In this document: positions 1-64,000 of the stretch, in pieces | How positions within the stretch are numbered: position 1 is the first letter of the stretch | Layout of the letters: each line of letters opens with the position of its first letter | Notes under the pieces: generated by a model | Seen by the model: only the letters and a program-made list of their open reading frames with translations | What the model was told of the DNA's origin: nothing | Databases searched by the model: none | Source: an uncultured Verrucomicrobiota bacterium | GTDB taxonomy: Bacteria > Verrucomicrobiota > Kiritimatiellia > CAIQIC01 > Lenti-01 | Direction: 5' to 3' | Assembly (NCBI GenBank): GCA_937860055.1 | Contig: CALMBO010000028.1 | Location: 147,881 to 211,880, forward strand | Length of the DNA stretch: 64,000 nucleotides | Translations under genes and position numbers: made by a program

Positions 1-242
1 TCCTGGAACGCGTACGCGCACGGGATCCGCTTTTCCCATTTCGCCCCCACCACCTCCCGGAACGCCGCCTCGATGTCCCGCCGGATCACGAAGACAACGC
101 GCCCGAACCCCGCCCGTTGCGCGTCGAAGATCGAATAGTCCAGCACGATCTCCCCCGACGGCCCCACGGGATCCATCTGCTTCAATCCACCATAGCGGCT
201 GCCCATCCCGGCGGCCAAGATCAACAAGGTCGGCTTTTCCAT
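1..242 (-). CDS. Sugar-phosphate nucleotidyltransferase-like protein (N-terminal part)
   Basis: Reading from the ATG at 242 on the minus strand, the frame stays open to the window edge, so only about 80 N-terminal residues are seen. The start MEKPTLLILAAGMGSRYGG has the nucleotidyltransferase signature LAAGxGxR followed by GGLKQ, the loop that binds the NTP phosphates in Rossmann-like NTP transferases. The next stretch (PVGPSGEIVLDYSIFDA) is typical of the stand-alone bacterial nucleotidyltransferase family rather than of GlmU or RmlA. The substrate cannot be told from this fragment. The gene is divergent from the secreted protein that starts at 343, so the 100 bp between them should hold both promoters. 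Confidence 0.8.
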   Translation of the reverse strand, partial: MEKPTLLILAAGMGSRYGGLKQMDPVGPSGEIVLDYSIFDAQRAGFGRVVFVIRRDIEAAFREVVGAKWEKRIPCAYAFQ

Positions 243-342
243 GCGCGCCACCCTACCACGCGCCCCCCTCCCCGGGAAAATCTTTTCCGGCGCCTCCGCC
301 GTTGTGGTATCTTCGGATCAAACTTCATCCAAGGAGCAACCC

Positions 343-1092
343 ATGAACGTCCCGATCCGCCTCCTCGCCGCCGCCGGCCTCGTCCTCGCCTGCGCCCTCT
401 CCGTCCCCGCCCAGGGTCCCGACACCCAGCCGCAGGGCGCCTCCCAGCCCTGGATGCAGTTCGAAAAGCAGCTTGGCCTCCAGACCACCTACTCCTGCGA
501 CATGGTCATGCAGTCCATGGGCATGAGCATGAATTCCCGCATCGTCCGCGACGGCGGCAAAACCCGCAGCGAAATGACCATGCCCTTCATGAACATCCCC
601 ATGGTCGTCATCGACGTTCCCCAGGGCGGCAAATCCGCCTCCTACACCCTCTTCCCCGCCAAGAAGAAGTATGTCCTCAACGACAGCGAGGCCGCCGCCG
701 CCATGGTCGAAGCCGCCGCCGCTTCCATGCCCAAGATCGAGGACCTCGGCACCGAAACCTACGAGGGCGAGACCTGCCTCAAGCGCCGCGTCACCATGGT
801 CCAGGACGGCGTCCGCAGCGACATGACCATGCTCCTCTCCCCCCGCCAGAAGAACATGCCGGTCAAGATGACCGCCACCACCTCCGCCCCCATGGCCCCC
901 GGCCAGCCCGCCATGCCCGTCCAGTCCGCCATCCTCTTCAAGAACTACAGCTTCTCCACCCCCGATCCCGCCCTCTTCGCCATCCCCTCCGACTATGTCC
1001 AGGCCGCCAGCATGCAGGAAATCATGATGGAAGGCATGGACCTCGGCGCCATGATGCAGCAATTGCAGCAGATGCAGCCGCCGGAAGAATAA
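343..1092 (+). CDS. Secreted DUF4412-like protein, methionine-rich
   Basis: 249 residues. The start MNVPIRLLAAAGLVLACALS is a clear Sec signal peptide with cleavage likely after PAQ-GP, and an AAGGAG ribosome site lies 7 bases upstream; an earlier in-frame ATG at 241 would bury the signal, so 343 is preferred. The mature part is rich in methionine (MVMQSMGMSMNSR, MTMPFMNIPM) and alternates short beta-like segments, which resembles the DUF4412 family of small periplasmic proteins of unknown function. The C-terminus ends in a Met/Gln-rich tail (MEGMDLGAMMQQLQQMQ). No catalytic motif is visible. It stands alone, convergent with ppk2. A metal-binding or LolA-like carrier role is conceivable but is only speculation. 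Confidence 0.7.
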   Translation: MNVPIRLLAAAGLVLACALSVPAQGPDTQPQGASQPWMQFEKQLGLQTTYSCDMVMQSMGMSMNSRIVRDGGKTRSEMTMPFMNIPMVVIDVPQGGKSASYTLFPAKKKYVLNDSEAAAAMVEAAAASMPKIEDLGTETYEGETCLKRRVTMVQDGVRSDMTMLLSPRQKNMPVKMTATTSAPMAPGQPAMPVQSAILFKNYSFSTPDPALFAIPSDYVQAASMQEIMMEGMDLGAMMQQLQQMQPPEE

Positions 1093-1175
1093 GTTGCCGG
1101 AGCCCGGACCCCCATGGCCTTGCGCCGTGGGTGAACAAGGTGGGAGGCCGCGCGCGGCGTCCCTGCCTGTTTTTC

Positions 1176-1976
1176 CTAATACACTTCCGGCACGAAGTGC
1201 TGGTCCGTGATCGGCGGCCGCACGTACCCCTTCCGCTTCTGCCGCGGCGGCAGCTCGATCTTCTCCGGCGTCAGGTCCTTGTACGGGATCTGGCTCAGCA
1301 GGTGGTGGATGCAGTTCAGCCGCGCCTTCTTCTTGTTGTCCGCGTTCACCACGTTCCACGGCGCCTGCGGAATGTCGCACACCTCGAACATCTTGTCCTT
1401 CGCCTTGGAATAATCCACCCACCGCGCCCGCGACTCCAGGTCCATCGGGCTCAGCTTCCAGCGCTTCGTCGGATCGCCGATCCTCGCCCGGAACCGCTTC
1501 TCCTGCTCCTCGTCCGACACCGAGAACCAGTACTTGATCAGGATGATCCCCGACCGCACCAGCATCCGCTCGAACTCCGGGCACGACCGCAGGAATTCCT
1601 GGTATTCGTCCTCCGTGCAGAATCCCATCACGTGCTCCACCCCGGACCGGTTGTACCAGCTGCGGTCGAACAGCACCATCTCCCCCGCCGCCGGCAGATG
1701 CGGCACGTAGCGCTGGAAATACCACTGCGTCTTCTCCTTGTCCGTCGGCGTGCCCAGGGCCACCACCCGGCAGATGCGGGGATTCAGGCACTCCGTGATC
1801 CGCTTGATCGCCCCGCCCTTCCCCGCCGCGTCGCGCCCCTCGAAGATCGCCACCACCCGCAGCCCCTTCTGCTTGATCCATTCCTGCAGCTTCACCAGCT
1901 CCACCTGCAGCTTCGCCAGCTCCTTCTCGTACTTGAGCTTTTTCTCCTTCTTCCCCTCGTCCTTTTTCGCCTTCAT
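1176..1976 (-). CDS. ppk2: Polyphosphate kinase 2 (PPK2 family)
   Basis: 266 residues from the ATG at 1976, which follows a strong GGAGGAG site; an ATG at 2012 in the same frame also has a GGAGG and would add 12 residues. PPK2 transfers phosphate between polyphosphate and nucleoside di- or monophosphates in the cytoplasm. The Walker A-like loop FEGRDAAGKGGAIKRI, the second motif LFDRSWYNRSGVEHVMGF with the DRSWYNR hallmark, and the lid segment PTKRWKLSPMDLESRARW are all present and intact. The length fits single-domain PPK2 of class I or III; nucleotide preference cannot be assigned by eye. The gene stands alone between the DUF4412-like gene and a repeat pair. Confidence 0.93.
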   Translation of the reverse strand: MKAKKDEGKKEKKLKYEKELAKLQVELVKLQEWIKQKGLRVVAIFEGRDAAGKGGAIKRITECLNPRICRVVALGTPTDKEKTQWYFQRYVPHLPAAGEMVLFDRSWYNRSGVEHVMGFCTEDEYQEFLRSCPEFERMLVRSGIILIKYWFSVSDEEQEKRFRARIGDPTKRWKLSPMDLESRARWVDYSKAKDKMFEVCDIPQAPWNVVNADNKKKARLNCIHHLLSQIPYKDLTPEKIELPPRQKRKGYVRPPITDQHFVPEVY

Positions 1977-2091
1977 GCGCTGCTCCTCCGCGGCGTCCGC
2001 CCGCACCCTCATCCTACCCCCCTCCCCGTCCCCGGCCAAGCCCCGATTTGACTCGGGCCCGGGAAGGCGCCGGCCGGGCCCCTCATCCTGC

Positions 2092-2141
2092 TTTTCCACG
2101 CAATGGAAAAACTTTCTGCCGTTTTTCCACGCAATGGAAAA
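2092..2141. repeat. Palindromic TTTTCCAC repeat pair, locus 1
   Basis: Two 19-bp copies of an inverted repeat (arms TTTTCCA / TGGAAAA, centre CGCAA) at 2092-2110 and 2123-2141, 31 bp start to start. They lie in the spacer between pbpC and ppk2. A GC-rich block just upstream (GGGAAGGCGCC, then CGGGCCC) recurs beside locus 2. Confidence 0.9.
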
Positions 2142-2211
2142 AGTTTTCCGCGCCGCCTTCCGCCGGCCGCAGGACGTGTGAACAAAGGATTTCCTCCCCC
2201 GCCTCCGCCCC

Positions 2212-4431
2212 TCATTCCACCGCGATTTCCACCCGGTCGCTCAGCCCCCGCGCCGTGCTGCACACGATCTGGTGCGTCCCCCGCTCCAGCGGCCAGAACA
2301 GCGGTTCGCCCGCCCGCGATTTTCCGACGGATCGGTCGTCCACGAACCAATGGATCGCCTCCCCGGCGCGGTCGCTGGCGGCCTCGAGCGCAAGTTTCTG
2401 TGCATCCACGTCCAGGTCCGGCACCCGCCGGTACGTGCTCCCCCGCGCCGGCGCCACGATCCGCACGGCCTCCGCTTCCGCCTCCTCCGCCACCGGTGCC
2501 GCGCGCCGCGCCAGGAACGACGCCACCGCCGCCGGCCACGTGTCCTCCGGCCCGCCGCGATGCACGGGACAGACCTCGTGCCGCGACACCCGCGCGATGC
2601 CCCAATCCCCGATCCTGTGCCCGCAGTGCGGCCCCGGCGCGCAGCCGCTCGCGGCGCACACGGTCCGCTCCTCTACCCCCGCCGGCCGCGCAAACCACGG
2701 ACCTTCGTTGTCCGGATACATCTGCCGGAACAGGTCCCACGCGATGGGCGTGGCGGCCTTGCGACCGACCAGCTGGTCCGACGGGGATCCGTCCGGATTC
2801 CCCACCCATACACCGACCACGACTTCCGGGTTCCACGCCACCGTCCAGGCATCCCGCAGGCCGGCGGAAGTCCCCGTCTTCCACGCCATCGGCGGCATGC
2901 GCACATCGGCGGCATGCCCCGTCGTGTCCATCGCCCGCTCGTCGCCGGCCAGCATGTCGCTGACCATCCAGCAGGCCTCGGGCGAAAACACCGGTTTCAC
3001 CGCCGGCGGCCGGCTGGTCTCCACGAACCGCGCAGGCGCCCAGCCGCCGCCGCGCGCGAAACAGGCATAGGCGTTCGCCAGGTCCAGCAGCCGCACCTCC
3101 GCGTTGCCCAGCACCAGCCCCAGCCCGTAATGCTCCGCCGGCCGGTCGATCGTCGAAAGCCCCAGTTCGCGCAGCGTCGCCCACAGCCGCTCCTGGCCCG
3201 CCCGCCGCTCGATCTCGATCGCCGGCAGGTTCAGCGACAGCACCAGCGCGTCCCGCACGCTCACCAGGCCGCGGCAGTCCATCGAGAAGTTGCGCGGATC
3301 GAGATCGCGGAAGCGCATCGGCACATCGGGGATCACCGTCGCCGGCGTGGCCAGCCCCCGATCGATCGCCAGCGCATAGGCGAAGGGCTTGAGCGTCGAA
3401 CCCGCCGCCCGCGCCGCCGTCGCCCCGTTCACCTGTCCCGCCCGCGCCGCCGCGAAATAGTCGGGCGAGCCCACCATCGCCCGCACCGCGCCGGTCGCCA
3501 CCTCCAGCACCACCACCGCCCCTCCCTCCGCCGCCCCCCCCTCGAGATGGCGGCGCAGGATCTCCTCCGCCAAACGCTGGAGATCGGCGTCGAGCGTCGT
3601 GCGCACCGTTGCGTCCGCCCCCGCCCGCGCCGGCACGCCCGCCAGGTCGCAGAAGTGCGGTGCCCGGAACGGATACGTGCCGGAACGCGCCGCCAGCGGT
3701 TGCGAAAACGCCTCTTCGCGCTCGCGCGCCGTGATGAACCCGCACGCCTCCATCCGCTCCAGCACATAGGCCTGCCGCCTTTTCGCCGCTTCCGGATGCC
3801 GGTCCGGCCGCAGCCGCGAAGGCGATTGCGGCACCCCCGCCAGCAGCGCCGCCTCTGCCAGGCTCAACTCCCCCGCCCCCTTCCCGAAGTACCGCCGCGC
3901 CGCCGCCTCGATGCCCACGAGGTTGCCCCCGAACGGCGCCCGGTCCAAATACTGCGCCAGGATCTCCCGCTTGCCATGACGCCGCTCCATCTGCAGCGCC
4001 CGGAAGGCCTCGATCGCCTTCGTCGCCAGCGTCCGCCGCCGCGGCTCCATCAGCCGAATCACCTGCGTCGATATCGTCGAGGCCCCCGACACCCGCCGCC
4101 CCAGCAGCAGGTTCTGCGCCCCCGCCCGCAGGATGGCCAGCGCGTCCACCCCCGGATGCGCCCAGAACCGCCGGTCTTCCGCCGCCACCATCGCCTTCGC
4201 GATCCAATGCTCCGGCGACGGCTTGTAGCCGGGCCGGCAATCGAATCCGCCTGCCGCCAGCTTCACGCGGAGCGGTTCGCCGCTCCGGTCGGCCAGCACC
4301 ACCGCCGCAGGCAGCCGCCCCAGCTTCTCTTCCGGAAACGGCACCCACCGCAGCGCGGCAAGGAACACGGCCATTCCCAGCCCTCCCGCCAGGAGCGTCC
4401 GCTTCAGCCAGGCTGGTACCCGCCGCTTCAC
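2212..4431 (-). CDS. pbpC: Penicillin-binding protein 1C (PbpC), bifunctional
   Basis: 739 residues from a GTG at 4431 whose GTGA overlaps the stop of the upstream alpha-2-macroglobulin gene, implying translational coupling. It starts with a positively charged stretch and one membrane helix (about residues 9-27). A GT51 glycosyltransferase domain follows with the catalytic-Glu motif AEDRRFWAHPGVD and GASTISTQ. The transpeptidase domain has STLK (about residue 345), SLN in VLSLNLPAIE, and KTGTS (about 517). The C-terminal 90 residues form the BiPBP_C beta-domain typical of PBP1C. The pairing with alpha-2-macroglobulin is the known yfhM-pbpC arrangement, thought to link peptidoglycan repair to periplasmic anti-protease defence. 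Confidence 0.95.
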   Translation of the reverse strand: MKRRVPAWLKRTLLAGGLGMAVFLAALRWVPFPEEKLGRLPAAVVLADRSGEPLRVKLAAGGFDCRPGYKPSPEHWIAKAMVAAEDRRFWAHPGVDALAILRAGAQNLLLGRRVSGASTISTQVIRLMEPRRRTLATKAIEAFRALQMERRHGKREILAQYLDRAPFGGNLVGIEAAARRYFGKGAGELSLAEAALLAGVPQSPSRLRPDRHPEAAKRRQAYVLERMEACGFITAREREEAFSQPLAARSGTYPFRAPHFCDLAGVPARAGADATVRTTLDADLQRLAEEILRRHLEGGAAEGGAVVVLEVATGAVRAMVGSPDYFAAARAGQVNGATAARAAGSTLKPFAYALAIDRGLATPATVIPDVPMRFRDLDPRNFSMDCRGLVSVRDALVLSLNLPAIEIERRAGQERLWATLRELGLSTIDRPAEHYGLGLVLGNAEVRLLDLANAYACFARGGGWAPARFVETSRPPAVKPVFSPEACWMVSDMLAGDERAMDTTGHAADVRMPPMAWKTGTSAGLRDAWTVAWNPEVVVGVWVGNPDGSPSDQLVGRKAATPIAWDLFRQMYPDNEGPWFARPAGVEERTVCAASGCAPGPHCGHRIGDWGIARVSRHEVCPVHRGGPEDTWPAAVASFLARRAAPVAEEAEAEAVRIVAPARGSTYRRVPDLDVDAQKLALEAASDRAGEAIHWFVDDRSVGKSRAGEPLFWPLERGTHQIVCSTARGLSDRVEIAVE

Positions 4432-7400
4432 GGAACCACGCGCACCTGTCCGCCCGTGCCGACCCCGCGAATCTCCGGCTCGTACATCCCCGAGACCACG
4501 ACCGGCGGCAGCGCGTAGGTCCCCGGCGTCACCGCGCGAACCGCATAGTGGAACGCCGCCCGGTCCTGGACCGGCCCCGTGAAGATCAGCATCCGGTCGT
4601 CGCGCGCTTCGCGGTGCAGGTCGGGCTCCTTCCGGTTCCGGAGCCACTCGAACTGCTGCGACGTGGCCAGGCTGGGATTCTCGATCTCCCACCCCGCCGG
4701 CAGGAGATCCTCGATCACGAGCTGGTCCAGCCGGCGCCCTTTCGTGTCCAGCGCCAGCCGCACGACGACCAGTTCGCCTTGCGGCAATTCGGAGGCGTCG
4801 AGGGGATTCCCGTTCCCGTCGAGGAATTCGCGGCGGATGGAGAGGTCTACCGACCGCTCCGGCTCGGGCGTGATGGAAACGCCTTCGAACTGCGCCCACA
4901 GGTATGCTTTCCCGGGACCCTCGTTCTTCACCGTTACGGCCCCGCCCGCCCCCGGTTCCAGCGTCCAGTCCGTGCCGTCCGTCTCCGCGAAGCGCCGCTC
5001 CTCCCCCCCCGGCAGCGTCAGGGCGCCGCTGAAAGGCTGCTCCTGTTCGGGCAGGTGCCGCGCCAGCTTGCCGAAGGCGAGCAGGGCCATCGCGTCGTCC
5101 TGGGTGTTGCCCCAGTGCCCGTCCCGCTGGCGGTCGCGCAGGTATTGCGCCAGCCGCGCCACGGCCTCGTTCTCCGGATCCACCTCGAGCCACGTGGACA
5201 ACAGCAGGGCCGCGTCGCGTACGTCGCTGTCCAGCAACCGCCCTGGCACCCGCGGGCGCGAAACCGGCAGCGGCAGCGATTCCATCAGCGGCAGCGCCTG
5301 CCGCGGTTCCCCCGCCAGCAGCAGCGCGGACGCCGCATGCGCGCGCGCCGCGAAGTTCAGCCTGCCCGTCTGCTCCCGGAGCCGCGCGTTCCACCCCGCA
5401 TCCGGCCGCCCCGCCAGCGCGAGGATGTGGCACATGTAGGCGCGCGACTGCATGTCGAGGATCCATTCGCCTTCCCCGGCGCCGGGCGGAATCGCCCGGT
5501 CCAGGCGTTCGCGCACCCACCCCAGCGCCGCGTCGAGGCGGTCGGCCGGCACTTCGAATCCCGCCGCCTTCGCCTCCACCAGGAAATGCGTCGCATAGAG
5601 CGAGGCGTCTTCCGCCACGCCCCGCGCGAAGGGCCACATCGCGAACCCGCCGCTCTCCTGCTGCATCGAGACCACGCGCCGGATCGCCGCCGGCACCCAG
5701 GCCTCCACCTCTCCGATCGCCCGCGGCCCCGGCAGGAGCCGCTTGGCCAGGTCCCCCGCATGCAGCAGCGGGAAGGCGCCGGACGTGGTCTGCTCGAGGC
5801 ATCCGTACGGATAATGCACCACGTGGTCGAGGGCGCGGCCCATCTGCAGCGACGGCAGCGCCGACAGCGCTCCCGACATGGAAACCGACGCAGGCAGCCA
5901 ATCCGCCGGAGGCTCGATCGTTGCGCTCTCGCCTGCCGCCAGCACGCGGTTGGTCGCGGCCACGCGGCTTCCCGCCGCGGGACGCACCGCCAGCTCGATG
6001 GTTTCGCGAAAGGCGTCCGCGCCCGCTTCCGCTTCGATCGTGCAGATCGCCTTCCCCGGCCCCGGCCCCGCCGCCAGCGGCAGGATCAGGTGGGTGGAAC
6101 CGCCGGCCGCGAGCGCCACGGCCTGCTCCGCCGTTTCCGCCTGCAGCGGCCCGCCGCAGGTCGCGCGTACGGTCACCGACATCGCCGCCGCGCTCTCGTT
6201 GCAAAGCACGATCGACGCCTCGCAGCGGTCGCCGATCGCCAGGAACCGCGGCAGGGCGGATTGCACGACCAGATCGCGCTTCACCTTCATCGGCGTCGAG
6301 GTTGAACCGGTCTGCGTGGAGTTGTAACCCACCGCCATGAGCCGCAGCTCTCCGTTGAACTCCGGCAGCTCCATCTGCACCGCGGCCTGCCCGTTCGTGT
6401 CCAGCGGCAATGCCGCCTGCCACAGCGCCACCGGCTTGAACCGGTTGGCCTTGATCGGATTCAGCCGCCGCCTCAACCCGTCCTCGCCGTCGCCGCCCGG
6501 CGCCGGCACGCCTTCCATCCGCTCCTCGGCCACCGGCATGAGTTCGGCGTAGAGGTCGCACGCATCCACGCCCAGCCCCCGCTGCGCGGAAAACACCTTC
6601 TCGGGATCGGGCGTCTCGAACCCCGTCAGCATGCAGATGGCCTCGTCCACCGCCATCACCGTCACCGCCCCTTGCGCGGGGTTCCCCGCCGCATCGCGCA
6701 CGGTCACCGTGCCGGCGAACTTCGCCTGCGGCCGCGCCACGGCCGGCGCCTCGATCTCCACCTGCAAACGGTTCGCGGGACGGTCCGTCCGCAGCGCGAT
6801 CGTCCCGATGGCGCGGTGCGCGCTCCAAACCGCCTCCGCCTGCGCGGGCCGGATCGCCGTCAGCGTGCAGTACGCGTTCGGCGCCCAGCCCGCCTGCACC
6901 GCCACCTCGAACTCCGCCGTGTTCTTCTCCAGTTCCACCACGCGCGCCTCGCGCACGCGGTCGGTCTCCACCGTCAGCAGCGCGGGACCCGGGAACGGCG
7001 CGCGCACCTGCAGCCGCGCCACCTCGCCGGCCGCATACTTCTCCTTGTCCCACGCCAGTTCCACCCGGCCCGGCTTCTCGCGGCTCCACGCCACCCACTC
7101 CGCGTCCGCCGATCCCGCATGGAACGAAATCCGCGTCGACGCGCCCGAGGCGGGATCGGACGCCGCCAGCATGTACTCGCCCGCGCCGTCCACCGCGAAG
7201 GCCCAATCGCGCGCCTCGCCGCCCGCCTCCATCGTGTCCCTGCGGATCTCGACGACCTGCCGCTCGGACTTCCATTCATAGCGGCCGTCGCGGTTCCGCC
7301 GCAGCACCGAATTCCACGTCACCCGCGACAGCACCAGGACCAGCGGCTTGCCCTCGGCCACCGGCGAACCGTCGGGCGCCACCTCCGCCACCGCCACGCG

Positions 7401-9839
7401 CTGCGTCTCGCCCGCGCGAACCGCCCCTTCCCAGCCGGATCTCAGGCCGATATAGAACGGATAGGCATCGAGCATCGAGGTTCCATAGGCCGTCACCGCG
7501 CGACCGCCGGTTTCCATCACCGTCGCCTGCTGCACCATCTGCAGCGCCGCCGGCGGCCGCCAGGCCCCGCGGCTTTCCGCCTCGAATTCGGCGGCCCCGT
7601 TTCCGTCCAGCGCCTTCGTCCCCAGATTGCGGTACACGGACGCGAAGGCCTTCTCATCGTCGCCAAAGCGCCAGCCCGGCCAGTTGGACGGCGCGAACGG
7701 CGCGGCCTTGAACGTCGCCGCCCCGCTGACCTTCAGCCCGCCCGCCGGGCGCCCGAACAGATGGGCGGCCGCCACGCGGAACGCGAAAATGTCCCCCGCC
7801 TGGCCGCGCCCCTCCGGGGGCTTCACCTCCACGCGGATCTGCGGCGGCACGAAATCCTCCAGCGAGACCGTTGTCTCCCCCAGGACGGTGAACGTCCCCG
7901 GCATCGCCAGTTCCAGCGCGTAGCGCCCCGTCGGCAGGTACTCCGGCATCTCCACTTCCGCCTTCGCCGATCCATGGGCGTCCAGCTCGACCGGGATGTC
8001 CCGGAAGATCCGCCCGTCCGGACGCCGCACCCGCATCAGCGCGGGGAAGGATCCCGGCGCGCGCCCCTGGTCGTCGCGGGCGATCGCCTGCATGAACACC
8101 GTTTCGCCGGGCCGGTACACGCCGCGGTCGCTGAACACCGCCGCCTCCGTCTGGCCGGGCTCCAGATACGGAACGCCCCCCAGCCCCTCCCCCGGATCCA
8201 CGCGGGAGCGAACCAGGTCCACATAGGACAGATCGCCCTCCCGCTCCGCCACGACCACGAACGGCTCGGCTTCCTCCGCCTCCGTCCATTCCAGCCGCGC
8301 CAGCCCCTGCTCATCGGTCGTTCCGCGCGCCAGCACCTGGTTGTTGCGCGCGTAGACCGTCACCGCCGCGCCCGCCGACGGCGCCGCCGTCCGCAGGGAA
8401 TTCACCCACACCAGCGCCCCGCCGCGGAACATCCGCGCCGCGATCCCCAGGTCCGTCACCACGATCAGCCGGCTGTCGCCATCCGCCCGCTCGCCGTCCA
8501 CCTCCAGCCAGTACGCCCCGCGCGGTTCGCCGCCCGCCAGCGCGCGCAGATCCACCGCCCCCCGCGCCGGCTCGCCGCCCTTCGCCGCCGGCAGCGCGTT
8601 CGTCATCGTCTTCGGCGCCCCCGTCAAATCCGCCACCGGCGACCCGTAGCCATGGCCCGATTCGCGCAGGGCCAGCTGCACCAGGTTGTTCGCGAACACC
8701 GGCCGCAGCCGCGCCGCGTATTTCTCCAGGTTCACCGCCGACACCGGCACCGAAAGCGTCCCGCGCGGCGACAGATACCGCCCCGGCGCCTCCACGCGCA
8801 CCGCCGGCGACGGCATGGGGAACTGCACGGTGCGGCTGAGCGTCTTCGGCAGGCTCGAACCGTTCGCCGCCGGCAACCCTTCCTTGAACGCCACCTCGTA
8901 GATCTCGCCCGGCTTGAACGCCCCCCGCAGCACCAGCCCGCTGTGCCGCCAGTGATCCACGGCTTCCACCGTGTACTCCACCGCCGGCTCCACCGCCACG
9001 TAGTCCTTCAACCCGTTCGAATCCGGAAACGCCGTGAAATCCGCCCACAGCTCCGGCGGATCGAACGGCGACACCTCCGCCTCGAGGCCCCGCAGCTGCA
9101 GGTTCATTTCCATGGCCAGCGAGCCGCGCTTCGGCGAGTCCGCGGGCTTCGACCCCCCGGCGGACGGCATTCCCGGCTCCAGCGTCCATTCGAGGCTTTC
9201 CGCCAGCACCGGCGCCGTCTCCACCATCACCGTGTTCGAGCCCATCGCCCCCATCAGCCAGTATTCCACGTCGCCCTGGCCCGGCGCGGCCAGATGGAAG
9301 AACCGCGTCAGCTGGCTCCGGTCCGGCTCGTCGCTGAACGTCAGGCGCAGGGTCACCTCGCGGTCCGCCGCCAGGTCCACCTGCTCCACGCTCCGCAGGC
9401 GCAGGATCCGCTCCACTGGCCGTTCCGGCGCGGCGGGCGGGACGCCCGCGGACTCCGGGACGGGCGCCGGCGGCGGCGGCGCCGTCCACTTCCACACCCC
9501 GTACGCGTTCACCAGCAGAAACGCCACGCCCAGGGCGAACCACCGGCCCGACCGGCTCCGCAGCGCCTGCGGCGCCAGCACGGCGGCGGCTTCGCCCGCG
9601 ACCTCCACCGCCGCCTCCGCGAACGTCTCCGGCGGATCCATGTCCGCCAGCACCCGTTCCACGACCTCGAGGCCGATCTCGCCGCCGGCCGTTTCCAGCC
9701 GCCGGAGCGACTCGGAAATCTGGTTCCGCAGCCCCGCCACCACGTCCTTGCGCACGCCCGCGGGCCGGTGCGCCAGATGACGTTCCACCGCGCCGAGATA
9801 TTCCTCGACCCGCCGCTCCGCCGCCTCGCTCCACTTCAT
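4428..9839 (-). CDS. Alpha-2-macroglobulin family protein with N-terminal HAAS-like domain
   Basis: 1803 residues. The ATG at 9839 overlaps the padR stop as ATGA. Residues 1-95 (SEAAERRVEEYLGAVERHL onward) form a helical domain like the HAAS/DUF1700 domains usually encoded beside PadR regulators. One membrane helix follows (GRWFALGVAFLLVNAYGVW). The rest is periplasmic: macroglobulin beta-domains, a bait-region-like stretch, and the thioester motif PYGCLEQ near residue 1345, so the Cys-Gln thioester that traps attacking proteases is intact. E. coli YfhM is instead a lipoprotein; here the anchor is a membrane helix carrying a cytoplasmic domain. The gene is directly coupled to pbpC downstream. 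Confidence 0.92.
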   Translation of the reverse strand: MKWSEAAERRVEEYLGAVERHLAHRPAGVRKDVVAGLRNQISESLRRLETAGGEIGLEVVERVLADMDPPETFAEAAVEVAGEAAAVLAPQALRSRSGRWFALGVAFLLVNAYGVWKWTAPPPPAPVPESAGVPPAAPERPVERILRLRSVEQVDLAADREVTLRLTFSDEPDRSQLTRFFHLAAPGQGDVEYWLMGAMGSNTVMVETAPVLAESLEWTLEPGMPSAGGSKPADSPKRGSLAMEMNLQLRGLEAEVSPFDPPELWADFTAFPDSNGLKDYVAVEPAVEYTVEAVDHWRHSGLVLRGAFKPGEIYEVAFKEGLPAANGSSLPKTLSRTVQFPMPSPAVRVEAPGRYLSPRGTLSVPVSAVNLEKYAARLRPVFANNLVQLALRESGHGYGSPVADLTGAPKTMTNALPAAKGGEPARGAVDLRALAGGEPRGAYWLEVDGERADGDSRLIVVTDLGIAARMFRGGALVWVNSLRTAAPSAGAAVTVYARNNQVLARGTTDEQGLARLEWTEAEEAEPFVVVAEREGDLSYVDLVRSRVDPGEGLGGVPYLEPGQTEAAVFSDRGVYRPGETVFMQAIARDDQGRAPGSFPALMRVRRPDGRIFRDIPVELDAHGSAKAEVEMPEYLPTGRYALELAMPGTFTVLGETTVSLEDFVPPQIRVEVKPPEGRGQAGDIFAFRVAAAHLFGRPAGGLKVSGAATFKAAPFAPSNWPGWRFGDDEKAFASVYRNLGTKALDGNGAAEFEAESRGAWRPPAALQMVQQATVMETGGRAVTAYGTSMLDAYPFYIGLRSGWEGAVRAGETQRVAVAEVAPDGSPVAEGKPLVLVLSRVTWNSVLRRNRDGRYEWKSERQVVEIRRDTMEAGGEARDWAFAVDGAGEYMLAASDPASGASTRISFHAGSADAEWVAWSREKPGRVELAWDKEKYAAGEVARLQVRAPFPGPALLTVETDRVREARVVELEKNTAEFEVAVQAGWAPNAYCTLTAIRPAQAEAVWSAHRAIGTIALRTDRPANRLQVEIEAPAVARPQAKFAGTVTVRDAAGNPAQGAVTVMAVDEAICMLTGFETPDPEKVFSAQRGLGVDACDLYAELMPVAEERMEGVPAPGGDGEDGLRRRLNPIKANRFKPVALWQAALPLDTNGQAAVQMELPEFNGELRLMAVGYNSTQTGSTSTPMKVKRDLVVQSALPRFLAIGDRCEASIVLCNESAAAMSVTVRATCGGPLQAETAEQAVALAAGGSTHLILPLAAGPGPGKAICTIEAEAGADAFRETIELAVRPAAGSRVAATNRVLAAGESATIEPPADWLPASVSMSGALSALPSLQMGRALDHVVHYPYGCLEQTTSGAFPLLHAGDLAKRLLPGPRAIGEVEAWVPAAIRRVVSMQQESGGFAMWPFARGVAEDASLYATHFLVEAKAAGFEVPADRLDAALGWVRERLDRAIPPGAGEGEWILDMQSRAYMCHILALAGRPDAGWNARLREQTGRLNFAARAHAASALLLAGEPRQALPLMESLPLPVSRPRVPGRLLDSDVRDAALLLSTWLEVDPENEAVARLAQYLRDRQRDGHWGNTQDDAMALLAFGKLARHLPEQEQPFSGALTLPGGEERRFAETDGTDWTLEPGAGGAVTVKNEGPGKAYLWAQFEGVSITPEPERSVDLSIRREFLDGNGNPLDASELPQGELVVVRLALDTKGRRLDQLVIEDLLPAGWEIENPSLATSQQFEWLRNRKEPDLHREARDDRMLIFTGPVQDRAAFHYAVRAVTPGTYALPPVVVSGMYEPEIRGVGTGGQVRVVP

Positions 9840-10183
9840 GATCCGGATTCCTTCCCCTTGTCGGACTTCAATTGCTCCAAAGCGTTCGTCAACATCGGCC
9901 AATAGGCGTTCATCTCCGCGAGGCGCACCTTGCCCCGCGGCGTCAGCGAGAAATAGCGGCGCGGCGGCCCCGCGTCCGACGGCACGTCGCGCGATTTCAG
10001 GAACCCCTCCTCCCGCAGCCGCCCCAGGATCGGATAGACCGTGCTCTCCGAGACCGACAGGTCCTCGATGCGCTTCAGCGCCTGCACGATCTCGTAGCCG
10101 TACCCCTCCCCCCGCCGCAGCACCAGCAGCACGCAGTACTCCAGCAGCCCCTTCCGCAACTGGGTGATCCACCCGTCGATCAT
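9836..10183 (-). CDS. PadR-family transcriptional regulator
   Basis: 115 residues. The winged-helix core is typical: LEYCVLLVLRRGEGYGYEI, then SESTVYPILGRLREEGFL and the wing PPRRYFSLTPRGK, with a short C-terminal dimer helix. PadR proteins are repressors that leave DNA on binding small ligands or on sensing envelope or phenolic stress. It is the first gene of the padR / A2M / pbpC operon, overlapping the next gene by ATGA, and a PadR-type operator sits 16 bases ahead of its own start, so it probably represses itself and the two envelope genes. The HAAS-like domain fused to the next protein is the usual partner of this regulator subfamily. Confidence 0.93.
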   Translation of the reverse strand: MIDGWITQLRKGLLEYCVLLVLRRGEGYGYEIVQALKRIEDLSVSESTVYPILGRLREEGFLKSRDVPSDAGPPRRYFSLTPRGKVRLAEMNAYWPMLTNALEQLKSDKGKESGS

Positions 10184-10198
10184 GGACTACTCCGCATC

Positions 10199-10216
10199 AT
10201 GTATTACGCAATACAT
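10199..10216. promoter_or_regulatory. PadR operator
   Basis: ATGTATTACGCAATACAT, a perfect 7-bp inverted repeat around ACGC. It matches the PadR consensus ATGT-N8-10-ACAT (here N10) and overlaps the predicted -10 of the padR operon, 15 bp upstream of its start codon. Confidence 0.82.
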
Positions 10217-10236
10217 AATACCTCGGCCCCTGTCAA
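10208..10236 (-). promoter_or_regulatory. Sigma-70-like promoter of the padR-A2M-pbpC operon
   Basis: On the minus strand, TTGACA (10236-10231), a 17-bp spacer and TATTGC (10213-10208). The -35 is perfect and the -10 is weak. The PadR operator covers the -10, as expected for repression. Confidence 0.65.
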
Positions 10237-10278
10237 GCTCCCGGCGCGGGAAGGCGCCCCACGGGGCCCCAACCCCGC

Positions 10279-10328
10279 TTTTCCACGCAATGGAAAAACA
10301 TTGCCCCGGTTTTCCACGGTGTGGAAAA
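10279..10328. repeat. Palindromic TTTTCCAC repeat pair, locus 2
   Basis: Copies at 10279-10297 (centre CGCAA) and 10310-10328 (arms TTTTCCAC / GTGGAAAA, centre GGT), 31 bp start to start, between the PH-domain gene and the padR promoter. The upstream GC block GGGAAGGCGCC...GGGGCCC resembles that of locus 1. Confidence 0.9.
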
Positions 10329-10355
10329 CCCCCGCCCCCGCCGCCCCCCTATTTT

Positions 10356-10802
10356 TTACGACGGGATGAATTCCGCCGTGCGCAGGCCTTCGCGCTGGCG
10401 CGCGGCCCGGAAGGCGCCCCGGATCTGCTCCTTCACGTCCATCGGCCCGCGCAGGCCGGCCAGCTCCAGCCGCGGCGCAGTGTCGTCGGTCGACAGCACC
10501 ACCACGTTCCCCACCCCGAGCAGGCGCTGGAGAACCCCCTGGCTCAGCGTGACGTCCTTCACGCGGAACAGCTCGACCTCCTCCAGATGCTTCGCGATCA
10601 GCCCTGTCTGCACGAACAGGCGCTGTGTCGTCAGCCGGTAGCGCGTGGACGCCACGAGATACCAGGCCCTCAGCAGCAGGATCAGCCCCAGTCCCAGCGC
10701 CGGCAGCAGCACGACGCCCCAGATCATCAGCCCCAGATAGGCCCGGTACGCGGGCCTCCGCTCGAAAACCGTCTGTTCTTCCACCGGCCGCGCTTCATTC
10801 AT
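10356..10802 (-). CDS. Bacterial PH-domain (bPH2/YdbS-like) membrane protein
   Basis: 148 residues from the ATG at 10802, overlapping the stop of the Mur-ligase gene as ATGA. An N-terminal segment ERRPAYRAYLGLMIWG leads into one long hydrophobic helix or hairpin (residues 23-50). The bPH2 fold follows: STRYRLTTQRLFVQTGLIAK, VELFRVKDVTLSQGVLQRLLGVGNVVVLSTD, then a C-terminal helix (MDVKEQIRGAFRAARQREG). The Y-R-L-T-xx-R and R-V-K-D-V motifs are characteristic of the family. It is the last gene of the bactofilin / Mur-ligase operon, which suggests an envelope role. No substrate is known for such proteins. Confidence 0.85.
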   Translation of the reverse strand: MNEARPVEEQTVFERRPAYRAYLGLMIWGVVLLPALGLGLILLLRAWYLVASTRYRLTTQRLFVQTGLIAKHLEEVELFRVKDVTLSQGVLQRLLGVGNVVVLSTDDTAPRLELAGLRGPMDVKEQIRGAFRAARQREGLRTAEFIPS

Positions 10803-12166
10803 GTCTTTTCCTCCCGCCGGCCCGCTGTTTTTGCCGCCATCGCGCGGGCAAAGACCGGCAATTGCGGATCGCGCGCGCCCATGACCAGGATCGTGTCTCC
10901 CGCCCGCGCCTCTCGGGCGAGTTCCGCGCCCAGCGTCTCATAGCTTTCCACCGTTTCGACGGCCACCCCGCGCGCCGCCAGCTTCGCCGCCAGATCGCCG
11001 GAACCGACCGTGCGGTCCGCCGTCCCTCCCGCGTCATAGACCGGCAGCAGCCACAACCTGTCCTGCGGGCGGCAGGCGGAGGCGAACGCCTCCGCCAGCG
11101 GATCCATCATCGCGCGCAGGGGGCCGAAGCCGTGCGGACGCCAGGCGCCCAGCACGCGGTTCCCCGGCGCGGCCACCGCGGCCCACGCCGCCGCCAGCTT
11201 CGCCGGATTGTGCCCGTAGTCGTCCACCACGCGCACGCCGCCGCCCGCATCCACGCGCTCCAGCCGGCGCTGGATGCCGCCGAACCGCGACAGGGCCTCC
11301 GCGATCTTCTTCGGTGCATGCCCCAGCTGCGCGCACAGTTCCGCCGCCATCAGCGCGTTCAGCGCGTTGTGCGCGCCCGGCTGTCGCACGGAGAGCTTCA
11401 AGCCGCGCCATTCCACCGCGCAGCCGTCCGCCGTCCGTTCCGGCGTCGCGGCGGCCTCGATGATCTTCACCTTCTGTTTTCCGAGGACGGCACCCACCCC
11501 CGCGCCGCACACGATGCCCTTTCCCACCTGCGCCGCATAGGCGCGGAAAAGGTCCTGCACCTCTTCCAGCGTGAAATGGTCCTGCGAGATGTTCGTCAGG
11601 ATCGACCATTCCGGGAAGAAATTCAGCAGCGAGCGGTCGCTCTCGTCCACCTCGACCACCCACGGGGCGCCTTCGCCGCCGCGCCGCACGTTGCCCACGT
11701 GGCGCGCATCGGCCCAATCCACCAGCGCGCCGCCGTTCACCACCGTCGGATCCGCGCCCAGCTGTTCCAGCGTCCAGCCCAGCATCCCCGTCGTCGTGGT
11801 CTTGCCGGCCGTGCCCGCCACCGCCAGCACCCGGCGCCCCTTCGCCAGTCCGGCGAGCATCTCCGCGCGGTGCCGCAGCGGCACCCCCGCCCTCCTCGCC
11901 GCGAGGAAATCCGGATTCCCCTCCTCGATGGCCGTGCTGTAGACCACGGCCTCCGTGCGCGCCTCCACCGCCGCGCCGTCCTGCTTCACGATCTCCACGC
12001 CCGCCGCCCGCAGCGCCCCGAAAACCGGCAGATCCATCCCCTGGTCGAAATAGCGGTCGGAGCCGGTCACCCGGCCGTGCGTCCAGCGGAGCGCCTGCGC
12101 CAGCGCGCTCATGCCGACCCCCGCCACCCCCGCCACATGGATGTGCCCGCCCATGGAGACGGTCAC
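10799..12166 (-). CDS. Mur ligase family protein, MurC-like
   Basis: 455 residues from the GTG at 12166, which overlaps the upstream stop and has GAGG a few bases ahead; an ATG at 12154 would give 451. Order: N-terminal Rossmann domain (HIHVAGVAGVGMSALAQAL), ATP-binding loop VAGTAGKTTTTGM, central domain with VVEVDESDRSLLNFFP, and C-terminal domain with VDDYGHNPAKLAAAW. These fit UDP-N-acetylmuramate-L-alanine ligase or the recycling ligase Mpl. MurC and Mpl normally read GTHGKTT; the His is Ala here, so substrate or kinetics may differ. Its neighbours are bactofilins and a PH-domain protein rather than the dcw division cluster, which favours a specialised or recycling role. Confidence 0.82.
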   Translation of the reverse strand: MTVSMGGHIHVAGVAGVGMSALAQALRWTHGRVTGSDRYFDQGMDLPVFGALRAAGVEIVKQDGAAVEARTEAVVYSTAIEEGNPDFLAARRAGVPLRHRAEMLAGLAKGRRVLAVAGTAGKTTTTGMLGWTLEQLGADPTVVNGGALVDWADARHVGNVRRGGEGAPWVVEVDESDRSLLNFFPEWSILTNISQDHFTLEEVQDLFRAYAAQVGKGIVCGAGVGAVLGKQKVKIIEAAATPERTADGCAVEWRGLKLSVRQPGAHNALNALMAAELCAQLGHAPKKIAEALSRFGGIQRRLERVDAGGGVRVVDDYGHNPAKLAAAWAAVAAPGNRVLGAWRPHGFGPLRAMMDPLAEAFASACRPQDRLWLLPVYDAGGTADRTVGSGDLAAKLAARGVAVETVESYETLGAELAREARAGDTILVMGARDPQLPVFARAMAAKTAGRREEKT

Positions 12167-12900
12167 GAATCCTCGGCCGGCGGATTGCCCTGCGGCCAGA
12201 TGAACACGCGGGCGGAAAGCCCGCCGCCTTCCTCCACCTGCAGATGGGCGCCGCGCACCGTCCCCTTCAGGTGGCCCCCGTCGCGGATCGAGACCAGCCC
12301 CGTCGCCTCCACGTCCGCCTCCAGCGTTCCCAGCAGCTCCAGGTGGTTCACCTGCAGCTTGTACTTGAACGCCATCGACGCCCCCGCAGCGACGCGCAGG
12401 TTGCGCATCGCCAGCTGCCGCGGATGCGGCTTCGCCTGCGCCCCCAGCTCCAGCCATTGCGTGCATTCGATGGACGAATTCTCGTCCATCCCGCCGTCGA
12501 GGATCACGTTGCCGGCCCAGATGCGCACGTTCTCCAGCCGCCCGGTCGGCCGGATGATGACGCTTCCTCCCGTCTTGATCTCCTCGGACCACGGGCGGTC
12601 GATCACGTAGTCGCCCATGTCGATCTTCTCGCGGCACTTCGCGCAATAGATGGCCTTGGTCGTGCCCGCCAGCTTGAACTCGTACCCGCACTTGAAGCAG
12701 CGGATCGTCCGCTTCGTCGGCTCGATCGTCTTGACGATGTGCGGGCTGTCCTTCGGCAGCGCCGCCGGCGGCGGATGCGACGACAGGTCCTCCGCCGGCT
12801 TTCGCGAGCCGGGCAGGGGAAGCGTGCCATCGTGCTTCGCCTGGGCAAGCCCTCGCACGACGGCAAAGCCGTCCATCACCTTGGTTCTTTTTTCCGCCAC
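12163..12900 (-). CDS. Zinc-ribbon bactofilin-like polymer protein
   Basis: 245 residues from a GTG at 12900 preceded by AAGGA. Residues 1-65 are a low-complexity lead-in. A four-cysteine zinc ribbon follows (IRCFKCGYEF ... AIYCAKCREK). Then comes a right-handed beta-helix-like domain with repeating hydrophobic pattern (GSVIIRPTGRLENVRIWAGNVIL, LELLGTLEADVEATGLVSI), as in bactofilins (DUF583), which polymerise into membrane-bound scaffolds. The adjacent gene is a plain bactofilin and the next downstream is a MurC-like ligase, so the pair may scaffold local cell-wall synthesis. A zinc ribbon ahead of a bactofilin domain is unusual; its partner is unknown. Confidence 0.8.
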   Translation of the reverse strand: MAEKRTKVMDGFAVVRGLAQAKHDGTLPLPGSRKPAEDLSSHPPPAALPKDSPHIVKTIEPTKRTIRCFKCGYEFKLAGTTKAIYCAKCREKIDMGDYVIDRPWSEEIKTGGSVIIRPTGRLENVRIWAGNVILDGGMDENSSIECTQWLELGAQAKPHPRQLAMRNLRVAAGASMAFKYKLQVNHLELLGTLEADVEATGLVSIRDGGHLKGTVRGAHLQVEEGGGLSARVFIWPQGNPPAEDS

Positions 12901-12984
12901 GTCCGGATCCTTCCCTTCCGCGCGCCCTCCGGCCGCCCCGCTTCCGCGGGAGCGCCCCGGCGCACCGGAACGGTGAAAGGAGGA

Positions 12985-13356
12985 CTACCGCTGCGGAACG
13001 CCCGGCTGCGGCGCCGGAACCGGCTGGCTGTTCGGATTGACTTCCGAGCGGCCCACGAACGTCACGCCGTCCTCGACCGACAGCCGGCGGGCCTTGATGT
13101 CGCCGTTCACCGTCGCCGTCGCCTTCATCTCGATCTTGTCCTTCGCGAGGATGTTGCCGTTGATCTTGCCCTCGATGGAGACGGAGGTCGCCGTGATGTT
13201 GCCCTTGACCTGCGCGCTCTTGCCGAGGATGGCGTTCCCGCCGCACTGCAGCTCGCCTTCCAGCTTGCCGTCCAGGCGGACCGTGCCGCTGCTCTTGATC
13301 GTGCCGATGATTTCGACATCCGATCCGATGACCGATTCGTGACTCTCGTTGCTCAT
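12985..13356 (-). CDS. Bactofilin (polymer-forming cytoskeletal protein)
   Basis: 123 residues from the ATG at 13356 with a GGGAG site. A short polar N-terminus precedes the bactofilin core of about six beta-helix turns: SVIGSDVEIIGTIKSSGTVRL, DGKLEGELQCGG, AQVKGNITATSVSIEGKING, ATVNGDIKARRLSV. The Pro/Gln-rich C-terminus (PVPAPQPGVPQR) is the usual disordered tail. Bactofilins polymerise without nucleotide, attach to the inner membrane and place cell-wall or stalk machinery. It heads an operon with the zinc-ribbon bactofilin, the MurC-like ligase and the PH-domain gene. The 115-bp divergent spacer upstream should contain its promoter. Confidence 0.93.
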   Translation of the reverse strand: MSNESHESVIGSDVEIIGTIKSSGTVRLDGKLEGELQCGGNAILGKSAQVKGNITATSVSIEGKINGNILAKDKIEMKATATVNGDIKARRLSVEDGVTFVGRSEVNPNSQPVPAPQPGVPQR

Positions 13357-13471
13357 GGTTTTGTTCTCCCGGGTTGGACCCTTTTTCTTTGGAGACGGAT
13401 TATGCCTCCCCCGCCCCGTTCGGACAAGTGCCACTTGCCCTCCCCTCCCAAAATCTTTAGGGTTTCCCGCC

Positions 13472-14011
13472 ATGGATACCCGATCCATCGGTCCGATGGC
13501 CCTCGGCCTGTGCCTCCTGGCCCTCGCCGCCTGGCTCGTGCCCGTTCCCCGCCCCCTCCCGCGTCCCGGCCTCCCCGAAATCGTCCCCTTCGCCGCCGGC
13601 GAACGCATCGCGCTGTTCCTGCCCGAACCCGGGACCTTTCCGGCGCCGGATTCGTTCGGCCTTGTCCGGCGCGCCCGCGCCGCCGGCGCCGAAGTCCGCG
13701 TCTTCGCCCCCGGCGATTCCCTTTCGTCCTTCGCCCCCACCCGCATCTACCAGCCCTTCCCCGGGCCCGACACCCCCTCCGGCTACCATCCCGACCAGTG
13801 GCCAGCCCTCCCGCCTGGAGAGAAAAGCTCCGGAAACGACTGGAACCTGCTCATCCTCTCGCCGGGAGAACAGGCCGCGAAGAACGCCGCCGTGCTCGCC
13901 GCCGCCCGCGCCATCGGGAAAAGCGGCGCCGACGATCCCCAAGGCACCCGCGAGGCCGCCATGCTCTCCCGCGCCCGGCGCGCGGAAATCTACCTGCCCC
14001 TCTCCCCGTGA
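13472..14011 (+). CDS. Hypothetical exported protein
   Basis: 179 residues from the ATG at 13472. The N-terminus MDTRSIGPMALGLCLLALAA is a membrane or signal helix, followed by a Pro-rich linker. The body contains ERIALFLPEPGTFPAPDSFG and RRARAAGAEVRVFAPGDSL, which faintly recall the first strand and helix of PIG-L/LmbE deacetylases, but the metal-binding HPDD motif is absent, so no enzymatic role is claimed. The last part (REAAMLSRARRAEIYLPLSP) also has an LmbE-like flavour. It is divergent from the bactofilin operon and convergent with the ACT gene. I do not recognise the family; it may be a decayed relative of LmbE. Confidence 0.55.
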   Translation: MDTRSIGPMALGLCLLALAAWLVPVPRPLPRPGLPEIVPFAAGERIALFLPEPGTFPAPDSFGLVRRARAAGAEVRVFAPGDSLSSFAPTRIYQPFPGPDTPSGYHPDQWPALPPGEKSSGNDWNLLILSPGEQAAKNAAVLAAARAIGKSGADDPQGTREAAMLSRARRAEIYLPLSP

Positions 14012-14069
14012 AAAACGGCGCCCCCGCCCCCTCCCGTGGCGGAAGCGCCGATGTCCGGCCGCCCCGTTC

Positions 14070-14501
14070 CTACAGCGAATAGACGACTTCCGCCGGCAGG
14101 ATGGAGATGCCCGATTTCTTCAGGGCCGCGATCGCCGCGTTCACGTCCTCGAAGCGGAACACCACCACGGCCTTCTCCGTCGCGCGGCACACGAACGCAT
14201 ACATGTATTCCACGTTGAGGCCCGCCTCCGACAGCGCATCGAGAATGCCCGCCAGGCCGCCGGGATGGTCCGGCACCTCGACCGCCAGCACCTCCGTCAC
14301 CGACACCGTGTGTCCACTGTCCTTCAGCACCTTCATGCACTTGTCCACGTTGTCCACGATCAGCCGCAGGATGCCGAAGTCGCTCGTGTCCGCCAGCGAC
14401 AGCGCGCGGATGTTGACGCCGGCGCGACCCACCTCCTTCAGCACGCTCGCCAGGCGCCCCGACCGGTTCTCCAGGAATATCGAGATCTGCCGCACTTTCA
14501 T
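14070..14501 (-). CDS. Tandem ACT-domain protein next to paaK
   Basis: 143 residues made of two ACT domains: MKVRQISIFLENRSGRLASVL (residues 1-65) and VLAVEVPDHPGGLAGILDALSEAGLNVEYMY (about 70-140). ACT domains bind amino acids and regulate metabolic enzymes. A stand-alone double ACT protein directly downstream of a phenylacetate-CoA ligase gene is common in anaerobes, where the ligase activates aryl acids made from aromatic amino acids. The 15-bp gap to paaK on the same strand indicates one operon. The natural ligand is probably Phe or another aromatic amino acid; that is inference. Confidence 0.9.
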   Translation of the reverse strand: MKVRQISIFLENRSGRLASVLKEVGRAGVNIRALSLADTSDFGILRLIVDNVDKCMKVLKDSGHTVSVTEVLAVEVPDHPGGLAGILDALSEAGLNVEYMYAFVCRATEKAVVVFRFEDVNAAIAALKKSGISILPAEVVYSL

Positions 14502-14516
14502 GGTTCCGCTCCTTTC

Positions 14517-15818
14517 CTAGGTCAGTTTCCGCAGGTCCTGCACGCGCTTGGCCTTGCCCAGCGTGCGCTCGATCGTCTTCGGCTCCACCAGCGTGATCTT
14601 CGCGTTCACGTTCAGCATCGCCTTGATCTGGTGGTGGATCTTGTCGCGCAGCGCCTCCAGCTTGCGCACCTCGTCGCTGAACAGCGAGTCCGTCACCTCC
14701 ACCTTGATCTCCATCGTGTCCAGGTTGCCCTGGCGGTCCACGATGATCAGGTACTGCGGGTGCACGCCCTCGATCCGCACCAGCACGTCCTCCACCTGCG
14801 ACGGGAACACGTTCACGCCGCGGATGATCAGCATGTCGTCCGTCCGGCCCATCAGGCGCCGGATGCGCCGCCCCGTGCGCCCGCAGGCGCACGGCCCGTC
14901 GTCCAGGATCATCGTGATGTCGCGCGTGCGGTAGCGGATCAGCGGCACCGCCTCCTTCGTGAGGCACGTGAACACCAGCTCCCCCTTCTGCCCGTCCGGC
15001 AGGGGCTCGCCCGTCGCCGGATCGATGATCTCCGGGTAGAAGTGGTCCTCGAACACGTGCAGGCCGTTCTGCTCGAGGCATTCGTTCGCCACGCCCGGGC
15101 CGGCCAGCTCGGACATGCCGTAGATGTCCAGCGCCTTCAGCGGCAGCAGCTCCTCGATGCGCTTCCGCATCGCCTCCGTCCACGGCTCCGCCCCGAAGTT
15201 GCCCGACTTCAGCGGCAGCTTCATCAGGTCCACGCCCATCTGCGCCGCCACCTCCGCGATCTGCAGCGCGTAGCTCGGCGTGCAGCACAGCACCGTCACC
15301 CCGAAATCCTTCATCAGCATGATCTGCTTCTCGGTGTTCCCCGACGACATCGGCAGCGCCGCCGCCCCCAGCCGCTCCGCCCCGTAGTGCATCCCCAGCC
15401 CGCCCGTGAACAGCCCGTAGCCGTAGGCGATCTGCACCGTGTCGGCCGCCGTCGCCCCGCCGCACGCCAGCGACCGCGCCGCGCATTCCGCCCAGTTGTC
15501 GATGTCGTTGCGCGTGTAGCCCACCACCGTCGGCTTCCCCGTCGTCCCCGAGCTCGCGTGGATGCGGATGATCTCCTGGTGCGGCACCGCGAACATCCCG
15601 AACGGATACTGGTCGCGGAAGTCGGTCTTCGTCGTGAACGGCAGCCGGGCGATGTCGTCGATGCTCCGGATGTCCTCGGGCTTCACGCCCTTCTCCTGCA
15701 TCCGCGCGCGGAAGAACGGAACGTGGTCGTAGGCGCGCTTCGCCAAATCGTGCAGCCGCCGGCCCTGCAGCTTCCGCAGCTCTCCGACCGGCATCGCCTC
15801 TGCTTGGGGATTGAACAT
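14517..15818 (-). CDS. paaK: Phenylacetate-CoA ligase
   Basis: 433 residues from the ATG at 15818 with AAGGAG 7 bases ahead. This AMP-forming ligase converts phenylacetate or other aryl acetates plus CoA and ATP to the CoA thioester. The P-loop [16 protein letters not shown], the adenylate motif [24 protein letters not shown], and the C-terminal [20 protein letters not shown] are all present. A CxC in [13 protein letters not shown] is normal for PaaK. Length is typical (about 430). It is cotranscribed with the ACT protein downstream. No other phenylacetate-degradation gene is nearby, so the role is more likely aromatic amino-acid fermentation or biosynthesis by reductive carboxylation than aerobic degradation. 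Confidence 0.95.
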
Positions 15819-15895
15819 CGTCGGCTCCTTCTCTTTCTCCAATGAATGCTGGACCCCGCGCCCGCCGCCTGTCGAGGAAAAATCCGCGCCGCCCC

Positions 15896-16861
15896 TCATT
15901 TTCCGGCCGCGGATTCCCGGCCCGGAATCTCCGCCACCATCCGCGCCGCCACGCGGCCCACGGCCCCGAGGCTCTCCGCCGAGACCCGGTCCATCGTGTC
16001 CTCCGCCGTGTGCCAGTAGTCGTTCCGCCCCGGCGCGCTCCCGAACTGGAAATCGATCAGGTCGATCGCCGGCACCCCGCGCGAAAAAAACGCCTCGTGG
16101 TCGTCGCCGATGGCGGACGGGGCCAGCTGGAACCGCCCGCGCACCCCCTCCGCCCGCGCCGCGTCGAACGCCAGCGAGACCAGCCAGGGCGTGCTGTTCC
16201 GCGGAATCGTCACCGTCAGGTCCCGGTCCCCCACCATGTCCAGCAGGATCATCGCCGCGACGTTCGACAGGCTGCCGTCCGCCGCCATCGTCTCCGCCAG
16301 GTGCCGGCTCCCGTGGAACCCGTCCGCCGGCCCGTAGGCCTCCATGCACTCCTCGCCGTCGAAGAACGCGAACCGGATCTCCGCCGGATGCGGCGCCTCC
16401 CGCGCCATCGCCCTAGCCAGCTCCAGCAGCAGCCCCGTGCTCGATCCCGAATCGTTCGCGCCGGCGAACCCCTCGATGCCGGCCTTCGTGTCGTAGTGCG
16501 ACCCCAGCAGCACGATCCTTTGGCCATCCCCCGGAAGGCGCCCCAACACGTTGCGGAACACGATCTCCCCCTTGGGCGAGGCGTCCCGGAACTCCTGGAT
16601 CTCCGCCTCCACTCCCAGTTCCCGGAGCCGGCCCATGAGGTAGTTCGCCGCCTTCTCCGCCCCCGCCGTCCCCGAATCCCGCGGCCCCAGCTCCACGAAT
16701 CTCCGGACCTCCTCCAGCGCCGCCTCCCCCGACACCTCCACCGGCGCCGGAACCTCCACCGCAGGTTCCGCCGCCGGCGCGGGCGTTTCCGGCGCCTTCC
16801 CGCATCCCCAGAGGAACGCCACCGACACCATCGCCAAACCGATCACCCAAGTGGATCTCAT
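15896..16861 (-). CDS. M28-family zinc aminopeptidase / glutaminyl-cyclase-like lipoprotein
   Basis: 321 residues from the ATG at 16861. [20 protein letters not shown] is a lipoprotein signal with lipobox LWG-C. After an Ala/Pro linker the M28 fold carries the two-zinc ligands: LGSHYDTK (His, Asp), [10 protein letters not shown] (bridging Asp), [12 protein letters not shown] (Glu pair), [10 protein letters not shown], and a late His in [15 protein letters not shown]. The segment around [14 protein letters not shown] and the spacing are closer to glutaminyl-peptide cyclotransferases than to aminopeptidase Y, so either activity is possible. It likely acts in the periplasm or on the outer membrane. 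It stands alone, upstream of and divergent from the molybdenum hydroxylase operon. Confidence 0.9.
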
Positions 16862-17053
16862 GTATTTCAGCTTATCTCGATTGCCCGGCTCCACCAATTC
16901 TTAATTCCTCATTCTCAACTTCCCAGTTGCGAACCCTCCCCCCCCGATTCCAGTCAACCGCTACACCACCCTCCGCCCAAATTTTCACTTCCCCGCCAAG
17001 CGGCCCCTCCCCTATACTCCCCGCGTTATTTCGACCTCATCCAAGGAGTCCCC

Positions 17054-17899
17054 ATGAAACTTTGTGAATTCATCCGCCCGGCCAGCCTCCCCGCCGCGCG
17101 CGACAACCTGCGCGAACTCGGCGCCAAGGGCATGATCCTCGCCGGCGGCACCGCCCTCCACTTCATGCAGGACCACACCCCCGTCACCGCCGTCGACATC
17201 ACCCGCCTCGGCCTCTCCTTCATCAAGCACGAAGGCGCCTTCTACAACATTGGCGCCACCACGCCCCTCGCGGACATCCAGCGCTACCGCGCCCCCCGCT
17301 GGGCCATGCACGAAATCTGCCGCCGCATCTCCACCCACCAGATCCGCAACATCTCCACCCTCGGCGGCAACATCTGCCGCGTCTTCCCCTGGGCCGACCT
17401 CCCCGTCGTCCTCCTCGCCATGGATGCCCGCATGGTCATCTATTCCGGCAAGGAAACCGAATTCCCCGCCGACGAATACTTCAAGACCCAGCCTGCCAAG
17501 CGCTTCCTCGGCGGCGACATCCTGACCTCCGTCAAGGTGCCCGCCCTCCAGGCCCACCACGGCTTCGGCTCCATCAAGGTCGTCCGCACCGAAGCCTCCT
17601 TCGCCATGGTCACCATCGCCGCCCGCCTCGAACTCGACGGCGCGAACATCAAGTCCGCGCGCGTCGCCGCCGGCAGCGCCATCCCCTTCCCCCGCCGCCT
17701 CCCCTCCGTCGAGGCCGCCCTCGTCGGCCGCGAGGCCGCCACCGCCGTTTTCCAGGAAGCCGCCGGAAAGGCCGGCGCCGACGCGCCCTGGCGCGGGCGC
17801 GAGGGCATGAGCCCCGACTATTCCCGGCATCTCGCCGAAGTCTCGATCCTGGACGCGCTGGAGCGGGCCGCGACCTTTGCCCGCGGGAGGGCCGAATAA
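17054..17899 (+). CDS. Molybdenum hydroxylase, FAD-binding subunit
   Basis: 281 residues from the ATG at 17054, preceded by CCAAGGAGTCCCC. It is the medium (CoxM/XdhB-type) flavin subunit of a xanthine dehydrogenase-family enzyme and passes electrons from the iron-sulfur subunit to an acceptor. The two FAD-binding motifs are visible: GMILAGGTALHF and ISTLGGNIC. The C-terminal CO-dehydrogenase flavoprotein domain (SFAMVTIAARLEL, RVAAGSAIPFPRRLPSVEAAL) is complete. Its stop TAA shares an A with the ATG of the next gene, showing coupled translation. The order flavin - iron-sulfur - molybdopterin is as in nicotinate, xanthine and aldehyde hydroxylases. Confidence 0.93.
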   Translation: MKLCEFIRPASLPAARDNLRELGAKGMILAGGTALHFMQDHTPVTAVDITRLGLSFIKHEGAFYNIGATTPLADIQRYRAPRWAMHEICRRISTHQIRNISTLGGNICRVFPWADLPVVLLAMDARMVIYSGKETEFPADEYFKTQPAKRFLGGDILTSVKVPALQAHHGFGSIKVVRTEASFAMVTIAARLELDGANIKSARVAAGSAIPFPRRLPSVEAALVGREAATAVFQEAAGKAGADAPWRGREGMSPDYSRHLAEVSILDALERAATFARGRAE

Positions 17900-18417
17900 T
17901 GAAGCAGAATCCGAACACCGTCTCGTTCACCCTCAACGGCGAACTCAAGACCTTCGCCACCGAACCCAACGAGAAGCTCCTCGCCCTCCTCCGCCGCGAA
18001 GGCTACAAGGGCACCAAGTACGGCTGCGGCCAGGGCACCTGCGGCGCCTGCACCGTCCTCATGGACGACCGCGCCGTCTACGCCTGCCTCCTCTACGCCA
18101 TGCAGGCCGAGGGCCGCGACATCCGCACCATCGAAAGCATCGGCACCTTCGACAAGCCCAGCGAGCTCCAGCAGGAGCTCATCCAGGGCGGCGCCGTCCA
18201 GTGCGGCTTCTGCATCCCCGGCATGATCATGAGCGCCGAGGCCCTCATGAAGGCCGAGACCACCTTCGACGACGACATCGTCCGCGAATACATGGACGGC
18301 AACCTCTGCCGCTGCACCGGCTACGAGAAGATCTGGGCCGCCCTCCGCAAGGTCCTCGACCGGCAGGAAAGCGCCGGGGTTCAGGGTTCAGGCGCCAGTT
18401 CCCATCCCGAATCCTGA
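17899..18417 (+). CDS. Molybdenum hydroxylase, [2Fe-2S] subunit
   Basis: 172 residues; the ATG overlaps the preceding TAA. The plant-ferredoxin-type cluster is GCGQGTCGACTVLMDD...YAC and the second, helical cluster has CGFCIPG and NLCRCTGY, so all eight ligands are present. The conserved protein ends near KVLDRQ (about residue 158); the last dozen residues (SAGVQGSGASSHPES) are translated from the intergenic GAACCC-type simple repeat, i.e. the stop codon lies within repeat DNA. The tail is probably unstructured. The protein carries electrons from the molybdenum centre to FAD. Confidence 0.95.
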   Translation: MKQNPNTVSFTLNGELKTFATEPNEKLLALLRREGYKGTKYGCGQGTCGACTVLMDDRAVYACLLYAMQAEGRDIRTIESIGTFDKPSELQQELIQGGAVQCGFCIPGMIMSAEALMKAETTFDDDIVREYMDGNLCRCTGYEKIWAALRKVLDRQESAGVQGSGASSHPES

Positions 18418-18485
18418 ATCCCATGCCTGCACTCTTGCATTCCATGCTTCCCCTGATCCCTGAACCCCGAACCCTGAACCCTTGA
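18372..18485. repeat. Degenerate GAACCC/GAATCC tandem array
   Basis: GGTTCAGGGTTCAGG at its left and CCTGAACCCCGAACCCTGAA at its right, with related GAATCC units and a CCATGCCTGCACTCTTGCAT stretch between. It spans the last codons of the iron-sulfur subunit and the whole 75-bp spacer before the large subunit. It looks like slippage-generated simple sequence, not a promoter. Confidence 0.6.
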
Positions 18486-18492
18486 GGCCCCC

Positions 18493-20826
18493 ATGAGCCA
18501 AGACCCCACCGCCAACTTCAAGCAGGTCAACCACTCCGTCACCAAGGTGGATGCCCGCCAGCTCGCCCTCGGCAAGCCGTCCTACGTCGCCGACTTCGCG
18601 CCCGCCGACGCCCTCGTCGTCAAGATGCTCTGGAGCCCCCATCCCCACGCCCGCATCCAGTCCATCGACGTCTCCGACGCCGAGAAGATGCCCGGCGTCA
18701 AGGCCGTCCTCTGGCACGGCAACGTCCCGCGCATCGCCCACTGCACCGCCGGCCAGGGCTTCCCCGAACCCTCCCCCTACGACACCTTCATGTTCGACAC
18801 CAAGGTCCGCTTCGTCGGCGACCGCGTCGCCGCCGTCGCCGCCGAGACCGAGGAGCAGGCCCTCGCCGCCCTCGCCCGGATCAAGGTCAAGTACGAGATC
18901 CTCCAGCCCGTCCTCTCCATCGACGAAGCCATGGCCGACGGCGCCCCCGTCATCCACGACGAGCCCGAAGCCCACGTCCCCATCCCCATCCCCTACGAGC
19001 CGAAGAAGAACCTCGTCGCCCGCGTCGGCTGCGAGGCCGGCGACTTCGAGAAGGGCCTGAAGGAGGCCGACTTCGCCTTCGACGACACCTACGAAACCCC
19101 CTACGCCCAGCACTGCCCCATCGAGCCCTACGTCTCCCTCGCGCAGATCGATTCCGCCGGCCGCATCGTCATCACCACCTCCACGCAGGTCCCCTTCCAC
19201 TGCCGCCGCATCGTCGCCCAGACCCTCGGCATCCCCGTGCAGAAGATCCGCGTCATCAAGCCCCGCATCGGCGGCGGCTTCGGCTCCAAGCAGGAGATCC
19301 TCCTCGAGGACATCGTCGCCATGTTCGCCCTGCGCACCGGCCGCCCCTGCTTCTGGCAGTTCACCCGCGAGGAGAACTTCCGCACCGGCCGCACCCGCCA
19401 CCCCATCCGCGTCCGCATCCGCGCCGGCGTCAAGAAGGACGGCACCATCACCGCCATCGGCATGGACTGCTGGAACAACACCGGCGCCTACGGCGGCCAC
19501 GGCCTCACCGTCGTCTCCTGCTGCGGCTCCAAGGTCCTGCCCCTCTACCGCTGCGAGAACATCCACTTCCTCGGCAAGGTCTACTACACCAACCTCCCCG
19601 TCGGCGGCGCCTACCGCGGCTTCGGCGCCACCCAGGCCTTCTTCGGCATGGAGTCCACCGTCGACAAGATGGCCGAAGCCATCGGCATGGACCCCCTCAA
19701 GTTCCGCCAGCTCAACCACATCAAGTCCGGCGAAGGCTCCCCCGTCTTCGCCGCCCTCGGCGAAGGCAAGGAAGGCGTCCCCATGACCGTCGGCTCCTGC
19801 GCCCTCGGCGAGTGCATCGTCAAGGGCGCCGAAGCCATCGGCTGGAAGAACCGCGCCGACTGGCGCAGGAAATCCGGCCGCTACCGCCGCGGCATCGGCA
19901 TGGCCGCCCTCATGCAGGGCTCCTCCATCCCCCACATCGACATGGGCGGCGCCTCCATCAAGATCAACGAGGACGGTTCCTTCAACCTCCTCGTCGGCGC
20001 CACCGACCTCGGCACCGGCTCCGACACCGTCCTCGCCCAGATCGCCGCCGAGGAACTGGCCACCACCACCGACAAGATGATCGTCTACTCGTCGGACACC
20101 GACATGACCCCCTTCGACGTCGGCGCCTACGCCTCCTCCACCACCTACCTCTCCGGCGAGGCCGCCCGCAAGGCCGCCGCCGACGCCAAGCGCCAGATCC
20201 TCCACACCGGCGCCGAGATGCTCAACCTCCCCGAGGACCAGGTCGTCTGCAAGGACGCCCACGTCCAGAGCAGGGACGGCCAGCACAAGGTGTCCTACTC
20301 CGACATCGCCTGCTACTCGCTCTATTCCAAGAACCAGTACCAGATCATCGGCACCGCCTCGCACATCACGCAGAAGTCCCCGCCGCCCTTCGCCGCCCAC
20401 TTCGCCGAAATCGAGGTGGACACCTGGACCGGCAACATCAAGGTCCTCAAGTACGTCTCCACGATCGACTGCGGCACCGCCGTCAACCCCGCCCTCTGCG
20501 AAGGCCAGACCGAAGGCGGCACCCTCAACGGCATCAGCTACGCCCTCACCGAGCAGTATCTGTTCCGCAACGGGCGCATGACCAACGCCTCCTTCACCGA
20601 CTACCACATCTTCTCCATGCGCGATAAGCCGCCGATCCAGGCCATCATCGTCCCCTCCTACGAGGAGACCGGTCCCTTCGGCGCCAAGTCCGTGTCCGAG
20701 ATCTGCATCAACGGACCCGCCCCCGTCTTCGGCAACGCCATCTACAACGCCACCGGCGCCCGCCTCAACGAATTCCCCTTCACCCCCGAAAAGGTCCTGA
20801 AGGCCATCCAGGCGGTCAAGCGCTAG
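18493..20826 (+). CDS. Molybdenum hydroxylase, molybdopterin-binding catalytic subunit
   Basis: 777 residues. Xanthine dehydrogenase-family large subunit: an N-terminal a/b-hammerhead domain (KVDARQLALGKPSYVADF) and the molybdenum-cofactor domain with GGGFGSK, GAYRGFGATQAFFGME, and the late GAKSVSEICINGPAPVF containing the catalytic base Glu. No AYRCSFR signature of carbon monoxide dehydrogenase is seen, so it is not CoxL form I. The enzyme hydroxylates a heterocycle or aldehyde using water; purines, nicotinate or an aldehyde are all possible. It closes the operon, followed by a strong terminator at 20907. No accessory Mo-insertion gene (XdhC-like) is adjacent; a shortened modA lies 23 kb away. 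Confidence 0.93.
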   Translation: MSQDPTANFKQVNHSVTKVDARQLALGKPSYVADFAPADALVVKMLWSPHPHARIQSIDVSDAEKMPGVKAVLWHGNVPRIAHCTAGQGFPEPSPYDTFMFDTKVRFVGDRVAAVAAETEEQALAALARIKVKYEILQPVLSIDEAMADGAPVIHDEPEAHVPIPIPYEPKKNLVARVGCEAGDFEKGLKEADFAFDDTYETPYAQHCPIEPYVSLAQIDSAGRIVITTSTQVPFHCRRIVAQTLGIPVQKIRVIKPRIGGGFGSKQEILLEDIVAMFALRTGRPCFWQFTREENFRTGRTRHPIRVRIRAGVKKDGTITAIGMDCWNNTGAYGGHGLTVVSCCGSKVLPLYRCENIHFLGKVYYTNLPVGGAYRGFGATQAFFGMESTVDKMAEAIGMDPLKFRQLNHIKSGEGSPVFAALGEGKEGVPMTVGSCALGECIVKGAEAIGWKNRADWRRKSGRYRRGIGMAALMQGSSIPHIDMGGASIKINEDGSFNLLVGATDLGTGSDTVLAQIAAEELATTTDKMIVYSSDTDMTPFDVGAYASSTTYLSGEAARKAAADAKRQILHTGAEMLNLPEDQVVCKDAHVQSRDGQHKVSYSDIACYSLYSKNQYQIIGTASHITQKSPPPFAAHFAEIEVDTWTGNIKVLKYVSTIDCGTAVNPALCEGQTEGGTLNGISYALTEQYLFRNGRMTNASFTDYHIFSMRDKPPIQAIIVPSYEETGPFGAKSVSEICINGPAPVFGNAIYNATGARLNEFPFTPEKVLKAIQAVKR

Positions 20827-20828
20827 CC

Positions 20829-20895
20829 CTCCCTGCTCTTACTCCTAATCGTAATCCTAATCTTAATCCTAATCTTCCTCTTACCCCCAATCTAA
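20829..20895. repeat. Degenerate CCTAAT tandem array
   Basis: Units such as TCCTAATCGTAATCCTAATC repeat with a period near 6-7 bp just after the large-subunit stop. It is simple-sequence DNA without coding potential, comparable to the other spacer arrays of this window. Part of the 363-bp gap 20827-21189. Confidence 0.6.
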
Positions 20896-20906
20896 ATCGC
20901 CCCCCC

Positions 20907-20936
20907 GGGCCGCGCCTTGCGCGGCCCTTTCCTTTC
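20907..20936 (+). terminator. Rho-independent terminator of the molybdenum hydroxylase operon
   Basis: Perfect 9-bp stem GGGCCGCGC / GCGCGGCCC with a CTT loop, followed by TTTCCTTT. It is the strongest terminator-like hairpin on the plus strand here. Confidence 0.8.
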
Positions 20937-20976
20937 CCGCTCCCCGCCCCGGTATCTCTCCTTTCTTGTGCCCCGT

Positions 20977-21034
20977 TGTAGGCCGGGTGCCCCCACCCGG
21001 CGAAATCCCGCCCGGTCGGGTGACCGGGCCTACA
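20977..21034. repeat. REP-like GC-rich hairpin, full copy
   Basis: TGTAGGCCGGGTGCCCCCAC then CCGGCGAAATCCCGCCC and a reverse-oriented partner ending ACCGGGCCTACA. The ends TGTAGGCC / GGCCTACA are inverted repeats and an inner hairpin GCCGGGTG/CACCCGGC forms by itself. Related copies occur at 22844 and 31571. The remaining bases to 21189 are C-rich and show nothing else. Confidence 0.75.
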
Positions 21035-21189
21035 AATCGGAATCCCCCCCGCCAACCGCCCCACCGCCAACCGCCGACTGGACTCCAGAACCGCCCTTTC
21101 CCGCTTCTTCCCGACTCCGCTCCCTTCCCCTGCCTCTGCCCCCCCGCCCGCCTTGCCCCGCCCCCCGCCCCATGCTAGATTCCCCCCCC

Positions 21190-21978
21190 ATGAACGAGAA
21201 CGAAGGCGCCGCCCTGGTCAAAGCCGCCAACGCCGCGGATCCCGAAGCGATCCAAGGCATGGTGGACCGCGGCATCCCCGTCGATTCCCGGAACGAAACC
21301 GGCTGGACCGCCCTCATGTCCGTGGCCAACAAAGGCCACCTGGAACTCGTCCAATACCTCGCCGACAAAGGTGCCGACGTCAACGCCCGCAACCAGAACG
21401 GCTGGACCGCCCTCATGTGGGCGTCCATGAAAGGCTTCGCCGCCATCGTCCGCCACCTGGCCGAACGCGGCGCCGACGTCGCCGCCCAGGGCGAGGACGG
21501 CAACCCTCCCCTCCACCTCGCCGCCGGCGGCGGCCACCTCGACATCGTCCGCTATCTCGTGGAACGCGGCATCCCCGTGGACGTGCAGAACAAGAACGGC
21601 CAGCTCCCGCTGATGGTGGCCGCCCGCATGGGGCACCTCGACGTCGTCCAGCACCTCGTCGAATGCGGCGCGGACGTGGACGCCGGCGGCGGCGAAGGCA
21701 ATCCCCCCCTCCTCCTTGCCGCCATCGGCGGACACCTCGACATCGCCCGCTACCTCGCCGGCAAGGGCGCCCGCATCGACGCCCGGAGCAAGAAAGGCCT
21801 CACGCCCCTCATGGCGGCGGCCAAGAGCGGCAACCTCGAGGCCGTCCGCTACTTCGTCGAACGCGGCGCCGATGTCAACGCCCGCAACGACTACGGCAAG
21901 ACCGCCCAGATGCTGGCCGCCAAGGACAACCATCCCGACGTCGTCGAATTCCTCCAGCACCACGCCGCCCCCGCCTGA
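21190..21978 (+). CDS. Ankyrin-repeat protein
   Basis: 262 residues from the ATG at 21190 (MNENEGAALVKAANAADPEA). Seven to eight ankyrin repeats of 33 residues fill almost the whole protein, each with the G-TAL/PLxxAA--GHLxxVxxLxxxGADVxAxxxxG pattern, for example NGWTALMWASMKGFAAIVRH. There is no signal peptide or membrane helix, so it is probably cytosolic. No other domain is attached. Such proteins mediate protein-protein contacts; a partner cannot be inferred because it sits alone between two repeat-rich spacers. No good ribosome site precedes the start; an ATG at 21172 in frame is an alternative that adds six residues. Confidence 0.92.
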   Translation: MNENEGAALVKAANAADPEAIQGMVDRGIPVDSRNETGWTALMSVANKGHLELVQYLADKGADVNARNQNGWTALMWASMKGFAAIVRHLAERGADVAAQGEDGNPPLHLAAGGGHLDIVRYLVERGIPVDVQNKNGQLPLMVAARMGHLDVVQHLVECGADVDAGGGEGNPPLLLAAIGGHLDIARYLAGKGARIDARSKKGLTPLMAAAKSGNLEAVRYFVERGADVNARNDYGKTAQMLAAKDNHPDVVEFLQHHAAPA

Positions 21979-21993
21979 TCCTCCCTTCCTTCC

Positions 21994-22110
21994 CCTTAAT
22001 CCCGCAATCCCGCCATCCCGCAATCCCGCCATCCCGCAATCTCCCGCCCCTCTCTCTCCCCTCTTCCCCTGAATCCCGCAATCCTGCAATCCCGCAATCT
22101 CTCTCCCCTC
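21994..22110. repeat. Degenerate ATCCCGCA tandem array
   Basis: Repeats of the type AATCCCGCAATCCCGCCATC, period 8, interrupted by a CT-rich stretch and then resumed (AATCCTGCAATCCCGCAATC). It fills much of the 233-bp spacer between the ankyrin gene and the CIA30-like lipoprotein gene. Confidence 0.7.
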
Positions 22111-22211
22111 TCTCCCTCCTCCCCCTTTCCATTGTCTCGCCTTACCTGTTCCCAACTCCTCCCTCCCATGCTAGGATCATCCTCAACCAACGGCCTTCAA
22201 GGAACCCCGCC

Positions 22212-22796
22212 ATGAAAACGATGCTCCTGATCCCGTTCCTGGTCCTCGCCGCCACCGGCTGCGCCACCGGCCCTTCCGCCGACCCCGCCGATCCGCCTTC
22301 TTCCGGCAACCGGACCCTCGTCCAGTTCAGCCAGGAAGCCGGCACCGCCGGCTGGCACGTGGAGAACGACGACGTCATGGGCGGCCGCTCCCAAGGACGC
22401 CTCGACATCGCGGAAACCGGCAACGCCCTCTTCACCGGCGCCATCTCCCTCGAAAACGACGGCGGCTTCGCCTCCATCCAATGCGACTACCCCTCCATCG
22501 ACGTCTCCGCCTGCCGCGCCATCCACCTTGGCCTCAAGGGCGACGGCAAGCGCTACCAGCTCCGCATCGATGCCGCACCCGGCGCCCGCCATTCCTACGC
22601 CGCCGACTTCCAGACCAGCGGCAACTGGGAGGAAATCGCCCTCCCCTTCGCCGACTTCGCCGCCATCCGCCACGGCGACCGCCTCGACCTGCCCAACTAC
22701 CCCGGCAAGACCCTCGCCCGCCTCCAGATCCTCGCCGGCGACGGCCGCGCCGAATCCTTCCAGCTCGAAATCGACAAGATCTGGCTGGTCAAGTAA
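22212..22796 (+). CDS. CIA30-family lipoprotein
   Basis: 194 residues. MKTMLLIPFLVLAATGC is a lipoprotein signal with lipobox ATG-C. The mature part matches the CIA30 (NADH:ubiquinone oxidoreductase intermediate-associated protein 30) beta-jellyroll: WHVENDDVMGGRSQGRLDI, ALFTGAISLENDGGFASI, CRAIHLGLKGDGKRYQLRI, WEEIALPFADFA. The DVMGGxSxG motif is characteristic. Bacterial members are secreted or lipid-anchored and their role is unknown; complex I assembly is a function of the mitochondrial homologues only. The start at 22212 has CAAGGAA upstream. It is the last gene before the low-GC island. Confidence 0.88.
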   Translation: MKTMLLIPFLVLAATGCATGPSADPADPPSSGNRTLVQFSQEAGTAGWHVENDDVMGGRSQGRLDIAETGNALFTGAISLENDGGFASIQCDYPSIDVSACRAIHLGLKGDGKRYQLRIDAAPGARHSYAADFQTSGNWEEIALPFADFAAIRHGDRLDLPNYPGKTLARLQILAGDGRAESFQLEIDKIWLVK

Positions 22797-22843
22797 TCAG
22801 CGTCCGCCCCGCCTCTCGCCGGACCGCCGGGCTGTTCGGTTGT

Positions 22844-22877
22844 TGTAGGCCACCCTTGCACGGGTGGCGCAATCCCG
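22844..22877. repeat. REP-like half copy
   Basis: TGTAGGCCACCCTTGCACGG followed by GTGGCGCAATCCCG. It shares the TGTAGGCC start and the AATCCCGCC tail with the full copy at 20977, with a variant inner hairpin (CCACCC/GGGTGG). Confidence 0.6.
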
Positions 22878-22940
22878 CCGGGGATGCATCCCTAGCCGGC
22901 AATTCCCGCCGCCCCCTCGCGTTTAGTTGCCGGTCATCGT

Positions 22941-22989
22941 TTTTCCACCACAATGGAAAACTTTCGGCGATTTTTCCACATGTGGAAAA
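22941..22989. repeat. Palindromic TTTTCCAC repeat pair, locus 3
   Basis: Copies at 22941-22960 (20 bp, looser centre) and 22972-22989 (TTTTCCACATGTGGAAAA, a perfect 18-bp palindrome), 31 bp start to start. They mark the left border of the low-GC island. Confidence 0.9.
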
Positions 22990-23228
22990 CCCGCCCCTTG
23001 AAGCCCCCCGCACGGAAGCCATGCCCCGCCCCTCTCATCACCAACTCGCCCCCTACGCTGCCAAACTCATCGAAAACCGCCTGACAGAAAATATTCAGCG
23101 CCATACCAACTTGAAATCTATCCCAATGTCCTGCGCCACGTCTCGTCCTGTTATGTTCAGCATGCCTCCGAGTGATCACACTTATCGTGTGTGGCCGGTG
23201 AATTCGCTCGCGGATAGACTGCCGGCAA
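22990..23228. other. Low-GC spacer upstream of the XRE regulator
   Basis: Distinctly less GC-rich than its surroundings and without a convincing gene on either strand. The last 60 bases include ACACTTATCGTGT, an imperfect inverted repeat that could be an operator for the regulator encoded at 23229; the evidence is weak. The change of composition suggests imported DNA begins here. Confidence 0.4.
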
Positions 23229-23468
23229 ATGAGCAAGTCCATCCTTAAGACCTTTGGCTCCAATGCGCGGCGTCTCCGCTTAAGAAGAAAACTTACCCAA
23301 GAGCAACTTGCCGAACTTTCCTTCCTACACCCCAATTACATAGGCGGAATCGAGAGGGGTGAGCGCAACCTGTCCCTCATCAACATCGTCCGCCTATCCC
23401 GCGCTCTCCAATGCCGGATTGGCGATCTTTTCGCCGGCATCTCGACCTCCGAGAAGTCCGACAACTGA
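23229..23468 (+). CDS. XRE-family HTH regulator (controller-like)
   Basis: 79 residues. A single Cro/CI-type helix-turn-helix: FGSNARRLRLRRKLTQEQLAEL, SFLHPNYIGGIERGERNLSLINIVRLSRAL, then QCRIGDLF. The pattern (SQExLAxxxxLHxxYIGxIERGxRNxSLxNI) is the one seen in controller proteins of restriction systems, which time expression of the nuclease gene. It lies 5 bp upstream of the SRA-HNH nuclease gene on the same strand. Codon use and GC content are lower than in the flanking genes, in line with horizontal acquisition. Confidence 0.9.
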   Translation: MSKSILKTFGSNARRLRLRRKLTQEQLAELSFLHPNYIGGIERGERNLSLINIVRLSRALQCRIGDLFAGISTSEKSDN

Positions 23469-23473
23469 CTGAC

Positions 23474-24163
23474 ATGGCGAACGAAATCATTCCATACATG
23501 GAGATGTGCATCCGCGAAGGCACCAGTCTCCAGCGTGGCATGAACTTCGAGCTCCGGGACAATCACTCCGTCATCCTGATGTCCGTTCGCCCTGGCGCCC
23601 CCTACGAAGATCAGATTTCTAAAGACGGCTCCACCTTGATCTATGAAGGTCACGACGTCCCGCGGTCCCCACAGTGCCCCCAACCAAAAGACCACGATCA
23701 GCCCCGCGTCAGCGCCAACGGACACCTAACCGAAAATGGCAAATTCCATAAGGCCGCCCAAGACCATAAGGCCGGCAATCGCCCACCTGAGCGCGTGAGG
23801 GTATATGAGAAGATCAAAGGTGGAATATGGTCATACAACGGTGTCTTCCACCTCGTGGATTCATGGCGCGAAACTTCTCACGGCAGGAAGGTTTTCAAAT
23901 TCAAGCTCGTCGCCGTCGAGGGCGAAGAAAACTTTAGAGTCCCAGTTCCTAAGAAATCCATCCATCGCCGCATCATTCCCACCAGTGTGAAACTGGAAGT
24001 TTGGAAGCGCGATGGCGGCAAATGCGTCAAGTGTGGGTCGACCGTAAATCTCCACTTCGATCACATCATCCCCTTTTCTAAAGGTGGCGCCTCCAACACT
24101 GCCGACAACATCCAGCTACTCTGCGGAACCCACAACATCCAAAAACACGACAATATCGAGTAG
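23474..24163 (+). CDS. SRA-HNH modification-dependent restriction endonuclease
   Basis: 229 residues from the ATG at 23474, 5 bp after the regulator stop; there is no Shine-Dalgarno, so reinitiation is likely. Residues 1-150 form an SRA/YDG-like domain (RGMNFELRDNHSVILMSVRP, DGSTLIYEGHDVPRS, PPERVRVYEKIKGGIWSYNG, HLVDSWRE), a fold that flips out 5-methylcytosine or its derivatives. The C-terminus is a zinc-type HNH nuclease (LEVWKRDGGKCVKCGS, LHFDHIIPFSKGG, NIQLLCGTHN), with catalytic His in FDHI. The architecture matches type IV enzymes such as Sco5333/ScoMcrA relatives. It likely cuts DNA carrying modified cytosine. Low-GC composition points to transfer. Confidence 0.88.
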   Translation: MANEIIPYMEMCIREGTSLQRGMNFELRDNHSVILMSVRPGAPYEDQISKDGSTLIYEGHDVPRSPQCPQPKDHDQPRVSANGHLTENGKFHKAAQDHKAGNRPPERVRVYEKIKGGIWSYNGVFHLVDSWRETSHGRKVFKFKLVAVEGEENFRVPVPKKSIHRRIIPTSVKLEVWKRDGGKCVKCGSTVNLHFDHIIPFSKGGASNTADNIQLLCGTHNIQKHDNIE

Positions 24164-24202
24164 TCTCTCTGTGTTCTCTGCGCCCTCTGCGGCACTATAA
24201 TA

Positions 24203-24532
24203 TTCCGCGCGGGATACCGCTTCCGGCTCCACGGATCGGATCTCCCCGGCAAGCCGGACATCGTCCTGCCCAAATACCGGGCCGTCGTTTTCGTCCACGG
24301 CTGCTTCTGGCACCGGCACAAGGGTTGCAAGATTGCATCCACCCCCAAGAGCCACCGGAAGTTCTGGGCGGAGAAGTTCGCCCGGAACGTTGCGAACGAC
24401 CGCAGGCACGTCCGCCGCCTCCGCCGCCTGGGCTGGCGCGTGGCCATCGTCTGGGAATGCCAGCTCCGGCATCCCGACCGGGTCCAGGCCCGGCTGCGGA
24501 CAATCCTGACAGCCTGCCCGCCGCAGAGATGA
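24203..24532 (+). pseudogene. vsr: 5'-truncated very-short-patch repair endonuclease (Vsr)
   Basis: An open frame of 109 codons with no ATG, GTG or TTG start: it follows the stop of the SRA-HNH gene in the same frame. From GYRFRLHGSDLPGKPDIVLP onward it is unmistakably Vsr: RAVVFVHGCFWHRHKGC, FWAEKFARNVANDRR, LGWRVAIVWEC, with the catalytic Asp of PDIV and His of the HGCFWH motif kept. The N-terminal 35-45 residues of the family (MSRIRSKDT...) are missing and replaced by sequence of the TCTCTGCGCCCTCTGCGG repeat type. Vsr nicks T:G mismatches made by deamination of 5-methylcytosine, so an ancestral cytosine methyltransferase probably belonged to this island. It could be translated only by an unusual start; a pseudogene is more likely. 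Confidence 0.85.
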
Positions 24533-24558
24533 ATCCGGGGGAACCGGAATCCTTCCCT

Positions 24559-24660
24559 CGCAAAGGACGCCAAGTCCGCCAAGGTTCGATCCGGACCTTC
24601 AAGGGGTTCAGGATCCCGGGCGCCGTCTTCCACTTTGCGGCCTTTGCGATCTTGGTGTGA
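24559..24660. repeat. Gene-less element with inverted CGCAAAG-type ends
   Basis: Left end CGCAAAGGACGCCAAGTCCG then CCAAGG (9-bp period); right end, read inward on the other strand, TCACACCAAGATCGCAAAGG then CCGCAAAG, also with 9-bp period. The TCACACCAAG end is identical to the terminal repeat of the GxxExxY cassette at 47013. About 50 bp separate the ends. It looks like a small non-coding derivative of that cassette. The rest of the spacer to 24725 is T/C-rich and shows nothing. Confidence 0.65.
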
Positions 24661-24725
24661 AACCTCTTGCCCGTTGTCCCTTGTCCCTCGTCCGGCGCCT
24701 CGGCCGCCTTCGCCGCTTTAAGGGA

Positions 24726-24755
24726 TTGACTCCCCCGGACCCGCCGGCCTACGAT
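24726..24755 (+). promoter_or_regulatory. Predicted promoter of the PEP-CTERM gene
   Basis: TTGACT, an 18-bp spacer and TACGAT, 64 bp ahead of the start at 24819. Judged by eye from the consensus only. Confidence 0.45.
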
Positions 24756-24818
24756 GAACCTGTTCTCATGTGAGATGTTCCCGCCGTTCTGAACCCCAGG
24801 CAGACGAAGAGGCAAATC

Positions 24819-25466
24819 ATGAAGAGATGGCTCGTTGGCTGGATGATCGTCCTGATCGCGGCAAGCGCTTCCGCCGCCACCCTCGTCACGTGGGACTTCG
24901 CGGGATATGCCGGCACGGAAGCCACGGCGCCGGGCACCGAGCTGACGGGCATGGCGGATTCGACCCTCTCCCACGGCCCGGGCCTCCAATACTCGGTCTC
25001 CAATCCGGATTCCTTCAACGGCACCGGCTTCCTCGCCACCCTGGCCCAGGCGCTGGCCGCCAACGACTACTTCACCTTCAGCCTCGAGGCGTCGCCCACC
25101 TATTCGTTCTCCGTGGACAGCATCGTCTTCAATTTCGATTCCTCCCCCTCCGGCCCGCAATCCTGGGCGCTGTTCTCCAGCGCGACCGGCTTCAACGAGG
25201 GCGACGTCCTGAACAACTGGGTTTCCGTCGGCGCCGGCACCCAGACCGCGACGCTCTCCGGCGTGGCGGAACTCCAGGACATCGCCGGCCCCGTCGAGTT
25301 CCGCATCTACGGCTACGAGGCCTCGCTGGCGTCGGGAACGGGCAGCTTCGAAGGCAGCGGCAACGACATCACCGTCAACGGCGCGGTCGTTCCCGAACCC
25401 GCCACGATGGGCCTTCTCGGCCTCGGCGCCCTGGCGCTGGCCCTCCGCCGCAGGAACCCAAAGTAG
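24819..25466 (+). CDS. PEP-CTERM exosortase-sorted surface protein
   Basis: 215 residues. Signal peptide MKRWLVGWMIVLIAASASAA; mature part a Ser/Thr/Gly-rich beta-sandwich (LVTWDFAGYAGTEATAPGTE, SFSVDSIVFNFDSSPSGPQS). The C-terminal signal VVPEPATMGLLGLGALALAL followed by RRR is a textbook PEP-CTERM tripartite motif: PEP box, membrane helix, arginine cluster. Such proteins are cleaved by an exosortase/EpsH-type transpeptidase and sent to the outer surface, usually with exopolysaccharide. No exosortase is in this window. The ATG follows GAGGCAAATC. The function of the mature domain is unknown. Confidence 0.93.
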   Translation: MKRWLVGWMIVLIAASASAATLVTWDFAGYAGTEATAPGTELTGMADSTLSHGPGLQYSVSNPDSFNGTGFLATLAQALAANDYFTFSLEASPTYSFSVDSIVFNFDSSPSGPQSWALFSSATGFNEGDVLNNWVSVGAGTQTATLSGVAELQDIAGPVEFRIYGYEASLASGTGSFEGSGNDITVNGAVVPEPATMGLLGLGALALALRRRNPK

Positions 25467-25505
25467 TTTCCGCCCGGCCGGAACCGGCTTCGCAAGGAGA
25501 GTCAC

Positions 25506-25718
25506 ATGGAAAAATCCGGAACATGCGCCTGTTCGACGGGGCCCTGCCTCGGCGGCGTCCTTGCGGGGCTCGGGATCGGCGCGATCCTGCTGGCCGCCCT
25601 GGAGCAGTTCACGAACCGGAACCTCGAGAACTACACCATCCTCACCGTCTCGCTCGGGCTGGCCGCGATCGCGGCCGGGGCCGCTTGGGCTTGCCGCGCC
25701 CGGCGCCGCACGCAATAG
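25506..25718 (+). CDS. Small membrane protein, unknown
   Basis: 70 residues starting MEKSGTCACSTGPCLGG, with four cysteines in the first 15 residues, then two hydrophobic segments (GGVLAGLGIGAILLAALEQF and YTILTVSLGLAAIAAGAAWA) and a basic tail CRARRRTQ. The ATG is 5 bases after a GCAAGGAGAG site and 40 bp after the PEP-CTERM gene, so both could be one transcript. The N-terminal cysteine cluster might bind a metal. I do not recognise a family. Confidence 0.65.
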   Translation: MEKSGTCACSTGPCLGGVLAGLGIGAILLAALEQFTNRNLENYTILTVSLGLAAIAAGAAWACRARRRTQ

Positions 25719-25901
25719 GCGGAAATCCGCCCCCGGTCCCGCATCCGGCGCCCCCGCCGGCATTCACCCTTTTCCGCCGCCTCCCGGATTCTTTCCCTCC
25801 GTTGTCTTTTCGTGTGTTCCGGCCGTTTCCTGTTTTCCTGCTGGACTCCCTTCCCCCTCCCCCGGATTGCCTTCCGGTCCGCTCCGTGCCACAGTGGTCC
25901 C

Positions 25902-26435
25902 ATGCCCGCGCCCGCCCAGTCCACGACCCGCTACATCCGCGACGAGGCGCATTATGCAGAAGTGCTGGTGCGCGTGAGGGAGGTGGAGAAAACGCTCTGG
26001 ATCGGCACGGCCGACCTCAAGGACGTCTTCGTGATGCGCGGGAAACGGGCCCGGCCGTTTCTCGGCGAAATCGCCGATCTGATCGAACGGGGCGTCGACG
26101 TCCGCCTGATCCACGCCAAGGAACCCGGCCCCAACTTCCGGAAGGATTTCGACCGCTACCCGATCCTCGCACGGGGCCTCGAACGCGTGCTCTGCCCCCG
26201 CGTCCATTTCAAGATGCTGATCTTCGACCTGAAAACGGCCTACATCGGCTCCGCGAATCTGACCGGCGCCGGCATCGGCATGAAAAGCGACGGCCGGCGC
26301 AACTTCGAAGCGGGCATCTGGACCGGCGATCCCGCGCTCGTCTCCGCCGCCATCGCCCAGTTCGATTCCGTCTGGATGGGCGCCCATTGCGACGCCTGCC
26401 GCCGCAAGGCGTTCTGCCACGATTCGATCGTTTAA
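25902..26435 (+). CDS. Phospholipase D-like (single HKD) protein
   Basis: 177 residues from the ATG at 25902. The one HKD motif is complete: HFKMLIFDLKTAYIGSANLT (His-x-Lys-x4-Asp-x6-Gly-Ser-x-Asn), followed by NFEAGIWTGDP. The N-terminal half carries the sister fold without a second HKD (ALARVREVEKTLWIGTADL-like strand and helix pattern). Single-HKD members act as dimers, as in the Nuc nuclease and some helicase-associated PLD proteins. The C-terminus has three cysteines (CDACRRKAFC), possibly a small metal site. There is no signal peptide, so a cytoplasmic nuclease or phosphodiesterase is more likely than a lipase. Confidence 0.85.
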   Translation: MPAPAQSTTRYIRDEAHYAEVLVRVREVEKTLWIGTADLKDVFVMRGKRARPFLGEIADLIERGVDVRLIHAKEPGPNFRKDFDRYPILARGLERVLCPRVHFKMLIFDLKTAYIGSANLTGAGIGMKSDGRRNFEAGIWTGDPALVSAAIAQFDSVWMGAHCDACRRKAFCHDSIV

Positions 26436-26553
26436 GGCCGGTTCCTTCGCCGCAGGGACCGCAGAGCAGGTGCCGGAGAGGTGCCGAGGCCGGCGGCCGT
26501 TGATTCCAAGGCCGGGGGCGGCGCCCCCGGCGGCAGAACGGCATTCCTTGCGC

Positions 26554-26955
26554 CTATCGGCGGGACGGGGATTTCGCCGAACGCCGGCTTGCCCACCCCT
26601 TGTGCGCCGATGCGCCATAGGAGCCGCGCTCTTCGCGCAAGAGCCGTACGCAGTAGGAATTCAGGCTCTCGCCGCGGCGAAACGCATCCACGGTCAAGGC
26701 CTTGTGCAATTCCGGACCGACCCGGACAACGAATTTTCCCGAATATTCCTTGCCCGCCGTGGCCGCCGGCAACGGGGTCCCGTCTTTCCGGCAGATCTCG
26801 ATCCACTCTTCCACGGCCTGGCAGAGTTCCCGGTACACCTTGGCCTCGTCGGCACCGTGGATGCCGCCCAGCATGAGCCCCGGACAGGTGCCCACATAGC
26901 ATCCGTCTTCTTCCGACCATTCCACGATCTTGAGATACCGGTCGCTCGCTTTCAT
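26554..26955 (-). CDS. hicB: HicB-family antitoxin with C-terminal RHH domain
   Basis: 133 residues from the ATG at 26955, overlapping the hicA stop as ATGA. Residues 1-60 are the partial RNase-H-like HicB fold (YLKIVEWSEEDGCYVGTCPG, ELCQAVEEWIEICRKDG). Residues 70-110 are a ribbon-helix-helix DNA-binding domain (GKFVVRVGPELHKALTVDAF, GESLNSYCVRLLREE). The final 20 residues are basic and probably disordered. HicB blocks the HicA RNase and represses the operon. The order hicA-hicB is the common one. Confidence 0.92.
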   Translation of the reverse strand: MKASDRYLKIVEWSEEDGCYVGTCPGLMLGGIHGADEAKVYRELCQAVEEWIEICRKDGTPLPAATAGKEYSGKFVVRVGPELHKALTVDAFRRGESLNSYCVRLLREERGSYGASAHKGWASRRSAKSPSRR

Positions 26956-27146
26956 TTCTCCACCTCTCGAATCGCCTTCTCCACGTCCCGCTCCTGGTAT
27001 CGCTTGGCATCCTGCGAAGGATTTCCGCTCAGCGTGATCTTCGCACCGCGAACGTGCGTGAAGTTTCGATGGCTGCCTTTGCCGCCGCGATCCACGAAAC
27101 CCGCCTTCTCGAGCTCGCGAATCAACTGGCGGATCTTTTTGGGCAT
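26952..27146 (-). CDS. hicA: HicA mRNA-interferase toxin
   Basis: 64 residues. The double-stranded-RNA-binding-like fold of HicA is clear: KKIRQLIRELEKAGFVDRGG, then KGSHRNFTHVRGAKITLSGN, with the catalytic His in GSHRNF. HicA cleaves mRNA and tmRNA when free of HicB. The operon has a tandem 11-bp operator directly ahead of this start codon. GC content of the pair is slightly lower than that of the flanking genes, as is usual for mobile toxin-antitoxin units. Confidence 0.93.
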   Translation of the reverse strand: MPKKIRQLIRELEKAGFVDRGGKGSHRNFTHVRGAKITLSGNPSQDAKRYQERDVEKAIREVEK

Positions 27147-27152
27147 GGTTCA

Positions 27153-27174
27153 TAGTACCATGGTAGTACCATGG
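27153..27174. promoter_or_regulatory. hicAB operator: tandem TAGTACCATGG
   Basis: TAGTACCATGG at 27153-27163 is repeated exactly at 27164-27174, 7 bp upstream of hicA. Each unit contains the palindrome ACCATGGT or CCATGG. It is the expected size and place for binding of HicB RHH dimers. Confidence 0.7.
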
Positions 27175-27265
27175 AGTCAACCCCGCCCCCCCCCGGATGC
27201 GCACGACGCTTTAGGGCATGGGCCCCGATTCCCCGGATCGGGGGGCAACGGTCCCGGAGCGGCGC

Positions 27266-30200
27266 CTACTTGCGGACCTGGATGCCGAAGTAGTGGCAGC
27301 CGACGGGCAGGTCCGGAATCGTCAGGCTCATCGGACCGGGCGTGGCGCACGGCAGGTTGCTGTAGCCAGGCATGGGCTCGAGCGTGGCCTGGTACATGTT
27401 GGTGGCGTAGTAGACCGTGTAGGTCCGGCCCGTCATGCCGGGCCATGTGAGCTGCGGATCGCTGCTGATGGACTGCACCACCGCGGCGAAAATGGATTCC
27501 CGATCGTTCAGCAAGGTGCCGGCGATGCTTTCGTCGAAGTCCCCCATGCCGTCGCCGTCCGTGTCCTCCAGCGCCGGATCGCCGCCGAGGCCGTATTCCT
27601 CCTGCGCGGCCAGGCCGTCGCCGTCCGTGTCGCCCCACGCGTCCAGCGCGTTCTTCGGGCTGAGCCCGTGGGCTTCTTCCCATTCATCGTCCATCCCGTC
27701 GTTGTCCGTGTCGGGCGCGGCGATGGCATGGAGGCTGTAGACGCGGGTCTGTTCGTTGAAGGTGAAACGGTAGGCGCCGTTGAAAACCGAGGTGTTGCCC
27801 TGGATGTTCGCCCCGCCGCTTTCGGCGGTGTTGGTCAGGGGAACGACGGTCTGGGACTGGTCGTTGTCGCCCCAGTTGGCGCTCCAGCCGCCGTCCGCCG
27901 CGAACTTGAACTGGATGGACAGCAGGTTGGTGAAGACAAGGTCGGCGCGCCACGTGTAGTCGGCCACGAGGCACATGTTGGTCAGCCCCGGCGCCCAATC
28001 GTTGAACGTCCCCGCCACGGCCATCGAGGCGTACGCCGAATGCGGCGCGTCGTAGGCCTGCGGGTCGGTGCCGTTCTGGTATTCCTGGAGGTTGGTGTAG
28101 GCGTCGTGGTCCGGATTGCCGGCGGCATCGGGAACGTCGGGATCCAGGCCGTGGGCGGTTTCCCATTCGTCCGGCATGCCGTCGGAATCGGTGTCGGGCT
28201 CGGGCGCGGGCTCGATGCGGTAGCCTTTGGTCAGGTCGTTGAAGGTGAAGCGCACGCGGCCGTCCACCGCGCCGGCCTGGATGTTGTTGGCGCTGCACCA
28301 ATCGCCCACGCCGGACATGTCGGCGTTGGTGGCCAGTTGGTTGTCGTCGCCCCAGTTGGCGCTCCAGCCGCCGTCCGCGGCGAACTTGAACTGGACGTCG
28401 GCCGCGTTGGTCAGCTCGACGGTCCCCTGCCACGTGTAGTCGGCCACCAGCGCGAGGTTCCCCGCCGCCGCGTTCCAGCCGTTGAAGGAAGCGGCGACGG
28501 AGATTGAAGAATAGAGCGATGTTGGATTGTCCGCGACCTGCGGATCGAGGCCCGCGGCATATTCCGCGCGGTTGTCGAAGCCGTCGCCGTCGGGATTGCC
28601 GCCGCCGTCCGCCGTGCCGACCGTCAGGCCGTGCTGGGTTTCCCACAGGTCCGGCAGGCCGTCGGCGTCGGAATCCGCGCCCGTGTCGTGGATGGTCAGC
28701 GCGGGATCTCCGTAGAGGGAGAAGGTGAACCGGTTGTTCCACCAGCCGTCGGCTTCCATCTTCACCTCGGCGAGCGCCTGCCCGAACGTCGCGCCGTCGG
28801 CCACCACCTTGCGCATGAAATCGTAGCCCATCGAGGCGTTGTGCCCCTTCGCCTCGGCCGGCGACCACTGGCACGAGTAGTACCACGAGACCTGCCCCGC
28901 CGCCACCGAGGCGATCCCCCCGTCGCACAGCATGGAATAGCTGATGTTCAGGTCGTCGGACGGCTCCCCGCAGGAGCAGCTGGACATGAACAGCGCCGCC
29001 GGGCGCCCGTTGTCGAGCATCGGGCACTGGTACGAGGTGAACACCTCGCCGCCGGCGTAGACCGCCGCCCCGCGCGACCATCCGTGCGCCCACCAGAGCA
29101 CCATGCCGTAGTCGTTGGTCATCCAGTTCCGGGCGGTCGCGCCATCGAGCAGTTCTTCGTCGGAGTCGAGCACGGAGTCGTAGTTCGTGTTCACGGATCC
29201 CTGCTCGTAAAGGGTATGGGAACCGCAGCCCTGCGGGGCCAGGACGTTGTTTTCCGTATGGTATCCGAGCCAGCCGCCGTCGGTGTTGAGGTCGCTGAAG
29301 CTCTCCGGCAGCAGCCCCGCCCGGCGCCAGGCGATGTCGCCTTCCAGTTCGTAGTGGATGATTTTCCGGACAATCCCGCGCAGGATGCCGCGCCATTCCG
29401 GATTGATGGTATAGACCGGAATGCGGCCGACATAGACCTCGGGCACGAGATCCACGCCGCCCGCCAGCTCCACGTCGTTGGTCTCGTTGCCGTACAATCC
29501 GTTGCCGTCGATGTCCCAGTTGCCCGTCAGGTCGGTGTAGTAGCAGTCCACGGGATACACGTAGGCCTGGTGGTGGAGTTCCTTCATCGGCAGCTCGTTG
29601 GCCGCCGGATCCGGATTGCCGATCAGCAGGACGTACTGGATGCCCATGGAAACGTAGTGGTCCTGAAGCCATTTCCGCATCCGGTCGGCCTTGCCGTCCG
29701 GCGCCTGCCCCGTCACTTCGTTCCAGCCAGTCGCCGCGGACGCGCCATCGACCGTCGTTTCCGTCACCGTATGCACCTCGTAGCCCAGCGCGCGCTTGTG
29801 GGAAACGAGACCGTAGAGATTGGTCGAATCGGAATAGATGGCGTCCGTGGTCATGACGACGTAAACCTCGCCCGGCGCCGCGGCCGCCTTGCGCGCCGGC
29901 GCGGCGGGATACCACGCGCGGGCATCCTTGGCGTTCGCCACGAGGGCCAGGGCGTCGGCGTCCAGGACCGTGTCGGTCGCCAGGGGGTCCACCTTGCGCG
30001 CCCTCTGAAGTCCGTACGAAATCGTGAAGGACACGCGCGACACCTGCTTGAGCACGCCCCGCACGGGATTGTAGAGGGCCGGATGGATCGCCACGCGCAC
30101 GAGCTTCCAGCGGCGCATCTGCGCCACGCCCTCCAGCGTCGCCGCCGCGCCGGGCGTGTCCGCGTCGGCGCCGTAGATGGCCGTGTCCTTCCCGTCCACG

Positions 30201-30568
30201 ATGGCCTCCGCCGCGCCGTAGAACGGATCGGAATCCTCCGACGTCCTCCACGGCGGCGCCGGACGGACCGGACGGGCCAGTGGAATTTCCACGGTTTCCG
30301 CCGCGTCGACCGTCACCGCCACCGTGGACAGGTCGGCATCGGGAGGCAAGGCATAGGTGGCCATCCTCCGCGGCAGGCGCGGCCTTCCCGGCTCGGAAGA
30401 AAGAAGGGTGCCTTCCCCACCCCCGACATCCATGAAGCCCCCCGCTTCCGAAATCGAAAGCGGTGCCAAATCCATCGAAACCGCCAGGCTGTCCGCCCGG
30501 GCCATGGGCGCCAGGAACAGACCCAGGATTCCGCTAACGATTGCCAAAAACAGCCGTCTTGATCGCAT
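27266..30568 (-). CDS. Gingipain-type C25 cysteine peptidase with calcium and carbohydrate-like modules
   Basis: 1100 residues. Signal peptide MRSRRLFLAIVSGILGLFLA. A propeptide-like region is followed by the caspase-fold C25 domain (about residues 240-640): GEVYVVMTTDAIY, YVLLIGNPDP, PEVYVGRIPV, catalytic His in VLWWAHGWSRG and Cys in FMSSCSCGEP. Two copies of a module follow, each a thrombospondin-3-like calcium loop (DSDADGLPDLWETQHGL, DTDSDGMPDEWETAHGL) plus a beta-domain with FKFAADGGWSANWGD. A third calcium segment and a short beta-domain (GRTYTVYYATNM) end the protein. There is no PEP-CTERM or Por-type signal. It is probably secreted and degrades protein or matures surface proteins. 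Confidence 0.9.
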   Translation of the reverse strand: MRSRRLFLAIVSGILGLFLAPMARADSLAVSMDLAPLSISEAGGFMDVGGGEGTLLSSEPGRPRLPRRMATYALPPDADLSTVAVTVDAAETVEIPLARPVRPAPPWRTSEDSDPFYGAAEAIVDGKDTAIYGADADTPGAAATLEGVAQMRRWKLVRVAIHPALYNPVRGVLKQVSRVSFTISYGLQRARKVDPLATDTVLDADALALVANAKDARAWYPAAPARKAAAAPGEVYVVMTTDAIYSDSTNLYGLVSHKRALGYEVHTVTETTVDGASAATGWNEVTGQAPDGKADRMRKWLQDHYVSMGIQYVLLIGNPDPAANELPMKELHHQAYVYPVDCYYTDLTGNWDIDGNGLYGNETNDVELAGGVDLVPEVYVGRIPVYTINPEWRGILRGIVRKIIHYELEGDIAWRRAGLLPESFSDLNTDGGWLGYHTENNVLAPQGCGSHTLYEQGSVNTNYDSVLDSDEELLDGATARNWMTNDYGMVLWWAHGWSRGAAVYAGGEVFTSYQCPMLDNGRPAALFMSSCSCGEPSDDLNISYSMLCDGGIASVAAGQVSWYYSCQWSPAEAKGHNASMGYDFMRKVVADGATFGQALAEVKMEADGWWNNRFTFSLYGDPALTIHDTGADSDADGLPDLWETQHGLTVGTADGGGNPDGDGFDNRAEYAAGLDPQVADNPTSLYSSISVAASFNGWNAAAGNLALVADYTWQGTVELTNAADVQFKFAADGGWSANWGDDNQLATNADMSGVGDWCSANNIQAGAVDGRVRFTFNDLTKGYRIEPAPEPDTDSDGMPDEWETAHGLDPDVPDAAGNPDHDAYTNLQEYQNGTDPQAYDAPHSAYASMAVAGTFNDWAPGLTNMCLVADYTWRADLVFTNLLSIQFKFAADGGWSANWGDNDQSQTVVPLTNTAESGGANIQGNTSVFNGAYRFTFNEQTRVYSLHAIAAPDTDNDGMDDEWEEAHGLSPKNALDAWGDTDGDGLAAQEEYGLGGDPALEDTDGDGMGDFDESIAGTLLNDRESIFAAVVQSISSDPQLTWPGMTGRTYTVYYATNMYQATLEPMPGYSNLPCATPGPMSLTIPDLPVGCHYFGIQVRK

Positions 30569-30603
30569 CGCATCCCGCCAAGGTTAAAACGGTTTAGTAA
30601 AAC

Positions 30604-30632
30604 ATTTAACGCCAACAGGCCGCCCGCGTCAA
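30604..30632 (-). promoter_or_regulatory. Predicted promoter of the C25 peptidase gene
   Basis: On the minus strand TTGACG (30632-30627), 17-bp spacer, TTAAAT (30609-30604), 36 bp ahead of the start codon. It is an AT-rich patch in GC-rich surroundings. Confidence 0.55.
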
Positions 30633-30788
30633 GCGGTTGATGCAATACCCTGCGCCGGATATGGATGTATTTTGATAAACAGGGCTTTCCCTGTGCTTTT
30701 CGCCCGTTCCACCGCTTTTCCCCTATTTCCGAGGCATCCCTCTCCCGCCGCCTTGACCGCCCTGTTCCGGCGCCCTATGGTTGCCTCC

Positions 30789-31556
30789 ATGTGCGGCCGC
30801 TACGTATCGCCCGAAAAGGAAGCCATCGTCGAACGTTGGCCCAAGGTCCGTTGCGGATGCGACGGCGGCTGGAAGCCCGGCTTCAACGTCGCGCCGACCA
30901 CCCAGGTGCCCATCCTCGTCCAAGGCGGGGACGGCGGAATGGAACTCCGGGCGGCGCGCTGGGGATTGGTTCCACCCTGGTGGACGAAGGACAAGCCGCC
31001 GGCCATGACCTTCAACGCCCGCGCCGAGGATGCGGCGCAAAAGCCAACCTGGCGCGACAGCCTGCGCACCATGCGCTGCCTGCTGCCCGCCCGCGGCTGG
31101 TACGAATGGAATCCGAAGGAACCGGCGCCGGATGCCGCGGGACGCGAATCCGGCCAGCCCTATTTCTTTTTCTGCCCCGCGGAGCCCGTGTTCGCCTTCG
31201 CGGGAATCTGGTCCGCCCGGGAACGCCCCGGCGCCGCGCCCCTGCTTTCCTGCGCGCTGCTATCGACCAGGGCCGCGCCGGCCATCTCCTCCATCCATCC
31301 CCGCATGCCGGTCGTGCTCCCGCCGGAGAATCAGATCCGCTGGCTCGATCCCTCGGCGACCCCCGGCGAGGTGCAGGCCCTTCTCGCCGCCGCCTGCACG
31401 GAGTTCGCGGCCCATCCCGTCTCCACCCGCGTCAACAACGTCCGCAACGACGCCCCCGGCCTGATGTCCCCCGTCCCGCCTCCCCCCTCCCCGGCTGACA
31501 CCCTCTGCGCCTGCAAAGGCGCCCCCTGCGCCTACGTCATTTCCACATTGTTGTAG
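30789..31556 (+). CDS. SOS response-associated peptidase (HMCES/YedK family)
   Basis: 255 residues from the ATG at 30789, chosen because the family needs Cys2 exposed after Met removal: MCGRYVSPEKE. HMCES/YedK forms a thiazolidine crosslink between Cys2 and abasic sites in single-stranded DNA. Other SRAP motifs: FNVAPTTQVPIL, ARWGLVPPWWTKD, FNARAEDAAQKPTWRDSL, RCLLPARGWYEW (catalytic Glu of YEW), FAFAGIW, and the late HPRMPVVLP with active-site His. Length is usual. The last 25 residues (CACKGAPCAY) are extra. It stands alone; an ATG at 30777 in frame would displace the catalytic Cys and is rejected. Confidence 0.95.
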   Translation: MCGRYVSPEKEAIVERWPKVRCGCDGGWKPGFNVAPTTQVPILVQGGDGGMELRAARWGLVPPWWTKDKPPAMTFNARAEDAAQKPTWRDSLRTMRCLLPARGWYEWNPKEPAPDAAGRESGQPYFFFCPAEPVFAFAGIWSARERPGAAPLLSCALLSTRAAPAISSIHPRMPVVLPPENQIRWLDPSATPGEVQALLAAACTEFAAHPVSTRVNNVRNDAPGLMSPVPPPPSPADTLCACKGAPCAYVISTLL

Positions 31557-31570
31557 CTCAAGGATCCCGA

Positions 31571-31599
31571 TGTAGGCCGGGTGCCCTCACCCGGCGAAC
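31571..31599. repeat. REP-like hairpin, short copy
   Basis: TGTAGGCCGGGTGCCCTCAC then CCGGCGAAC. It is nearly identical to the first half of the copy at 20977 and lies 20 bp from a truncated RAYT gene. Confidence 0.75.
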
Positions 31600-31618
31600 T
31601 AAATTTGAAACGACCCCT

Positions 31619-31720
31619 TCACAATCCCCATCCCGCCCGACACACCTTTTGCGAATGGTTCCCCCGGCTCATCACGTGATAGACCGCCCCCGCATATTCC
31701 ACTCTCGGTTTCCTCGGCAT
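31619..31720 (-). pseudogene. Truncated REP-associated tyrosine transposase (RAYT) start
   Basis: 33 codons from the ATG at 31720: MPRKPRVEYAGAVYHVMSRG then NHSQ, which is the diagnostic N-terminus of RAYT/Y1 transposases (family pattern MxRxxRxxxPGxxYHVxxRGN). After about 25 residues the homology stops and a TGA follows; the catalytic HUH and Tyr motifs are gone. It is therefore a remnant. GAGGGAATGAGGGC precedes the start. A REP-like hairpin lies just downstream, the normal partner of such a gene. Confidence 0.75.
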
Positions 31721-31976
31721 GCCCTCATTCCCTCATACTAGCCCCCGCCCCGTCAAGCCGTTTTATAATTTATAGGACTGACCCCTTTTCGGCCGCGAAC
31801 ACCACCACCGGAGCGCGCCAGCGCGTAGGTGCCCCGGAGGCGCGATAGCGCCGGAGTAAGGCCGGAGCCGTTGGCGGCCGCCGTGCCGCCGATAGGCAAG
31901 CACGGCGGATGACAACGGCGTAGGCCGTCGGGCGAGCGGAGACGGTGGCGCGGCGTGTGCGTACGCAGACGCCGTG
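31721..31976. other. Intergenic remnant region without a gene
   Basis: An AT-rich patch (TTTTATAATTTATAGGACTG, then ACCCC) of the kind found beside RAYT elements, followed by 200 bp of GC-rich sequence with short inverted repeats (for example GCGCGCCAGCGCG, GCCGCCGTGCCGCCG). No reading frame here has a recognisable product. It probably represents decayed mobile DNA between the RAYT remnant and the Rhs module. Confidence 0.4.
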
Positions 31977-32420
31977 TCACCGGCGTAGCGAGGGGGTGGA
32001 TGGAGCAACAGAATCTACAGCATGCCGTTGTTGACGGTAGATTGCTATCGTGGCGTCATCACCATCGACCAGCTTTTCAAAGAATTGATCATCCTTTGCC
32101 CATTCCGGAAACCCAATCCGTTCGATAGTCATTCCGTCTGGGCATTGGCCAAAGTGCAGGGACCACCCAGCCGGCAAAGACGCATCAACCACCTCAAACA
32201 TTTCAACCGGATATGGATAAGGATGATCGTTGTCAGCAACAGTGTGCAGGTAAACGCGGATTCCTCCATCTTGCCATCGGGCAATCGCCAACACGGGATA
32301 GGTTTGTCCGATGGTCAAGTCCTCATCCGGGCCTTCTCTATGGATGGACTGACGTAGACGCGCTTTGACGGCTGGGGCCGGTAGTTTGTCGACAATATTG
32401 GTAATGCAGCGAACAAGCAT
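31977..32420 (-). CDS. Putative immunity protein for the upstream Rhs toxin tip
   Basis: 147 residues from the ATG at 32420, with AGGGGAC just upstream. It lies 15 bp after the Rhs gene on the same strand, the place where immunity genes sit. The sequence (MLVRCITNIVDKLPAPAVKA, HREGPDEDLTIGQTYPVLAI, GGIRVYLHTVADNDHPYPYP, FEVVDASLPAGWSLHFGQCP) is acidic and mixed alpha/beta, with no signal peptide. I do not recognise the family. GC content is clearly below that of the genome, like the toxin tip, which supports joint transfer. The immunity role is inferred from position. Confidence 0.65.
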   Translation of the reverse strand: MLVRCITNIVDKLPAPAVKARLRQSIHREGPDEDLTIGQTYPVLAIARWQDGGIRVYLHTVADNDHPYPYPVEMFEVVDASLPAGWSLHFGQCPDGMTIERIGFPEWAKDDQFFEKLVDGDDATIAIYRQQRHAVDSVAPSTPSLRR

Positions 32421-32435
32421 AGAAGTCCCCTCAAG

Positions 32436-33570
32436 TTACCTGTAGGTCTCAGCCTGATGCTTAAACTTGAAGTCCATTAACTCCCCTGTCTTGGGATCGC
32501 GAACGTAGTGGACTTCTGACCTTAAACCTGCGGCAGACTTCTCGCTGTAACTCCACTTTTCCATGCCTTTGAATTGTGGATCGCCGAGATTGTCTATGAT
32601 CTTCGTGCCTTTCCCTTGCTTGGCAGCATCGAGAACCATCTCGTCCATCAGACTCTTTGGCGTACGGCTAAACTTGTCTGCGCTCTTTGCGGCATTCAAA
32701 ACGCCCTTGGCCTTTGGACATCGTCTAATCACAGCACCAACACCGCGCGTAGCGCCACCTCCGACGCCTACTGGGGGGACAAAAGATAAAGCAGTAACTG
32801 CAGTATTCGCCACAGCCTCAGTCAACTCACGGGTGCCCTGCCGCACTTCAGCCGGATCGATTCCCCGTCCAAATTGACTTCCCTTGTCGAACAATTCTTT
32901 CTCGCCTAGTGGATCACTTATTGGCCATTCTGTTTCAAGCCCGAGCGCATCTCGATAAAGGAGAGGGTTATTCCCCTCGAACCCGTAAAGGTTCTTCCCT
33001 CCCCTTTCCTCCAGCGGATCCCTGTTAATCCACCTACCCAACGTGGTGTTGTCGAATCGATAGCCATAATAGCTCAGCCCCGCCGCCGCCTCCCACTCCT
33101 TGGAGGAGAACAGGTATCGACTCTGGAACTCCCCCGACCGGGCGAGGATGCGCCCGAAGGGGCCGTAGTGGACCGTGGAGGATGTCTGCCCGGAGGCATC
33201 TGTTGTCATAACGACGTTGCCCATGGCATCGGGATGCAGATAGTGCGTGTCCGGGCCTGCGGCGCCGGCCGTATGGGCCAGGATCCCACCGATGCCTCCC
33301 GCGCCGCCAAGCGAGCCGGAGAGGTCGGGGCCGTGAGTGTAGATTTCCTTCACGTTATTGCTTCCATCCAGCACCGCCAGCACCAGAAAACTTCCCGGAC
33401 AATATACATACCGTTCAGCGGTTGCGCCAGCCCGAACCGCCTCCACCCGCCGCCCCGTGCCGGCGTAGCGGTTGGCCAGGATGGAAACCCCATCGGCCTT
33501 GCGGGCGATGTTGGTCAGCCGGTTCTGCGCGTCGTACTGGTAGGCAAAGTTGGCGTCGCCGGTCAGACAG
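32436..33570 (-). pseudogene. 5'-truncated Rhs-family polymorphic toxin (core end plus toxin tip)
   Basis: The frame is open from the stop at 32436 back past 33567 without a proper start; a GTG at 33446 is the first possible internal start. Translation gives the end of a YD-repeat shell (FAYQYDAQNRLTNIARKADG, THYLHPDAMGNVVMTTDASG, VHYGPFGRIL, SKEWEAAAGLSYYGYR, GRWINRDPLEE) and the Rhs core terminus NLYGFEGNNPLLYRDALGL. After it comes a variable tip of about 165 residues, AT-richer, ending SEVHYVRDPKTGELMDFKFK. The tip family is unassigned. The large N-terminal shell and any secretion signal are missing, cut at the CotH/LTD gene. It is an orphan tip, as left by Rhs recombination. Confidence 0.82.
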
Positions 33571-33630
33571 CGGTTTCTTTCTGTGAAAAAACGTTTCGAC
33601 CTCCAGTCCGGATCGGGATATGATCCATCT

Positions 33631-36600
33631 ATGGTCTTCCCTTCATCTCATCCGCATTCCTTCCGCTTCACGGCCGCCGCCGGCGCGCTGCTTCTGGGCC
33701 TGCTTTCCGCGCCGGCTTCCGCCCAGCTCCGCATCAGCGAGTTCATGGCGTCCAACCTCTCCGTCACCCAGGACGAAGACGCCGCCTATTCCGACTGGAT
33801 CGAAATCCACAACGCCAGCAACGACGCCGTGAACCTCTCCGGCTGGTATCTCACCGATACGGAGACCAACCTCGTCCGCTGGATGTTTCCCGCCACCAAT
33901 CTCCCCGCCGGCGGATTCCTCCTCGTGTTCGCTTCGGGCAAGGACCGCGCCGCCCCCCGCCTCCATGCCAATTTCAGTCTTTCCTCGGAGGGGGAATATC
34001 TCGCCCTCGTCCGTCCCGATGGCTCCACCGTCGAAGACGAATACACCGCGGTCCCCGAACAGTTCCCCGACATCTCCTACGGCATCCAGACCCATGGAAC
34101 CAACCCCACCTTCCGCGCCGGACTGCCCGGCTACCTCATCTATCACACCCCCGGCGCCTCCAACTCCTGCATCCCCGCCCCCCATCCCCTCTATTCCGAC
34201 CACTCCGTCGCCCAGATCGACCTCGCCCTCTCCAACGACGACTGGAACTGGCTCCACTGGGACAACCCCGACACCACCTCTTTCCGCTCCGCCAACATCC
34301 GCTTCCGCCATGGCGACATCGACATCACCGTCACCAACGCTGGCATCCAGTGCCGCGGCAACACCAGCCTGACCCAGAAGCCCCGGTCGTTCAACGTCGT
34401 CTTCAATGCCTTCGTCCCTGGCCAGAAGCTCCTCGACATGGAGCGCCTCAACCTCAACTCCGACGTCAACGACCCCTCCATGGCCCGGCCCAAGCTCGTC
34501 AACGATCTCCACAGCGCTGCCGGCCTCCCCACCCCCTACGCCAACCATGTCGCCCTCGTCGTCTCCAACTCCACCTACCACTATTCCTTCTTCGACGCCG
34601 TTCGCAACAACACCCAGCCCATCGACGACGTCTTCCTCCGCCAGCGCTTCGGCACCGACCGCGGCAACCTCTACAAGTGCCTCTACATGGACGGAACCCC
34701 CGCCTCGCTCGAATACCTCGGCCCCACCGGCACCTCCTACAGCGCCCACAGCACCACCTACGCCCTCCGCTACTGCGGCGCCGGCGACACTTCCTACAAC
34801 GACCTCGCCGCCTTCGTCGCCCTCCTCAACAACACGCCGTCCAACGATTTCCCCAACGCCATCATGGATGCCTTCGAGGTGGATGAATTCCTCCAACGCC
34901 TCGCCCTCGACGCCCTCGCCGGCCACTGGGACGACTATTGGATCAACGGCAACAACTACCATCTCTTCCTCAACCCCGAAACCCGCCGCTGGACCTACCT
35001 GCCCTATGATTTCGACAACACCTTCGACATCCGCTGGATCGACGCCGACTGGGCCTACCAGAACATCCACAGCTGGACCAACATCTCGACCAGCCATCCC
35101 AACGCCCCCCTCGCCGCCCGCCTCCTCGCCGTCCCCGAATTCAAGAAGCGCTACGCCTTCTACATGAAGCGCATCCTGGACAACTTCTTTTCCTATTCCT
35201 CCATGGGCGCCGAGGCTTTCTACGCCCGGTCCAATCTCGTCGCCGGCCTCCCCTTCCAGGACCAGGTCTACGTTTCCAACATGAAGGACCAGGAACGGAG
35301 CAGCTACAGCGGAAACTGGCCCTACTGGTCCTACGACCAGTTCTACTTCTCCTATACCGACGGCCAGGGCGATTACACTCCCGTGCCCGACGCGCGCGGC
35401 GTCCTTCCCTTCGTCAGCACCCGCGCCGCCTCCGCCTATTCCCAGCTCGGCACCGTCTCCAACATCGCGCCCATCCTGTCCGGTTTTGCGCTGGTTCCCA
35501 GCCTCCCCCGCACCAACGACGCCCTCGTCTTTTCCATCCGCGCCTTCGACGACGTCTCCGTCACCAACGTCTCGCTCTTCTATTCCTTCCAGGGCGGCGC
35601 CACCAACACCGCCTCCATGGAACTCCAGGCCGACGGCTCCTGCGCCGCCACCCTCCCCGCCTTCGGCGCCACCGGCACCCTCCGCTATCTCGTCCGCGCC
35701 TTCGACAATACCGGTCAATCCACCTTCCACCCCTACGGCGGCTCCAATTACGCCGCCTCCGTCGAGATCGGCAGCGCCGCTTTCGATCTTGTCCTCACCG
35801 AGCTCGACTACAATCCCCACGACCTTTCCGCCGCCGAAATCGCCGCAGGCCTCTCCGACCCCCAGGCCCTCGAATTCGTCGAGCTCTACAACGCCGGAAA
35901 CGCCCCCATGGACATCTCCGGTTTCAGCCTCCAGGTTGGCGTCACCGCCACCTTCCCTCCCTTCGTCCTCACCAACGGCACCTATGCCGTCGTCGTCAAG
36001 GACACCAACGCCTTCCGCATCCGCTACACCAATTCCGCCATCCGCGTCATTGGCGCCTTCAGCGGGCAGCTCAGCAACAGCGGCGAAACCGTCCGCCTCG
36101 AAAACGCCCAAAGCGGCGTCATCGCCGCCTTCGCCTATGCCGATGGCGGCGACTGGCCCGGCCGCGCCGACGGCGATGGTTCCTCCCTCGAACTCGCCGA
36201 TCCCGCCCTCCCCGCCTACGCCGATCCCGCCGCCTGGCGCTCCAGCTCCGAATTCGGCGGCTCCCCCGGCGCCGCCGGCCTCGGCCCCGACAACCGCATC
36301 GTCGTCAACGAGGTCCTCTCCCACACCGACCCCCCGCTTTCCGACTCCATCGAGCTCTTCAACGCCACGGAAAGCGCCCTCGACATCGGCGGCTGGTACC
36401 TCTCCGACGCCAAGTCCAATTACTGCAAATACGCCATCTCCAACGGCACCATCCTCCCCGCCGGCGGCTACATCGTCTTCAACGCAACCAACCACTTCAA
36501 CGTTTCGGGCGGATCCGGCAGCAACGACTTCTCCCTCGACGGCGCCTACGGCGACGACGTCTACCTCCTCGAAGCCGATTCCCGCAGCAACCTCGTCCGT

Positions 36601-37608
36601 TTCGCCGACCATGTCGAGTTCGGCCCCGCCGCCAATGGCGAATCCTTCGGCCGCTGGCCCAACGGGTCCGGCGCCGGATATCCCATGCTTTCCCGGACGT
36701 TCGGCGCCTCCAACAGCGGCCCCCGCGTGGGCCCCCTCGTCATCGGCGAAATCATGTACCACCCGCCCTCCGGCAGCAACCACCTCGAATTCGTCGAAAT
36801 CGCCAACCCCTCCGCCTCCTCCGTGGATCTGACGCGCTGGCAGATCGATGAGGGCATCGACTACGCCTTCCCCTCCAACACCGTCATCGCCGCCAGCGGC
36901 GTCCTCGCCATCGTTTCCTTCGATCCCGCCGCCGCGTCCAACAGCGCCCTCCTCGCCGATTTCCGCGCCACCTACAATCTCTCCACCAACGTCCCCCTCC
37001 TCGGCCCCTTCTCCGGCGCCCTCGACAACGGCGGCGAAACCGTCCGCCTCCTCCGCCCCGACGATCCCCCCGCCGAAGCCCCCGACTACTACCCCCTGCT
37101 GACCGAAGATGTCGCCGACTACGACGACGACGCCCCCTGGCCCCTCGCCGCCGACGCCGGCGGATCCTCCCTCGCCCGCCGCTTCCCCGCCGCCTGGGGA
37201 TCCGGCGCCGACAGCTGGGCCGCCGCCGCGCCGCCCACCCCCGGGTCCGTCGCCTCCCTCCTCACCGACTACCAGCAGTGGGTCGCCGATCACGGCGTGC
37301 CCTCCCTCACCGCCACCAATCCCGCCACCGGCGTCACCTACGCCGAGGAATACCTGCTGCAAACCAATTCCGCCGCCACCCTTTTCTCCCATGGTCCGTC
37401 CAGCGACCCCAACCTCCTCACCCTCGTCCCCATGCTCGAACACGGCATCAGCAACCTCGTCGAAATCACCACCAACCTCGTCGATGCCGCCGCCTGGCGC
37501 GAACCCATCGGCCTGGAGCTCATTCTCCTCAGCAACGACACCTACCGCGTCGGCTCTCCCTCCAGCATCCCCTTCTTCATCCGTCTCAGGCTCTTCCCCC
37601 TCGAATAA
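33631..37608 (+). CDS. CotH-kinase / lamin-tail domain giant surface protein
   Basis: 1325 residues from the ATG at 33631 (MVFPSSHPHSFRFTAAAGAL), with signal cleavage likely after ASAQ. Residues 25-160 are a lamin-tail domain (LRISEFMASNLSVTQDEDAA, WIEIHNASNDAVNLSGWYLT). A CotH-like kinase domain follows (about 210-560): VTNAGIQCRGNTSLTQKPRS, LLDMERLNLNSDVNDPSMAR, LDALAGHWDDYWINGNNYHL, TYLPYDFDNTFD. Three more lamin-tail domains occupy 730-1260 (LVLTELDYNPHD, IVVNEVLSHTDPPLSDSIEL, LVIGEIMYHPPSG). CotH proteins phosphorylate spore-coat or surface proteins; the LTD-CotH pairing is frequent in PVC bacteria. No C-terminal sorting signal is seen. It is divergent from the Rhs fragment. Confidence 0.9.
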   Translation: MVFPSSHPHSFRFTAAAGALLLGLLSAPASAQLRISEFMASNLSVTQDEDAAYSDWIEIHNASNDAVNLSGWYLTDTETNLVRWMFPATNLPAGGFLLVFASGKDRAAPRLHANFSLSSEGEYLALVRPDGSTVEDEYTAVPEQFPDISYGIQTHGTNPTFRAGLPGYLIYHTPGASNSCIPAPHPLYSDHSVAQIDLALSNDDWNWLHWDNPDTTSFRSANIRFRHGDIDITVTNAGIQCRGNTSLTQKPRSFNVVFNAFVPGQKLLDMERLNLNSDVNDPSMARPKLVNDLHSAAGLPTPYANHVALVVSNSTYHYSFFDAVRNNTQPIDDVFLRQRFGTDRGNLYKCLYMDGTPASLEYLGPTGTSYSAHSTTYALRYCGAGDTSYNDLAAFVALLNNTPSNDFPNAIMDAFEVDEFLQRLALDALAGHWDDYWINGNNYHLFLNPETRRWTYLPYDFDNTFDIRWIDADWAYQNIHSWTNISTSHPNAPLAARLLAVPEFKKRYAFYMKRILDNFFSYSSMGAEAFYARSNLVAGLPFQDQVYVSNMKDQERSSYSGNWPYWSYDQFYFSYTDGQGDYTPVPDARGVLPFVSTRAASAYSQLGTVSNIAPILSGFALVPSLPRTNDALVFSIRAFDDVSVTNVSLFYSFQGGATNTASMELQADGSCAATLPAFGATGTLRYLVRAFDNTGQSTFHPYGGSNYAASVEIGSAAFDLVLTELDYNPHDLSAAEIAAGLSDPQALEFVELYNAGNAPMDISGFSLQVGVTATFPPFVLTNGTYAVVVKDTNAFRIRYTNSAIRVIGAFSGQLSNSGETVRLENAQSGVIAAFAYADGGDWPGRADGDGSSLELADPALPAYADPAAWRSSSEFGGSPGAAGLGPDNRIVVNEVLSHTDPPLSDSIELFNATESALDIGGWYLSDAKSNYCKYAISNGTILPAGGYIVFNATNHFNVSGGSGSNDFSLDGAYGDDVYLLEADSRSNLVRFADHVEFGPAANGESFGRWPNGSGAGYPMLSRTFGASNSGPRVGPLVIGEIMYHPPSGSNHLEFVEIANPSASSVDLTRWQIDEGIDYAFPSNTVIAASGVLAIVSFDPAAASNSALLADFRATYNLSTNVPLLGPFSGALDNGGETVRLLRPDDPPAEAPDYYPLLTEDVADYDDDAPWPLAADAGGSSLARRFPAAWGSGADSWAAAAPPTPGSVASLLTDYQQWVADHGVPSLTATNPATGVTYAEEYLLQTNSAATLFSHGPSSDPNLLTLVPMLEHGISNLVEITTNLVDAAAWREPIGLELILLSNDTYRVGSPSSIPFFIRLRLFPLE

Positions 37609-37690
37609 AGCGGTTTGCCCCTTCCTGCGGCCGTTCGCTTCCGGCGTCAAACCGGTCCCGGCGAAGGCGCCGCCCCAGTTCCCCGGCCCC

Positions 37691-38476
37691 TCAAACGCCG
37701 ATGGTCCCCTCCAGATATACCGCCGCGCGGCCCGCCAACATCACCCGCATCCCCGCATTCCGGCAGAACACCTCCCCGCCCCGCGCGGAAACCTGGAACG
37801 CCCGCAACTCGTCCTTCCCCAGCACACCCGCCCAATACGGCGCCAGCGCGCAATGCGCCGATCCCGTCACCGGATCTTCCGGAATCCCGAACCGCGGCGC
37901 GAACGCCCGCGACACGAAATCCGCCTCCCGTCCCCGCGCCGTCGGCACCACGCACCGGCAGTTGAATTTTTTCAGCGCCACCAAATCCGGCTTCAACTCC
38001 CGCACCGTCTCCTCGTCGTCCAGCACCACCAGCCAGTCGTCCGTCGACGCCAGCACCTGCCGCGGCTCCGCCCCCAGCGCCGCGCCCAGTCCCGCCGGCG
38101 CCGCCATCGGCCCCGCCGGCAGCGCCGGAAAATCCATCTCGAACAGGTCGCCCCGTTTCGCCACCGTCAGCGTCCCCCGCTTCCGCGTTTGGAAAAGGAT
38201 CTCCTGCGATGGCCAGCCCCGCAGGTCGAACAGCACCTTCGCCGCCGCCAGCGTCGCATGGCCGCATAACTCCACTTCCACCACCGGCGTGAACCACCGC
38301 AATTCGAACCCCTCTGCGTTCCGCACCAGAAACGCCGTCTCCGAAAGATTGTTCTCCGCCGCGATCGACTGCAGCATGCGGTCCCCGGGCCACCCCTCCA
38401 GCAGGCATACCGCCGCCGGATTCCCCGCGAACACCCGCGACGCAAACGCATCCACCTGCCAGATCGGGATCTTCAT
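37691..38476 (-). CDS. PhzF-family isomerase
   Basis: 261 residues from the ATG at 38476, overlapping the phosphatase stop as ATGA. The two-lobed PhzF/DAP-epimerase fold is complete: IWQVDAFASRVFAGNPAAVC, AAENNLSETAFLV with the catalytic Glu, LRWFTPVVEVELCGHATLAA, and DPVTGSAHCALAPYW. PhzF enzymes catalyse isomerisation without cofactor; the phenazine substrate itself is unlikely since no phz genes are near. Substrate unknown. It forms a two-gene unit with the low-molecular-weight phosphatase. Confidence 0.93.
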   Translation of the reverse strand: MKIPIWQVDAFASRVFAGNPAAVCLLEGWPGDRMLQSIAAENNLSETAFLVRNAEGFELRWFTPVVEVELCGHATLAAAKVLFDLRGWPSQEILFQTRKRGTLTVAKRGDLFEMDFPALPAGPMAAPAGLGAALGAEPRQVLASTDDWLVVLDDEETVRELKPDLVALKKFNCRCVVPTARGREADFVSRAFAPRFGIPEDPVTGSAHCALAPYWAGVLGKDELRAFQVSARGGEVFCRNAGMRVMLAGRAAVYLEGTIGV

Positions 38477-38958
38477 GGCTCCGGGTTGAATTGTCCCGTT
38501 TCCGCCAAATGCACCAGGAAATCCCCCAGCGCCAGGAGAAGATCGTCGCGCGTGTGCCGGTAGGCGTCCGCCGACAACCCGAACGGATCCGCCACGTCCC
38601 GCGCCGGCTCCGCCCCGAAGCTTTTCACCAGGAATACCTTCCCCGCCGCCTCCGGAAAGCGGCGCGAAACCTCGCGCCCATGCCTTTCCGTCATGGCCAG
38701 GATGACGCGGGCTCCCTCCACCAGGTCGCGCGAGAGGGCCCGGGTGCGATGCGTCGAAATGTCCACGCCGATTTCGCGCATCACCTCGATCGCCTCGGGC
38801 GAAGCGCCACCCCCCGGATAGGCCGCCACCCCCGCCGACTCCGCGACCCATCCCTTCCCCGCCAGCTTCTGGTTCAGCCACCCCGCCGCCATGGGGCTCC
38901 GGCACGTGTTCCCCGTGCACACCACCAGCACTTTTTTAAGCTGGCCGCCTTCCGCCAT
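38473..38958 (-). CDS. Low-molecular-weight protein tyrosine/arginine phosphatase
   Basis: 161 residues from the ATG at 38958; another ATG at 38985 would start inside an ATTCTTCATTCT-type simple repeat and is rejected. The phosphate loop VLVVCTGNTCRSPMAAGWL has the catalytic Cys and Arg (C-x5-R), and the general acid Asp is in VADPFGLSADAY. The serine-rich middle is normal. In Gram-positive bacteria the CTGNTCRSPMA form is arginine- or tyrosine-specific; here the substrate is unknown. Overlap with phzF suggests cotranscription. Confidence 0.92.
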   Translation of the reverse strand: MAEGGQLKKVLVVCTGNTCRSPMAAGWLNQKLAGKGWVAESAGVAAYPGGGASPEAIEVMREIGVDISTHRTRALSRDLVEGARVILAMTERHGREVSRRFPEAAGKVFLVKSFGAEPARDVADPFGLSADAYRHTRDDLLLALGDFLVHLAETGQFNPEP

Positions 38959-38991
38959 TCTCAATTCTTCATTCTGAATGGCCAATGGGGT

Positions 38992-40557
38992 TTAATAGGC
39001 CTTGGCCATTAATACCCGCTGCGCGCTGGGCTTGCCCGTCAGGATGCACTTCCCGGGTCCGCGCGCGGCCTCCGGGATCTGGTCTTCAAAAGGAATGCAG
39101 CGGATGCTGGTCTCGTAGCGCTTGGCCATCGCGTCCTCGTCCTCGTGCGTGCCCGCCCAGTGCACCCATGCGAATCCGCCGCCTTCGCCCTTGAAGAACG
39201 CCTCGAAGTCCTCCAGCGTGTCGATGATGCGCGTTTTCTTCTCGCGCATGGCAAAGGCGCGCGCGAGCAGATCCTTCTGCATCGTCTCCATCAGCGCCGT
39301 CATGCCGGCGATGGCTTCCGCGCGCGGCAGGAACTGCTTCTTGCGCTTGCGCAGGTCCTGTTCGCTCTCGCCATCCTTCTCCAGCACGAACCGGCGCACC
39401 ACGCACAACGAGCCCTTTTCGAGATCCTTCGGGCCCACTTCGATGCGCACGGGAACGCCCTTGCGCTCCCATTCGTAATACTTCGCGCCCGGCTGCAACC
39501 CCTCGCGGTCGTCCACCTTCACCGCCAGCCCCTGCGCCCGCAGCTCCGTCGCCGCCGCCTGGACCTCGGCCGTCGTCCGCGCCTGCTCGTCCGGCGTCTT
39601 GTAGATCGGCACGATCACCACCTGGATCGGCGCCAGCTTCGGCGGCAGGACCAGCCCGTTGTCGTCCGAATGCGTCATGATCAGCGCGCCCACCAGCCGC
39701 GTCGAGACCCCCCAGCTCGTCGCATGCACGTATTCCAGCTGGCCTTCCTTGTTCAGGAACTTCACGTCGGCGCTCTTGGCGAAGTTCTGGCCGAGATAGT
39801 GGCTGGTGCCCATCTGGAGCGCCTTGCCGTCCTGCATCATGCCCTCGATGCACTGCGTGTCGATCGCTCCGGCGAACCGCTCGCCCTCGGTCTTGCGGCC
39901 CCGCACCACCGGCACGGCCATCACGTTCTCCGCCACGTCGGCATAGACCGCCAGCATGCGCGAAACCTCCTCTCGCGCCTCCGCCTCCGTCGCATGGGCC
40001 GTGTGCCCCTCCTGCCACAGGAATTCCGCCGTCCGCAGGAACAGGCGCGTGCGCATCTCCCAGCGCACCACGTTCGCCCACTGGTTGATCAGCAGCGGCA
40101 GGTCGCGGTAGCTCTGGATCCAGCTCTTGTACTGCGCCCAGATGATCGTCTCGCTCGTCGGCCGCACCACCAGCGGCTCCTCCAGTTCGGACGCGGGGTC
40201 CACGCCGATCTTGCCGTCCACCGCCTTCAGCCGGTAGTGCGTCACCACCGCGCATTCCTTCGCGAACCCCGCCGCGTGCTCCTCCTCCTTCGCCAGGAAC
40301 GACAGCGGAATGAACAGCGGGAAATAGGCGTTCACGTGCCCCGTCGCCTTGAACCGGTCGTCCAGCTCGCGCTGCAGCTTCTCCCAGATCGCGTAGCCGT
40401 GCGGCTTGATCACCATGCACCCGCGCACCGACGAATGGTCCGCCAGGTCCGCCCTTTTCACAATGTCCAGGTACCACTGCCCGTAGTCCTGCGCCCGCGG
40501 CGTGATGCCGTCCGACGCCGTTGCCGGTTGCTGCTTCTGATTCTGCTGGTTGCTCAT
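38992..40557 (-). CDS. proS: Prolyl-tRNA synthetase, archaeal/eukaryotic-like type
   Basis: 521 residues from the ATG at 40557, 7 bases after AAAGGA. Class II motifs are present: motif 1 region [19 protein letters not shown], motif 2 [20 protein letters not shown], motif 3 in [20 protein letters not shown], followed by an HGTS-type anticodon domain ([13 protein letters not shown]). The C-terminal extension ends in Tyr (VLMAKAY), the mark of the short, non-editing ProRS of archaeal type; the bacterial INS editing domain is absent. A GxxExxY cassette lies 60 bp upstream of its start. Confidence 0.96.
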
Positions 40558-40571
40558 ATTCAAATCCTTTC

Positions 40572-41052
40572 AACGCAAGAGTCGCAAACGGCGCAAAAGA
40601 CACGCAAGCGCCGATCTTATAATCCATTTACCACCCGGTGAATTCCATCCTTCACAAATTTTTCGCCGAAATTCACGACCAATCCCAATTTCAATCCGGT
40701 CATTCTAAGATAGGTCAAAACCTGGGCTTCGAAGATTGCATGGTATTCCGCCGTCGCCTTGCACTCCACCACCACAGTTCCTTCCACCAGCAAATCCAAT
40801 CTCATCGGCGTTCCAAGACCGCGGCCCTTGTACTTGATCGGCACCTGAACTTGCCGCTGGACTTTCAGGCCCTTCTGCTCCAATTCCCAGGCCAACGATT
40901 CCTCGTACACGCCTTCCAGCAATCCCGGTCCGCCCAGCGTCCGATGCACTTCGATCGCGCACTCGTAAATCGCCCGGCTGACCTCGTTTTCCGCCATCCT
41001 TCATCCTGTCCGTCGTTTGCGTTCCTTTTGCGCCTCTTGCGTCCTTTGCGTT
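40572..41052. mobile_element. GxxExxY cassette A with 39-bp inverted CGCAAAG-unit ends
   Basis: Left end 40572-40610 and right end 41014-41052 are imperfect inverted repeats, 31 of 39 positions matching. Each is an array of four units of 9-10 bp around CGCAAAG (for example AACGCAAGAGTCGCAAACGG). Between them is only the GxxExxY gene. The cassette separates proS from icd, all on the minus strand. Mobility is inferred from this structure and from the second cassette at 47013. Confidence 0.6.
40617..40997 (-). CDS. GxxExxY family protein (PD-(D/E)XK-like)
   Basis: 126 residues. The name-giving motif is in GGPGLLEGVYEESLAWELEQ (G-x-x-E-x-x-Y). The core MRLDLLVEGTVVVECKA shows the D...ExK spacing of PD-(D/E)XK nucleases, and the end HAIFEAQVLTYLRMTGLKLG is typical. 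The function is unknown; the family is annotated as PDDEXK_3. It shares about half its residues with the copy at 47044. The start at 40997 follows ACAGGATGAAGG, which is part of the flank sequence. Nothing links it functionally to proS or icd. Confidence 0.93.
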   Translation of the reverse strand: MAENEVSRAIYECAIEVHRTLGGPGLLEGVYEESLAWELEQKGLKVQRQVQVPIKYKGRGLGTPMRLDLLVEGTVVVECKATAEYHAIFEAQVLTYLRMTGLKLGLVVNFGEKFVKDGIHRVVNGL

Positions 41053-41068
41053 AAACGGCTGTTCGCGC

Positions 41069-42331
41069 TCACATGTTCGCCGCGATCGCCGCGCCGAACT
41101 CCGAACACTTCACTTCCTTCGCGCCGGCCATCAGGCGGGCGAAGTCGTACGTCACCGTCTTCTGGGCGATGCTCTTCTCGACGCCGCGGAGAATCAGGTC
41201 CGCCGCCTCGGTCCAGCCCAGGTAGCGGAACATCATCTCGCCCGACAGGATCAGCGATCCGGGATTCACCTTGTCGAGGTTCGCGTACTTCGGCGCCGTC
41301 CCGTGCGTCGCCTCGAAGACCGCGCAGCCCGTCGCATAGTTGATGTTCGCGCCGGGCGCGATGCCGATGCCGCCCACGCACGCCGCCAGCGCGTCCGAGA
41401 TGTAGTCGCCGTTCAGGTTCAGCGTCGCGATCACGTCGTAGTCCGCCGGACGCGTCAGGATCTGCTGCAGGAAGGCGTCGGCGATGCAGTCCTTCACCAC
41501 GATCTTCCGGCCCGTCTTCGGATCCGCCAGCTCGTGCCACGGACCGCCGTCCAGCGGACGCGCCCCGAATTCGTCCCGCGCCGTCGCATAGCCCCAGTCG
41601 CGGAACGCCCCTTCCGTGAACTTCATGATGTTGCCCTTGTGCACCAGCGTCACGCTCTTGCGGCCGTTGTCCAGCGCGTAGCGGATCGCCGCCCTCACCA
41701 GGCGCCGGGTGCCTTCCTCCGACACCGGCTTGATGCCGATGCCCGAACTGCCCGGGAAGCGGATCTTCTTCACACCCATTTCCTTCTGCAGGAAGTCGAT
41801 CACCTTCTGCGCCTGGGCCGTGTAGGCCGCCCACTCGATGCCGGCATAGATGTCCTCCGCGTTCTCGCGGAAGATCACCATGTCCGTCTTTTCCGGATTC
41901 CTCACCGGGCTCGGCACCCCTTCAAACCAGCGCACCGGCCGCAGGCAGACGTAGAGGTCCAGCTCCTGCCGCAGCGCCACATTCAGGCTCCGGATGCCCC
42001 CGCCCACCGGCGTGGTCAGCGGGCCCTTGATCGAAACCAGGTAGTCCCGGCAGGCGGCCAGCGTCTCCGCCGGCAGCCACGTGTTCGGGCCATAGACGGC
42101 GTTCGCCTTCTCGCCCGCGTAGATCTCCATCCAGGCGACCTTCCGCTTCCCGCCATAGGCCTTTTCGACCGCCGCGTTCCACGCCATCATCGCCGCGCGT
42201 GTGATGTCCGGCCCCGTCCCGTCGCCTTCGATGAAGGGAAGGATCGGCCGGTCCGGCACCTGCAGCCGCCCGCCGGCGTCCATGGTGATCTTCTGCCCGT
42301 CCGCCGGAACCTTGATCTTGCTGTCGCTCAT
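41069..42331 (-). CDS. icd: Isocitrate dehydrogenase, NADP-dependent
   Basis: 420 residues, with AAAGGATGAAGAC before the ATG at 42331. It is close to E. coli Icd over the full length: [13 protein letters not shown], the phosphorylation/substrate loop [70 protein letters not shown]. The cofactor region [16 protein letters not shown] has the Lys-Tyr pair of NADP-specific enzymes. It decarboxylates isocitrate to 2-oxoglutarate. No other TCA gene is close. A TTTTCCAC repeat pair lies 25 bp upstream of its start. Confidence 0.97.
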
Positions 42332-42354
42332 GTCTTCATCCTTTCAAATCCCGG

Positions 42355-42404
42355 TTTTCCACGGCATGGAAAAACGAGTCCGGACTTTTCCACAGAGTGG
42401 AAAA
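42355..42404. repeat. Palindromic TTTTCCAC repeat pair, locus 4
   Basis: Copies at 42355-42373 and 42386-42404, 31 bp start to start, between icd and the two-HTH regulator gene, immediately upstream of the icd ribosome site. Confidence 0.9.
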
Positions 42405-42431
42405 AAAATCAAAACAAACCGCCGGAACCGC

Positions 42432-42980
42432 CTAGGCCTTTTTCAGCAGCGCCTCCACCGCCTTCGCCAGCGGATGAACATTCGGCGCCAGTTCCCACCT
42501 GTTCCCGGAGCGGCGGACCACGCCGCCCGCCTTCAGCACGTCCAGATGGCGGAACAGCGCCGACCTGGAAAGGCCCGCCAGGAACTGAAGCTCTTCCCCG
42601 CGCCGGACTCCATCCTGCAGCAGGCGGACCATCTTCAGCCTCCGCTCGTGGCCAAACGCCTTCGCCACCCGGATCGTTTCCATCGCGGATCGCCGGGCCA
42701 GAGACGCCCTTGCCGCCGCCAGCAGCGGCTTGGCCGAGGGGACTTTCGGATCCGGCGCCGGGCGGTACCGGACCCAACGGCCTTCCCTCGCCGCCTGCAC
42801 CAGTCCGCGCGACTGCAGCCGCCGCAATTCCTGGCTCGCGCGCGTTTCCGAAATGCGCACGGCTTTCGTCAATTCCGAAACGCAGGGCTCCGACGACTCG
42901 ATGATCCGCCGAAGCAGCTCCAGCCGCGTCGGCCCCGCCAGCACGCGGCACGTCCTCCAAAGCGTAGGGGTCAATTCCAT
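42432..42980 (-). CDS. Transcriptional regulator with two ArsR-like winged helices
   Basis: 182 residues from the ATG at 42980, 5 bases after AGGAG. The first winged helix (residues 1-75) reads RVLAGPTRLELLRRIIESSE, CVSELTKAVRISETRASQEL, RRLQSRGLVQAAREGRWVRY. The second (about 105-180) reads FGHERRLKMVRLLQDGVRRG, LAGLSRSALFRHLDVLKAGG, VVRRSGNRWEL. There are no metal-binding cysteine pairs. Two adjacent winged helices in one chain could bind a symmetric site as a monomer or two sites as a dimer. Two near-perfect 30-bp palindromes stand directly upstream, so autoregulation is likely. Radc is divergent. Confidence 0.88.
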   Translation of the reverse strand: MELTPTLWRTCRVLAGPTRLELLRRIIESSEPCVSELTKAVRISETRASQELRRLQSRGLVQAAREGRWVRYRPAPDPKVPSAKPLLAAARASLARRSAMETIRVAKAFGHERRLKMVRLLQDGVRRGEELQFLAGLSRSALFRHLDVLKAGGVVRRSGNRWELAPNVHPLAKAVEALLKKA

Positions 42981-42999
42981 GAAAACTCCTCCCAAGATT

Positions 43000-43031
43000 C
43001 CAGTCCCGCATATTATAATATCCGGGACTGG
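43000..43031. promoter_or_regulatory. 32-bp palindromic operator, proximal copy
   Basis: CCAGTCCCGCATATTATAAT continuing to TATCCGGGACTGG; 30 of 32 positions are palindromic. The core contains TATAAT on both strands, so it could include the -10 of the regulator gene 20 bp away. Confidence 0.75.
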
Positions 43032-43080
43032 ATTTCAAGGAAGGTTTTCTTCGAATTCACCTTTGTTTTCAATCAAAACA

Positions 43081-43110
43081 AGTCCCGCATATTATAATAT
43101 CCGGAACTGG
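43081..43110. promoter_or_regulatory. 30-bp palindromic operator, distal copy
   Basis: AGTCCCGCATATTATAATAT then CCGGAACTGG. It matches the proximal copy except at one position in the right arm (GGAACTGG for GGGACTGG). It starts 79 bp after the corresponding base of the first copy (43002) and 119 bp before radC. Confidence 0.75.
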
Positions 43111-43199
43111 ACCGGTGCCTCGGGAAGGAAGGCCGTCCATCCGTCCCCGGCGGCGTTCGGACTGTTCAAGCGCCATGCGCTGCCCTATCCTCTTCCCCC

Positions 43200-43982
43200 A
43201 TGAAAACCCCGACGATGGAATCCATTTCGCCCTATGAAATCTCGCTGTCGCGCATCAAGGACCTGCCGGACCACCGGCGCCCCCGCGAACTGGCCCTGGA
43301 TATGGGCATCGACCAGGTTCCCGACGAGGTGCTCGTCGCCATCCTGCTGCGCGCCGGCACCCGCGGCCAGAGCGTGATCGATCTCGCCCGCCAGCTGCTG
43401 GACCGCCACCAGGGCTCTCTCGCCCGGCTCGCCGACGCCAGCCAGGATGAAATCCGGGGCATCCGCGGCCGGGACGCCAGCGCCCGCCCCATCAAGGGAA
43501 TCGGCAGCGTCAAGGCGCTGGAACTGAGGGCGGCGTTCGAGCTCGGCCGCCGGGCGGCCCAGGAGGACCGCGGACTCCTTCCCCTCATCCGCGAGCCGAC
43601 CCATGTGCTTTCGCTCCTGAAGAAGGATACCGCCCGGCTCGACCAGGAAGTGTTCTGGGTGCTGCTGCTGGACCAGAAATACCGCCTGCGGCAAGCGCCC
43701 GAAGCCGTCACCAAGGGAATCCTCGATGCCAGCTTCGCCCACCCGCGCGAAGTCTTCCGCGAGGCCATCCGGATGGCGGCCGCCGCCATCATTGTCGCCC
43801 ACAACCACCCCTCCGGCGATCCCACCCCCTCCGCCGAGGACATCCGCAGCACCCGCCAGCTGGTCGAGACCGGAAGAATCGTCGGCATCCAGCTGCTCGA
43901 TCACATCGTCATCGGCGGCAAACGCCCCCATCCCGCCCCCTATGTCAGCCTCCGGGAATCCGGTCTCGTGGATTTCAAATAG
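43200..43982 (+). CDS. radC: RadC-family JAMM protein
   Basis: 260 residues. An N-terminal helix-hairpin-helix part (PDHRRPRELALDMGIDQVPD, LADASQDEIRGIRG, IKGIGSVKALELRAAFELGR) precedes the JAMM/MPN+ domain with HREVFREAIRMAAAAIIVAH-like helix and the zinc motif AHNHPSGDPTPSAEDI. Spacing from the HxH to Ser and Asp is complete. RadC is widespread, but a direct role in repair is unproven; several are linked to mobile DNA. The HhH region has an insertion (GRDASARPIKG) relative to the E. coli protein. The gene is divergent from the two-HTH regulator and may share its palindromic operators. Confidence 0.93.
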   Translation: MKTPTMESISPYEISLSRIKDLPDHRRPRELALDMGIDQVPDEVLVAILLRAGTRGQSVIDLARQLLDRHQGSLARLADASQDEIRGIRGRDASARPIKGIGSVKALELRAAFELGRRAAQEDRGLLPLIREPTHVLSLLKKDTARLDQEVFWVLLLDQKYRLRQAPEAVTKGILDASFAHPREVFREAIRMAAAAIIVAHNHPSGDPTPSAEDIRSTRQLVETGRIVGIQLLDHIVIGGKRPHPAPYVSLRESGLVDFK

Positions 43983-43994
43983 TTCCGTCTTTCA

Positions 43995-44023
43995 TTGACA
44001 AAATGCGCGCAGTTCCCTTGAAT
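43995..44023 (+). promoter_or_regulatory. Predicted promoter of the modA-like gene
   Basis: TTGACA, 17-bp spacer, TTGAAT, 38 bp ahead of the start at 44062. The -35 is perfect and the -10 is weak. A CGCGCA/TGCGCG hairpin followed by TTTT overlaps it and may terminate radC. Confidence 0.5.
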
Positions 44024-44061
44024 GTGCGCGTTTTCGATCCCACGGGAAGGAAAACCACCCC

Positions 44062-44544
44062 ATGAAAAACCGATCTGTTCTTGTTGCCGCGATGGCCCTG
44101 CTGGCCGCTTCCGCCCTATGCGCCTCCGCACAGGCGCTGGCCATCTTCGCGGATCAGGCCTTCCAGCCCGCCTTGCAGGAAATCACGCCCTTGTTCACGG
44201 AACAGACCGGCTTCGAGGTCGAGCTTTCCTTGGGCCGCTCCACCATCCTGGCCGAGCGCATCATCCGCGGAGGCATCCCCGCCGACCTCTTCTTCCCGGC
44301 CAGCGAGGAATCCATGCAACAGCTTGTGGAAAAGGGGCTCGTCGACGTTTCCCTCAAGCGGAACATCCTCGTCATGCCTTCCACCGAACCGCCGGAGGAA
44401 GGCATCCCTCCGGAACCGAAATATACTTCCGCCGCCGTCTTGAGCAGCGCAACCAACCGCCTGCAGGCGATGGCCTTCCTCGAGTTTCTGGTTTCCGAAC
44501 CGGCCCGCGCCGTATTCGCCCGTCAGGGCTTCGCGCTGCCGTAA
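44062..44544 (+). CDS. Shortened ModA-like molybdate-binding protein
   Basis: 160 residues, against about 250 for ModA. Signal peptide MKNRSVLVAAMALLAASALC. The first lobe is ModA-like: LAIFADQAFQPALQEITPLF, VELSLGRSTILAERIIRGG, IPADLFFPASEESMQQLVEKG, LKRNILVMPST. From there it jumps straight to the family C-terminus: KYTSAAVLSSATNRLQAMAF, LEFLVSEPARAVFARQGF. About 90-100 residues that form the second lobe are missing, with the frame intact. No ModB or ModC gene is adjacent. It may be a non-functional deletion product or a minimal binding protein. A molybdenum hydroxylase operon exists at 17-21 kb. Its 3' end overlaps the next gene tail-to-tail by 22 bp. Confidence 0.85.
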   Translation: MKNRSVLVAAMALLAASALCASAQALAIFADQAFQPALQEITPLFTEQTGFEVELSLGRSTILAERIIRGGIPADLFFPASEESMQQLVEKGLVDVSLKRNILVMPSTEPPEEGIPPEPKYTSAAVLSSATNRLQAMAFLEFLVSEPARAVFARQGFALP

Positions 44545-46061
44545 GGCGCCTGCAAGGCCGCCGCACGCGCGGCCGCTTCCGAAGCTTCCGGCTTCCTCCC
44601 CTGCCGATCCAGGCAGGTCGCCAGGTTCTGCCATCCCGCCGCGCCTTCCGGATGCAGTTCCACTGCGCGTCTCAGCAGGCGTTCCGCCTCGGCCCAGTTC
44701 TCCGCCTTCCCCTCCAGAATCCCCCAATTGACCCACGCCGCGGCCGCCTGGGGATTCGCCTCGACCGCCGCCCGGTAGAACTCGCGCGCTCCGTCCGCGT
44801 CGCCCGCCTCCTCGCGCAGCAACCCCAGCCATGTCGCCGCCGTGGCGCTCTTCGGATTCTGGAAATAGGCCGATGTCCAAAGCTTGCCTGCCGATTCCCA
44901 CTGTCCCAGCCGCAGCACCAGCAACAGCGCATAAATGGCCGCCACCGCCGCCAACCCCGCCCCGCGCCCCACGCGCGACTGGTGCGCAAACACCCAGGCC
45001 ACCATAATCGAAAATCCCGGCGCGACGGGATACAGATAGCGGTCCGCCGCCGGATGAAGCAGCGGCCATAGATTCGACACCGGCAGGAAGAACACCAGCA
45101 TCCAGAGCAGCCCCAGCGAGATTTCAGGCCCCGCGCGCCGCATCCTCCACGCCCCCCAGCCGCATAACGCCAGCCACCCCAGCCCCAATGCAAAACGGAG
45201 CGATCCGGCCGACGCCACCGGCTCGAACCCCGGCGTCACATTCAGCGGCCAAGGCACCAGCAGCAGGCGCAATGTGCGCGTCCACAGCGAGGGCGCCGAA
45301 AACCACGCTTCGGGAAACCGCAGGGATTCCCCGTTCCACGATCCGCCCGCCGCCTGCATGTCCGCCGGCAACACCGCCCATAGCGCGAAGAAACCCGCGG
45401 AAATCCCCAGCGAAATGGCCACCCATCCCGCCTTCTCCCGGCGCTCCATCGGAAAGGCGGCGGGAAAGAGAACCATCAGGAACGCCAGCAAAACCGGCGC
45501 CACCACCGCCGTTTCCTTCGACAACAGCGCCAGCGCCAGGCAGGCCACGCCGCCGATGCGGAAAATCGCCGGCCGGGACCGCGGCCCCGGAAAGCCATGC
45601 AGGAACAGCAGCACGAAGAACAGGCACAGGACATCGGCCCGGAAGCCCGGCGCGTGCACCGCTTCCGACAGCACCGGATGCAAGCCGAACAGCACCCCGG
45701 CCGCCGCCGGGAAGAATCCCCGCCCCGTCAGCCGCCACAGCAGAAGCATCAGCAAGGCCACACATCCCAGGTGCAGCGACAGGCTCGTGAGCCGCCATCC
45801 CGCCGGCTCCAACCCGTGCAACGCGCGATCGAAAAAATAGCTCGCCAGCACCGCCGGCCGCCGCCCGTTCACCACGTGCGGATCCGAAAGTGTCCGTCCC
45901 GCCAGCACCTTCCCCAGGTTCGCGGGGTTCTCCAGAAAAGCGTTTTCCGAAAGCATCCCGATGTCGTCATAGAGGAACGGGAAAGACAAGCCGACCAGCC
46001 ACGGCGACGCCACGACGGCCAGCAACAGCACCCATTTCCACGGTCGATCCATGGCACGCAT
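44523..46061 (-). CDS. Membrane glycosyltransferase-like protein with C-terminal TPRs
   Basis: 512 residues from the ATG at 46061 (or 46052). About ten hydrophobic segments form the body: WVLLLAVVASPWLVGLSFPF, LHLGCVALLMLLLWRLTGRG, FRADVLCLFFVLLFLHGFPG and others. The early loop LYDDIGMLSENAF and the later LLSKETAVVAPVLLA match the polytopic TMTC/PMT-like (O-mannosyltransferase-related) family, in which the first-loop Asp is catalytic. The last 120 residues are TPR repeats (AREFYRAAVEANPQAAAAWV, AERLLRRAVELHPEGAAGWQ). It may glycosylate exported proteins. It is convergent with the modA-like gene and divergent from the nuclease gene. Confidence 0.82.
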   Translation of the reverse strand: MRAMDRPWKWVLLLAVVASPWLVGLSFPFLYDDIGMLSENAFLENPANLGKVLAGRTLSDPHVVNGRRPAVLASYFFDRALHGLEPAGWRLTSLSLHLGCVALLMLLLWRLTGRGFFPAAAGVLFGLHPVLSEAVHAPGFRADVLCLFFVLLFLHGFPGPRSRPAIFRIGGVACLALALLSKETAVVAPVLLAFLMVLFPAAFPMERREKAGWVAISLGISAGFFALWAVLPADMQAAGGSWNGESLRFPEAWFSAPSLWTRTLRLLLVPWPLNVTPGFEPVASAGSLRFALGLGWLALCGWGAWRMRRAGPEISLGLLWMLVFFLPVSNLWPLLHPAADRYLYPVAPGFSIMVAWVFAHQSRVGRGAGLAAVAAIYALLLVLRLGQWESAGKLWTSAYFQNPKSATAATWLGLLREEAGDADGAREFYRAAVEANPQAAAAWVNWGILEGKAENWAEAERLLRRAVELHPEGAAGWQNLATCLDRQGRKPEASEAAARAAALQAPYGSAKP

Positions 46062-46144
46062 TGAAAGCGCGCCCCGCCCGCTTGTCAACGCCTCCTTTTT
46101 TGCTTTTCCCCCTCCTCCCCCTCCCCTACACTCCCACCGTGAAA

Positions 46145-46996
46145 ATGAACGTTTCCGTCCTCCGCACCCTGGGCTTCTCCGCCGCCCTCCTCGCGCTGGC
46201 GGCCCCCCCATCCGCCTCCGCCGCCAAGAAATGGCGTGAATACACCGAGTGCAATGTCATTCCCAACGCCTCCAACGACGGCGACAGCTTCCACGTCAAG
46301 CCCTCCAACATCAAAACCCGCACCTATCTCTTCCGCCTGTATTTCGTCGATACCCCCGAATCCGAGAAATCCCTCCCCGAACGCCTCCAGGAACAGGCCG
46401 ACTACTTCGGCATCGCCAATCCCCTGGATGTCGTGAAGGTCGGCAAGGAAGCCGTCAAGTTCACCGAAAATTTCCTGGCCGACGGCAAATTCACCGTCTA
46501 TTCCCGCCTCGCCGACGCCCTCGGCCGCTCCGCCAAGGACCGCGACTACGCGATGGTCCTCTCCGCCGACGGCCGGGACCTCAGCTATGAACTCGTCCGC
46601 AACGGCCTCGCCCGCGTCTTTGGCAGCGGAACGGATCTCTCCGAGCTCGAAGCCTACGGCAAATCCGAGGACTTCTGGTGGAGGCGCCTCCGCCAGGCTG
46701 AACTCGAAGCCAAGAAGGAGAAGCTCGGCGCCTGGGCCTATTCCAGCGGCCCCGCCAACCCCCTCGAAGCCCTCTACGCCCCGCGCGAAGTCGACGAGCA
46801 GGACGTCGTCCTCTCCCGCCCCATCTACCTCTATCCCCTCGACGCCCCCAATGGCCAGCCCATGGGCCAGATCAAGGCCGGCCTGACCGTCCACGTCGTG
46901 AAGGGCGCCACCCCCGACAAGGCCCATGTCCGCTTCACCACCTCCTCGGGACAGGTCTATGAAGGCCTTGCCCGCTTCGTCGACCTCGGCATCTGA
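46145..46996 (+). CDS. Exported thermonuclease-like (SNase) protein
   Basis: 283 residues from the ATG at 46145 (a GTG at 46139 is possible). Signal peptide MNVSVLRTLGFSAALLALAA. The SNase OB-fold is recognisable: ASNDGDSFHVKPSNIKTRTY, FRLYFVDTPES (calcium-binding Asp and catalytic-region Arg/Asp), EAVKFTENFLADGKFTVYSR, DLSYELVRNGLARVFG, WRRLRQAELEAKKEKLGAWA. The C-terminal 80 residues resemble an SH3-like domain (VVLSRPIYLYPLDAPNGQPM). Related proteins are common in this phylum. Catalytic competence is likely but some loops are longer than in staphylococcal nuclease. The gene stands alone, followed by GxxExxY cassette B. Confidence 0.87.
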   Translation: MNVSVLRTLGFSAALLALAAPPSASAAKKWREYTECNVIPNASNDGDSFHVKPSNIKTRTYLFRLYFVDTPESEKSLPERLQEQADYFGIANPLDVVKVGKEAVKFTENFLADGKFTVYSRLADALGRSAKDRDYAMVLSADGRDLSYELVRNGLARVFGSGTDLSELEAYGKSEDFWWRRLRQAELEAKKEKLGAWAYSSGPANPLEALYAPREVDEQDVVLSRPIYLYPLDAPNGQPMGQIKAGLTVHVVKGATPDKAHVRFTTSSGQVYEGLARFVDLGI

Positions 46997-47012
46997 GACG
47001 GCCTCTTCAAGG

Positions 47013-47461
47013 AAAACTCACACCAAGCCGCGAAGCCGCCAAGATGACCGAAAACGAAATCGGGAAAGTCGTGGTGGACTGTGCGGTCAATCTCCACAAG
47101 GCGTTGGGCCCCGGTCTGCTGGAATCGGTTTACGAAGTTGTTTTGGCCCATGAACTTGAACGGCAGGGCTGTTCGGTTTCCCGGCAAGTGCCAATCCCGA
47201 TTCAGTTCCAAGGCATCCGATTCGATGAAGGATTTCGCGCGGACATGGTCGTGGACGGGAAAGTGATTCTGGAGTTGAAGTCCGTCGAGCAAACAACCCG
47301 CGCCCATGCAAAACAGGTTCTGACCTACTTGAGACTGACCGGCATGAAACTCGGCTTCTTGTTGAATTTCGGCGAAGCCTTGATGCGGGATGGAATTTCC
47401 CGGGTCATCAATGGGGATCTCCAGTGAACTCTCCGTGCCTTCGTGACTTGGTGTGAGAATT
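47013..47461. mobile_element. GxxExxY cassette B with terminal inverted repeats
   Basis: CTCACACCAAG at 47017-47027 is exactly inverted at 47447-47457 (CTTGGTGTGAG), and 3 bases further inward CGAAG / CTTCG also pair; AAAA / TTTT flank both ends. The single gene fills the interior. The same TCACACCAAG end occurs in the gene-less element at 24559. The element sits between the nuclease gene and ispA, 18 bp before the ispA start. Confidence 0.65.
47044..47427 (+). CDS. GxxExxY family protein (PD-(D/E)XK-like)
   Basis: 127 residues starting MTENEIGKVVVDCAVNLHKA. The motif is in GPGLLESVYEVVLAHELERQ. FRADMVVDGKVILELKSVEQ gives the D...ExK nuclease-like core, and AKQVLTYLRLTGMKLGFLLN the conserved end. 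It is complete, so the cassette is not decayed. The start codon directly abuts the left array (CCGCCAAG-ATG), so the inverted end supplies the 5' untranslated region; no Shine-Dalgarno is apparent. The biochemical activity of the family is unknown. Confidence 0.94.
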   Translation: MTENEIGKVVVDCAVNLHKALGPGLLESVYEVVLAHELERQGCSVSRQVPIPIQFQGIRFDEGFRADMVVDGKVILELKSVEQTTRAHAKQVLTYLRLTGMKLGFLLNFGEALMRDGISRVINGDLQ

Positions 47462-47479
47462 TTTTAAGGAACATTCAAC

Positions 47480-48352
47480 GTGTTTGACCTGAACATCTAC
47501 CTGGCCGATGGCTCCCGCTGGATCGAAACCGCCCTCGATCGCCTCGTCCCGCCTGCCTTCACCCGCCCCGACTCCCTCCACGCCGCCATGCGCCACAGCC
47601 TCTTCGCCGGCGGCAAGCGGCTCCGCCCCATCCTCTGCGCCGCCGCCGCCGAAGCCTGCGGCGCCCCCCGCGACGCCGCCCTCCTCCCCGCCGCTGCCAT
47701 CGAATGCCTCCACACCTATACCCTCATCCACGACGACCTCCCCTGCATGGATGACGACGATCTGCGCCGCGGCCTCCCCACCTGCCACAAGGTCTACGGC
47801 GAAGCCACCGCCCTCCTCGCCGGCGACGCCCTCCAGGCCCTGGCCTTCGAACTCGCCGCCCGCACTCCCGTCCACGCCCTCGACATCGTCCGTGAACTCG
47901 CCGCCGCCGCCGGCTCCACCGGCGTCGTCGGCGGCCAGGTCGAGGACATGCTCGGCGAACATCTCCCACCCGACGAATCCCGCCTCCGCTTCATCCAGCA
48001 GCACAAGACCGGCGATCTCATCGTCTGCGCCTGCCGCATGGGCGTCCTCGCCGCCGCCGGCCCCGCCCCCGCCCTCGAGGCCGCCACCCGCTACGCCTCC
48101 GCCATTGGCGAGGCTTTCCAGATCGCCGACGACATCCTCAATGCCACCGCCACCGCCGAACAGCTCGGAAAGGCCGTCGGCACCGACGCCGCGCGCGAAA
48201 AAACCACCGCCCTCTCCGTCCATGGCATGGAAGGCGCCAAAAGGCGCCTCCAGGAATTGACCGGCGAAGGCCTCGCCGCCCTTTCCGGATTCCCCGGCGG
48301 CACCGATCCCCTCGCCGCCCTCGCCCGCCACGTCGCCTCGCGGAAGAACTAG
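47480..48352 (+). CDS. ispA: Polyprenyl (farnesyl/geranylgeranyl) diphosphate synthase
   Basis: 290 residues from a GTG at 47480 with TAAGGA 9 bases ahead. Short-chain trans-isoprenyl synthase: FAGGKRLRPILC, first aspartate-rich motif LIHDDLPCMDDDDLRRGLPT, second aspartate-rich motif FQIADDILNATAT, and KTGDLI. The two residues after the first DDxxxxD (bacterial FPP type insertion PCMD) are as in IspA. Product length, C15 or C20, cannot be fixed by eye. Its translation-initiation region is contiguous with the right end of GxxExxY cassette B. Confidence 0.95.
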   Translation: MFDLNIYLADGSRWIETALDRLVPPAFTRPDSLHAAMRHSLFAGGKRLRPILCAAAAEACGAPRDAALLPAAAIECLHTYTLIHDDLPCMDDDDLRRGLPTCHKVYGEATALLAGDALQALAFELAARTPVHALDIVRELAAAAGSTGVVGGQVEDMLGEHLPPDESRLRFIQQHKTGDLIVCACRMGVLAAAGPAPALEAATRYASAIGEAFQIADDILNATATAEQLGKAVGTDAAREKTTALSVHGMEGAKRRLQELTGEGLAALSGFPGGTDPLAALARHVASRKN

Positions 48353-48553
48353 GGCGGTTTTGGAAATTCATGGCCGGGACGAACCTGTCCGGCTGTCATC
48401 CCGAGCCTGTCGAGGGATCTCGGCCCATGCAATCGTCTGGCCGTGGTCCCGAAGCCGAGATGTTTCAACTCCGGCGCGATGCGCCTCCGCTCAACATGAC
48501 CCGGGGACGTCCGACGGGACCCGGGACTTCCCGGCTTGGCGGGAAGACGGCGG
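48353..48553. other. Intergenic spacer with a dispersed-type TGTCATCCCGAG motif
   Basis: The spacer between convergent ispA and folB. It contains TGTCATCCCGAGCCTGTCGA then GGGATCTCGG, a phrase of the type often dispersed in large bacterial genomes. Only one copy is in this window. No hairpin with a T-run is evident. Confidence 0.35.
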
Positions 48554-48937
48554 CTATTTCCGGCGCTCGATTTCGACGGCCACGCTGCGCGTCCGCGCCA
48601 GCGCTCCCGGCTTGTCCACCGTCACGCGCACCGCGCGCACCTGCGGATGCCGGAGGCATGCCTTCGCCACCTGCTCCGCCAGCGTTTCGACCAGGAAGAA
48701 CTGCCCCCGCCGCGCCACGGCCGTCGCTTCGGCCTCGATGTGCTCGTAGTTCAACGCGTCCTCCAGCCGGTCCGATTCCGCCGCCCGGCGGGTGTCGCAT
48801 TCCAGCGAAATATCCAGATGCACCTTGCGCGGCTTCCGCCGCTCCGCCGGATACACCCCCAGCACGCAGTCCACCTCCAACCGACGCAGGTGGATCCACC
48901 CGCTGCCCGTCCCGCGCCTGCTCTTCGTTTTGCCCAT
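48554..48937 (-). CDS. folB: Dihydroneopterin aldolase-like protein
   Basis: 127 residues; the start at 48937 follows AAGGAAAAGGCG. The FolB tunnel-fold is clear: IHLRRLEVDCVLGVYPAERR, KVHLDISLECDTR, DALNYEHIEAEATAVARRGQ (with the substrate-binding Tyr), FLVETLAEQVAKACLRHP, and RAVRVTVDKPGAL. It cleaves 7,8-dihydroneopterin in folate synthesis or may be an epimerase (FolX). No other folate gene is nearby. The C-terminal end is short (SVAVEIERRK). Confidence 0.9.
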   Translation of the reverse strand: MGKTKSRRGTGSGWIHLRRLEVDCVLGVYPAERRKPRKVHLDISLECDTRRAAESDRLEDALNYEHIEAEATAVARRGQFFLVETLAEQVAKACLRHPQVRAVRVTVDKPGALARTRSVAVEIERRK

Positions 48938-49042
48938 CGCCTTTTCCTTGATTCGAGACCTTCAGCATACCCCCCGCTTTCCTCTTTCGCAATCCAGCCT
49001 TCTCCTCTAGGATGTCCGCCATCTGAACCCCCGGAGCCGCCA

Positions 49043-49675
49043 ATGGGACACAAGCTCACGCCGAAGATCATCCTCGAAGGCACCCGCCTGACCTTCAAGA
49101 CTGATATCGCCTTCGCCCTCAACGAGCACCCGCGCATCGTCGGCCCCCGCCGCTACCGCTACCACTCCCCCCTCGTCTCCGGCGAATGGTGCGCCTTCAC
49201 CAACTTCCCCTGGGGACGCGGCCTCATCAATTTCGAGCCGCAGGAAGAAGCCCTCGCCATGGAAACCTACGCCACCTGGGTCCGCCTCTTCGAGCTCCAG
49301 CGCTACTACTCGTGGATCGTCGACCGCTTCCACCTCTCCACCCGCATGGTCCAGCGCATGGCCCATGGCAAGGACTACGATTTCCGCTGGCTCGAGGAGC
49401 GCCTCCTCCCCCTCAACTTCCGCCTCGTCTACTGCACCCGCTCGCCGGAATCGTTCGAATCGGCCCGCGAAATGCGCCTGAAGGTTTCCGGCAAACCCTC
49501 CCAGTACGACGATCTCTCCCTCTTCGTCCGCGAACAGGAAGTCCTCGACCGCCTCGTCGCCGAATCCCTCCTCCCCGTCCTGAAGCTCGACGTCTCCGAC
49601 AACGATATCCCCGCCGCCGTGGAGCGCGTCGCCGACTGGCTCGAAGCCACCGGCGGCCTCTGGATGGAGAAATAG
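49043..49675 (+). CDS. P-loop kinase-like protein with a degenerate Walker A (thymidylate-kinase-like)
   Basis: 210 residues from the ATG at 49043 with GGAG 6 bases ahead. The layout resembles nucleoside/thymidylate kinases: an N-terminal strand and P-loop (IILEGTRLTFKTDIAFALNE), a DRFH motif (YYSWIVDRFHLSTRMVQRMA) like the DR-[YF]-xx-S motif of dTMP kinase, and a lid-like region (YCTRSPESFESAREMRLKVS). The P-loop reads EGTRLTFKT rather than GxxGxGKT/S, so the usual glycines are lost, although the Lys-Thr is kept. Activity is uncertain. The small membrane protein follows after 2 bp, so they are an operon. Confidence 0.7.
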   Translation: MGHKLTPKIILEGTRLTFKTDIAFALNEHPRIVGPRRYRYHSPLVSGEWCAFTNFPWGRGLINFEPQEEALAMETYATWVRLFELQRYYSWIVDRFHLSTRMVQRMAHGKDYDFRWLEERLLPLNFRLVYCTRSPESFESAREMRLKVSGKPSQYDDLSLFVREQEVLDRLVAESLLPVLKLDVSDNDIPAAVERVADWLEATGGLWMEK

Positions 49676-49677
49676 CC

Positions 49678-50055
49678 ATGGAAGAACCCGCCGCGAAGAA
49701 AACCGTCTGGGCGACCCTCCGATCCTTCTCCCCCGCCACCTGCCTCGGCCTGGCCGCGCTCCTCCTCTTCCTCGTCTTCTGCAACATCGACACCGTTGCC
49801 GTCCGCTGGTGGCTCATGCTCCCCCTCGCCGCCGCCGGCTGCGGCCTTTTCCAGTGGCGGCGCACACGCGCCGCCCCCGGCCTCGAAACCCGGATCTGCG
49901 CCATCGGTTTCTACCTCCTTTTCGCCCTCTTCCTCCTCCGCGACATCGGCCTGTCGAACAAGCTCGCCGACCTCCTCGATACCGTGAACAACTACAAGTC
50001 CCAGGTCGACCAGGCCACCAGCGAAATCAGCCGCTTCTTCGGCGGCGCGCGCTGA
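49678..50055 (+). CDS. Small membrane protein, unknown
   Basis: 125 residues from the ATG at 49678, 2 bp after the kinase-like gene's stop. Three hydrophobic helices are predicted (CLGLAALLLFLVFCNI, WWLMLPLAAAGCGLFQW, IGFYLLFALFLLRDIGLS), followed by an amphipathic C-terminal region (LLDTVNNYKSQVDQATSEIS). No family recognised. The tight coupling to the kinase-like gene suggests a shared process, but nothing more can be said. Confidence 0.75.
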   Translation: MEEPAAKKTVWATLRSFSPATCLGLAALLLFLVFCNIDTVAVRWWLMLPLAAAGCGLFQWRRTRAAPGLETRICAIGFYLLFALFLLRDIGLSNKLADLLDTVNNYKSQVDQATSEISRFFGGAR

Positions 50056-50077
50056 CCCCCCCGCTCCCCGCATCGGG

Positions 50078-50114
50078 GCAAAAAACTCCCGGCGGCCGTT
50101 TCCGGTCCGTCGGG
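50078..50114 (-). terminator. Rho-independent terminator of leuA
   Basis: On the minus strand CTCCCGACGGACCG pairs with CGGCCGCCGGGAG around a GAAA loop (small internal mismatches), followed by TTTTTT. It lies 26 bp after the leuA stop. Confidence 0.8.
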
Positions 50115-50139
50115 AGCGAAACGAAACCCCTGGCTCCGC

Positions 50140-51678
50140 CTAGGCTTTCCGGGCCTCCTTCGCAATGAACAGATGCCGGTTCAGCGCATTGACGTAGGCC
50201 TTGGCCGACGCCATCACGATGTCGATGTCCGAACCCTTCGCCGCCACCAGGTCGTCGCCGAACCGGACCTGCACCGAGGCCTCGCCCAGCGCGTCCTCGC
50301 CGTGCGTCACCGCCTGCATCGCAAACGATTTCAGCTCGCCCTTGACGCCGGTGATGCGCTCGATGGCCTTCAGCGCGGCTTCCACCGGGCCCGCGCCCGT
50401 CGCGGAATCCTGGGTCGTCTTGCCGTCCTTCTCGATCTGCACCGTCGCCGTCGGAATGGTCTGGTTTCCCGCCGACACCTGCAGGCGCTTGATCGCATAG
50501 ACCTTCGGGATGTCCGAAATGAACTCGCGCAGCAGCTCGATGATGTCGTCGTCGTAGACGACCTTCTTCTTGTCGGCCAGCGCGATGAACGCGTCGTAGA
50601 TGCCCTGCAGCTGCTCGGGGCTGACCTGGATGCCCATGCGCCGCAGGTGCGCCGAAAAGCCCGCGCGCCCGCTGTGCTTGCCCAGCACCAGGTCGGTGCC
50701 CGTCACCACGCCCACGTCCTCGGGGCGCATGATCTCGTAGGTCTCCCGGTGCTTCAGCATGCCGTCCTGGTGGATGCCCGATTCGTGCGCGAACGCGTTC
50801 GCGCCCACGATCGCCTTGTTGCGCTGCACCATCATGCCCGTCAGCTGGCTCACCAGCCGGCTCGCCGGGAACAGCTCCTGCGTCCGCACGCGCGACTGGA
50901 TGCCGTAGTGGTCGTTGCGCACCTTCAGCGCCATCACCAGCTCCTCCAGCGAGCAGTTGCCCGCCCGCTCGCCGATGCCGTTGATGGTGCACTCCACGCC
51001 GCGCGCCCCGCATTCGATCGCCGCCAGCGAATTGGCCACCGCCAGCCCCAGGTCGTTGTGGCAATGCACGTGCACCACCACGCCCTCCAGCTCCGGCACG
51101 TGCTCGTGCAGGTAGGTCAGCAACTTCCGGAACTCCTGCGGAACCGTGAACCCGACCGTGTCCGGGATGTTGACCGTCGTGGCGCCCGCCGCGATCACCG
51201 CGCGCACCACCTCCGCCAGGAACTCCGGCTCTGTCCGCGAGGCGTCCTCGGGGCTGAACTGCACGTCCTTGCAGAACTTCTTCGCGTAGGCCACGCCTTC
51301 GACCGCCTGCCGGATGATCTCGTCCTTCGCCTTCTTCAGCTTGAATTCGCGGTGGATCGCGCTCGTCGCCAGGAACACATGGATCCGCGCCCGGTCCCCC
51401 GCCGGCTTCAGCGCCTCGGCGCATTTCTCGATGTCGCCCTTCACGCACCGCGCCAGCCCCGCGATGCGGCACTTCTTGATCTCGCTGGCAACCTTCTTCA
51501 CCGCCTCGAAATCGCCCGGCGACGCCGCCGGGAACCCCGCCTCGATGATGTCCACGTTCAGCTTCTCCAGCTGCCGCGCCACCTGCAGCTTCTCGTGCAG
51601 GCCCATGCTCGCCCCGGGGCATTGCTCCCCGTCGCGCAGCGTCGTGTCGAAAATAATCACATGATCCGGCTTCTTCAT
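50140..51678 (-). CDS. leuA: 2-Isopropylmalate synthase
   Basis: 512 residues. First committed step of leucine synthesis: acetyl-CoA plus 2-oxoisovalerate. The DRE-TIM barrel starts [19 protein letters not shown], with metal ligands in [20 protein letters not shown] and the motif [16 protein letters not shown]. The C-terminal third is the LeuA regulatory domain that binds leucine ([40 protein letters not shown]). Length and order match LeuA rather than citramalate synthase. Other leu genes are not in the window. Expression is probably set by the leader at 51734-51874. Confidence 0.96.
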
Positions 51679-51733
51679 ATCTCGGTCTTCCTGGTTCTAG
51701 GGGGTCTCTCTCATCGGAGGCGGACAGCAAAAC

Positions 51734-51760
51734 GCCCGCCAAGCTTCATCTTTGGCGGGC
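51734..51760 (-). terminator. Attenuator terminator in the leuA leader
   Basis: Minus strand GCCCGCCAA / TTGGCGGGC, 9-bp perfect stem, 9-nt loop, followed by GTTTTGC. It lies 55 bp before leuA and 28 bp after the leader-peptide stop. The stem 5' strand GCCCGCC can instead pair with GGCGGGC at 51815-51809, giving an antiterminator. Confidence 0.75.
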
Positions 51761-51787
51761 TTTCCGGAAAACAGACGGCTCCGGGAA

Positions 51788-51874
51788 TCATCCAGCGCAA
51801 CACCCGTCGCCCGCCGTGGCACGGGTGTCGCCGCGCAACGCGAGAAGCAGGGCCTGGATGGACGAAGTCGTCAT
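51788..51874 (-). CDS. leuL: Leucine operon leader peptide
   Basis: 28 residues, MTTSSIQALLLALRGDTRAT then AGDGCCAG. Four leucines fall within residues 9-13, encoded by CTG CTT CTC and TTG. The peptide ends 28 bp before the attenuator stem. An 8-bp hairpin ACACCCGT / ACGGGTGT (51828-51821 with 51807-51800) lies over its 3' part and holds the GGCGGGC antiterminator strand in its loop. Stalling at the Leu codons would change which hairpin forms. The predicted -10 ends 11 bases ahead of the ATG, so the mRNA would start within a few bases of it: leaderless or nearly so. Confidence 0.75.
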   Translation of the reverse strand: MTTSSIQALLLALRGDTRATAGDGCCAG

Positions 51875-51884
51875 GACGCGGGAA

Positions 51885-51913
51885 AATAAACCATTCCCCC
51901 GCAGGCGTGTCAA
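51885..51913 (-). promoter_or_regulatory. leuLA promoter
   Basis: Minus strand TTGACA (51913-51908), 17-bp spacer, TTTATT (51890-51885). The expected start of transcription is near 51878, at the leader-peptide ATG. Confidence 0.7.
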
Positions 51914-51942
51914 GGCGGGCGGGCGGAAAAATCGCCCGGCGC

Positions 51943-52857
51943 TCAATCCGGCGCCGTGCGCAGGCGCGGATCGAGCGCGTCCCGCAGCGCATCGCCCAGC
52001 AGGTTGAACGCCAGCACCACCGCGAAGATCGCCGCCGTCACCGCCGCCAGCTCCCACCACATCCCCTGCCACAGCCGCAGCCGCGCCGAGGCGATCATCG
52101 TCCCCCAGCTCGGCTGCCCCTGCGCCCCGATGCCCAGGAAGCTCAGGAACACCTCCGTGCCGATCGCTGCCGGAAAACGCAGCGTGAACGACACCACCGC
52201 CACGTGGATCACGTTCGGCAAAATGTGCCGGAACAGGATCCGCCCGTGCGAGAAGCCCAGCGCGCGCGCCGCCCGCACGTAGCCGCGCTCCTTCTGCCGC
52301 AGCACCTCGGCGCGGACCAGCCGGCACGTCCCCACCCACGTCGTCAGGCCGATGGCCAGGAACACCCCCAGCAGCCCCTTCCCCACCACCATCGCGATCG
52401 CCAGCACGAACAGCAACCCCGGAATCGACGCGAACGTCGCCGAAATCCATGCCACGAAATCGTCCGCCTTCCCCCCGAAATATCCGCCCAGGCATCCCAG
52501 CAGCACGCCGATGGGAATCGCGATCATCGACGACACGACGCCCACCTGGAAGGCGATCCGCGCGCCCTGCACCAGCCGCAGGCCCACGTCGCGCCCGAGG
52601 CCGTCCGTCCCCAGCCAGTGCGCCGCGCAGGGCGCCAGATGGCGCGCGGACAGGTCCTGCGCCTGCCAGGGCGGCGGAACATCCCGCCACGCATACCAGT
52701 CGTTCGCGATCTCCCCCCCCAGCGCCGCCAGGAAGAAAACCGCCAGCACCGCGAGACACCCCCGCGACACGCGGCTCGCCCACACGCGCCGCCACGCCTC
52801 GCGCCCGAACGACGCGCCTTCGCGCGCCTCTTCCCGGATGGCCTCTTCCCCGTTCAT
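51943..52857 (-). CDS. Oligopeptide-type ABC transporter permease (OppC/YejE-like)
   Basis: 304 residues from the ATG at 52857, overlapping the stop of the upstream permease as ATGA. It has six membrane helices, the first at VSRGCLAVLAVFFLAALGGE, a periplasmic loop containing LGTDGLGRDVGLRLVQGARI (the DxxGRDxxSR-like OppC motif), and the cytoplasmic EAA loop RAARALGFSHGRILFRHILP that contacts the ATPase. It belongs to the peptide/nickel permease family. The ATPase and binding-protein genes are not in the window, so the pair either closes a larger operon or depends on distant partners. YejE-type and OppC-type proteins cannot be separated with certainty. Confidence 0.93.
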   Translation of the reverse strand: MNGEEAIREEAREGASFGREAWRRVWASRVSRGCLAVLAVFFLAALGGEIANDWYAWRDVPPPWQAQDLSARHLAPCAAHWLGTDGLGRDVGLRLVQGARIAFQVGVVSSMIAIPIGVLLGCLGGYFGGKADDFVAWISATFASIPGLLFVLAIAMVVGKGLLGVFLAIGLTTWVGTCRLVRAEVLRQKERGYVRAARALGFSHGRILFRHILPNVIHVAVVSFTLRFPAAIGTEVFLSFLGIGAQGQPSWGTMIASARLRLWQGMWWELAAVTAAIFAVVLAFNLLGDALRDALDPRLRTAPD

Positions 52858-54143
52858 GACAGCTTCACCCTCGGATCCACCCACGCCAGCGCGACGTCCG
52901 CCAGGATGTTCGCCGCCGTGAACAGCAGCGCCCCCACCAGCACCACCGCCCGCACCACATCCACGTCCGACGAATGGATCGCGTTCAGGCTCAGGTACCC
53001 CAGCCCCGGAATCCCGAAAAAGCTCTCCAGCAGCAGGCTGCCCGTGTAGAGGAACGGCAGCGCCAGCGCGACGTTGACGATGACCGGTCCCAGCGCGTTC
53101 TTCAGCACATGCTTGAACAGCACGCGCCCCTCCCCCAGGCCCTTCGCGAACGCCGTGCGCACGTAGTCCTTGTGCATCTCCTCCAGCAGGATCGTCCGGT
53201 AGAAACGCACGTTCGAACCCAGCCCCGTCGCCACGCCGATCAGCACCGGCAGCAAAAGGTTCTTCCACGACTCGAAGCCCCACACGGGGAACCAGCCGAG
53301 CCTGTACGCCAGCACGTACTGCCCGAACACGATCCAGACCAGGTAGTTCACGCTCATCAGCGCCACGCACACCGCGACGAGGCTCCGGTCCAGCCACGAC
53401 CCGCGCCGGTACGCGCACAGCAGCGCCAGGACCAGGCTCGCAACAAGCTCCACGGCGAGGATGGGCACCGTCAGCGCCAGGCTCGGCCCGATCCCCGCCC
53501 GGAGCAGGCCCCGCACCGGCTGGTTCAGGCTCGTGCTCGTGCCGAAATCCAGCCGCAGCACCCGCCCCGCGTAATCCCACAGCTGGCTGTCGAAGAAATG
53601 CCGCGTCGCTTTTTCCAGCCGCACGCTTTTGATCTCCGCCACGCCGCCTTCCGCGCGGAAACCCGGTTTTTCCACACCGTGGAAAACTTTTTTCCATGCT
53701 GTGGAAAAATCGCCCGTTTTTTTCCACACCGTGGAAAACTTTTTTCCACACGGTGGAAAACCGGGGCCGCCGCCTTCGACCGTCAGCCGCCAGCGCTCCC
53801 CCTCCGGCAGCGGAAACGCCAGGGGAATCACCAGTTCCTGGCCATCCTCCAGCCGCAGCGGTCCGCTTTCCCCCGCCCCCCACCGGGCGCGCACGCTCGG
53901 CGGCGCATCCCCGAAATCCACTTCTTCCAGCGCGCGCGTCTTGGTCCAGTTCCCGAAAAACAGCGGCTTGTCATAGCCCCTCGCCGCGTCGAACTCCTCC
54001 AGCGCGCGCGCGCCGGCATTCTGCCCCAGCACCATCGCCGCCGGACTGCCCCCCACCACGTTGAACAGGAGAAACGTGACCAGCACGACCCCGGCCACCG
54101 TCGGGATCGCCTGCAAAAGCCGCCTGGCTACATAGCGCCACAT
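52854..54143 (-). CDS. Oligopeptide-type ABC transporter permease (OppB/YejB-like) with in-frame repeat insertion
   Basis: 429 residues. MWRYVARRLLQAIPTVAGVV is the usual OppB start. After the first helix there is a long periplasmic stretch (about residues 40-210), then five helices and the EAA loop RTAFAKGLGEGRVLFKHVLK. Part of the periplasmic stretch, about residues 130-160, is translated from four copies of the TTTTCCAC palindrome and reads FPPCGKKFSTVWKKTGDFST then AWKKVFHGVEK. The frame is preserved. YejB-type permeases do have an extended periplasmic domain, so the insertion sits in a tolerant place. First gene of the permease pair. Confidence 0.93.
   Translation of the reverse strand: MWRYVARRLLQAIPTVAGVVLVTFLLFNVVGGSPAAMVLGQNAGARALEEFDAARGYDKPLFFGNWTKTRALEEVDFGDAPPSVRARWGAGESGPLRLEDGQELVIPLAFPLPEGERWRLTVEGGGPGFPPCGKKFSTVWKKTGDFSTAWKKVFHGVEKPGFRAEGGVAEIKSVRLEKATRHFFDSQLWDYAGRVLRLDFGTSTSLNQPVRGLLRAGIGPSLALTVPILAVELVASLVLALLCAYRRGSWLDRSLVAVCVALMSVNYLVWIVFGQYVLAYRLGWFPVWGFESWKNLLLPVLIGVATGLGSNVRFYRTILLEEMHKDYVRTAFAKGLGEGRVLFKHVLKNALGPVIVNVALALPFLYTGSLLLESFFGIPGLGYLSLNAIHSSDVDVVRAVVLVGALLFTAANILADVALAWVDPRVKLS
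53668..53760. repeat. Palindromic TTTTCCAC repeat quadruplet, locus 5, inside a coding region
   Basis: Copies begin at 53668, 53690, 53720 and 53742, so start-to-start spacings are 22, 30 and 22 bp. The second copy has TTTTCCAT in its left arm. The whole array lies in the periplasmic loop of the OppB-like gene. Confidence 0.92.
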
Positions 54144-54202
54144 GCCCGGAAGTATGCCTCAACCCCTCGCGCAACCCAACCCGAAACCGCATCCCCCGGC
54201 CT

Positions 54203-54721
54203 TCAGGCCTGCTTTTTCCAAAGATCAAGCAGGCGCCCCGCCAGCTCCTCCGGGGCCGCATCGGACGTGTCGATCTGCACGGGGATCTTCGCATACAGCG
54301 GCGCGCGGAGTTCCAGCAGGTCGCGGATCTTCTTTTCGGGGTCCTCGCCGGCCAGCAGCGGACGCTTCTTCGAGCGCGACGTGCGCTCCAGAATGACGTC
54401 GGGCCGCGCCGTCAGGCAGACCAGGAGCCCGTTCGCGCCCAGCGCGCGCAGGTTCTCCTCGCGCAGCACCACCCCGCCGCCGCAGGAAATGACCGCCCCC
54501 TCCTTCTGCCCCCATTCTTCCGCCAGCCGCGATTCCATGTCCCGGAAAGCCGCCTCCCCGTCCTCCGCGAAAATCCGGGAAATGCTCTTGCCCGCCCGCC
54601 GCTCCAGCTCCGCATCCATCTCGAGGAACGGCGCGCCGGCCAGGGCCGCCACGCGCCGGCCCACCGCGCTCTTGCCCGTCCCCATGAATCCCAGCAGGAT
54701 CAGATTGTTCCGGTTGTCCAT
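54203..54721 (-). CDS. aroK: Shikimate kinase
   Basis: 172 residues from the ATG at 54721. It phosphorylates shikimate at the 3-hydroxyl in aromatic amino-acid synthesis. P-loop LILLGFMGTGKSAVGRRVAA, shikimate-binding LEMDAELERRAGKSISRIFA and FRDMESRLAEE, CGGGVV loop, and the lid RSKKRPLLAGEDPEKKIRDL with the Arg-Pro-Leu. The length is standard. Upstream on the same strand is the zinc-ribbon/PTS gene, separated from it by a terminator, so aroK likely has its own promoter. Confidence 0.95.
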   Translation of the reverse strand: MDNRNNLILLGFMGTGKSAVGRRVAALAGAPFLEMDAELERRAGKSISRIFAEDGEAAFRDMESRLAEEWGQKEGAVISCGGGVVLREENLRALGANGLLVCLTARPDVILERTSRSKKRPLLAGEDPEKKIRDLLELRAPLYAKIPVQIDTSDAAPEELAGRLLDLWKKQA

Positions 54722-54806
54722 CCCGACAGGGCAACCTATTTTGGAAACGGTGTCAAATCCAACTTCCGTTTTTCTGCGGCCCGGCGCCCCCGGCCCCTCT
54801 CCTCTG

Positions 54807-54834
54807 CAAAAAACAACCCCGCCGGAAGGCGGGG
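54807..54834 (-). terminator. Terminator between the PTS-IIA fusion gene and aroK
   Basis: Minus strand CCCCGCC / GGCGGGG with a TTCC loop, then TTGTTTTTTG. It is a classical intrinsic terminator 29 bp after the stop at 54863. Confidence 0.85.
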
Positions 54835-54862
54835 CCGTTTCGGACATCTTGGAAACCGATGT

Positions 54863-55699
54863 CTATTGAATGACGAGCCGCGTGGTCTTCATCAAGGCCT
54901 TCCAAAGCTTTTCCGGCGTGTCCGCCTCGAGCAGCTTGTCGCGGTTTTCCGCCTTCTGGAAGACCTGCGACAGGCCGGCCAGGAGCTTCAGATAGAACGC
55001 GCTGGCCGCCGTGGGAATCACCATGAAGAAAATGACGCGCGTATTGGCCTTGCCGGCGGGGTCGAACTTGATCCCCTTCGGCGCGATGCCCAGCGCCAGG
55101 GTCAGGGCCCCGCCCTCGATGCACCGCACGTGCGGGAAGGCCAACCCGTTCTCCACCGCGGTCGCAATGATCGCCTCGCGCTTGAGCGCGGATTCCAGCA
55201 GCTTGCCCGCATCGTCCACGAATCCTTCTTCCGCCAGCTTCTGGCACATCTCGGCCAGGACCGAATCGCGGTCCGATCCCTTCAGCGCCGGAATCATCAG
55301 CGCCTCGGCGGAAAACCGCTCGATGCCGACTTTCGGCGGATCGCTCCGGCGGGGCGCCTTGCGCGTGTTGCGCGCGCTGGAGGCCCGGTGGAACAGCAAA
55401 CGCGCGCAGGACGGGCAATGATAGATGTGCTCGGCCGCATGGACCTGGTGCACCAGCGAAACCGGCAGCGTCATGCCGCAGGCCGTGCAAACCCCGTTGA
55501 CCACCGGCACGATGGCCAGCGGACTCTTGTGCAGCAGCCGCGAAAACTGCAGGCCGATGTCCGACGGGATTTCCTTCGTGAGCGAGGCGATCGAGGCATC
55601 CAGCTGGTCCAGCTGGGCCCCCGGCATTCCAGCCTCCTGCTGGGCGCGGGCGATGATGAGTTCCTGGAGCTGGACCAATAGGTTGATGATCGGTTGCAT
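54863..55699 (-). CDS. Zinc-ribbon / PTS-IIA-Ntr fusion protein
   Basis: 278 residues from the ATG at 55699 (MQPIINLLVQLQELIIARAQ). Residues 1-70 are a helical, coiled-coil-like segment, followed by a four-cysteine zinc ribbon (VCTACGMTLP ... YHCPSCARLL) similar to the C4 module of the DUF164/CdsZ family. Residues 135-278 are a PTS EIIA domain of the fructose/nitrogen type: FSAEALMIPALKGSDRDSVL, the phospho-acceptor His in GLAFPHVRCIEGG, and FFMVIPTAASAFYLKLLAGL. It may be a regulatory phosphoprotein that senses PTS flux and binds protein or nucleic acid through its zinc ribbon. rpoN is 3 kb away, not adjacent. Confidence 0.87.
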   Translation of the reverse strand: MQPIINLLVQLQELIIARAQQEAGMPGAQLDQLDASIASLTKEIPSDIGLQFSRLLHKSPLAIVPVVNGVCTACGMTLPVSLVHQVHAAEHIYHCPSCARLLFHRASSARNTRKAPRRSDPPKVGIERFSAEALMIPALKGSDRDSVLAEMCQKLAEEGFVDDAGKLLESALKREAIIATAVENGLAFPHVRCIEGGALTLALGIAPKGIKFDPAGKANTRVIFFMVIPTAASAFYLKLLAGLSQVFQKAENRDKLLEADTPEKLWKALMKTTRLVIQ

Positions 55700-55801
55700 G
55701 GATTTCCTGACTTGTGGATATGGGCGTTGAAAAATTCGGTTATCCGTTTTACACACCGGAATCGGGTTTGTAAAGGAAATTGGCCTCCTGCCGGACCGAT
55801 C

Positions 55802-55915
55802 CTACGGCCAAGTCACCACGACGACGTTGCTATGCTCCTGGACATACCGCAACTGGCTGCGCGCCAACCCGCTCACCATCAATCCGATGCGCTCCCGCCG
55901 CAAGGATGCCGCCGG
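55802..55915 (-). pseudogene. C-terminal fragment of a paralogue of the lipoprotein at 56747
   Basis: The open frame ends RIGLMVSGLARSQLRYVQEH then SNVVVVTWP. The neighbouring lipoprotein ends RFGIMVSGLARSSARNVQER then SNVDMVTWP. The similarity covers about 35 residues and stops upstream, where no start or signal peptide exists. It is therefore a remnant of a tandem paralogue, separated from the intact gene by the AlkD-like gene. Confidence 0.7.
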
Positions 55916-55967
55916 TCCCTGCCAAGATCGGCATTCAGTATCCCGGTATGCGCCAGGCCCGGCGATT

Positions 55968-56723
55968 TCATCCGGAAAAACCCGCTTCCCGGCAGGAAAG
56001 CCACCGCCGGCGTTCCGCCGGCGGAAATTTCTCGATGGCATAGCGGAGCATGGTGCGGGGCATCCGCGCCGCATGGCGCGACAGGAAATCCCGCAGCGCA
56101 TCTCCGTCGCGCTTCCCGGCCTCGCGCAGCATCCAGCCCGTTGCCTTGTGCATCAGGTCCGCCGGATCGTCCAGCAGGCGCCCCGCCAGCCAAAAGGTGT
56201 TTTCCAGGTTTCCCCGGCGGATGTGCTCCAGCGTCGACACCATCGCGATCCGCCGCTCCCACAGGATTTTCGACTTTGCCAGCCTTCCCAGCACCGGTCG
56301 CCCCTTTCCCGGCGGCAGGTGGCGCCCCACGATCCCCGGCGCGCTCGCGTCCACCAAATCCCAGTTGTCGATCCGCCCCGCCTGCGAAAGATAGAAATCG
56401 AAGACGGTCCGCCTCGTTCCGGCATCCCCCCGGGCATAGGCCCGGACCAGCGCCGCCACCGCGAAAAACCGCGCCTCGTGCACCGGGGAGGCCAGCAATC
56501 CGCCGAGGACAGGCAGCCCCGGATCGGCAAACCGCGCCAGCACCGCGCGCACCTGCGGCACCTTCAGCCCCCAGAATTCATCCCCTTCGCCGTATTCCCC
56601 CGGCCCCGTCTTGAAAAAACGGCGCAGGACGGAAGCCTGCGCCGGATCGGCATGTTTCGCCAGTTCCCCCAGGATGTCCGCAACCGATGGATTTCGCCGG
56701 CGGCGGGTTCCTTGCAAAACCAT
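55968..56723 (-). CDS. DNA alkylation repair protein (AlkD-like HEAT-repeat glycosylase)
   Basis: 251 residues from the ATG at 56723. The HEAT-like helical repeat family is recognised by FKTGPGEYGEGDEFWGLKVP, VHEARFFAVAALVRAYARGD, YLSQAGRIDNWDLVDASAPG (the NWDLVD motif with the catalytic-region Trp and Asp), RRIAMVSTLEHIRRGNLENT, and HKATGWMLREAGKRDGDALR. AlkD removes N3- and N7-alkylated bases without base flipping. The C-terminus is complete. It sits between a lipoprotein gene and that gene's decayed paralogue, as if inserted in a duplicated locus. Confidence 0.94.
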   Translation of the reverse strand: MVLQGTRRRRNPSVADILGELAKHADPAQASVLRRFFKTGPGEYGEGDEFWGLKVPQVRAVLARFADPGLPVLGGLLASPVHEARFFAVAALVRAYARGDAGTRRTVFDFYLSQAGRIDNWDLVDASAPGIVGRHLPPGKGRPVLGRLAKSKILWERRIAMVSTLEHIRRGNLENTFWLAGRLLDDPADLMHKATGWMLREAGKRDGDALRDFLSRHAARMPRTMLRYAIEKFPPAERRRWLSCREAGFSG

Positions 56724-56746
56724 CCCGGAGGAATTCCCGGAGGCCC

Positions 56747-57412
56747 CTAGGGCCAGGTCACCATGTCGACGTTGCTGCGCTCCTGCACATTGCGGGCGCT
56801 GCTACGGGCCAGCCCGCTGACCATGATGCCGAACCGCTCCCCGCTATGAGGCCGCCAGCTGCTCAGCGGCGCACGCTTGATGTGGTCGCCCTTGCTGCCA
56901 TCCAGCACGCCCACGGGCTTGGAGGTCTGCCCGACGCGGAGATACTCGAACGTCGCGGCATACCACTTCCCGTCGGTCCACTTCACGATCACCCACGGAT
57001 TGGCGTTGCAGCCGTCCACCGCCGGCCACACCTTCGACTTGCTGTACGGCATATTGATCGAACCGCCGCCGATGCTCGCATCCAGGCTCGCCGTCACGGC
57101 CCAGCGCGACACGTCGGTATGCAGCCAGGTGATGGGCCCGGTGATTTCCGAGGGCCACATGCTGTTCGTCGTCGTCCCGGTCGTCGTGTCCGTCGTCGTG
57201 GTGTCGGGAGTGCTGTCCGGATTCTCATCCGTGGTCGTCCCGGCATCCGTGGTGGCATTCGTCTCCGCAGGGGCCGGCGTGATCCCTTGTAATTCGGCCA
57301 AGGTGACGGTCCCCTGGTTGTCCATCGTGGCGGTCTCGCAGCCCGCCATCATCAACGCCGCCGCGGCCAGCGCCATCCACCCCATCTTCATCCAAGATTC
57401 CATCTTCACCAT
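56747..57412 (-). CDS. Lipoprotein with Thr-rich linker, unknown
   Basis: 221 residues from the ATG at 57412, 7 bases after GGGAG. MVKMESWMKMGWMALAAAAL then MMAGC is a lipoprotein signal with lipobox MAG-C. Residues 50-85 are a Thr/Asp-rich low-complexity linker (TTDENPDSTPDTTTTDTTTG). The C-terminal domain (GPITWLHTDVSRWAVTASLD, WVIVKWTDGKWYAATFEYLR, ERFGIMVSGLARSSARNVQE) is a compact beta-domain I do not recognise. A paralogous fragment lies at 55802. It is likely an outer-membrane or periplasmic lipoprotein. Confidence 0.8.
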   Translation of the reverse strand: MVKMESWMKMGWMALAAAALMMAGCETATMDNQGTVTLAELQGITPAPAETNATTDAGTTTDENPDSTPDTTTTDTTTGTTTNSMWPSEITGPITWLHTDVSRWAVTASLDASIGGGSINMPYSKSKVWPAVDGCNANPWVIVKWTDGKWYAATFEYLRVGQTSKPVGVLDGSKGDHIKRAPLSSWRPHSGERFGIMVSGLARSSARNVQERSNVDMVTWP

Positions 57413-57450
57413 GCGGGATCTCCCATTGTTTGTTCCAAGCCTGTTGGGTG

Positions 57451-57479
57451 TAGATACTTCATGAAGTGCCCGAACACAA
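57451..57479 (-). promoter_or_regulatory. Predicted promoter with 12-bp palindrome
   Basis: Minus strand TTGTGT (57479-57474), 17-bp spacer, TATCTA (57456-57451), upstream of the lipoprotein gene. The perfect palindrome ACTTCATGAAGT (57456-57467) abuts the -10, a good place for a repressor. Confidence 0.55.
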
Positions 57480-57542
57480 CTTTAATTTTGGGTATTTTTC
57501 GAAACGTTCCAACCCCGCCCTCCGGAACCGAATCCGCTCCCC

Positions 57543-58520
57543 CTACTCCGGCCACATGGATGTCAACCGGGCCGGATTCCGCAAATCCTCTTCGAATACG
57601 CGGCTCAGCTCGCGCCAGACCGGGCCGGGCTTTCCATCGCCGACGGGGCGGCCTTCGAATTCCGTAACCGCCGTCACATGCGGCGTCGTTCCAAACACCA
57701 GCATTTCCGCCGCCTTTTCCAGCTCCGGCCGAGGCACGTCCGCCTCTTCCACGCCCGTCAGGATCCCCGCCGGAACCAGTTTTTCGCGCGCCAGCTCGAT
57801 CACCCGCAACATCGTCGTGCCCAGCAGGATGTGCCCCGGCTTCGGCACCCGCAGCACGCGGCCCGCCGTCACGATGCCGAAATTCTCCGTCGGCAGCTCC
57901 GTCATGTGGCCGTTCTTGTCGAACCCCAGCATGAAATCCACGCCGGCATCCACCGCCTGCTTCTTCATCAAGACGTTCGGCAGGTAGTTCACGCTCTTCA
58001 CCTGCGCGAAGAACCCGTCCTTCGTCGGCACGCCGCTGACGCCCACCTTCGCCCCTTCCGGATGCGCCGCCATGAACGGCGCCGCCAGCCGGATCGCCAG
58101 CACCATCAGCGACGGCTTCGGGCATTCGTAGGGATTCGCCGAATGCCCGCCCGGCCCCCGCGACACGAAGATCCGCACCAGCGCATCGCGGCGTCCCCCC
58201 GCCCTCAACACCTCGCCGACGATCCGCCGGATGTCGGCGCGGCTCCACGGCATCTCCAGCGCGATGGCCTTCGCCCCCCCCTCCAGCCGGGCCAGATGCG
58301 CATCGAGGTTGTAGACCGCCCCGTCCACGCACTTGAAGGTCTCGAACAGGCCGTCGCCCCGGTGCACCATGTGGTCGTCCACCGGCACCACCATCAGGTT
58401 GGGCTCCGTGGTGACCGCGTCCCACAGGCTCGAATACATCGCATAGTAGTTCGCGTGGTATTCCGGCCGGTTCGTGCGGCAGAATTCCGCGAAATCCCTC
58501 ACGCCAAAATCGGTTTTCAT
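57543..58520 (-). CDS. Class IV aminotransferase (branched-chain/ADC-lyase type)
   Basis: 325 residues. PLP fold-type IV enzyme: PVDDHMVHRGDGLFETFKCV, HLARLEGGAKAIAL, LVRIFVSRGPGG, the Schiff-base region AQVKSVNYLPNVLMKKQAVD with the PLP lysine, and GHMTELPTENFGIVTAGRVL. The C-terminus carries VPRPELEKAAEMLVFGTTPH. The family covers branched-chain aminotransferases, D-amino-acid aminotransferases and aminodeoxychorismate lyases; the substrate cannot be assigned. A 40-residue N-terminal extension (FAEFCRTNRPEYHANYYAMY) is unlike IlvE. It is 19 bp downstream of rpoN. Confidence 0.9.
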   Translation of the reverse strand: MKTDFGVRDFAEFCRTNRPEYHANYYAMYSSLWDAVTTEPNLMVVPVDDHMVHRGDGLFETFKCVDGAVYNLDAHLARLEGGAKAIALEMPWSRADIRRIVGEVLRAGGRRDALVRIFVSRGPGGHSANPYECPKPSLMVLAIRLAAPFMAAHPEGAKVGVSGVPTKDGFFAQVKSVNYLPNVLMKKQAVDAGVDFMLGFDKNGHMTELPTENFGIVTAGRVLRVPKPGHILLGTTMLRVIELAREKLVPAGILTGVEEADVPRPELEKAAEMLVFGTTPHVTAVTEFEGRPVGDGKPGPVWRELSRVFEEDLRNPARLTSMWPE

Positions 58521-58539
58521 CGTCTTCGCCTTCTCCAGA

Positions 58540-59988
58540 TCACTTCCGCTTGTGCGCGGGCGGCAGGCCCAGCTCCTCGCGGTACTTCGCCACCGTCCGC
58601 CGCGCCAGCTTCAACCCCTGCCCGTTCAGCTTCTCCGCGATCGCCTGGTCGGACAGCGGATGCCTCACATCCTCGTGCGCGATGGCTTTCGCCACGGCCT
58701 CCTTCGCCGCCGCCGTCGAGATGGAGCCGCCATCCGCCGTCCGGAGGCCGGCCGTGAAGAAGAACTTCAGCTCGAACACGCCCTGCGGCGTCCGCACGTA
58801 CTTGCCCGAAACCGCCCGCCCCACCGTCGTCTCGTGCAGGCCCAGCTTCTCCGCCACCCCACTCATCGTCAGGGGCCTCAGCTTCGAAATGCCATGCTCG
58901 AAGAATTCCTTCTGCGCCGCCGCGATCTCCTCCGCGATCCGGCGGATCGTCGTCCGCCGCTGGTGCAGGCTGTCCATCACGAACTGGCCCGAACGGATCT
59001 TTTCCGCGAGGTATTTCCTCGCCGCCGCCGCCGTCCCGGGATCCTGCAGCATCGATTCGTATTCCGCGCTGATGTGCAGGCGCGGCAGGCCGTCCCGCAG
59101 CATCTCCACGACGGTTTCGTCCTCCGCCGTCTGGCGGATCTCCACTTCCGGCGTCACATAGACCGCCGGCGGCGCCGAAAACTTCAGCCCCGGCTTGGGA
59201 TCCAGCAGGGCGATCAGCTTCATCGCGGCCGCCGCCTCGGCCTCCTTCATCCCCGCCGCCTTCGCCAGTTCCGCGGCGGTCTTCTCCCCCAGCTCCTCCA
59301 GATGACCCCCGACCAGTTTCGCCGCCGCGGATTCCTCCCCCTGCCCCGCCCTCCGCAATTGGATCAGCAGGCATTCCTTCAGGCCGCGCGCCGCCACGCC
59401 CGGCGGATCGAACTCCTGCACCACCGCCAGCGCCTCCCGCACCGTTTCCTCCGGAACGCCCGACTCGCGCGACACCTCCGCCACGTCCGCCGCCAGCCAT
59501 CCGTTCTCGTCCACGTTGCCGATGATGTATTCGCCCGCCTTCTTCTGCGCGTCGCCGATCCCCGACTCGTTCAGCTGCTCCTCCAGGTGCGCATGCAGCG
59601 AAGGCGGCGCCGTGATCGAATCCAGGAAGAACTGCCGCTTCTCCTCCGCCTCCGGCGTCGGCGCCGGCGTTCCCGGCGCCTCGTCCAGCGGATGCGCCTC
59701 CAGCATGTGCTCCAGCGCGTCGATCTCCCTCCCGTAGTCGTCCGGCTCGAAATCGTTCTCCTGGTCGGCCTCGTCGGAGGCGGTGCCCGCCAGCGGCTCG
59801 GGAACCGCCAGCAAGGCATCCGCCTCGCCCGGCTTCTCCTCCAGCACCGGATTCTGTTCCAGCTCGGTCCGGACCAGGTCGCGCAGCTCCGGCAGCGGCG
59901 CCTGCAGGAAACGCAGCGCCTGCATCATGCGCGGCGCCAGCTTCATCTCCTGCCGCATCGACTGGTTCTGGAACATCCCTTGCTTCAT
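58540..59988 (-). CDS. rpoN: RNA polymerase sigma-54 factor
   Basis: 482 residues. Region I: SMRQEMKLAPRMMQALRFLQ, LPELRDLVRTELEQNPVLEE, with glutamines typical of activator-interacting region. An acidic region II follows, then the core-binding domain (DENGWLAADVAEVSRESGVP, FDPPGVAARGLKECLLIQLR). The HTH (LTMSGVAEKLGLHETTVGRA) and the RpoN box (LARRTVAKYREELGLPPAHK) that reads the -24 element are intact. Needs an AAA+ activator, none of which is in this window. Followed by the aminotransferase gene at 20 bp. Confidence 0.97.
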   Translation of the reverse strand: MKQGMFQNQSMRQEMKLAPRMMQALRFLQAPLPELRDLVRTELEQNPVLEEKPGEADALLAVPEPLAGTASDEADQENDFEPDDYGREIDALEHMLEAHPLDEAPGTPAPTPEAEEKRQFFLDSITAPPSLHAHLEEQLNESGIGDAQKKAGEYIIGNVDENGWLAADVAEVSRESGVPEETVREALAVVQEFDPPGVAARGLKECLLIQLRRAGQGEESAAAKLVGGHLEELGEKTAAELAKAAGMKEAEAAAAMKLIALLDPKPGLKFSAPPAVYVTPEVEIRQTAEDETVVEMLRDGLPRLHISAEYESMLQDPGTAAAARKYLAEKIRSGQFVMDSLHQRRTTIRRIAEEIAAAQKEFFEHGISKLRPLTMSGVAEKLGLHETTVGRAVSGKYVRTPQGVFELKFFFTAGLRTADGGSISTAAAKEAVAKAIAHEDVRHPLSDQAIAEKLNGQGLKLARRTVAKYREELGLPPAHKRK

Positions 59989-60048
59989 TCAGACCAACTT
60001 ACCGGATTTTCCGCCCCCTGCAAAACGCAATCGGGTGCTGCCGGGCTC

Positions 60049-61122
60049 CTATTCCGGGCTTCCGGCCTCCGGCTCTTCCCCCGCCGGCCCGCCTCGCCGC
60101 CCCGTCGCCAGCACCTCGTCCACCCGCCGCAGCAGCGTGGCCGCGTCCACCCGCTCCTCCAGCGTGCGCGCCAGCGCCCCGAAACCCCGGAACCCGCGCA
60201 GATACCGCACCAGGTGCGGACGCAGCACCAGGCACGCCGTCAGCTCCGCCCCCAGCTTCAACTCCTTCTTCCCCCGGCGCGCCATCAGATCCATCTCCCG
60301 CCGCAGATGCTCGTGGATCGCCGCCCGCACCTCCTCCGCCGGCGGCCGGCGCGGCGCGCGCCCCGCCGCCAGGTCGCGGATGTCTCGGAACAGCCACGGA
60401 TTCCCCAGCGCCACGCGCCCCACCATCACGCCGTCCACCCCCGTCTCCCGCACCATCCGGAACACGTCCGCCGCCACCCTCACCCCCCCGTTGCCGATCA
60501 CGGGGATCTTCCGCGCCCGCTTCACCTCCGCGATCAGGTTCCAGTCCGACGGCCCCGAATGCCGCACGCTCGCCACCCGCCCGTGCAGGAAGATCGCCTC
60601 CGCCCCCGCTTCCTCCACGCCGGCCGTCGTCTCCATCACGTTGACTGTGTCCGCGCACCAGCCGATGCGCGTCTTCACCGTCACGGGCAGGGCGCCTCCC
60701 GCCGCCGCCTTCACCTGCCGGACGATCTCCGCCATCTTCGCCGGTTCCCGCATCAGCCCCGCGCCGTCGCCCCGGTTCCGGATCTTCGGCATCGGGCAGC
60801 CCGCGTTGATGTCCAGGAAATCGAACGTCTTCGCCTCCGCGATCCGCGCCGCCGCCGCCGCCATCACCCCCGGATCGGATCCGTAGATCTGCGCGCCGAT
60901 GGGATGCTCCCCGCCCCACGTGTCCAGGTAGTGCCCCGTCCGCGCGTGGTGGCGCATCAGCCCCTGCGCGCTCACCATCTCCGTCACCACCGCCCCGCAC
61001 CCCTGTTCGAGGCACAGCGAACGGAACGCGCCGTCCGTGAACCCCGCCATGGGCGCGAGGAACACCGGCCACTCCACGCGGAGCGGACCGATCGGCAAAG
61101 GCTGGAGCGGAAATCCGGACAT
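60049..61122 (-). CDS. dusB: tRNA-dihydrouridine synthase
   Basis: 357 residues from the ATG at 61122 (MSGFPLQPLPIGPLRVEWPV); the frame stays open upstream through a TTTTCCAC repeat pair, but the preceding AGGATG and family alignment support 61122. FMN-dependent reduction of tRNA uridines. LAPMAGFTDGAFRSLCLEQG, catalytic Cys in DINAGCPMPKIRNRGDGAGL, VTVKTRIGW, EAIFLHGRVASVRHSGPSDW, IPVIGNGGVRVAADVFRMV, and VMVGRVALGNPWLF. It is closest to the DusB group by motif spacing; assignment among Dus subfamilies is tentative. Confidence 0.92.
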   Translation of the reverse strand: MSGFPLQPLPIGPLRVEWPVFLAPMAGFTDGAFRSLCLEQGCGAVVTEMVSAQGLMRHHARTGHYLDTWGGEHPIGAQIYGSDPGVMAAAAARIAEAKTFDFLDINAGCPMPKIRNRGDGAGLMREPAKMAEIVRQVKAAAGGALPVTVKTRIGWCADTVNVMETTAGVEEAGAEAIFLHGRVASVRHSGPSDWNLIAEVKRARKIPVIGNGGVRVAADVFRMVRETGVDGVMVGRVALGNPWLFRDIRDLAAGRAPRRPPAEEVRAAIHEHLRREMDLMARRGKKELKLGAELTACLVLRPHLVRYLRGFRGFGALARTLEERVDAATLLRRVDEVLATGRRGGPAGEEPEAGSPE

Positions 61123-61141
61123 GCGCCACATCCTACGGCAC

Positions 61142-61182
61142 TTTTCCACGCTGTGGAAAATGTTTTTCCACGCCGTGGAAAA
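61142..61182. repeat. Palindromic TTTTCCAC repeat pair, locus 6
   Basis: Copies at 61142-61160 and 61164-61182, 22 bp start to start, between the Dus start and the Mut7-C stop. The second overlaps neither stop codon but lies 2 bp from the Mut7-C end. Confidence 0.9.
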
Positions 61183-61183
61183 A

Positions 61184-61972
61184 TCACCCGGGGGCCGGCT
61201 TCCCCAGCATCCCCCCGAACCGTTCGCGCAGCTTGCCGACATGGGAGCCTTCCCAATAGATCTTGCCGCAGGAGGTGCAGCGGTAGAACACGTCGTAGTA
61301 CTTCTTCGTCTTGGGCTCCAGCTGCGCCTCCACCTGCTCCTTCGCCGCCGGCTCGATCCGCCCGTTGCAGTCCGCGCAGCGCGAAAACGGCCGCACCAGC
61401 CCCGCCAGGTCGAAGCGCCGCACCACCTCGTCCACCTGCCGCCGCGGCCAAACCGACCGCACCCAGTAGCCGTGCGTCACCGCCTTCGCGTGCAGCAGCC
61501 GCCGGTCCCGAGTCAGCACGATGCGCCCCTCCGCCTCCGAGATCGCCACGATCTCGCCGTCGCCGTAGGTATTGGAAAACAGCGTGTCGAACCCCAGCAG
61601 CCGCAGCATCCGCGCCAGCCGGCCCAGGTTCACGTCCACCACGAACGCGATCTTCCGCAGCGGCCGCTCCCGCAGCCTCGCGACCGGCGAGATGTCGATC
61701 CCCTCGAACACCGGATACACCGCCACCCGGTCGCCGTCCTGCAAGTGATGCCCGAACCCGACCGGCTCTCCGTTCACGACGATCAGGTCCACCTCCGTGT
61801 GCGGAACCCCCAGCGCCTCGATCGAATCCTTGATCCCCGGATGCCCGTGGAACCGGTACGCCACCGTCTGCTTCCGCTGCTCCGGCTTCAGGAAATCGTT
61901 CAGCTCCTCGTAGAAGCGGAACTCCGCCGCGTGCTCGAACGTGCGCCGGTCCTTCCGTCTCGGATGCTTCAT
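61184..61972 (-). CDS. Ubiquitin-like / Mut7-C RNase protein
   Basis: 262 residues from the ATG at 61972. Residues 10-95 form a ubiquitin-like domain (AAEFRFYEELNDFLKPEQRK, FHGHPGIKDSIEALGVPHTE, VDLIVVNGEPVGFGHHLQDG). Residues 105-190 form the Mut7-C PIN-like RNase domain with KIAFVVDVNLGRLARMLRLL and GRIVLTRDRRLL. A C-terminal zinc ribbon is present (SRCADCNGRI ... YRCTSCGKIY). This Ub-Mut7-C-ribbon architecture is known from bacteria; its RNA target is unknown. Confidence 0.93.
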   Translation of the reverse strand: MKHPRRKDRRTFEHAAEFRFYEELNDFLKPEQRKQTVAYRFHGHPGIKDSIEALGVPHTEVDLIVVNGEPVGFGHHLQDGDRVAVYPVFEGIDISPVARLRERPLRKIAFVVDVNLGRLARMLRLLGFDTLFSNTYGDGEIVAISEAEGRIVLTRDRRLLHAKAVTHGYWVRSVWPRRQVDEVVRRFDLAGLVRPFSRCADCNGRIEPAAKEQVEAQLEPKTKKYYDVFYRCTSCGKIYWEGSHVGKLRERFGGMLGKPAPG

Positions 61973-62007
61973 GGCCGGCGGCTTTCCATCCCGCTCCCGG
62001 CGGAATC

Positions 62008-62997
62008 TCAGGCCCTGGGGGCGCGATAGGTCTTTCGGAAAAGGCCGGCCAGGAAGGGGTTCTTCGCGATGCACAGCCGCCGGTTCAGCTCGCGGCAGCC
62101 GACGCCGCCCTGCATCCGCACGCGCCGCAGCGCGAACAGCGGCGTGCCGGGGCGGTTCGCCCCGCAATCCATCGACAGCGCCGCCTCGTAGCCGGCCAGC
62201 AGCGCGGCTTCGATGGCCACCCCGTCGTATTCGCCCCACGGCCAGCTCATCGCCCGCGTCGGCCGCCCCGCCACCGCCTCGAGGCGTTCCCGGCACAGCG
62301 TGAATTCGTTCAGGCAGAACTCGATCCGCTCGCCCGTGGTCCGCGCCGCCAGCTTGTTCTCCAGCAGGTCGCTCGATTCGGGCCAGTAGCCGTTGTGCGC
62401 ATAGGCCGATCCGCTGGGATACATCGGCAGGCCGTCGCGCACCTCGAGGTAGATGCCATGGACGCGGATGTCGTTCTGCGCCTCCCGCAGCGGCCGGTTG
62501 GAGCGGAAGCACGCCTGGTGCGTGTGCGTGTGCCCGAAGAGGCCGTGGCCCTGCTCCTCGACGAGCGAGCGCAGTTCCGTCCGGTTCATGAAGGCCGTCG
62601 GATCGTTCCGCTCGATGGCCCGGTCCCACGCGTCGCGCGCCACCGGCAGTTCGCGCAGGTCCGCGCCCGCCGTCGCGGAATCCGGGCGGCGCGGCCCGTC
62701 GTGCAGATAGGCCGTCACGCATCCGAACGACGCCTTCACCCCGTACTCCCGCAGGATCGGCGCCGCATGCACCCAGTTGTCCAGGTAGCAGTCGTCGAAC
62801 GTGAGGACGTAGGACAGCTTCGGCGGCTCCGCCCCGCCCTTGACGTAGTCGATGGCCTGGTCGAGCGGAATGCTGTGCCAGCCGTGCGAAGCCAGCCATT
62901 CCAGGTGCGCGCGGAACTCCTCCGGGGTGATTCCACACACCGGCGAGATGTTGCGGTAGCACAGGATCGGGAGGCTCGGCTTCATTCCGGAAACCAT
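62008..62997 (-). CDS. Polysaccharide deacetylase-family protein
   Basis: 329 residues from the ATG at 62997; an ATG at 62985 (MKPSLPILCYRNISP) is equally possible. NodB-fold: PILCYRNISPVCGITPEEF, motif 1 YVLTFDDCYLDNW with two Asp, motif 2 HGLFGHTHTHQACFRSNRPL with the His pair, SWPWGEYDGVAIEAALLAGY as motif for the catalytic Arg/Asp region. There is no signal peptide, so it may act inside the cell or on a lipid-linked glycan. A CE4-type deacetylase of cell-wall or exopolysaccharide sugars is likely. It is 35 bp upstream of the Mut7-C gene on the same strand. Confidence 0.9.
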   Translation of the reverse strand: MVSGMKPSLPILCYRNISPVCGITPEEFRAHLEWLASHGWHSIPLDQAIDYVKGGAEPPKLSYVLTFDDCYLDNWVHAAPILREYGVKASFGCVTAYLHDGPRRPDSATAGADLRELPVARDAWDRAIERNDPTAFMNRTELRSLVEEQGHGLFGHTHTHQACFRSNRPLREAQNDIRVHGIYLEVRDGLPMYPSGSAYAHNGYWPESSDLLENKLAARTTGERIEFCLNEFTLCRERLEAVAGRPTRAMSWPWGEYDGVAIEAALLAGYEAALSMDCGANRPGTPLFALRRVRMQGGVGCRELNRRLCIAKNPFLAGLFRKTYRAPRA

Positions 62998-63025
62998 CGT
63001 AGGAAAACGCGGGGGAAAGGCCAGC

Positions 63026-64000
63026 CTATTGTGGCGCGGATTCCCCGCCGCCGTGCTTGCGGATCAGCCGGGCGTCGCGCGTGCCTTCGTAGATGTCAAA
63101 TTCCAGCAGCCGGCACTCGATGTCCCCGTTCCACATCGCCACCCGCCGCGCCGGATGCAGCCCGATCTTCCTCCCCAGCGGGAGGTTCCCCGTGAAGACC
63201 ACCCCGCGCATGCCCTGGCACTTCGTCTTGAAGTAGGTGCCGATGGCTTCATAGAGCGGCACGAGGCGCTCCTCGAGCCCCATGCGCTCGCCGTATTCGG
63301 GATTCATCACGATCACCACCGGCGGCTTCGGCAGCGGCGTGTCGCGGAAATCGCAGGTGTGGAACCGGATCATCCCCTCCACCCCCGCCCGCCCCGCGTT
63401 CTCCCGCGCGCAGGCGATGGCCTGCGGATCCACGTCCGACGCCGCGATCCAGGTCCGCGGCGCCGCGATGAACTTTTTCCGCGCCTCCGCCTTCAGCTCC
63501 TGCCATGCGCCCGTGTCCGCGCCGTCCAGCCGCAGGAACGCGTAGTCGTCCCGCTCCAGCCCCGGCGCCCGGTTCTGCGCGATCCACGCGGCCTCGATCG
63601 CGAGCGTTCCGCTGCCGCACATCGGGGCGATGAACGCCTCCGCCGGATTTTTCCCCCACCCCGCCTCCAGCACGATGCTCGCCGCCAGCGTCTCGCGCAG
63701 CGGCGCCACCCACGACCGCCACCGGTATCCCCGGTGCGAAAGCGGAATCCCGCTGGTATCGAGGAAAATCTGCGCCGACTGCTCCTTCCAGAAGAGCGCG
63801 ACGCACGAGGCGCCTTCCGGCGTCGAGGTCGAATCGGGCCGCGAACCGGTTTGCTCCACGAACCGGTCGGCGATGGCGTCCTTGCACCGCAGCACCGCGA
63901 ACCGCGGATCGCGGATGGTCTCGTGCTGCGCCACGCCGTGCACGTGGAACGGCGCGTCGGCCCGCAGCCATTCCTCCCACGGCAGGCCCCGCACCGCCTC
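63026..64000 (-). CDS. rlmL: RlmL-like 23S rRNA guanine-N2 methyltransferase (C-terminal part)
   Basis: At least 324 residues; the frame continues past the window edge, so the N-terminal THUMP part is mostly outside. Class I SAM methyltransferase: RGYRWRSWVAPLRETLAASI, AFIAPMCGSGTLAIEAAWIA (SAM-binding), WIAASDVDPQAIACARENAG, and the catalytic motif VVIVMNPEYGERMG, where NPPYG is usual and Glu replaces the second Pro. The C-terminus RKIGLHPARRVAMWNGDIEC RLL fits the RlmL/Trm14 family. It methylates a guanine (G2445 in E. coli). The NPEYG variant is worth noting. Confidence 0.88.
   Translation of the reverse strand, partial: EAVRGLPWEEWLRADAPFHVHGVAQHETIRDPRFAVLRCKDAIADRFVEQTGSRPDSTSTPEGASCVALFWKEQSAQIFLDTSGIPLSHRGYRWRSWVAPLRETLAASIVLEAGWGKNPAEAFIAPMCGSGTLAIEAAWIAQNRAPGLERDDYAFLRLDGADTGAWQELKAEARKKFIAAPRTWIAASDVDPQAIACARENAGRAGVEGMIRFHTCDFRDTPLPKPPVVIVMNPEYGERMGLEERLVPLYEAIGTYFKTKCQGMRGVVFTGNLPLGRKIGLHPARRVAMWNGDIECRLLEFDIYEGTRDARLIRKHGGGESAPQ

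Follow-up and report, generated by a model that had tools for sequence, protein, structure and literature searches.

GxxExxY nucleases and the inverted arrays of heptamer-like units that flank their genes apparently make up a previously unrecognised dispersed-repeat system that is widespread in bacteria. We lean towards the view that, in many phyla, a code of heptamer letters and spacing is read by a solitary PD-(D/E)XK nuclease, which propagates the DNA bounded by its paired convergent arrays, and that protein lineages have diverged in code so that one genome can accommodate several private systems. The system probably works like REPIN-RAYT, with an unrelated nuclease and with iterated, not palindromic, repeats, and cassette A would be a master locus. 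Within the open-access literature, no description of a GxxExxY array system was found. Cassette A and a second element, cassette B, are both located in the window, i.e., the whole stretch of DNA analysed (64,000 nucleotides, from an uncultured Verrucomicrobiota bacterium). The features are summarized in Table 1.

Table 1. Features of the window discussed in the text (window coordinates).
Feature	Position	Strand	Remarks
Single array	24167..24191	-	CGCAGAG-CGCAGAG-CACAGAG
Gene-less array pair, left arm	24559..24583	+	Spacing 9, 9
Gene-less array pair, right arm	24633..24657	-	Spacing 9, 9
proS	38992-40563		Neighbour of cassette A; named from translation
Cassette A, whole	40568-41058		Between proS and icd
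Cassette A end array, 3' side of nuclease gene	40568..40612	+	Four units, CGCAAGAG, CGCAAACG, CGCAAAAG, CGCAAGCG; spacing 9, 9, 11; also found by own-type pattern search
Cassette A GxxExxY gene	40617..40997	-	126 aa; TIGR04256, PF13366
Cassette A end array, 5' side of gene	41014..41058	-	Mirrored; units CGCAAAGG, CGCAAGAG, CGCAAAAG, CGCAAACG; spacing 9, 9, 11; also found by own-type pattern search
icd	41069-42331		Neighbour of cassette A; named from translation
Cassette B, whole insertion	46998..47480		Orthologous spot in four congeners lacks the insertion
Cassette B left array	47017..47043	+	CACCAAG-CGCGAAG-CGCCAAG; spacing 8, 8; abuts start codon
Cassette B GxxExxY gene	47044..47427	+	127 aa; second of the window; PF13366
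Cassette B right array	47431..47457	-	CACCAAG-CACGAAG-CACGGAG; spacing 8, 8

As originally predicted, cassette A lies between two housekeeping genes, and the GxxExxY ORF is the only gene within it. The predicted inverted match of its ends was reproduced: of the 39 positions of 40572-40610, 31 agree with 41014-41052 read in reverse complement, and the flank-versus-flank local score of 26 compares with a mean of 10.1 (sd 1.4) and a maximum of 19 in 5000 composition-preserving shuffles. When extended, the arms (40566-40613 and 41011-41058) span 48 nt with 77% complementarity and lie 397 nt apart. The description of each end as four CGCAAAG-like units of 9-10 bp held for the four mirrored units, but the form CGCAA-RVG fits the letters better. 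The units start at 40574, 40583, 40592, and 40603 on the + strand and at 41050, 41041, 41032, and 41021 on the - strand, with a spacing of 9, 9, and 11 that is an exact mirror between the two ends.

The encoded protein matches TIGR04256 (137.4 bits, curated cut-off 35, E=2.5e-40) and PF13366 (PDDEXK_3; 128.9 bits, curated cut-off 22, E=1.6e-37) and carries the motif residues D68, E78xK80, and Q92xxxY96. Among 111 GxxExxY sequences, G25, E28, Y31, K80, and N109 are invariant, while D68, E78, Q92, and Y96 occur in 90% or more; this conservation of catalytic residues suggests an intact active site. The AF2 model (pLDDT 96.5) has an alpha-beta-beta-beta-alpha-beta core, and the nearest solved folds identified by Foldseek were Cas4 SSO0001 (TM 0.6) and lambda-type exonucleases, all with E values of 2e-3 or above; no solved homologue was found by sequence. 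The D...ExK active site and the core fold expected of a PD-(D/E)XK-like protein are thus both present, and the protein is predicted to be a small Cas4/lambda-exonuclease-like nuclease of this type. Searches against the PADLOC models of anti-phage defence gave no match for the cassette A protein, and for the cassette B protein only a match to a reverse-transcriptase-associated PDDEXK model with E=0.0013. GxxExxY reading frames often extend into the end array, so that the protein ends in a tail of translated repeats, for example PVNPVNPV or HSCHSCDS (L049, L025, L002, and L074).

Five PF13366 genes are present in the source genome (3.05 Mb), all five with inverted end arrays and each with a unit of its own: CGCAA-RVG (cassette A), CRCNAAG (cassette B), CACAGAG, CACGGAG, and ACGAAT. 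Homogeneous CGCAAAG repeats as a general rule are ruled out, since the unit differs per element. A check for empty sites showed that cassette B is a clean insertion. Its site is empty in four congeners (G001, G004, G005, and G006), where the flanking genes are 10-14 bp apart; no target duplication was recognised in this comparison, in which the intergenic spacer is short and diverged. In G004, a GxxExxY gene whose DNA is 70% identical to cassette B (C75:53712-54073, L050) is located across the polyprenyl synthase gene, on its opposite side.

Arrays are also found apart from the gene. A high-cut-off scan had given the impression that they are confined to it, which was overturned by a search with the unit pattern. 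Three CRCNRAK units with gaps of 1-3 nt occur 27 times in the source genome, with a maximum of 344 occurrences among relatives, compared with 0-4 matches per genome for the reversed control pattern. Many of the matches form convergent pairs around a short loop that contains no gene, and 28 of 29 opposite-strand array pairs within 200 bp have the convergent order of a cassette. The cassette A unit type itself occurs in two gene-less miniatures of the source genome (C17:11302-11391 and C28:224880-224978), one of which is complete, with four units in either arm. On visual inspection, a Vsr-like endonuclease frame, adjoined by the end of an HNH-like frame, is situated between the single array and the gene-less pair at 24167-24657 of the window.

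The number of arrays goes with the presence of the gene. The median is 51 arrays (15 per Mb) across the 42 genomes that carry a GxxExxY gene and 2.5 arrays (1 per Mb) across the 14 in which no gene was detected (p=4e-6), a contrast to be read as a correlation because family members share other genome features. Within the same family, genomes with and without the gene have 344 and 2, 148 and 1, 115 and 2, and 76 and 1 arrays, respectively. Five genomes without a detected gene keep 17-60 arrays, which could be relics or reflect undetected genes. The type of array follows the gene as well: the arm type of the resident gene of one genome, G035 (AAATCACAAAGGACACAAAGGACACAAAGG), has 61 copies in that genome, one in G034, and none in the other 54 genomes. 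Similarly, the cassette A type is abundant only in genomes that have its gene or a close relative of it, with gene-less pairs in G000, and outside its family it gave one match in 39 genomes. G035 also contains intergenic mosaics in which the array types CACGAAG, CACAGAG, and CACAAAG stand side by side (L444-L451), as if elements insert beside each other.

Other dispersed repeats were observed in the same DNA. A MITE-like family unrelated to the heptamer arrays consists of two palindromes, AGTCCCGCATATTATAATATGCGGGACT, separated by about 50 bp (window 42999-43111; C28:137535, 216711, 252919, 272117, 287307, 295012, and 298296). Hairpins of the form TTTTCCAC-NNN-GTGGAAAA occur at 53655-53773 of the window and at C28:127864 and 221319, and a repeat some 110 bp long (TGTCATCCCGAGCCTGTCGAGGGATCT...; window 48390-48504) is dispersed, with about 75-87% identity, over many sites in the source and related genomes.

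Outside the source genome, GxxExxY genes were found in 42 of 56 related genomes, with up to nine copies each, and a scan of GTDB genomes gave 80 loci with titles including Acidobacteria, Chloroflexi, Planctomycetes, Bacteroidetes, Cyanobacteria, Geobacter, and Nitrospiria. Inverted arms (score of 17 or more) are present at 125 of the 149 loci with usable flanks, which come from many phyla; flanks paired at random between loci gave a 95th percentile score of 17-18. Some arms are identical across 36-52 nt including the spacers, and others have diverged so that the unit core alone is kept. The family was found in eight of 72,556 plasmid records and in none of 50,697 phage records, by which phage or plasmid cargo is ruled out; viral contigs gave two matches.

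The cassette A locus is kept in six genomes of three genera. It is found at icd-proS in G000, G001, G013, and G015 and, frameshifted, in G003, while the G012 contig has it after icd but breaks off short of proS. G009 retains a deletion remnant of the gene and of one array at the locus, G006 and G010 have clean icd-proS spacers, and the spacer of G004 contains a gene-less pair with a different unit, CAGGAAA. The dN/dS ratios are 0.06-0.12 for the cassette A set and 0.03-0.25 for other GxxExxY genes, values that are rough because dS approaches or exceeds saturation for several pairs. Cassette A is inherited vertically, is subject to purifying selection, and has been lost in places. Closely related elements are mostly orthologous pairs, and gene-bearing copies thus seldom move. 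The original prediction regarded cassette A as a selfish element or an undescribed nuclease-repeat system. The single-gene nuclease cassette, its structured ends, the dispersed repeats, and the open-access literature agree with the latter, but conservation at icd-proS and purifying selection show that this copy has not been mobile recently as a selfish element. For the selfish-element half, synteny with vertical descent is what the original prediction itself had named as contrary evidence. In the cassette A family, AACAGCC repeats recur next to arrays (L079 of G012 and several array borders), and in G012 (L079) the 5' array and AACAGCCG are triplicated in tandem.

The strong purifying selection and the long retention by vertical descent would also suit a repeat-binding nuclease that serves the host in repair, homogenisation, or regulation, with useful arrays spread by general recombination and not mobilised by the nuclease. 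Near absence from plasmids and phages and local tandem copies of arrays, e.g., those of G012, point the same way. However, dispersed copies specific to genomes with the matching gene, as well as the clean insertion of cassette B, need some mobility, and we consider such a purely host-serving role unlikely. Propagation of array-bounded DNA by the nuclease is the reading we prefer, and the unit code bears on it further.

Across elements, the common unit is C-R-C-N-R-A-K. Exact units are present in both arms of 42 elements, 41 of which have mirrored spacing (shuffles 11.4 +/- 2.5). Left-right identity at unit positions 2, 5, and 7, analysed in 91 elements, is 0.92-0.97 within an element and 0.47-0.60 between arms of different elements with equal spacing; the corresponding agreement is 0.56 and 0.34 for the spacers and 0.37 and 0.28 for the inner flank just inside the array. 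On the protein tree, unit position 7 requires 12 changes (42 when shuffled), unit position 2 requires 21 (43), and the spacing 40 (64), and the Mantel rho is 0.35 (permutation maximum 0.15). Letters and spacing thus track the protein tree. Co-descent of gene and ends predicts this too, and the result therefore shows that the two form one unit but is no proof of binding. Flank alignment and the spacing test were used in place of a paired-array score, which separated own from mismatched arms poorly because many elements share units, and residue-versus-letter statistics were set aside because they are confounded by descent.

These data also bear on whether another enzyme, e.g., a RAYT or IS transposase, mobilises the arrays and the GxxExxY gene is a passenger between them. 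Mobility itself was not observed, and REP families are reported in related phyla (PMC3733652), both in line with a passenger. Yet the element-specific letters and spacing common to both arms track the GxxExxY tree, GxxExxY is the sole gene inside, and array load goes with it, which makes the passenger role improbable. The inverted arms might instead be kept as an RNA stem around the transcript, for stability or termination, and the RNA of 40560-41060 does fold better than its shuffles (z=-2.9), its ends pairing in the terminal stem. A stem would need paired spacers too, however, whereas the arms differ at unit position 4 and in the spacers but retain the core letters and the spacing, and gene-less copies have no transcript of their own; we regard this explanation as similarly improbable. 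The pattern of agreement between arms is, judged from the sequences, what protein recognition would leave, unlike a base-paired stem. That cassette A is ordinary vertical intergenic sequence with chance similarity of its ends, as its synteny at icd-proS in six genomes might suggest, can practically be dismissed, because the shuffles and the mirrored spacing exclude chance, the arrays are retained along with the gene, gene-less copies exist elsewhere, and all other evidence is contrary.

In the mechanism that we propose for nuclease-driven propagation, the GxxExxY protein would recognise its own array through 3-4 heptamer-like units that follow one another at intervals of roughly one helical turn, array letters and spacing being specific to the protein lineage. 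Two convergent arrays would delimit one DNA unit, and the nuclease would act on this array-bounded DNA, which would thereby be duplicated or relocated within the genome. The units moved would mostly be gene-less miniatures of about 70-200 bp and only rarely the gene-bearing cassette, and the gene itself would otherwise be vertical, low-copy, and selected, in the way that RAYT transposases maintain REPINs. We infer DNA binding, cleavage, transposition, and causation of the spread by the GxxExxY protein; the nuclease may be bound to the repeats, cut at them, or be directed by them. If this is true, a large family known only by its sequence motif acquires a function, the numerous intergenic heptamer arrays of environmental bacterial genomes are accounted for, and a REPIN-RAYT lifestyle has evolved independently around an unrelated nuclease. 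With its lineage-specific letters and spacing, represented by hundreds of protein-array pairs in nature, the code would make sequence recognition by a 126-aa nuclease directly testable and possibly decodable.

Among known systems, nucleases of the Cas4, lambda-exonuclease, and RecB types have the fold and the QxxxY motif in common with the GxxExxY protein, which differs in being a stand-alone protein of 126 aa flanked by its own arrays, with no adjoining CRISPR or recombination partner. Insertion sequences with MITEs likewise have a gene between terminal inverted ends, miniatures, and clean insertions with empty sites, but GxxExxY elements have no recognised transposase and hardly any recent gene-bearing copies, are nearly absent from plasmids and absent from the phage records, and no target-site duplication or transposition intermediate was seen among the elements analysed. 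The TAACTGA repeats of Beggiatoaceae (PMC4679880) are also intergenic heptamer arrays; they are strictly direct, lie near start codons, and do not form inverted pairs, and no nuclease is reported there. The closest likeness is to REPIN-RAYT (REPtrons; PMC3116915, PMC8049555). Both have a nuclease gene between inverted repeats, dispersed gene-less inverted doublets (convergent here in 28 of 29 close pairs), and distinct low-copy genes with a repeat type each; both are inherited vertically and not carried on plasmids, and in both, genomes with the gene have more repeats, of the type that matches the gene. Based on this point-by-point match, we propose that GxxExxY nucleases spread or maintain array-bounded DNA of their own code. 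RAYTs are HUH tyrosine transposases with palindromic REPs carrying a GTAG tag as substrates (PMC3116915, PMC8049555), whereas cassette A has no HUH Y1 (RAYT) transposase, only the PF13366 gene, and its repeats are 3-4 iterated non-palindromic heptamers with a lineage-specific code of letters and spacing in place of a tagged palindrome. The GxxExxY system is thus not a member of REPIN-RAYT; it has a like organisation, built from a different nuclease and a different repeat.

Follow-up and report, generated by a model that had tools for sequence, protein, structure and literature searches.

The question raised by this locus is whether cassette B, a short unit with one small gene between inverted repeats, is a mobile element, and whether a gene-less element 22 kb away is related to it. 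The window is the whole 64,000-nucleotide stretch of DNA that was analyzed. Cassette B lies in it between a SNase-like gene on one side and a farnesyl diphosphate synthase gene on the other.

Structure of cassette B and of other arrays in the window

The initial annotation had described an exact 11-bp inverted terminus with an inner CGAAG at cassette B. Both are present: CTCACACCAAG occupies 47017–47027, and its exact reverse complement, CTTGGTGTGAG, occupies 47447–47457. The inner CGAAG and the CGCAAAG units of the gene-less element proved to be parts of one structure, in which each end consists of three 7-nt units (CRCNRAG). The 5′ array (47017–47043, plus strand) has an outer CTC followed by CACCAAG-C-CGCGAAG-C-CGCCAAG, with the ATG of the gene immediately after it. 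The gene (47044–47427, plus strand) encodes a 127-aa GxxExxY protein (PF13366/TIGR04256) with a PD-(D/E)XK fold. It is followed by the inverted 3′ array (47431–47457, minus strand), which reads CACCAAG-T-CACGAAG-G-CACGGAG on the minus strand.

The gene-less element at 24559–24660 has a left array (24559–24583, plus strand) that reads CGCAAAG-GA-CGCCAAG-TC-CGCCAAG and a right inverted array (24633–24660, minus strand) that reads TCACACCAAG-AT-CGCAAAG-GC-CGCAAAG on the minus strand, or, in unit form, CACCAAG-AT-CGCAAAG-GC-CGCAAAG. The proposal that this element shares a terminus with cassette B and has a CGCAAAG-type array opposite was confirmed; there are three units at each end, and the three copies of TCACACCAAG in the window are those at both ends of cassette B and at one end of this element. 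The common terminus is a unit class found in many elements and is not private to these two. The initial annotation had gone on to propose an autonomous element and its MITE-like derivative. The part of this claim concerning coding and gene-less forms with shared ends stood, on the evidence that elements of both forms have one class of ends and are polymorphic between related genomes, and of a gene-less family in another genome (G027, described below). Descent of this particular element from cassette B found no such support: its 49-nt interior contains no recognizable gene remnant, and the gene-less interiors in this genome are unrelated.

Several other features of the window have similar arrays. 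Cassette A lies on the minus strand, with a 3′ array of CGCAA units at 40572–40611 (minus), its GxxExxY gene at 40617–40997 (minus), and a 5′ array of CGCAAAG-type units at 41012–41053 (plus). In cassettes A and B the sole gene between the ends belongs to PF13366 and is not a DDE-type transposase gene. At 18378–18482, without an assigned strand, two genes of a molybdopterin dehydrogenase operon have between them a gene-less hairpin (GGGTTCA ... CTGAACC), which belongs to the S23-type heptamer class and whose left arm extends over the end of the ORF upstream. The segment 23411–24530 (plus strand) contains an SRA-HNH gene (PF02182 + PF01844) and then an ORF that by eye resembles a Vsr-type mismatch endonuclease, after which comes the gene-less element at 24559; no Pfam match to this ORF was obtained in the frame scanned. 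A small island for modification-dependent restriction or repair is the probable interpretation of this segment. Directly 3′ of the SRA/HNH gene is a lone three-unit array (24167–24191, minus strand), which reads CGCAGAG-GG-CGCAGAG-AA-CACAGAG on the minus strand and for which no partner was found.

The cassette B protein matched PF13366 with 135.6 bits (cut-off 22) and TIGR04256 with 136.4 bits (cut-off 35). Among 101 sequences K79 and E27 were invariant, Q91 was nearly invariant, and D67 and E77 were conserved in at least 90%; the D...ExK core of PD-(D/E)XK proteins (D67, E77-x-K79) is present. The structure model (pLDDT 97) has a PD-(D/E)XK fold, with the Cas4 protein SSO0001 nearest and the Holliday-junction resolvase Hjc also close. 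Because the structural Z values were modest, we assign the protein to the PD-(D/E)XK superfamily only; a search by sequence found no solved homologue. As judged from dN/dS values of ~0.06–0.12 between orthologues where computable, the GxxExxY gene is under strong purifying selection.

Distribution of arrays and cargo genes among genomes

Arrays were counted by pattern searches for three CRCNRAG units with 1–3-nt spacers, and the reversed pattern served as the control. A strict 9-nt unit spacing was tried and rejected, the spacers being 1–3 nt long. The 3.05-Mb genome containing the window (G000) had 22 three-unit arrays vs 0 for the control. As the initial annotation had proposed, the genome was searched for inverted pairs; 16 of the 22 arrays formed eight "+ then −" pairs with under 560 bp between partners, three of them coding (cassette B and loci L001 and L004) and five gene-less, each ~65–95 bp. 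One more single array had a degenerate partner. The annotation had also considered that the terminus might be a simple repeat without partners. This is contradicted, because the control gave no match and 16 of the 22 arrays are paired inversely. The interiors of the five gene-less pairs are mutually unrelated, and the arrays alone are common to them. The pattern of two ACAGGAW units had a single match in the same genome.

Among 57 genomes of the class, the search gave 1333 array matches vs 22 control matches. Array number was correlated with GxxExxY copy number (rho 0.50), and the median was 18 arrays in genomes with GxxExxY and 3 in those without it.

All five GxxExxY genes of G000 sit between inverted arrays, with the units CACAGAG; CGAATNG; CACCAAG/CGCCAAG; CACAGAG/CACGGAG; and CGCAA. 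Further units found in relatives were ACAGGAT, CACGAAT, CGCCGAT, CGCGAAA, and CAGGAAA. The two arms of each element were compared at 73 GxxExxY loci from G000 and 19 related genomes; the genomes were drafts, the gene starts and arm windows were set by script, and contig ends cut some of the arms. Most loci had a single array on each side, immediately adjoining the gene. The median alignment score was 24 for the two arms of one element and 10 for swapped arms, and 60 of the 73 loci (all but 13) scored above the 95th percentile of swapped pairs. Arm scores of at least 16 were obtained for 44/73, 44/77, and 24/32 cassette loci, as compared with 0/32 for a control made of the flanks of two ordinary genes. 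Where both arms have three units, agreement between own arms was 0.94 at unit position 2 (0.61 when swapped) and 0.87 at position 5 (0.50 when swapped); position 4 of the unit was nearly free, and the spacers were free to vary between arms. Arm similarity increased with protein similarity (Mantel 0.13; maximum of 0.07 in 1000 permutations). This correlation is weak overall, and we take it as moderate evidence, because recent common descent contributes to it and some of the likeness of close pairs comes from shared descent of the locus. In one GxxExxY clade (L059, L063, L069, L071, and L073) the start codon is predicted to be within the array, and the units would be translated as the N-terminus, e.g., MNTDGHRL or MGANDGKW.

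The cassette B clade was sampled with 80 protein relatives of 64–76% identity, 77 of them with enough flank for analysis. They came from Deltaproteobacteria, Gammaproteobacteria, Planctomycetes, Nitrospirae, Nitrospinota, Bipolaricaulota, Chloroflexi, Hydrogenedentota, Omnitrophota, Verrucomicrobia, and others, more than 10 phyla altogether. A CRCNRAG array adjoined the gene in 74 of the 77 loci, vs 13 of 681 background windows; in the remaining 3 of the 77 loci with testable flank, no array was seen. The cultured strains Lamprocystis purpurea DSM 4197 and Pelotalea chapellei DSM 13688 are among the carriers of such cassettes. The GC content of cassettes was 52–54%, compared with 66% for the host. 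There were eight matches to plasmids, all weak and below 60% identity, and none to phages.

A second cargo is found in the same arrangement. G000 has five S23/23S_rRNA_IVP genes (PF05635), at least four of which are clearly between inverted heptamer arrays, and S23 arms beat the swapped control in 24 of 32 loci. The periodicity peak was at 8–10 nt in GxxExxY arms and at 7 nt in S23 arms, and shuffled arms had next to no periodicity. The S23 protein is small and helical and is not a nuclease; because it sits in the same plan, a nuclease cannot be a requirement of every such cassette.

Presence, absence, and dispersal of the cassettes

The initial annotation had suggested a comparison of insertion polymorphism, and both cassettes A and B were found to be present or absent at orthologous sites of related genomes. 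The cassette B site, upstream of the farnesyl diphosphate synthase gene, has ~10 bp from stop to start in the congeners G001, G004, and G006 (83–84% protein identity) and contains no array at all. The arms and the gene must therefore have arrived together or in two unseen steps. A possible target-site duplication, TTCAAGGAA/TTTAAGGAA, surrounds cassette B, the congeners being too diverged to fix its exact boundary; neither cassette A nor the G027 copies showed a clear duplication.

The cassette A site lies between the isocitrate dehydrogenase gene and the next gene. A cassette of this type is present there in G000, G001, G003 (frameshifted), and G012 (5′ arm triplicated). The triplicate in G012 (L183, 2750–3110) is in tandem, with a unit of ~90 bp. 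The same site holds a gene-less CAGGAAA pair in G004, a heptamer array in G002, and a deletion remnant in G009, and it is empty or nearly so in G005, G006, and G010. Gene-less CACAGAG-type pairs are found 3′ of isocitrate dehydrogenase in G017 and G019.

In the genome G027 a gene-less element of ~105 bp, whose interior is conserved, was found in 12 copies at different places within 185 kb; its three sampled congeners have 0–3 arrays. One GxxExxY gene of G027 is flanked by two inverted copies of ~90 nt, and these ends have the same outer TTTCCACGAAGACAC and the same hairpin skeleton as the dispersed gene-less family (scores of 46 and 31; shuffled maximum, 16). This is a better case of the coding and gene-less pattern than cassette B and the element at 24559–24660. 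The count of 335 arrays in G027 is not taken to mean 335 elements: a looser two-unit scan of the 185 kb also had matches in coding sequence and to single arms.

Because of the empty orthologous sites, the presence of the arrays across phyla, and the G027 family, we conclude that it is well supported that cassette B is a small mobile element, one of a widespread family with coding and gene-less forms.

Other repeats were seen near some of these loci. In this genus the arms are closely flanked on their outer side by AACAGCCG/CGGCTGTT repeats, sometimes in tandem (L002, L005, L183, L228, and L247), which are possibly an additional, genus-specific intergenic repeat. Palindromes of the TTTTCCAAGGCTTGGAAA type recur in family f2 genomes (L026, L166, and L195) and are an unrelated repeat class.

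Proposed movement of the cassettes and relation to known systems

That the cassettes are mobile we regard as very likely. That the GxxExxY nuclease reads its own arrays and moves the cassette is the best explanation we can offer, with not quite an even chance of being right; it is rated below mobility itself because some genomes without GxxExxY still hold 10–23 arrays. Several copies of the protein would bind units of both arrays, draw the ends together, and cut there, and host repair or replication would finish the excision or insertion, with a preference for short intergenic gaps. The unit would drift along with the protein, so that the ends of each element stay matched. Gene-less pairs recognized by the same protein would be non-autonomous (MITE-like) copies, and the S23 cassettes would be a parallel lineage with the same plan, a different protein, and a 7-nt period.

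Alternatively, the arrays could be element ends moved in trans by an unrelated enzyme, either the host's or another element's, with GxxExxY and S23 as passengers that bind the arrays to some other advantage, such as processing, silencing, or copy control. This would account for one architecture with two unrelated cargo families, for arrays in GxxExxY-free genomes, and for the commonness of gene-less pairs; however, a single common mover does not explain why period and unit track the cargo family and clade. In addition, G010, which has neither GxxExxY nor S23, has 0 arrays, and a transposase was not seen inside the cassettes examined. We think a mover acting in trans rather unlikely.

Somewhat less likely again is that the GxxExxY gene, in the manner of a homing endonuclease, invades gene-less hairpins that are repeats in their own right. 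Such invasion could have produced the loci L144, L089, L034, and L037, where the gene is flanked by two complete gene-less elements with duplicated interiors, and L310 of G027, with one hairpin on either side of the gene. It is difficult to reconcile with the array-free cassette B site of the congeners and with the one array per side, next to the gene, that is found at most loci.

An RNA-level role appears improbable; the arms would base-pair within the operon message, and the cassette would be cut out by RNase III, as happens with 23S rRNA intervening sequences. The S23 family is indeed that of the rRNA intervening sequences, which are excised by RNase III (PMC4990558). For some gene-less elements folding is much stronger than for shuffled sequences (z −6.3 and −3.6; only weakly so, z −1.8, for the element at 24559), and arm units in register agree slightly more than those out of register (p 0.013). 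But mismatches between arms had no G-U bias (125 vs 103, p 0.16), neither unit position 4 nor the spacers are constrained to match from arm to arm, and dispersal would be left unexplained. Chance or simple-sequence slippage, suggested by the short tandem units, has a negligible likelihood, being already contradicted by the 22 vs 0 control, the inverted pairing, the element-specific match of ends, and the conservation across phyla.

Returning to movement by the encoded protein, a wider reading, which we advance as doubtful but possible, is that these cassettes make up a categorically new class among mobile elements. A single small protein per element (a PD-(D/E)XK nuclease or the S23 four-helix protein) would read an end word that co-evolves with it, giving each lineage a word of its own; unrelated proteins would have arrived at this plan by convergence, with different spacings of the word, and the 23S rRNA intervening sequences would be S23 members of the class that had landed in rRNA genes. 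If so, many genes annotated as "hypothetical" GxxExxY or "four helix bundle," together with short intergenic tandem arrays, would belong to one system of tiny mobile cassettes, the origin of rRNA intervening sequences would have a testable answer, and for a family of small nucleases each recognition word could be taken directly from the flanks of its own gene. No description of array-ended GxxExxY cassettes, the array sequences, PDDEXK_3, or TIGR04256 was found in the open-access literature, to which the search was confined.

The nearest described elements are the 23S rRNA intervening sequences (PF05635; Leptospira and Coxiella). Those with S23p are ~430 bp long, with one small ORF and complementary ends, and are sporadic and horizontally transferred; how they arose has been described as unclear, transposition being one of the suggestions (PMC4990558). 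They resemble the S23 genes in inverted arrays described here, but they lie inside an rRNA gene and carry S23p, whereas our cassettes lie between protein genes and have periodic arrays as ends, and cassette B carries a nuclease. In the genomes studied here, S23 genes lie in array-ended cassettes outside rRNA. MITEs and autonomous insertion sequences likewise have inverted ends common to coding and gene-less forms, and the G027 family is dispersed; the elements studied here differ in their variable-unit array ends, in having no DDE transposase, and in the unrelated gene-less interiors in G000.

REP elements tagged with GTAG or CGTC are associated with RAYT transposases (PMC3733652). REPs and BIMEs are also small, multi-copy, intergenic inverted repeats possibly mobilized by a small protein, but by inspection the ends found here (TCTC/TTTAACC plus units) have no GTAG or CGTC tag of the kind that marks one end of a 20–40-nt REP palindrome, and the gene and ends form one cassette.

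Tn7-type ends are arrays of sites for the TnsB transposase, which is accompanied by the PD-(D/E)XK nuclease TnsA. The likeness lies in several short inverted sites at both ends, which are putative protein-binding sites in our case, and in the PD-(D/E)XK fold. Cassette B, however, has a single 127-aa gene whose nearest folds are Cas4- and Hjc-like, and TnsA was not among the matches listed.

The short tandemly repeated repetitive (STRR) sequences of cyanobacteria are intergenic heptamers and, compared by description, resemble the S23 cassettes in being intergenic heptamer arrays; to our knowledge, they have not been described as the paired ends of a gene cassette. Heptamer arrays of the S23 type also occur in mosaic intergenic regions at L230 and L231 (~1360–1700), where one GxxExxY-type array is followed by an S23-type array, as if half-elements had recombined.
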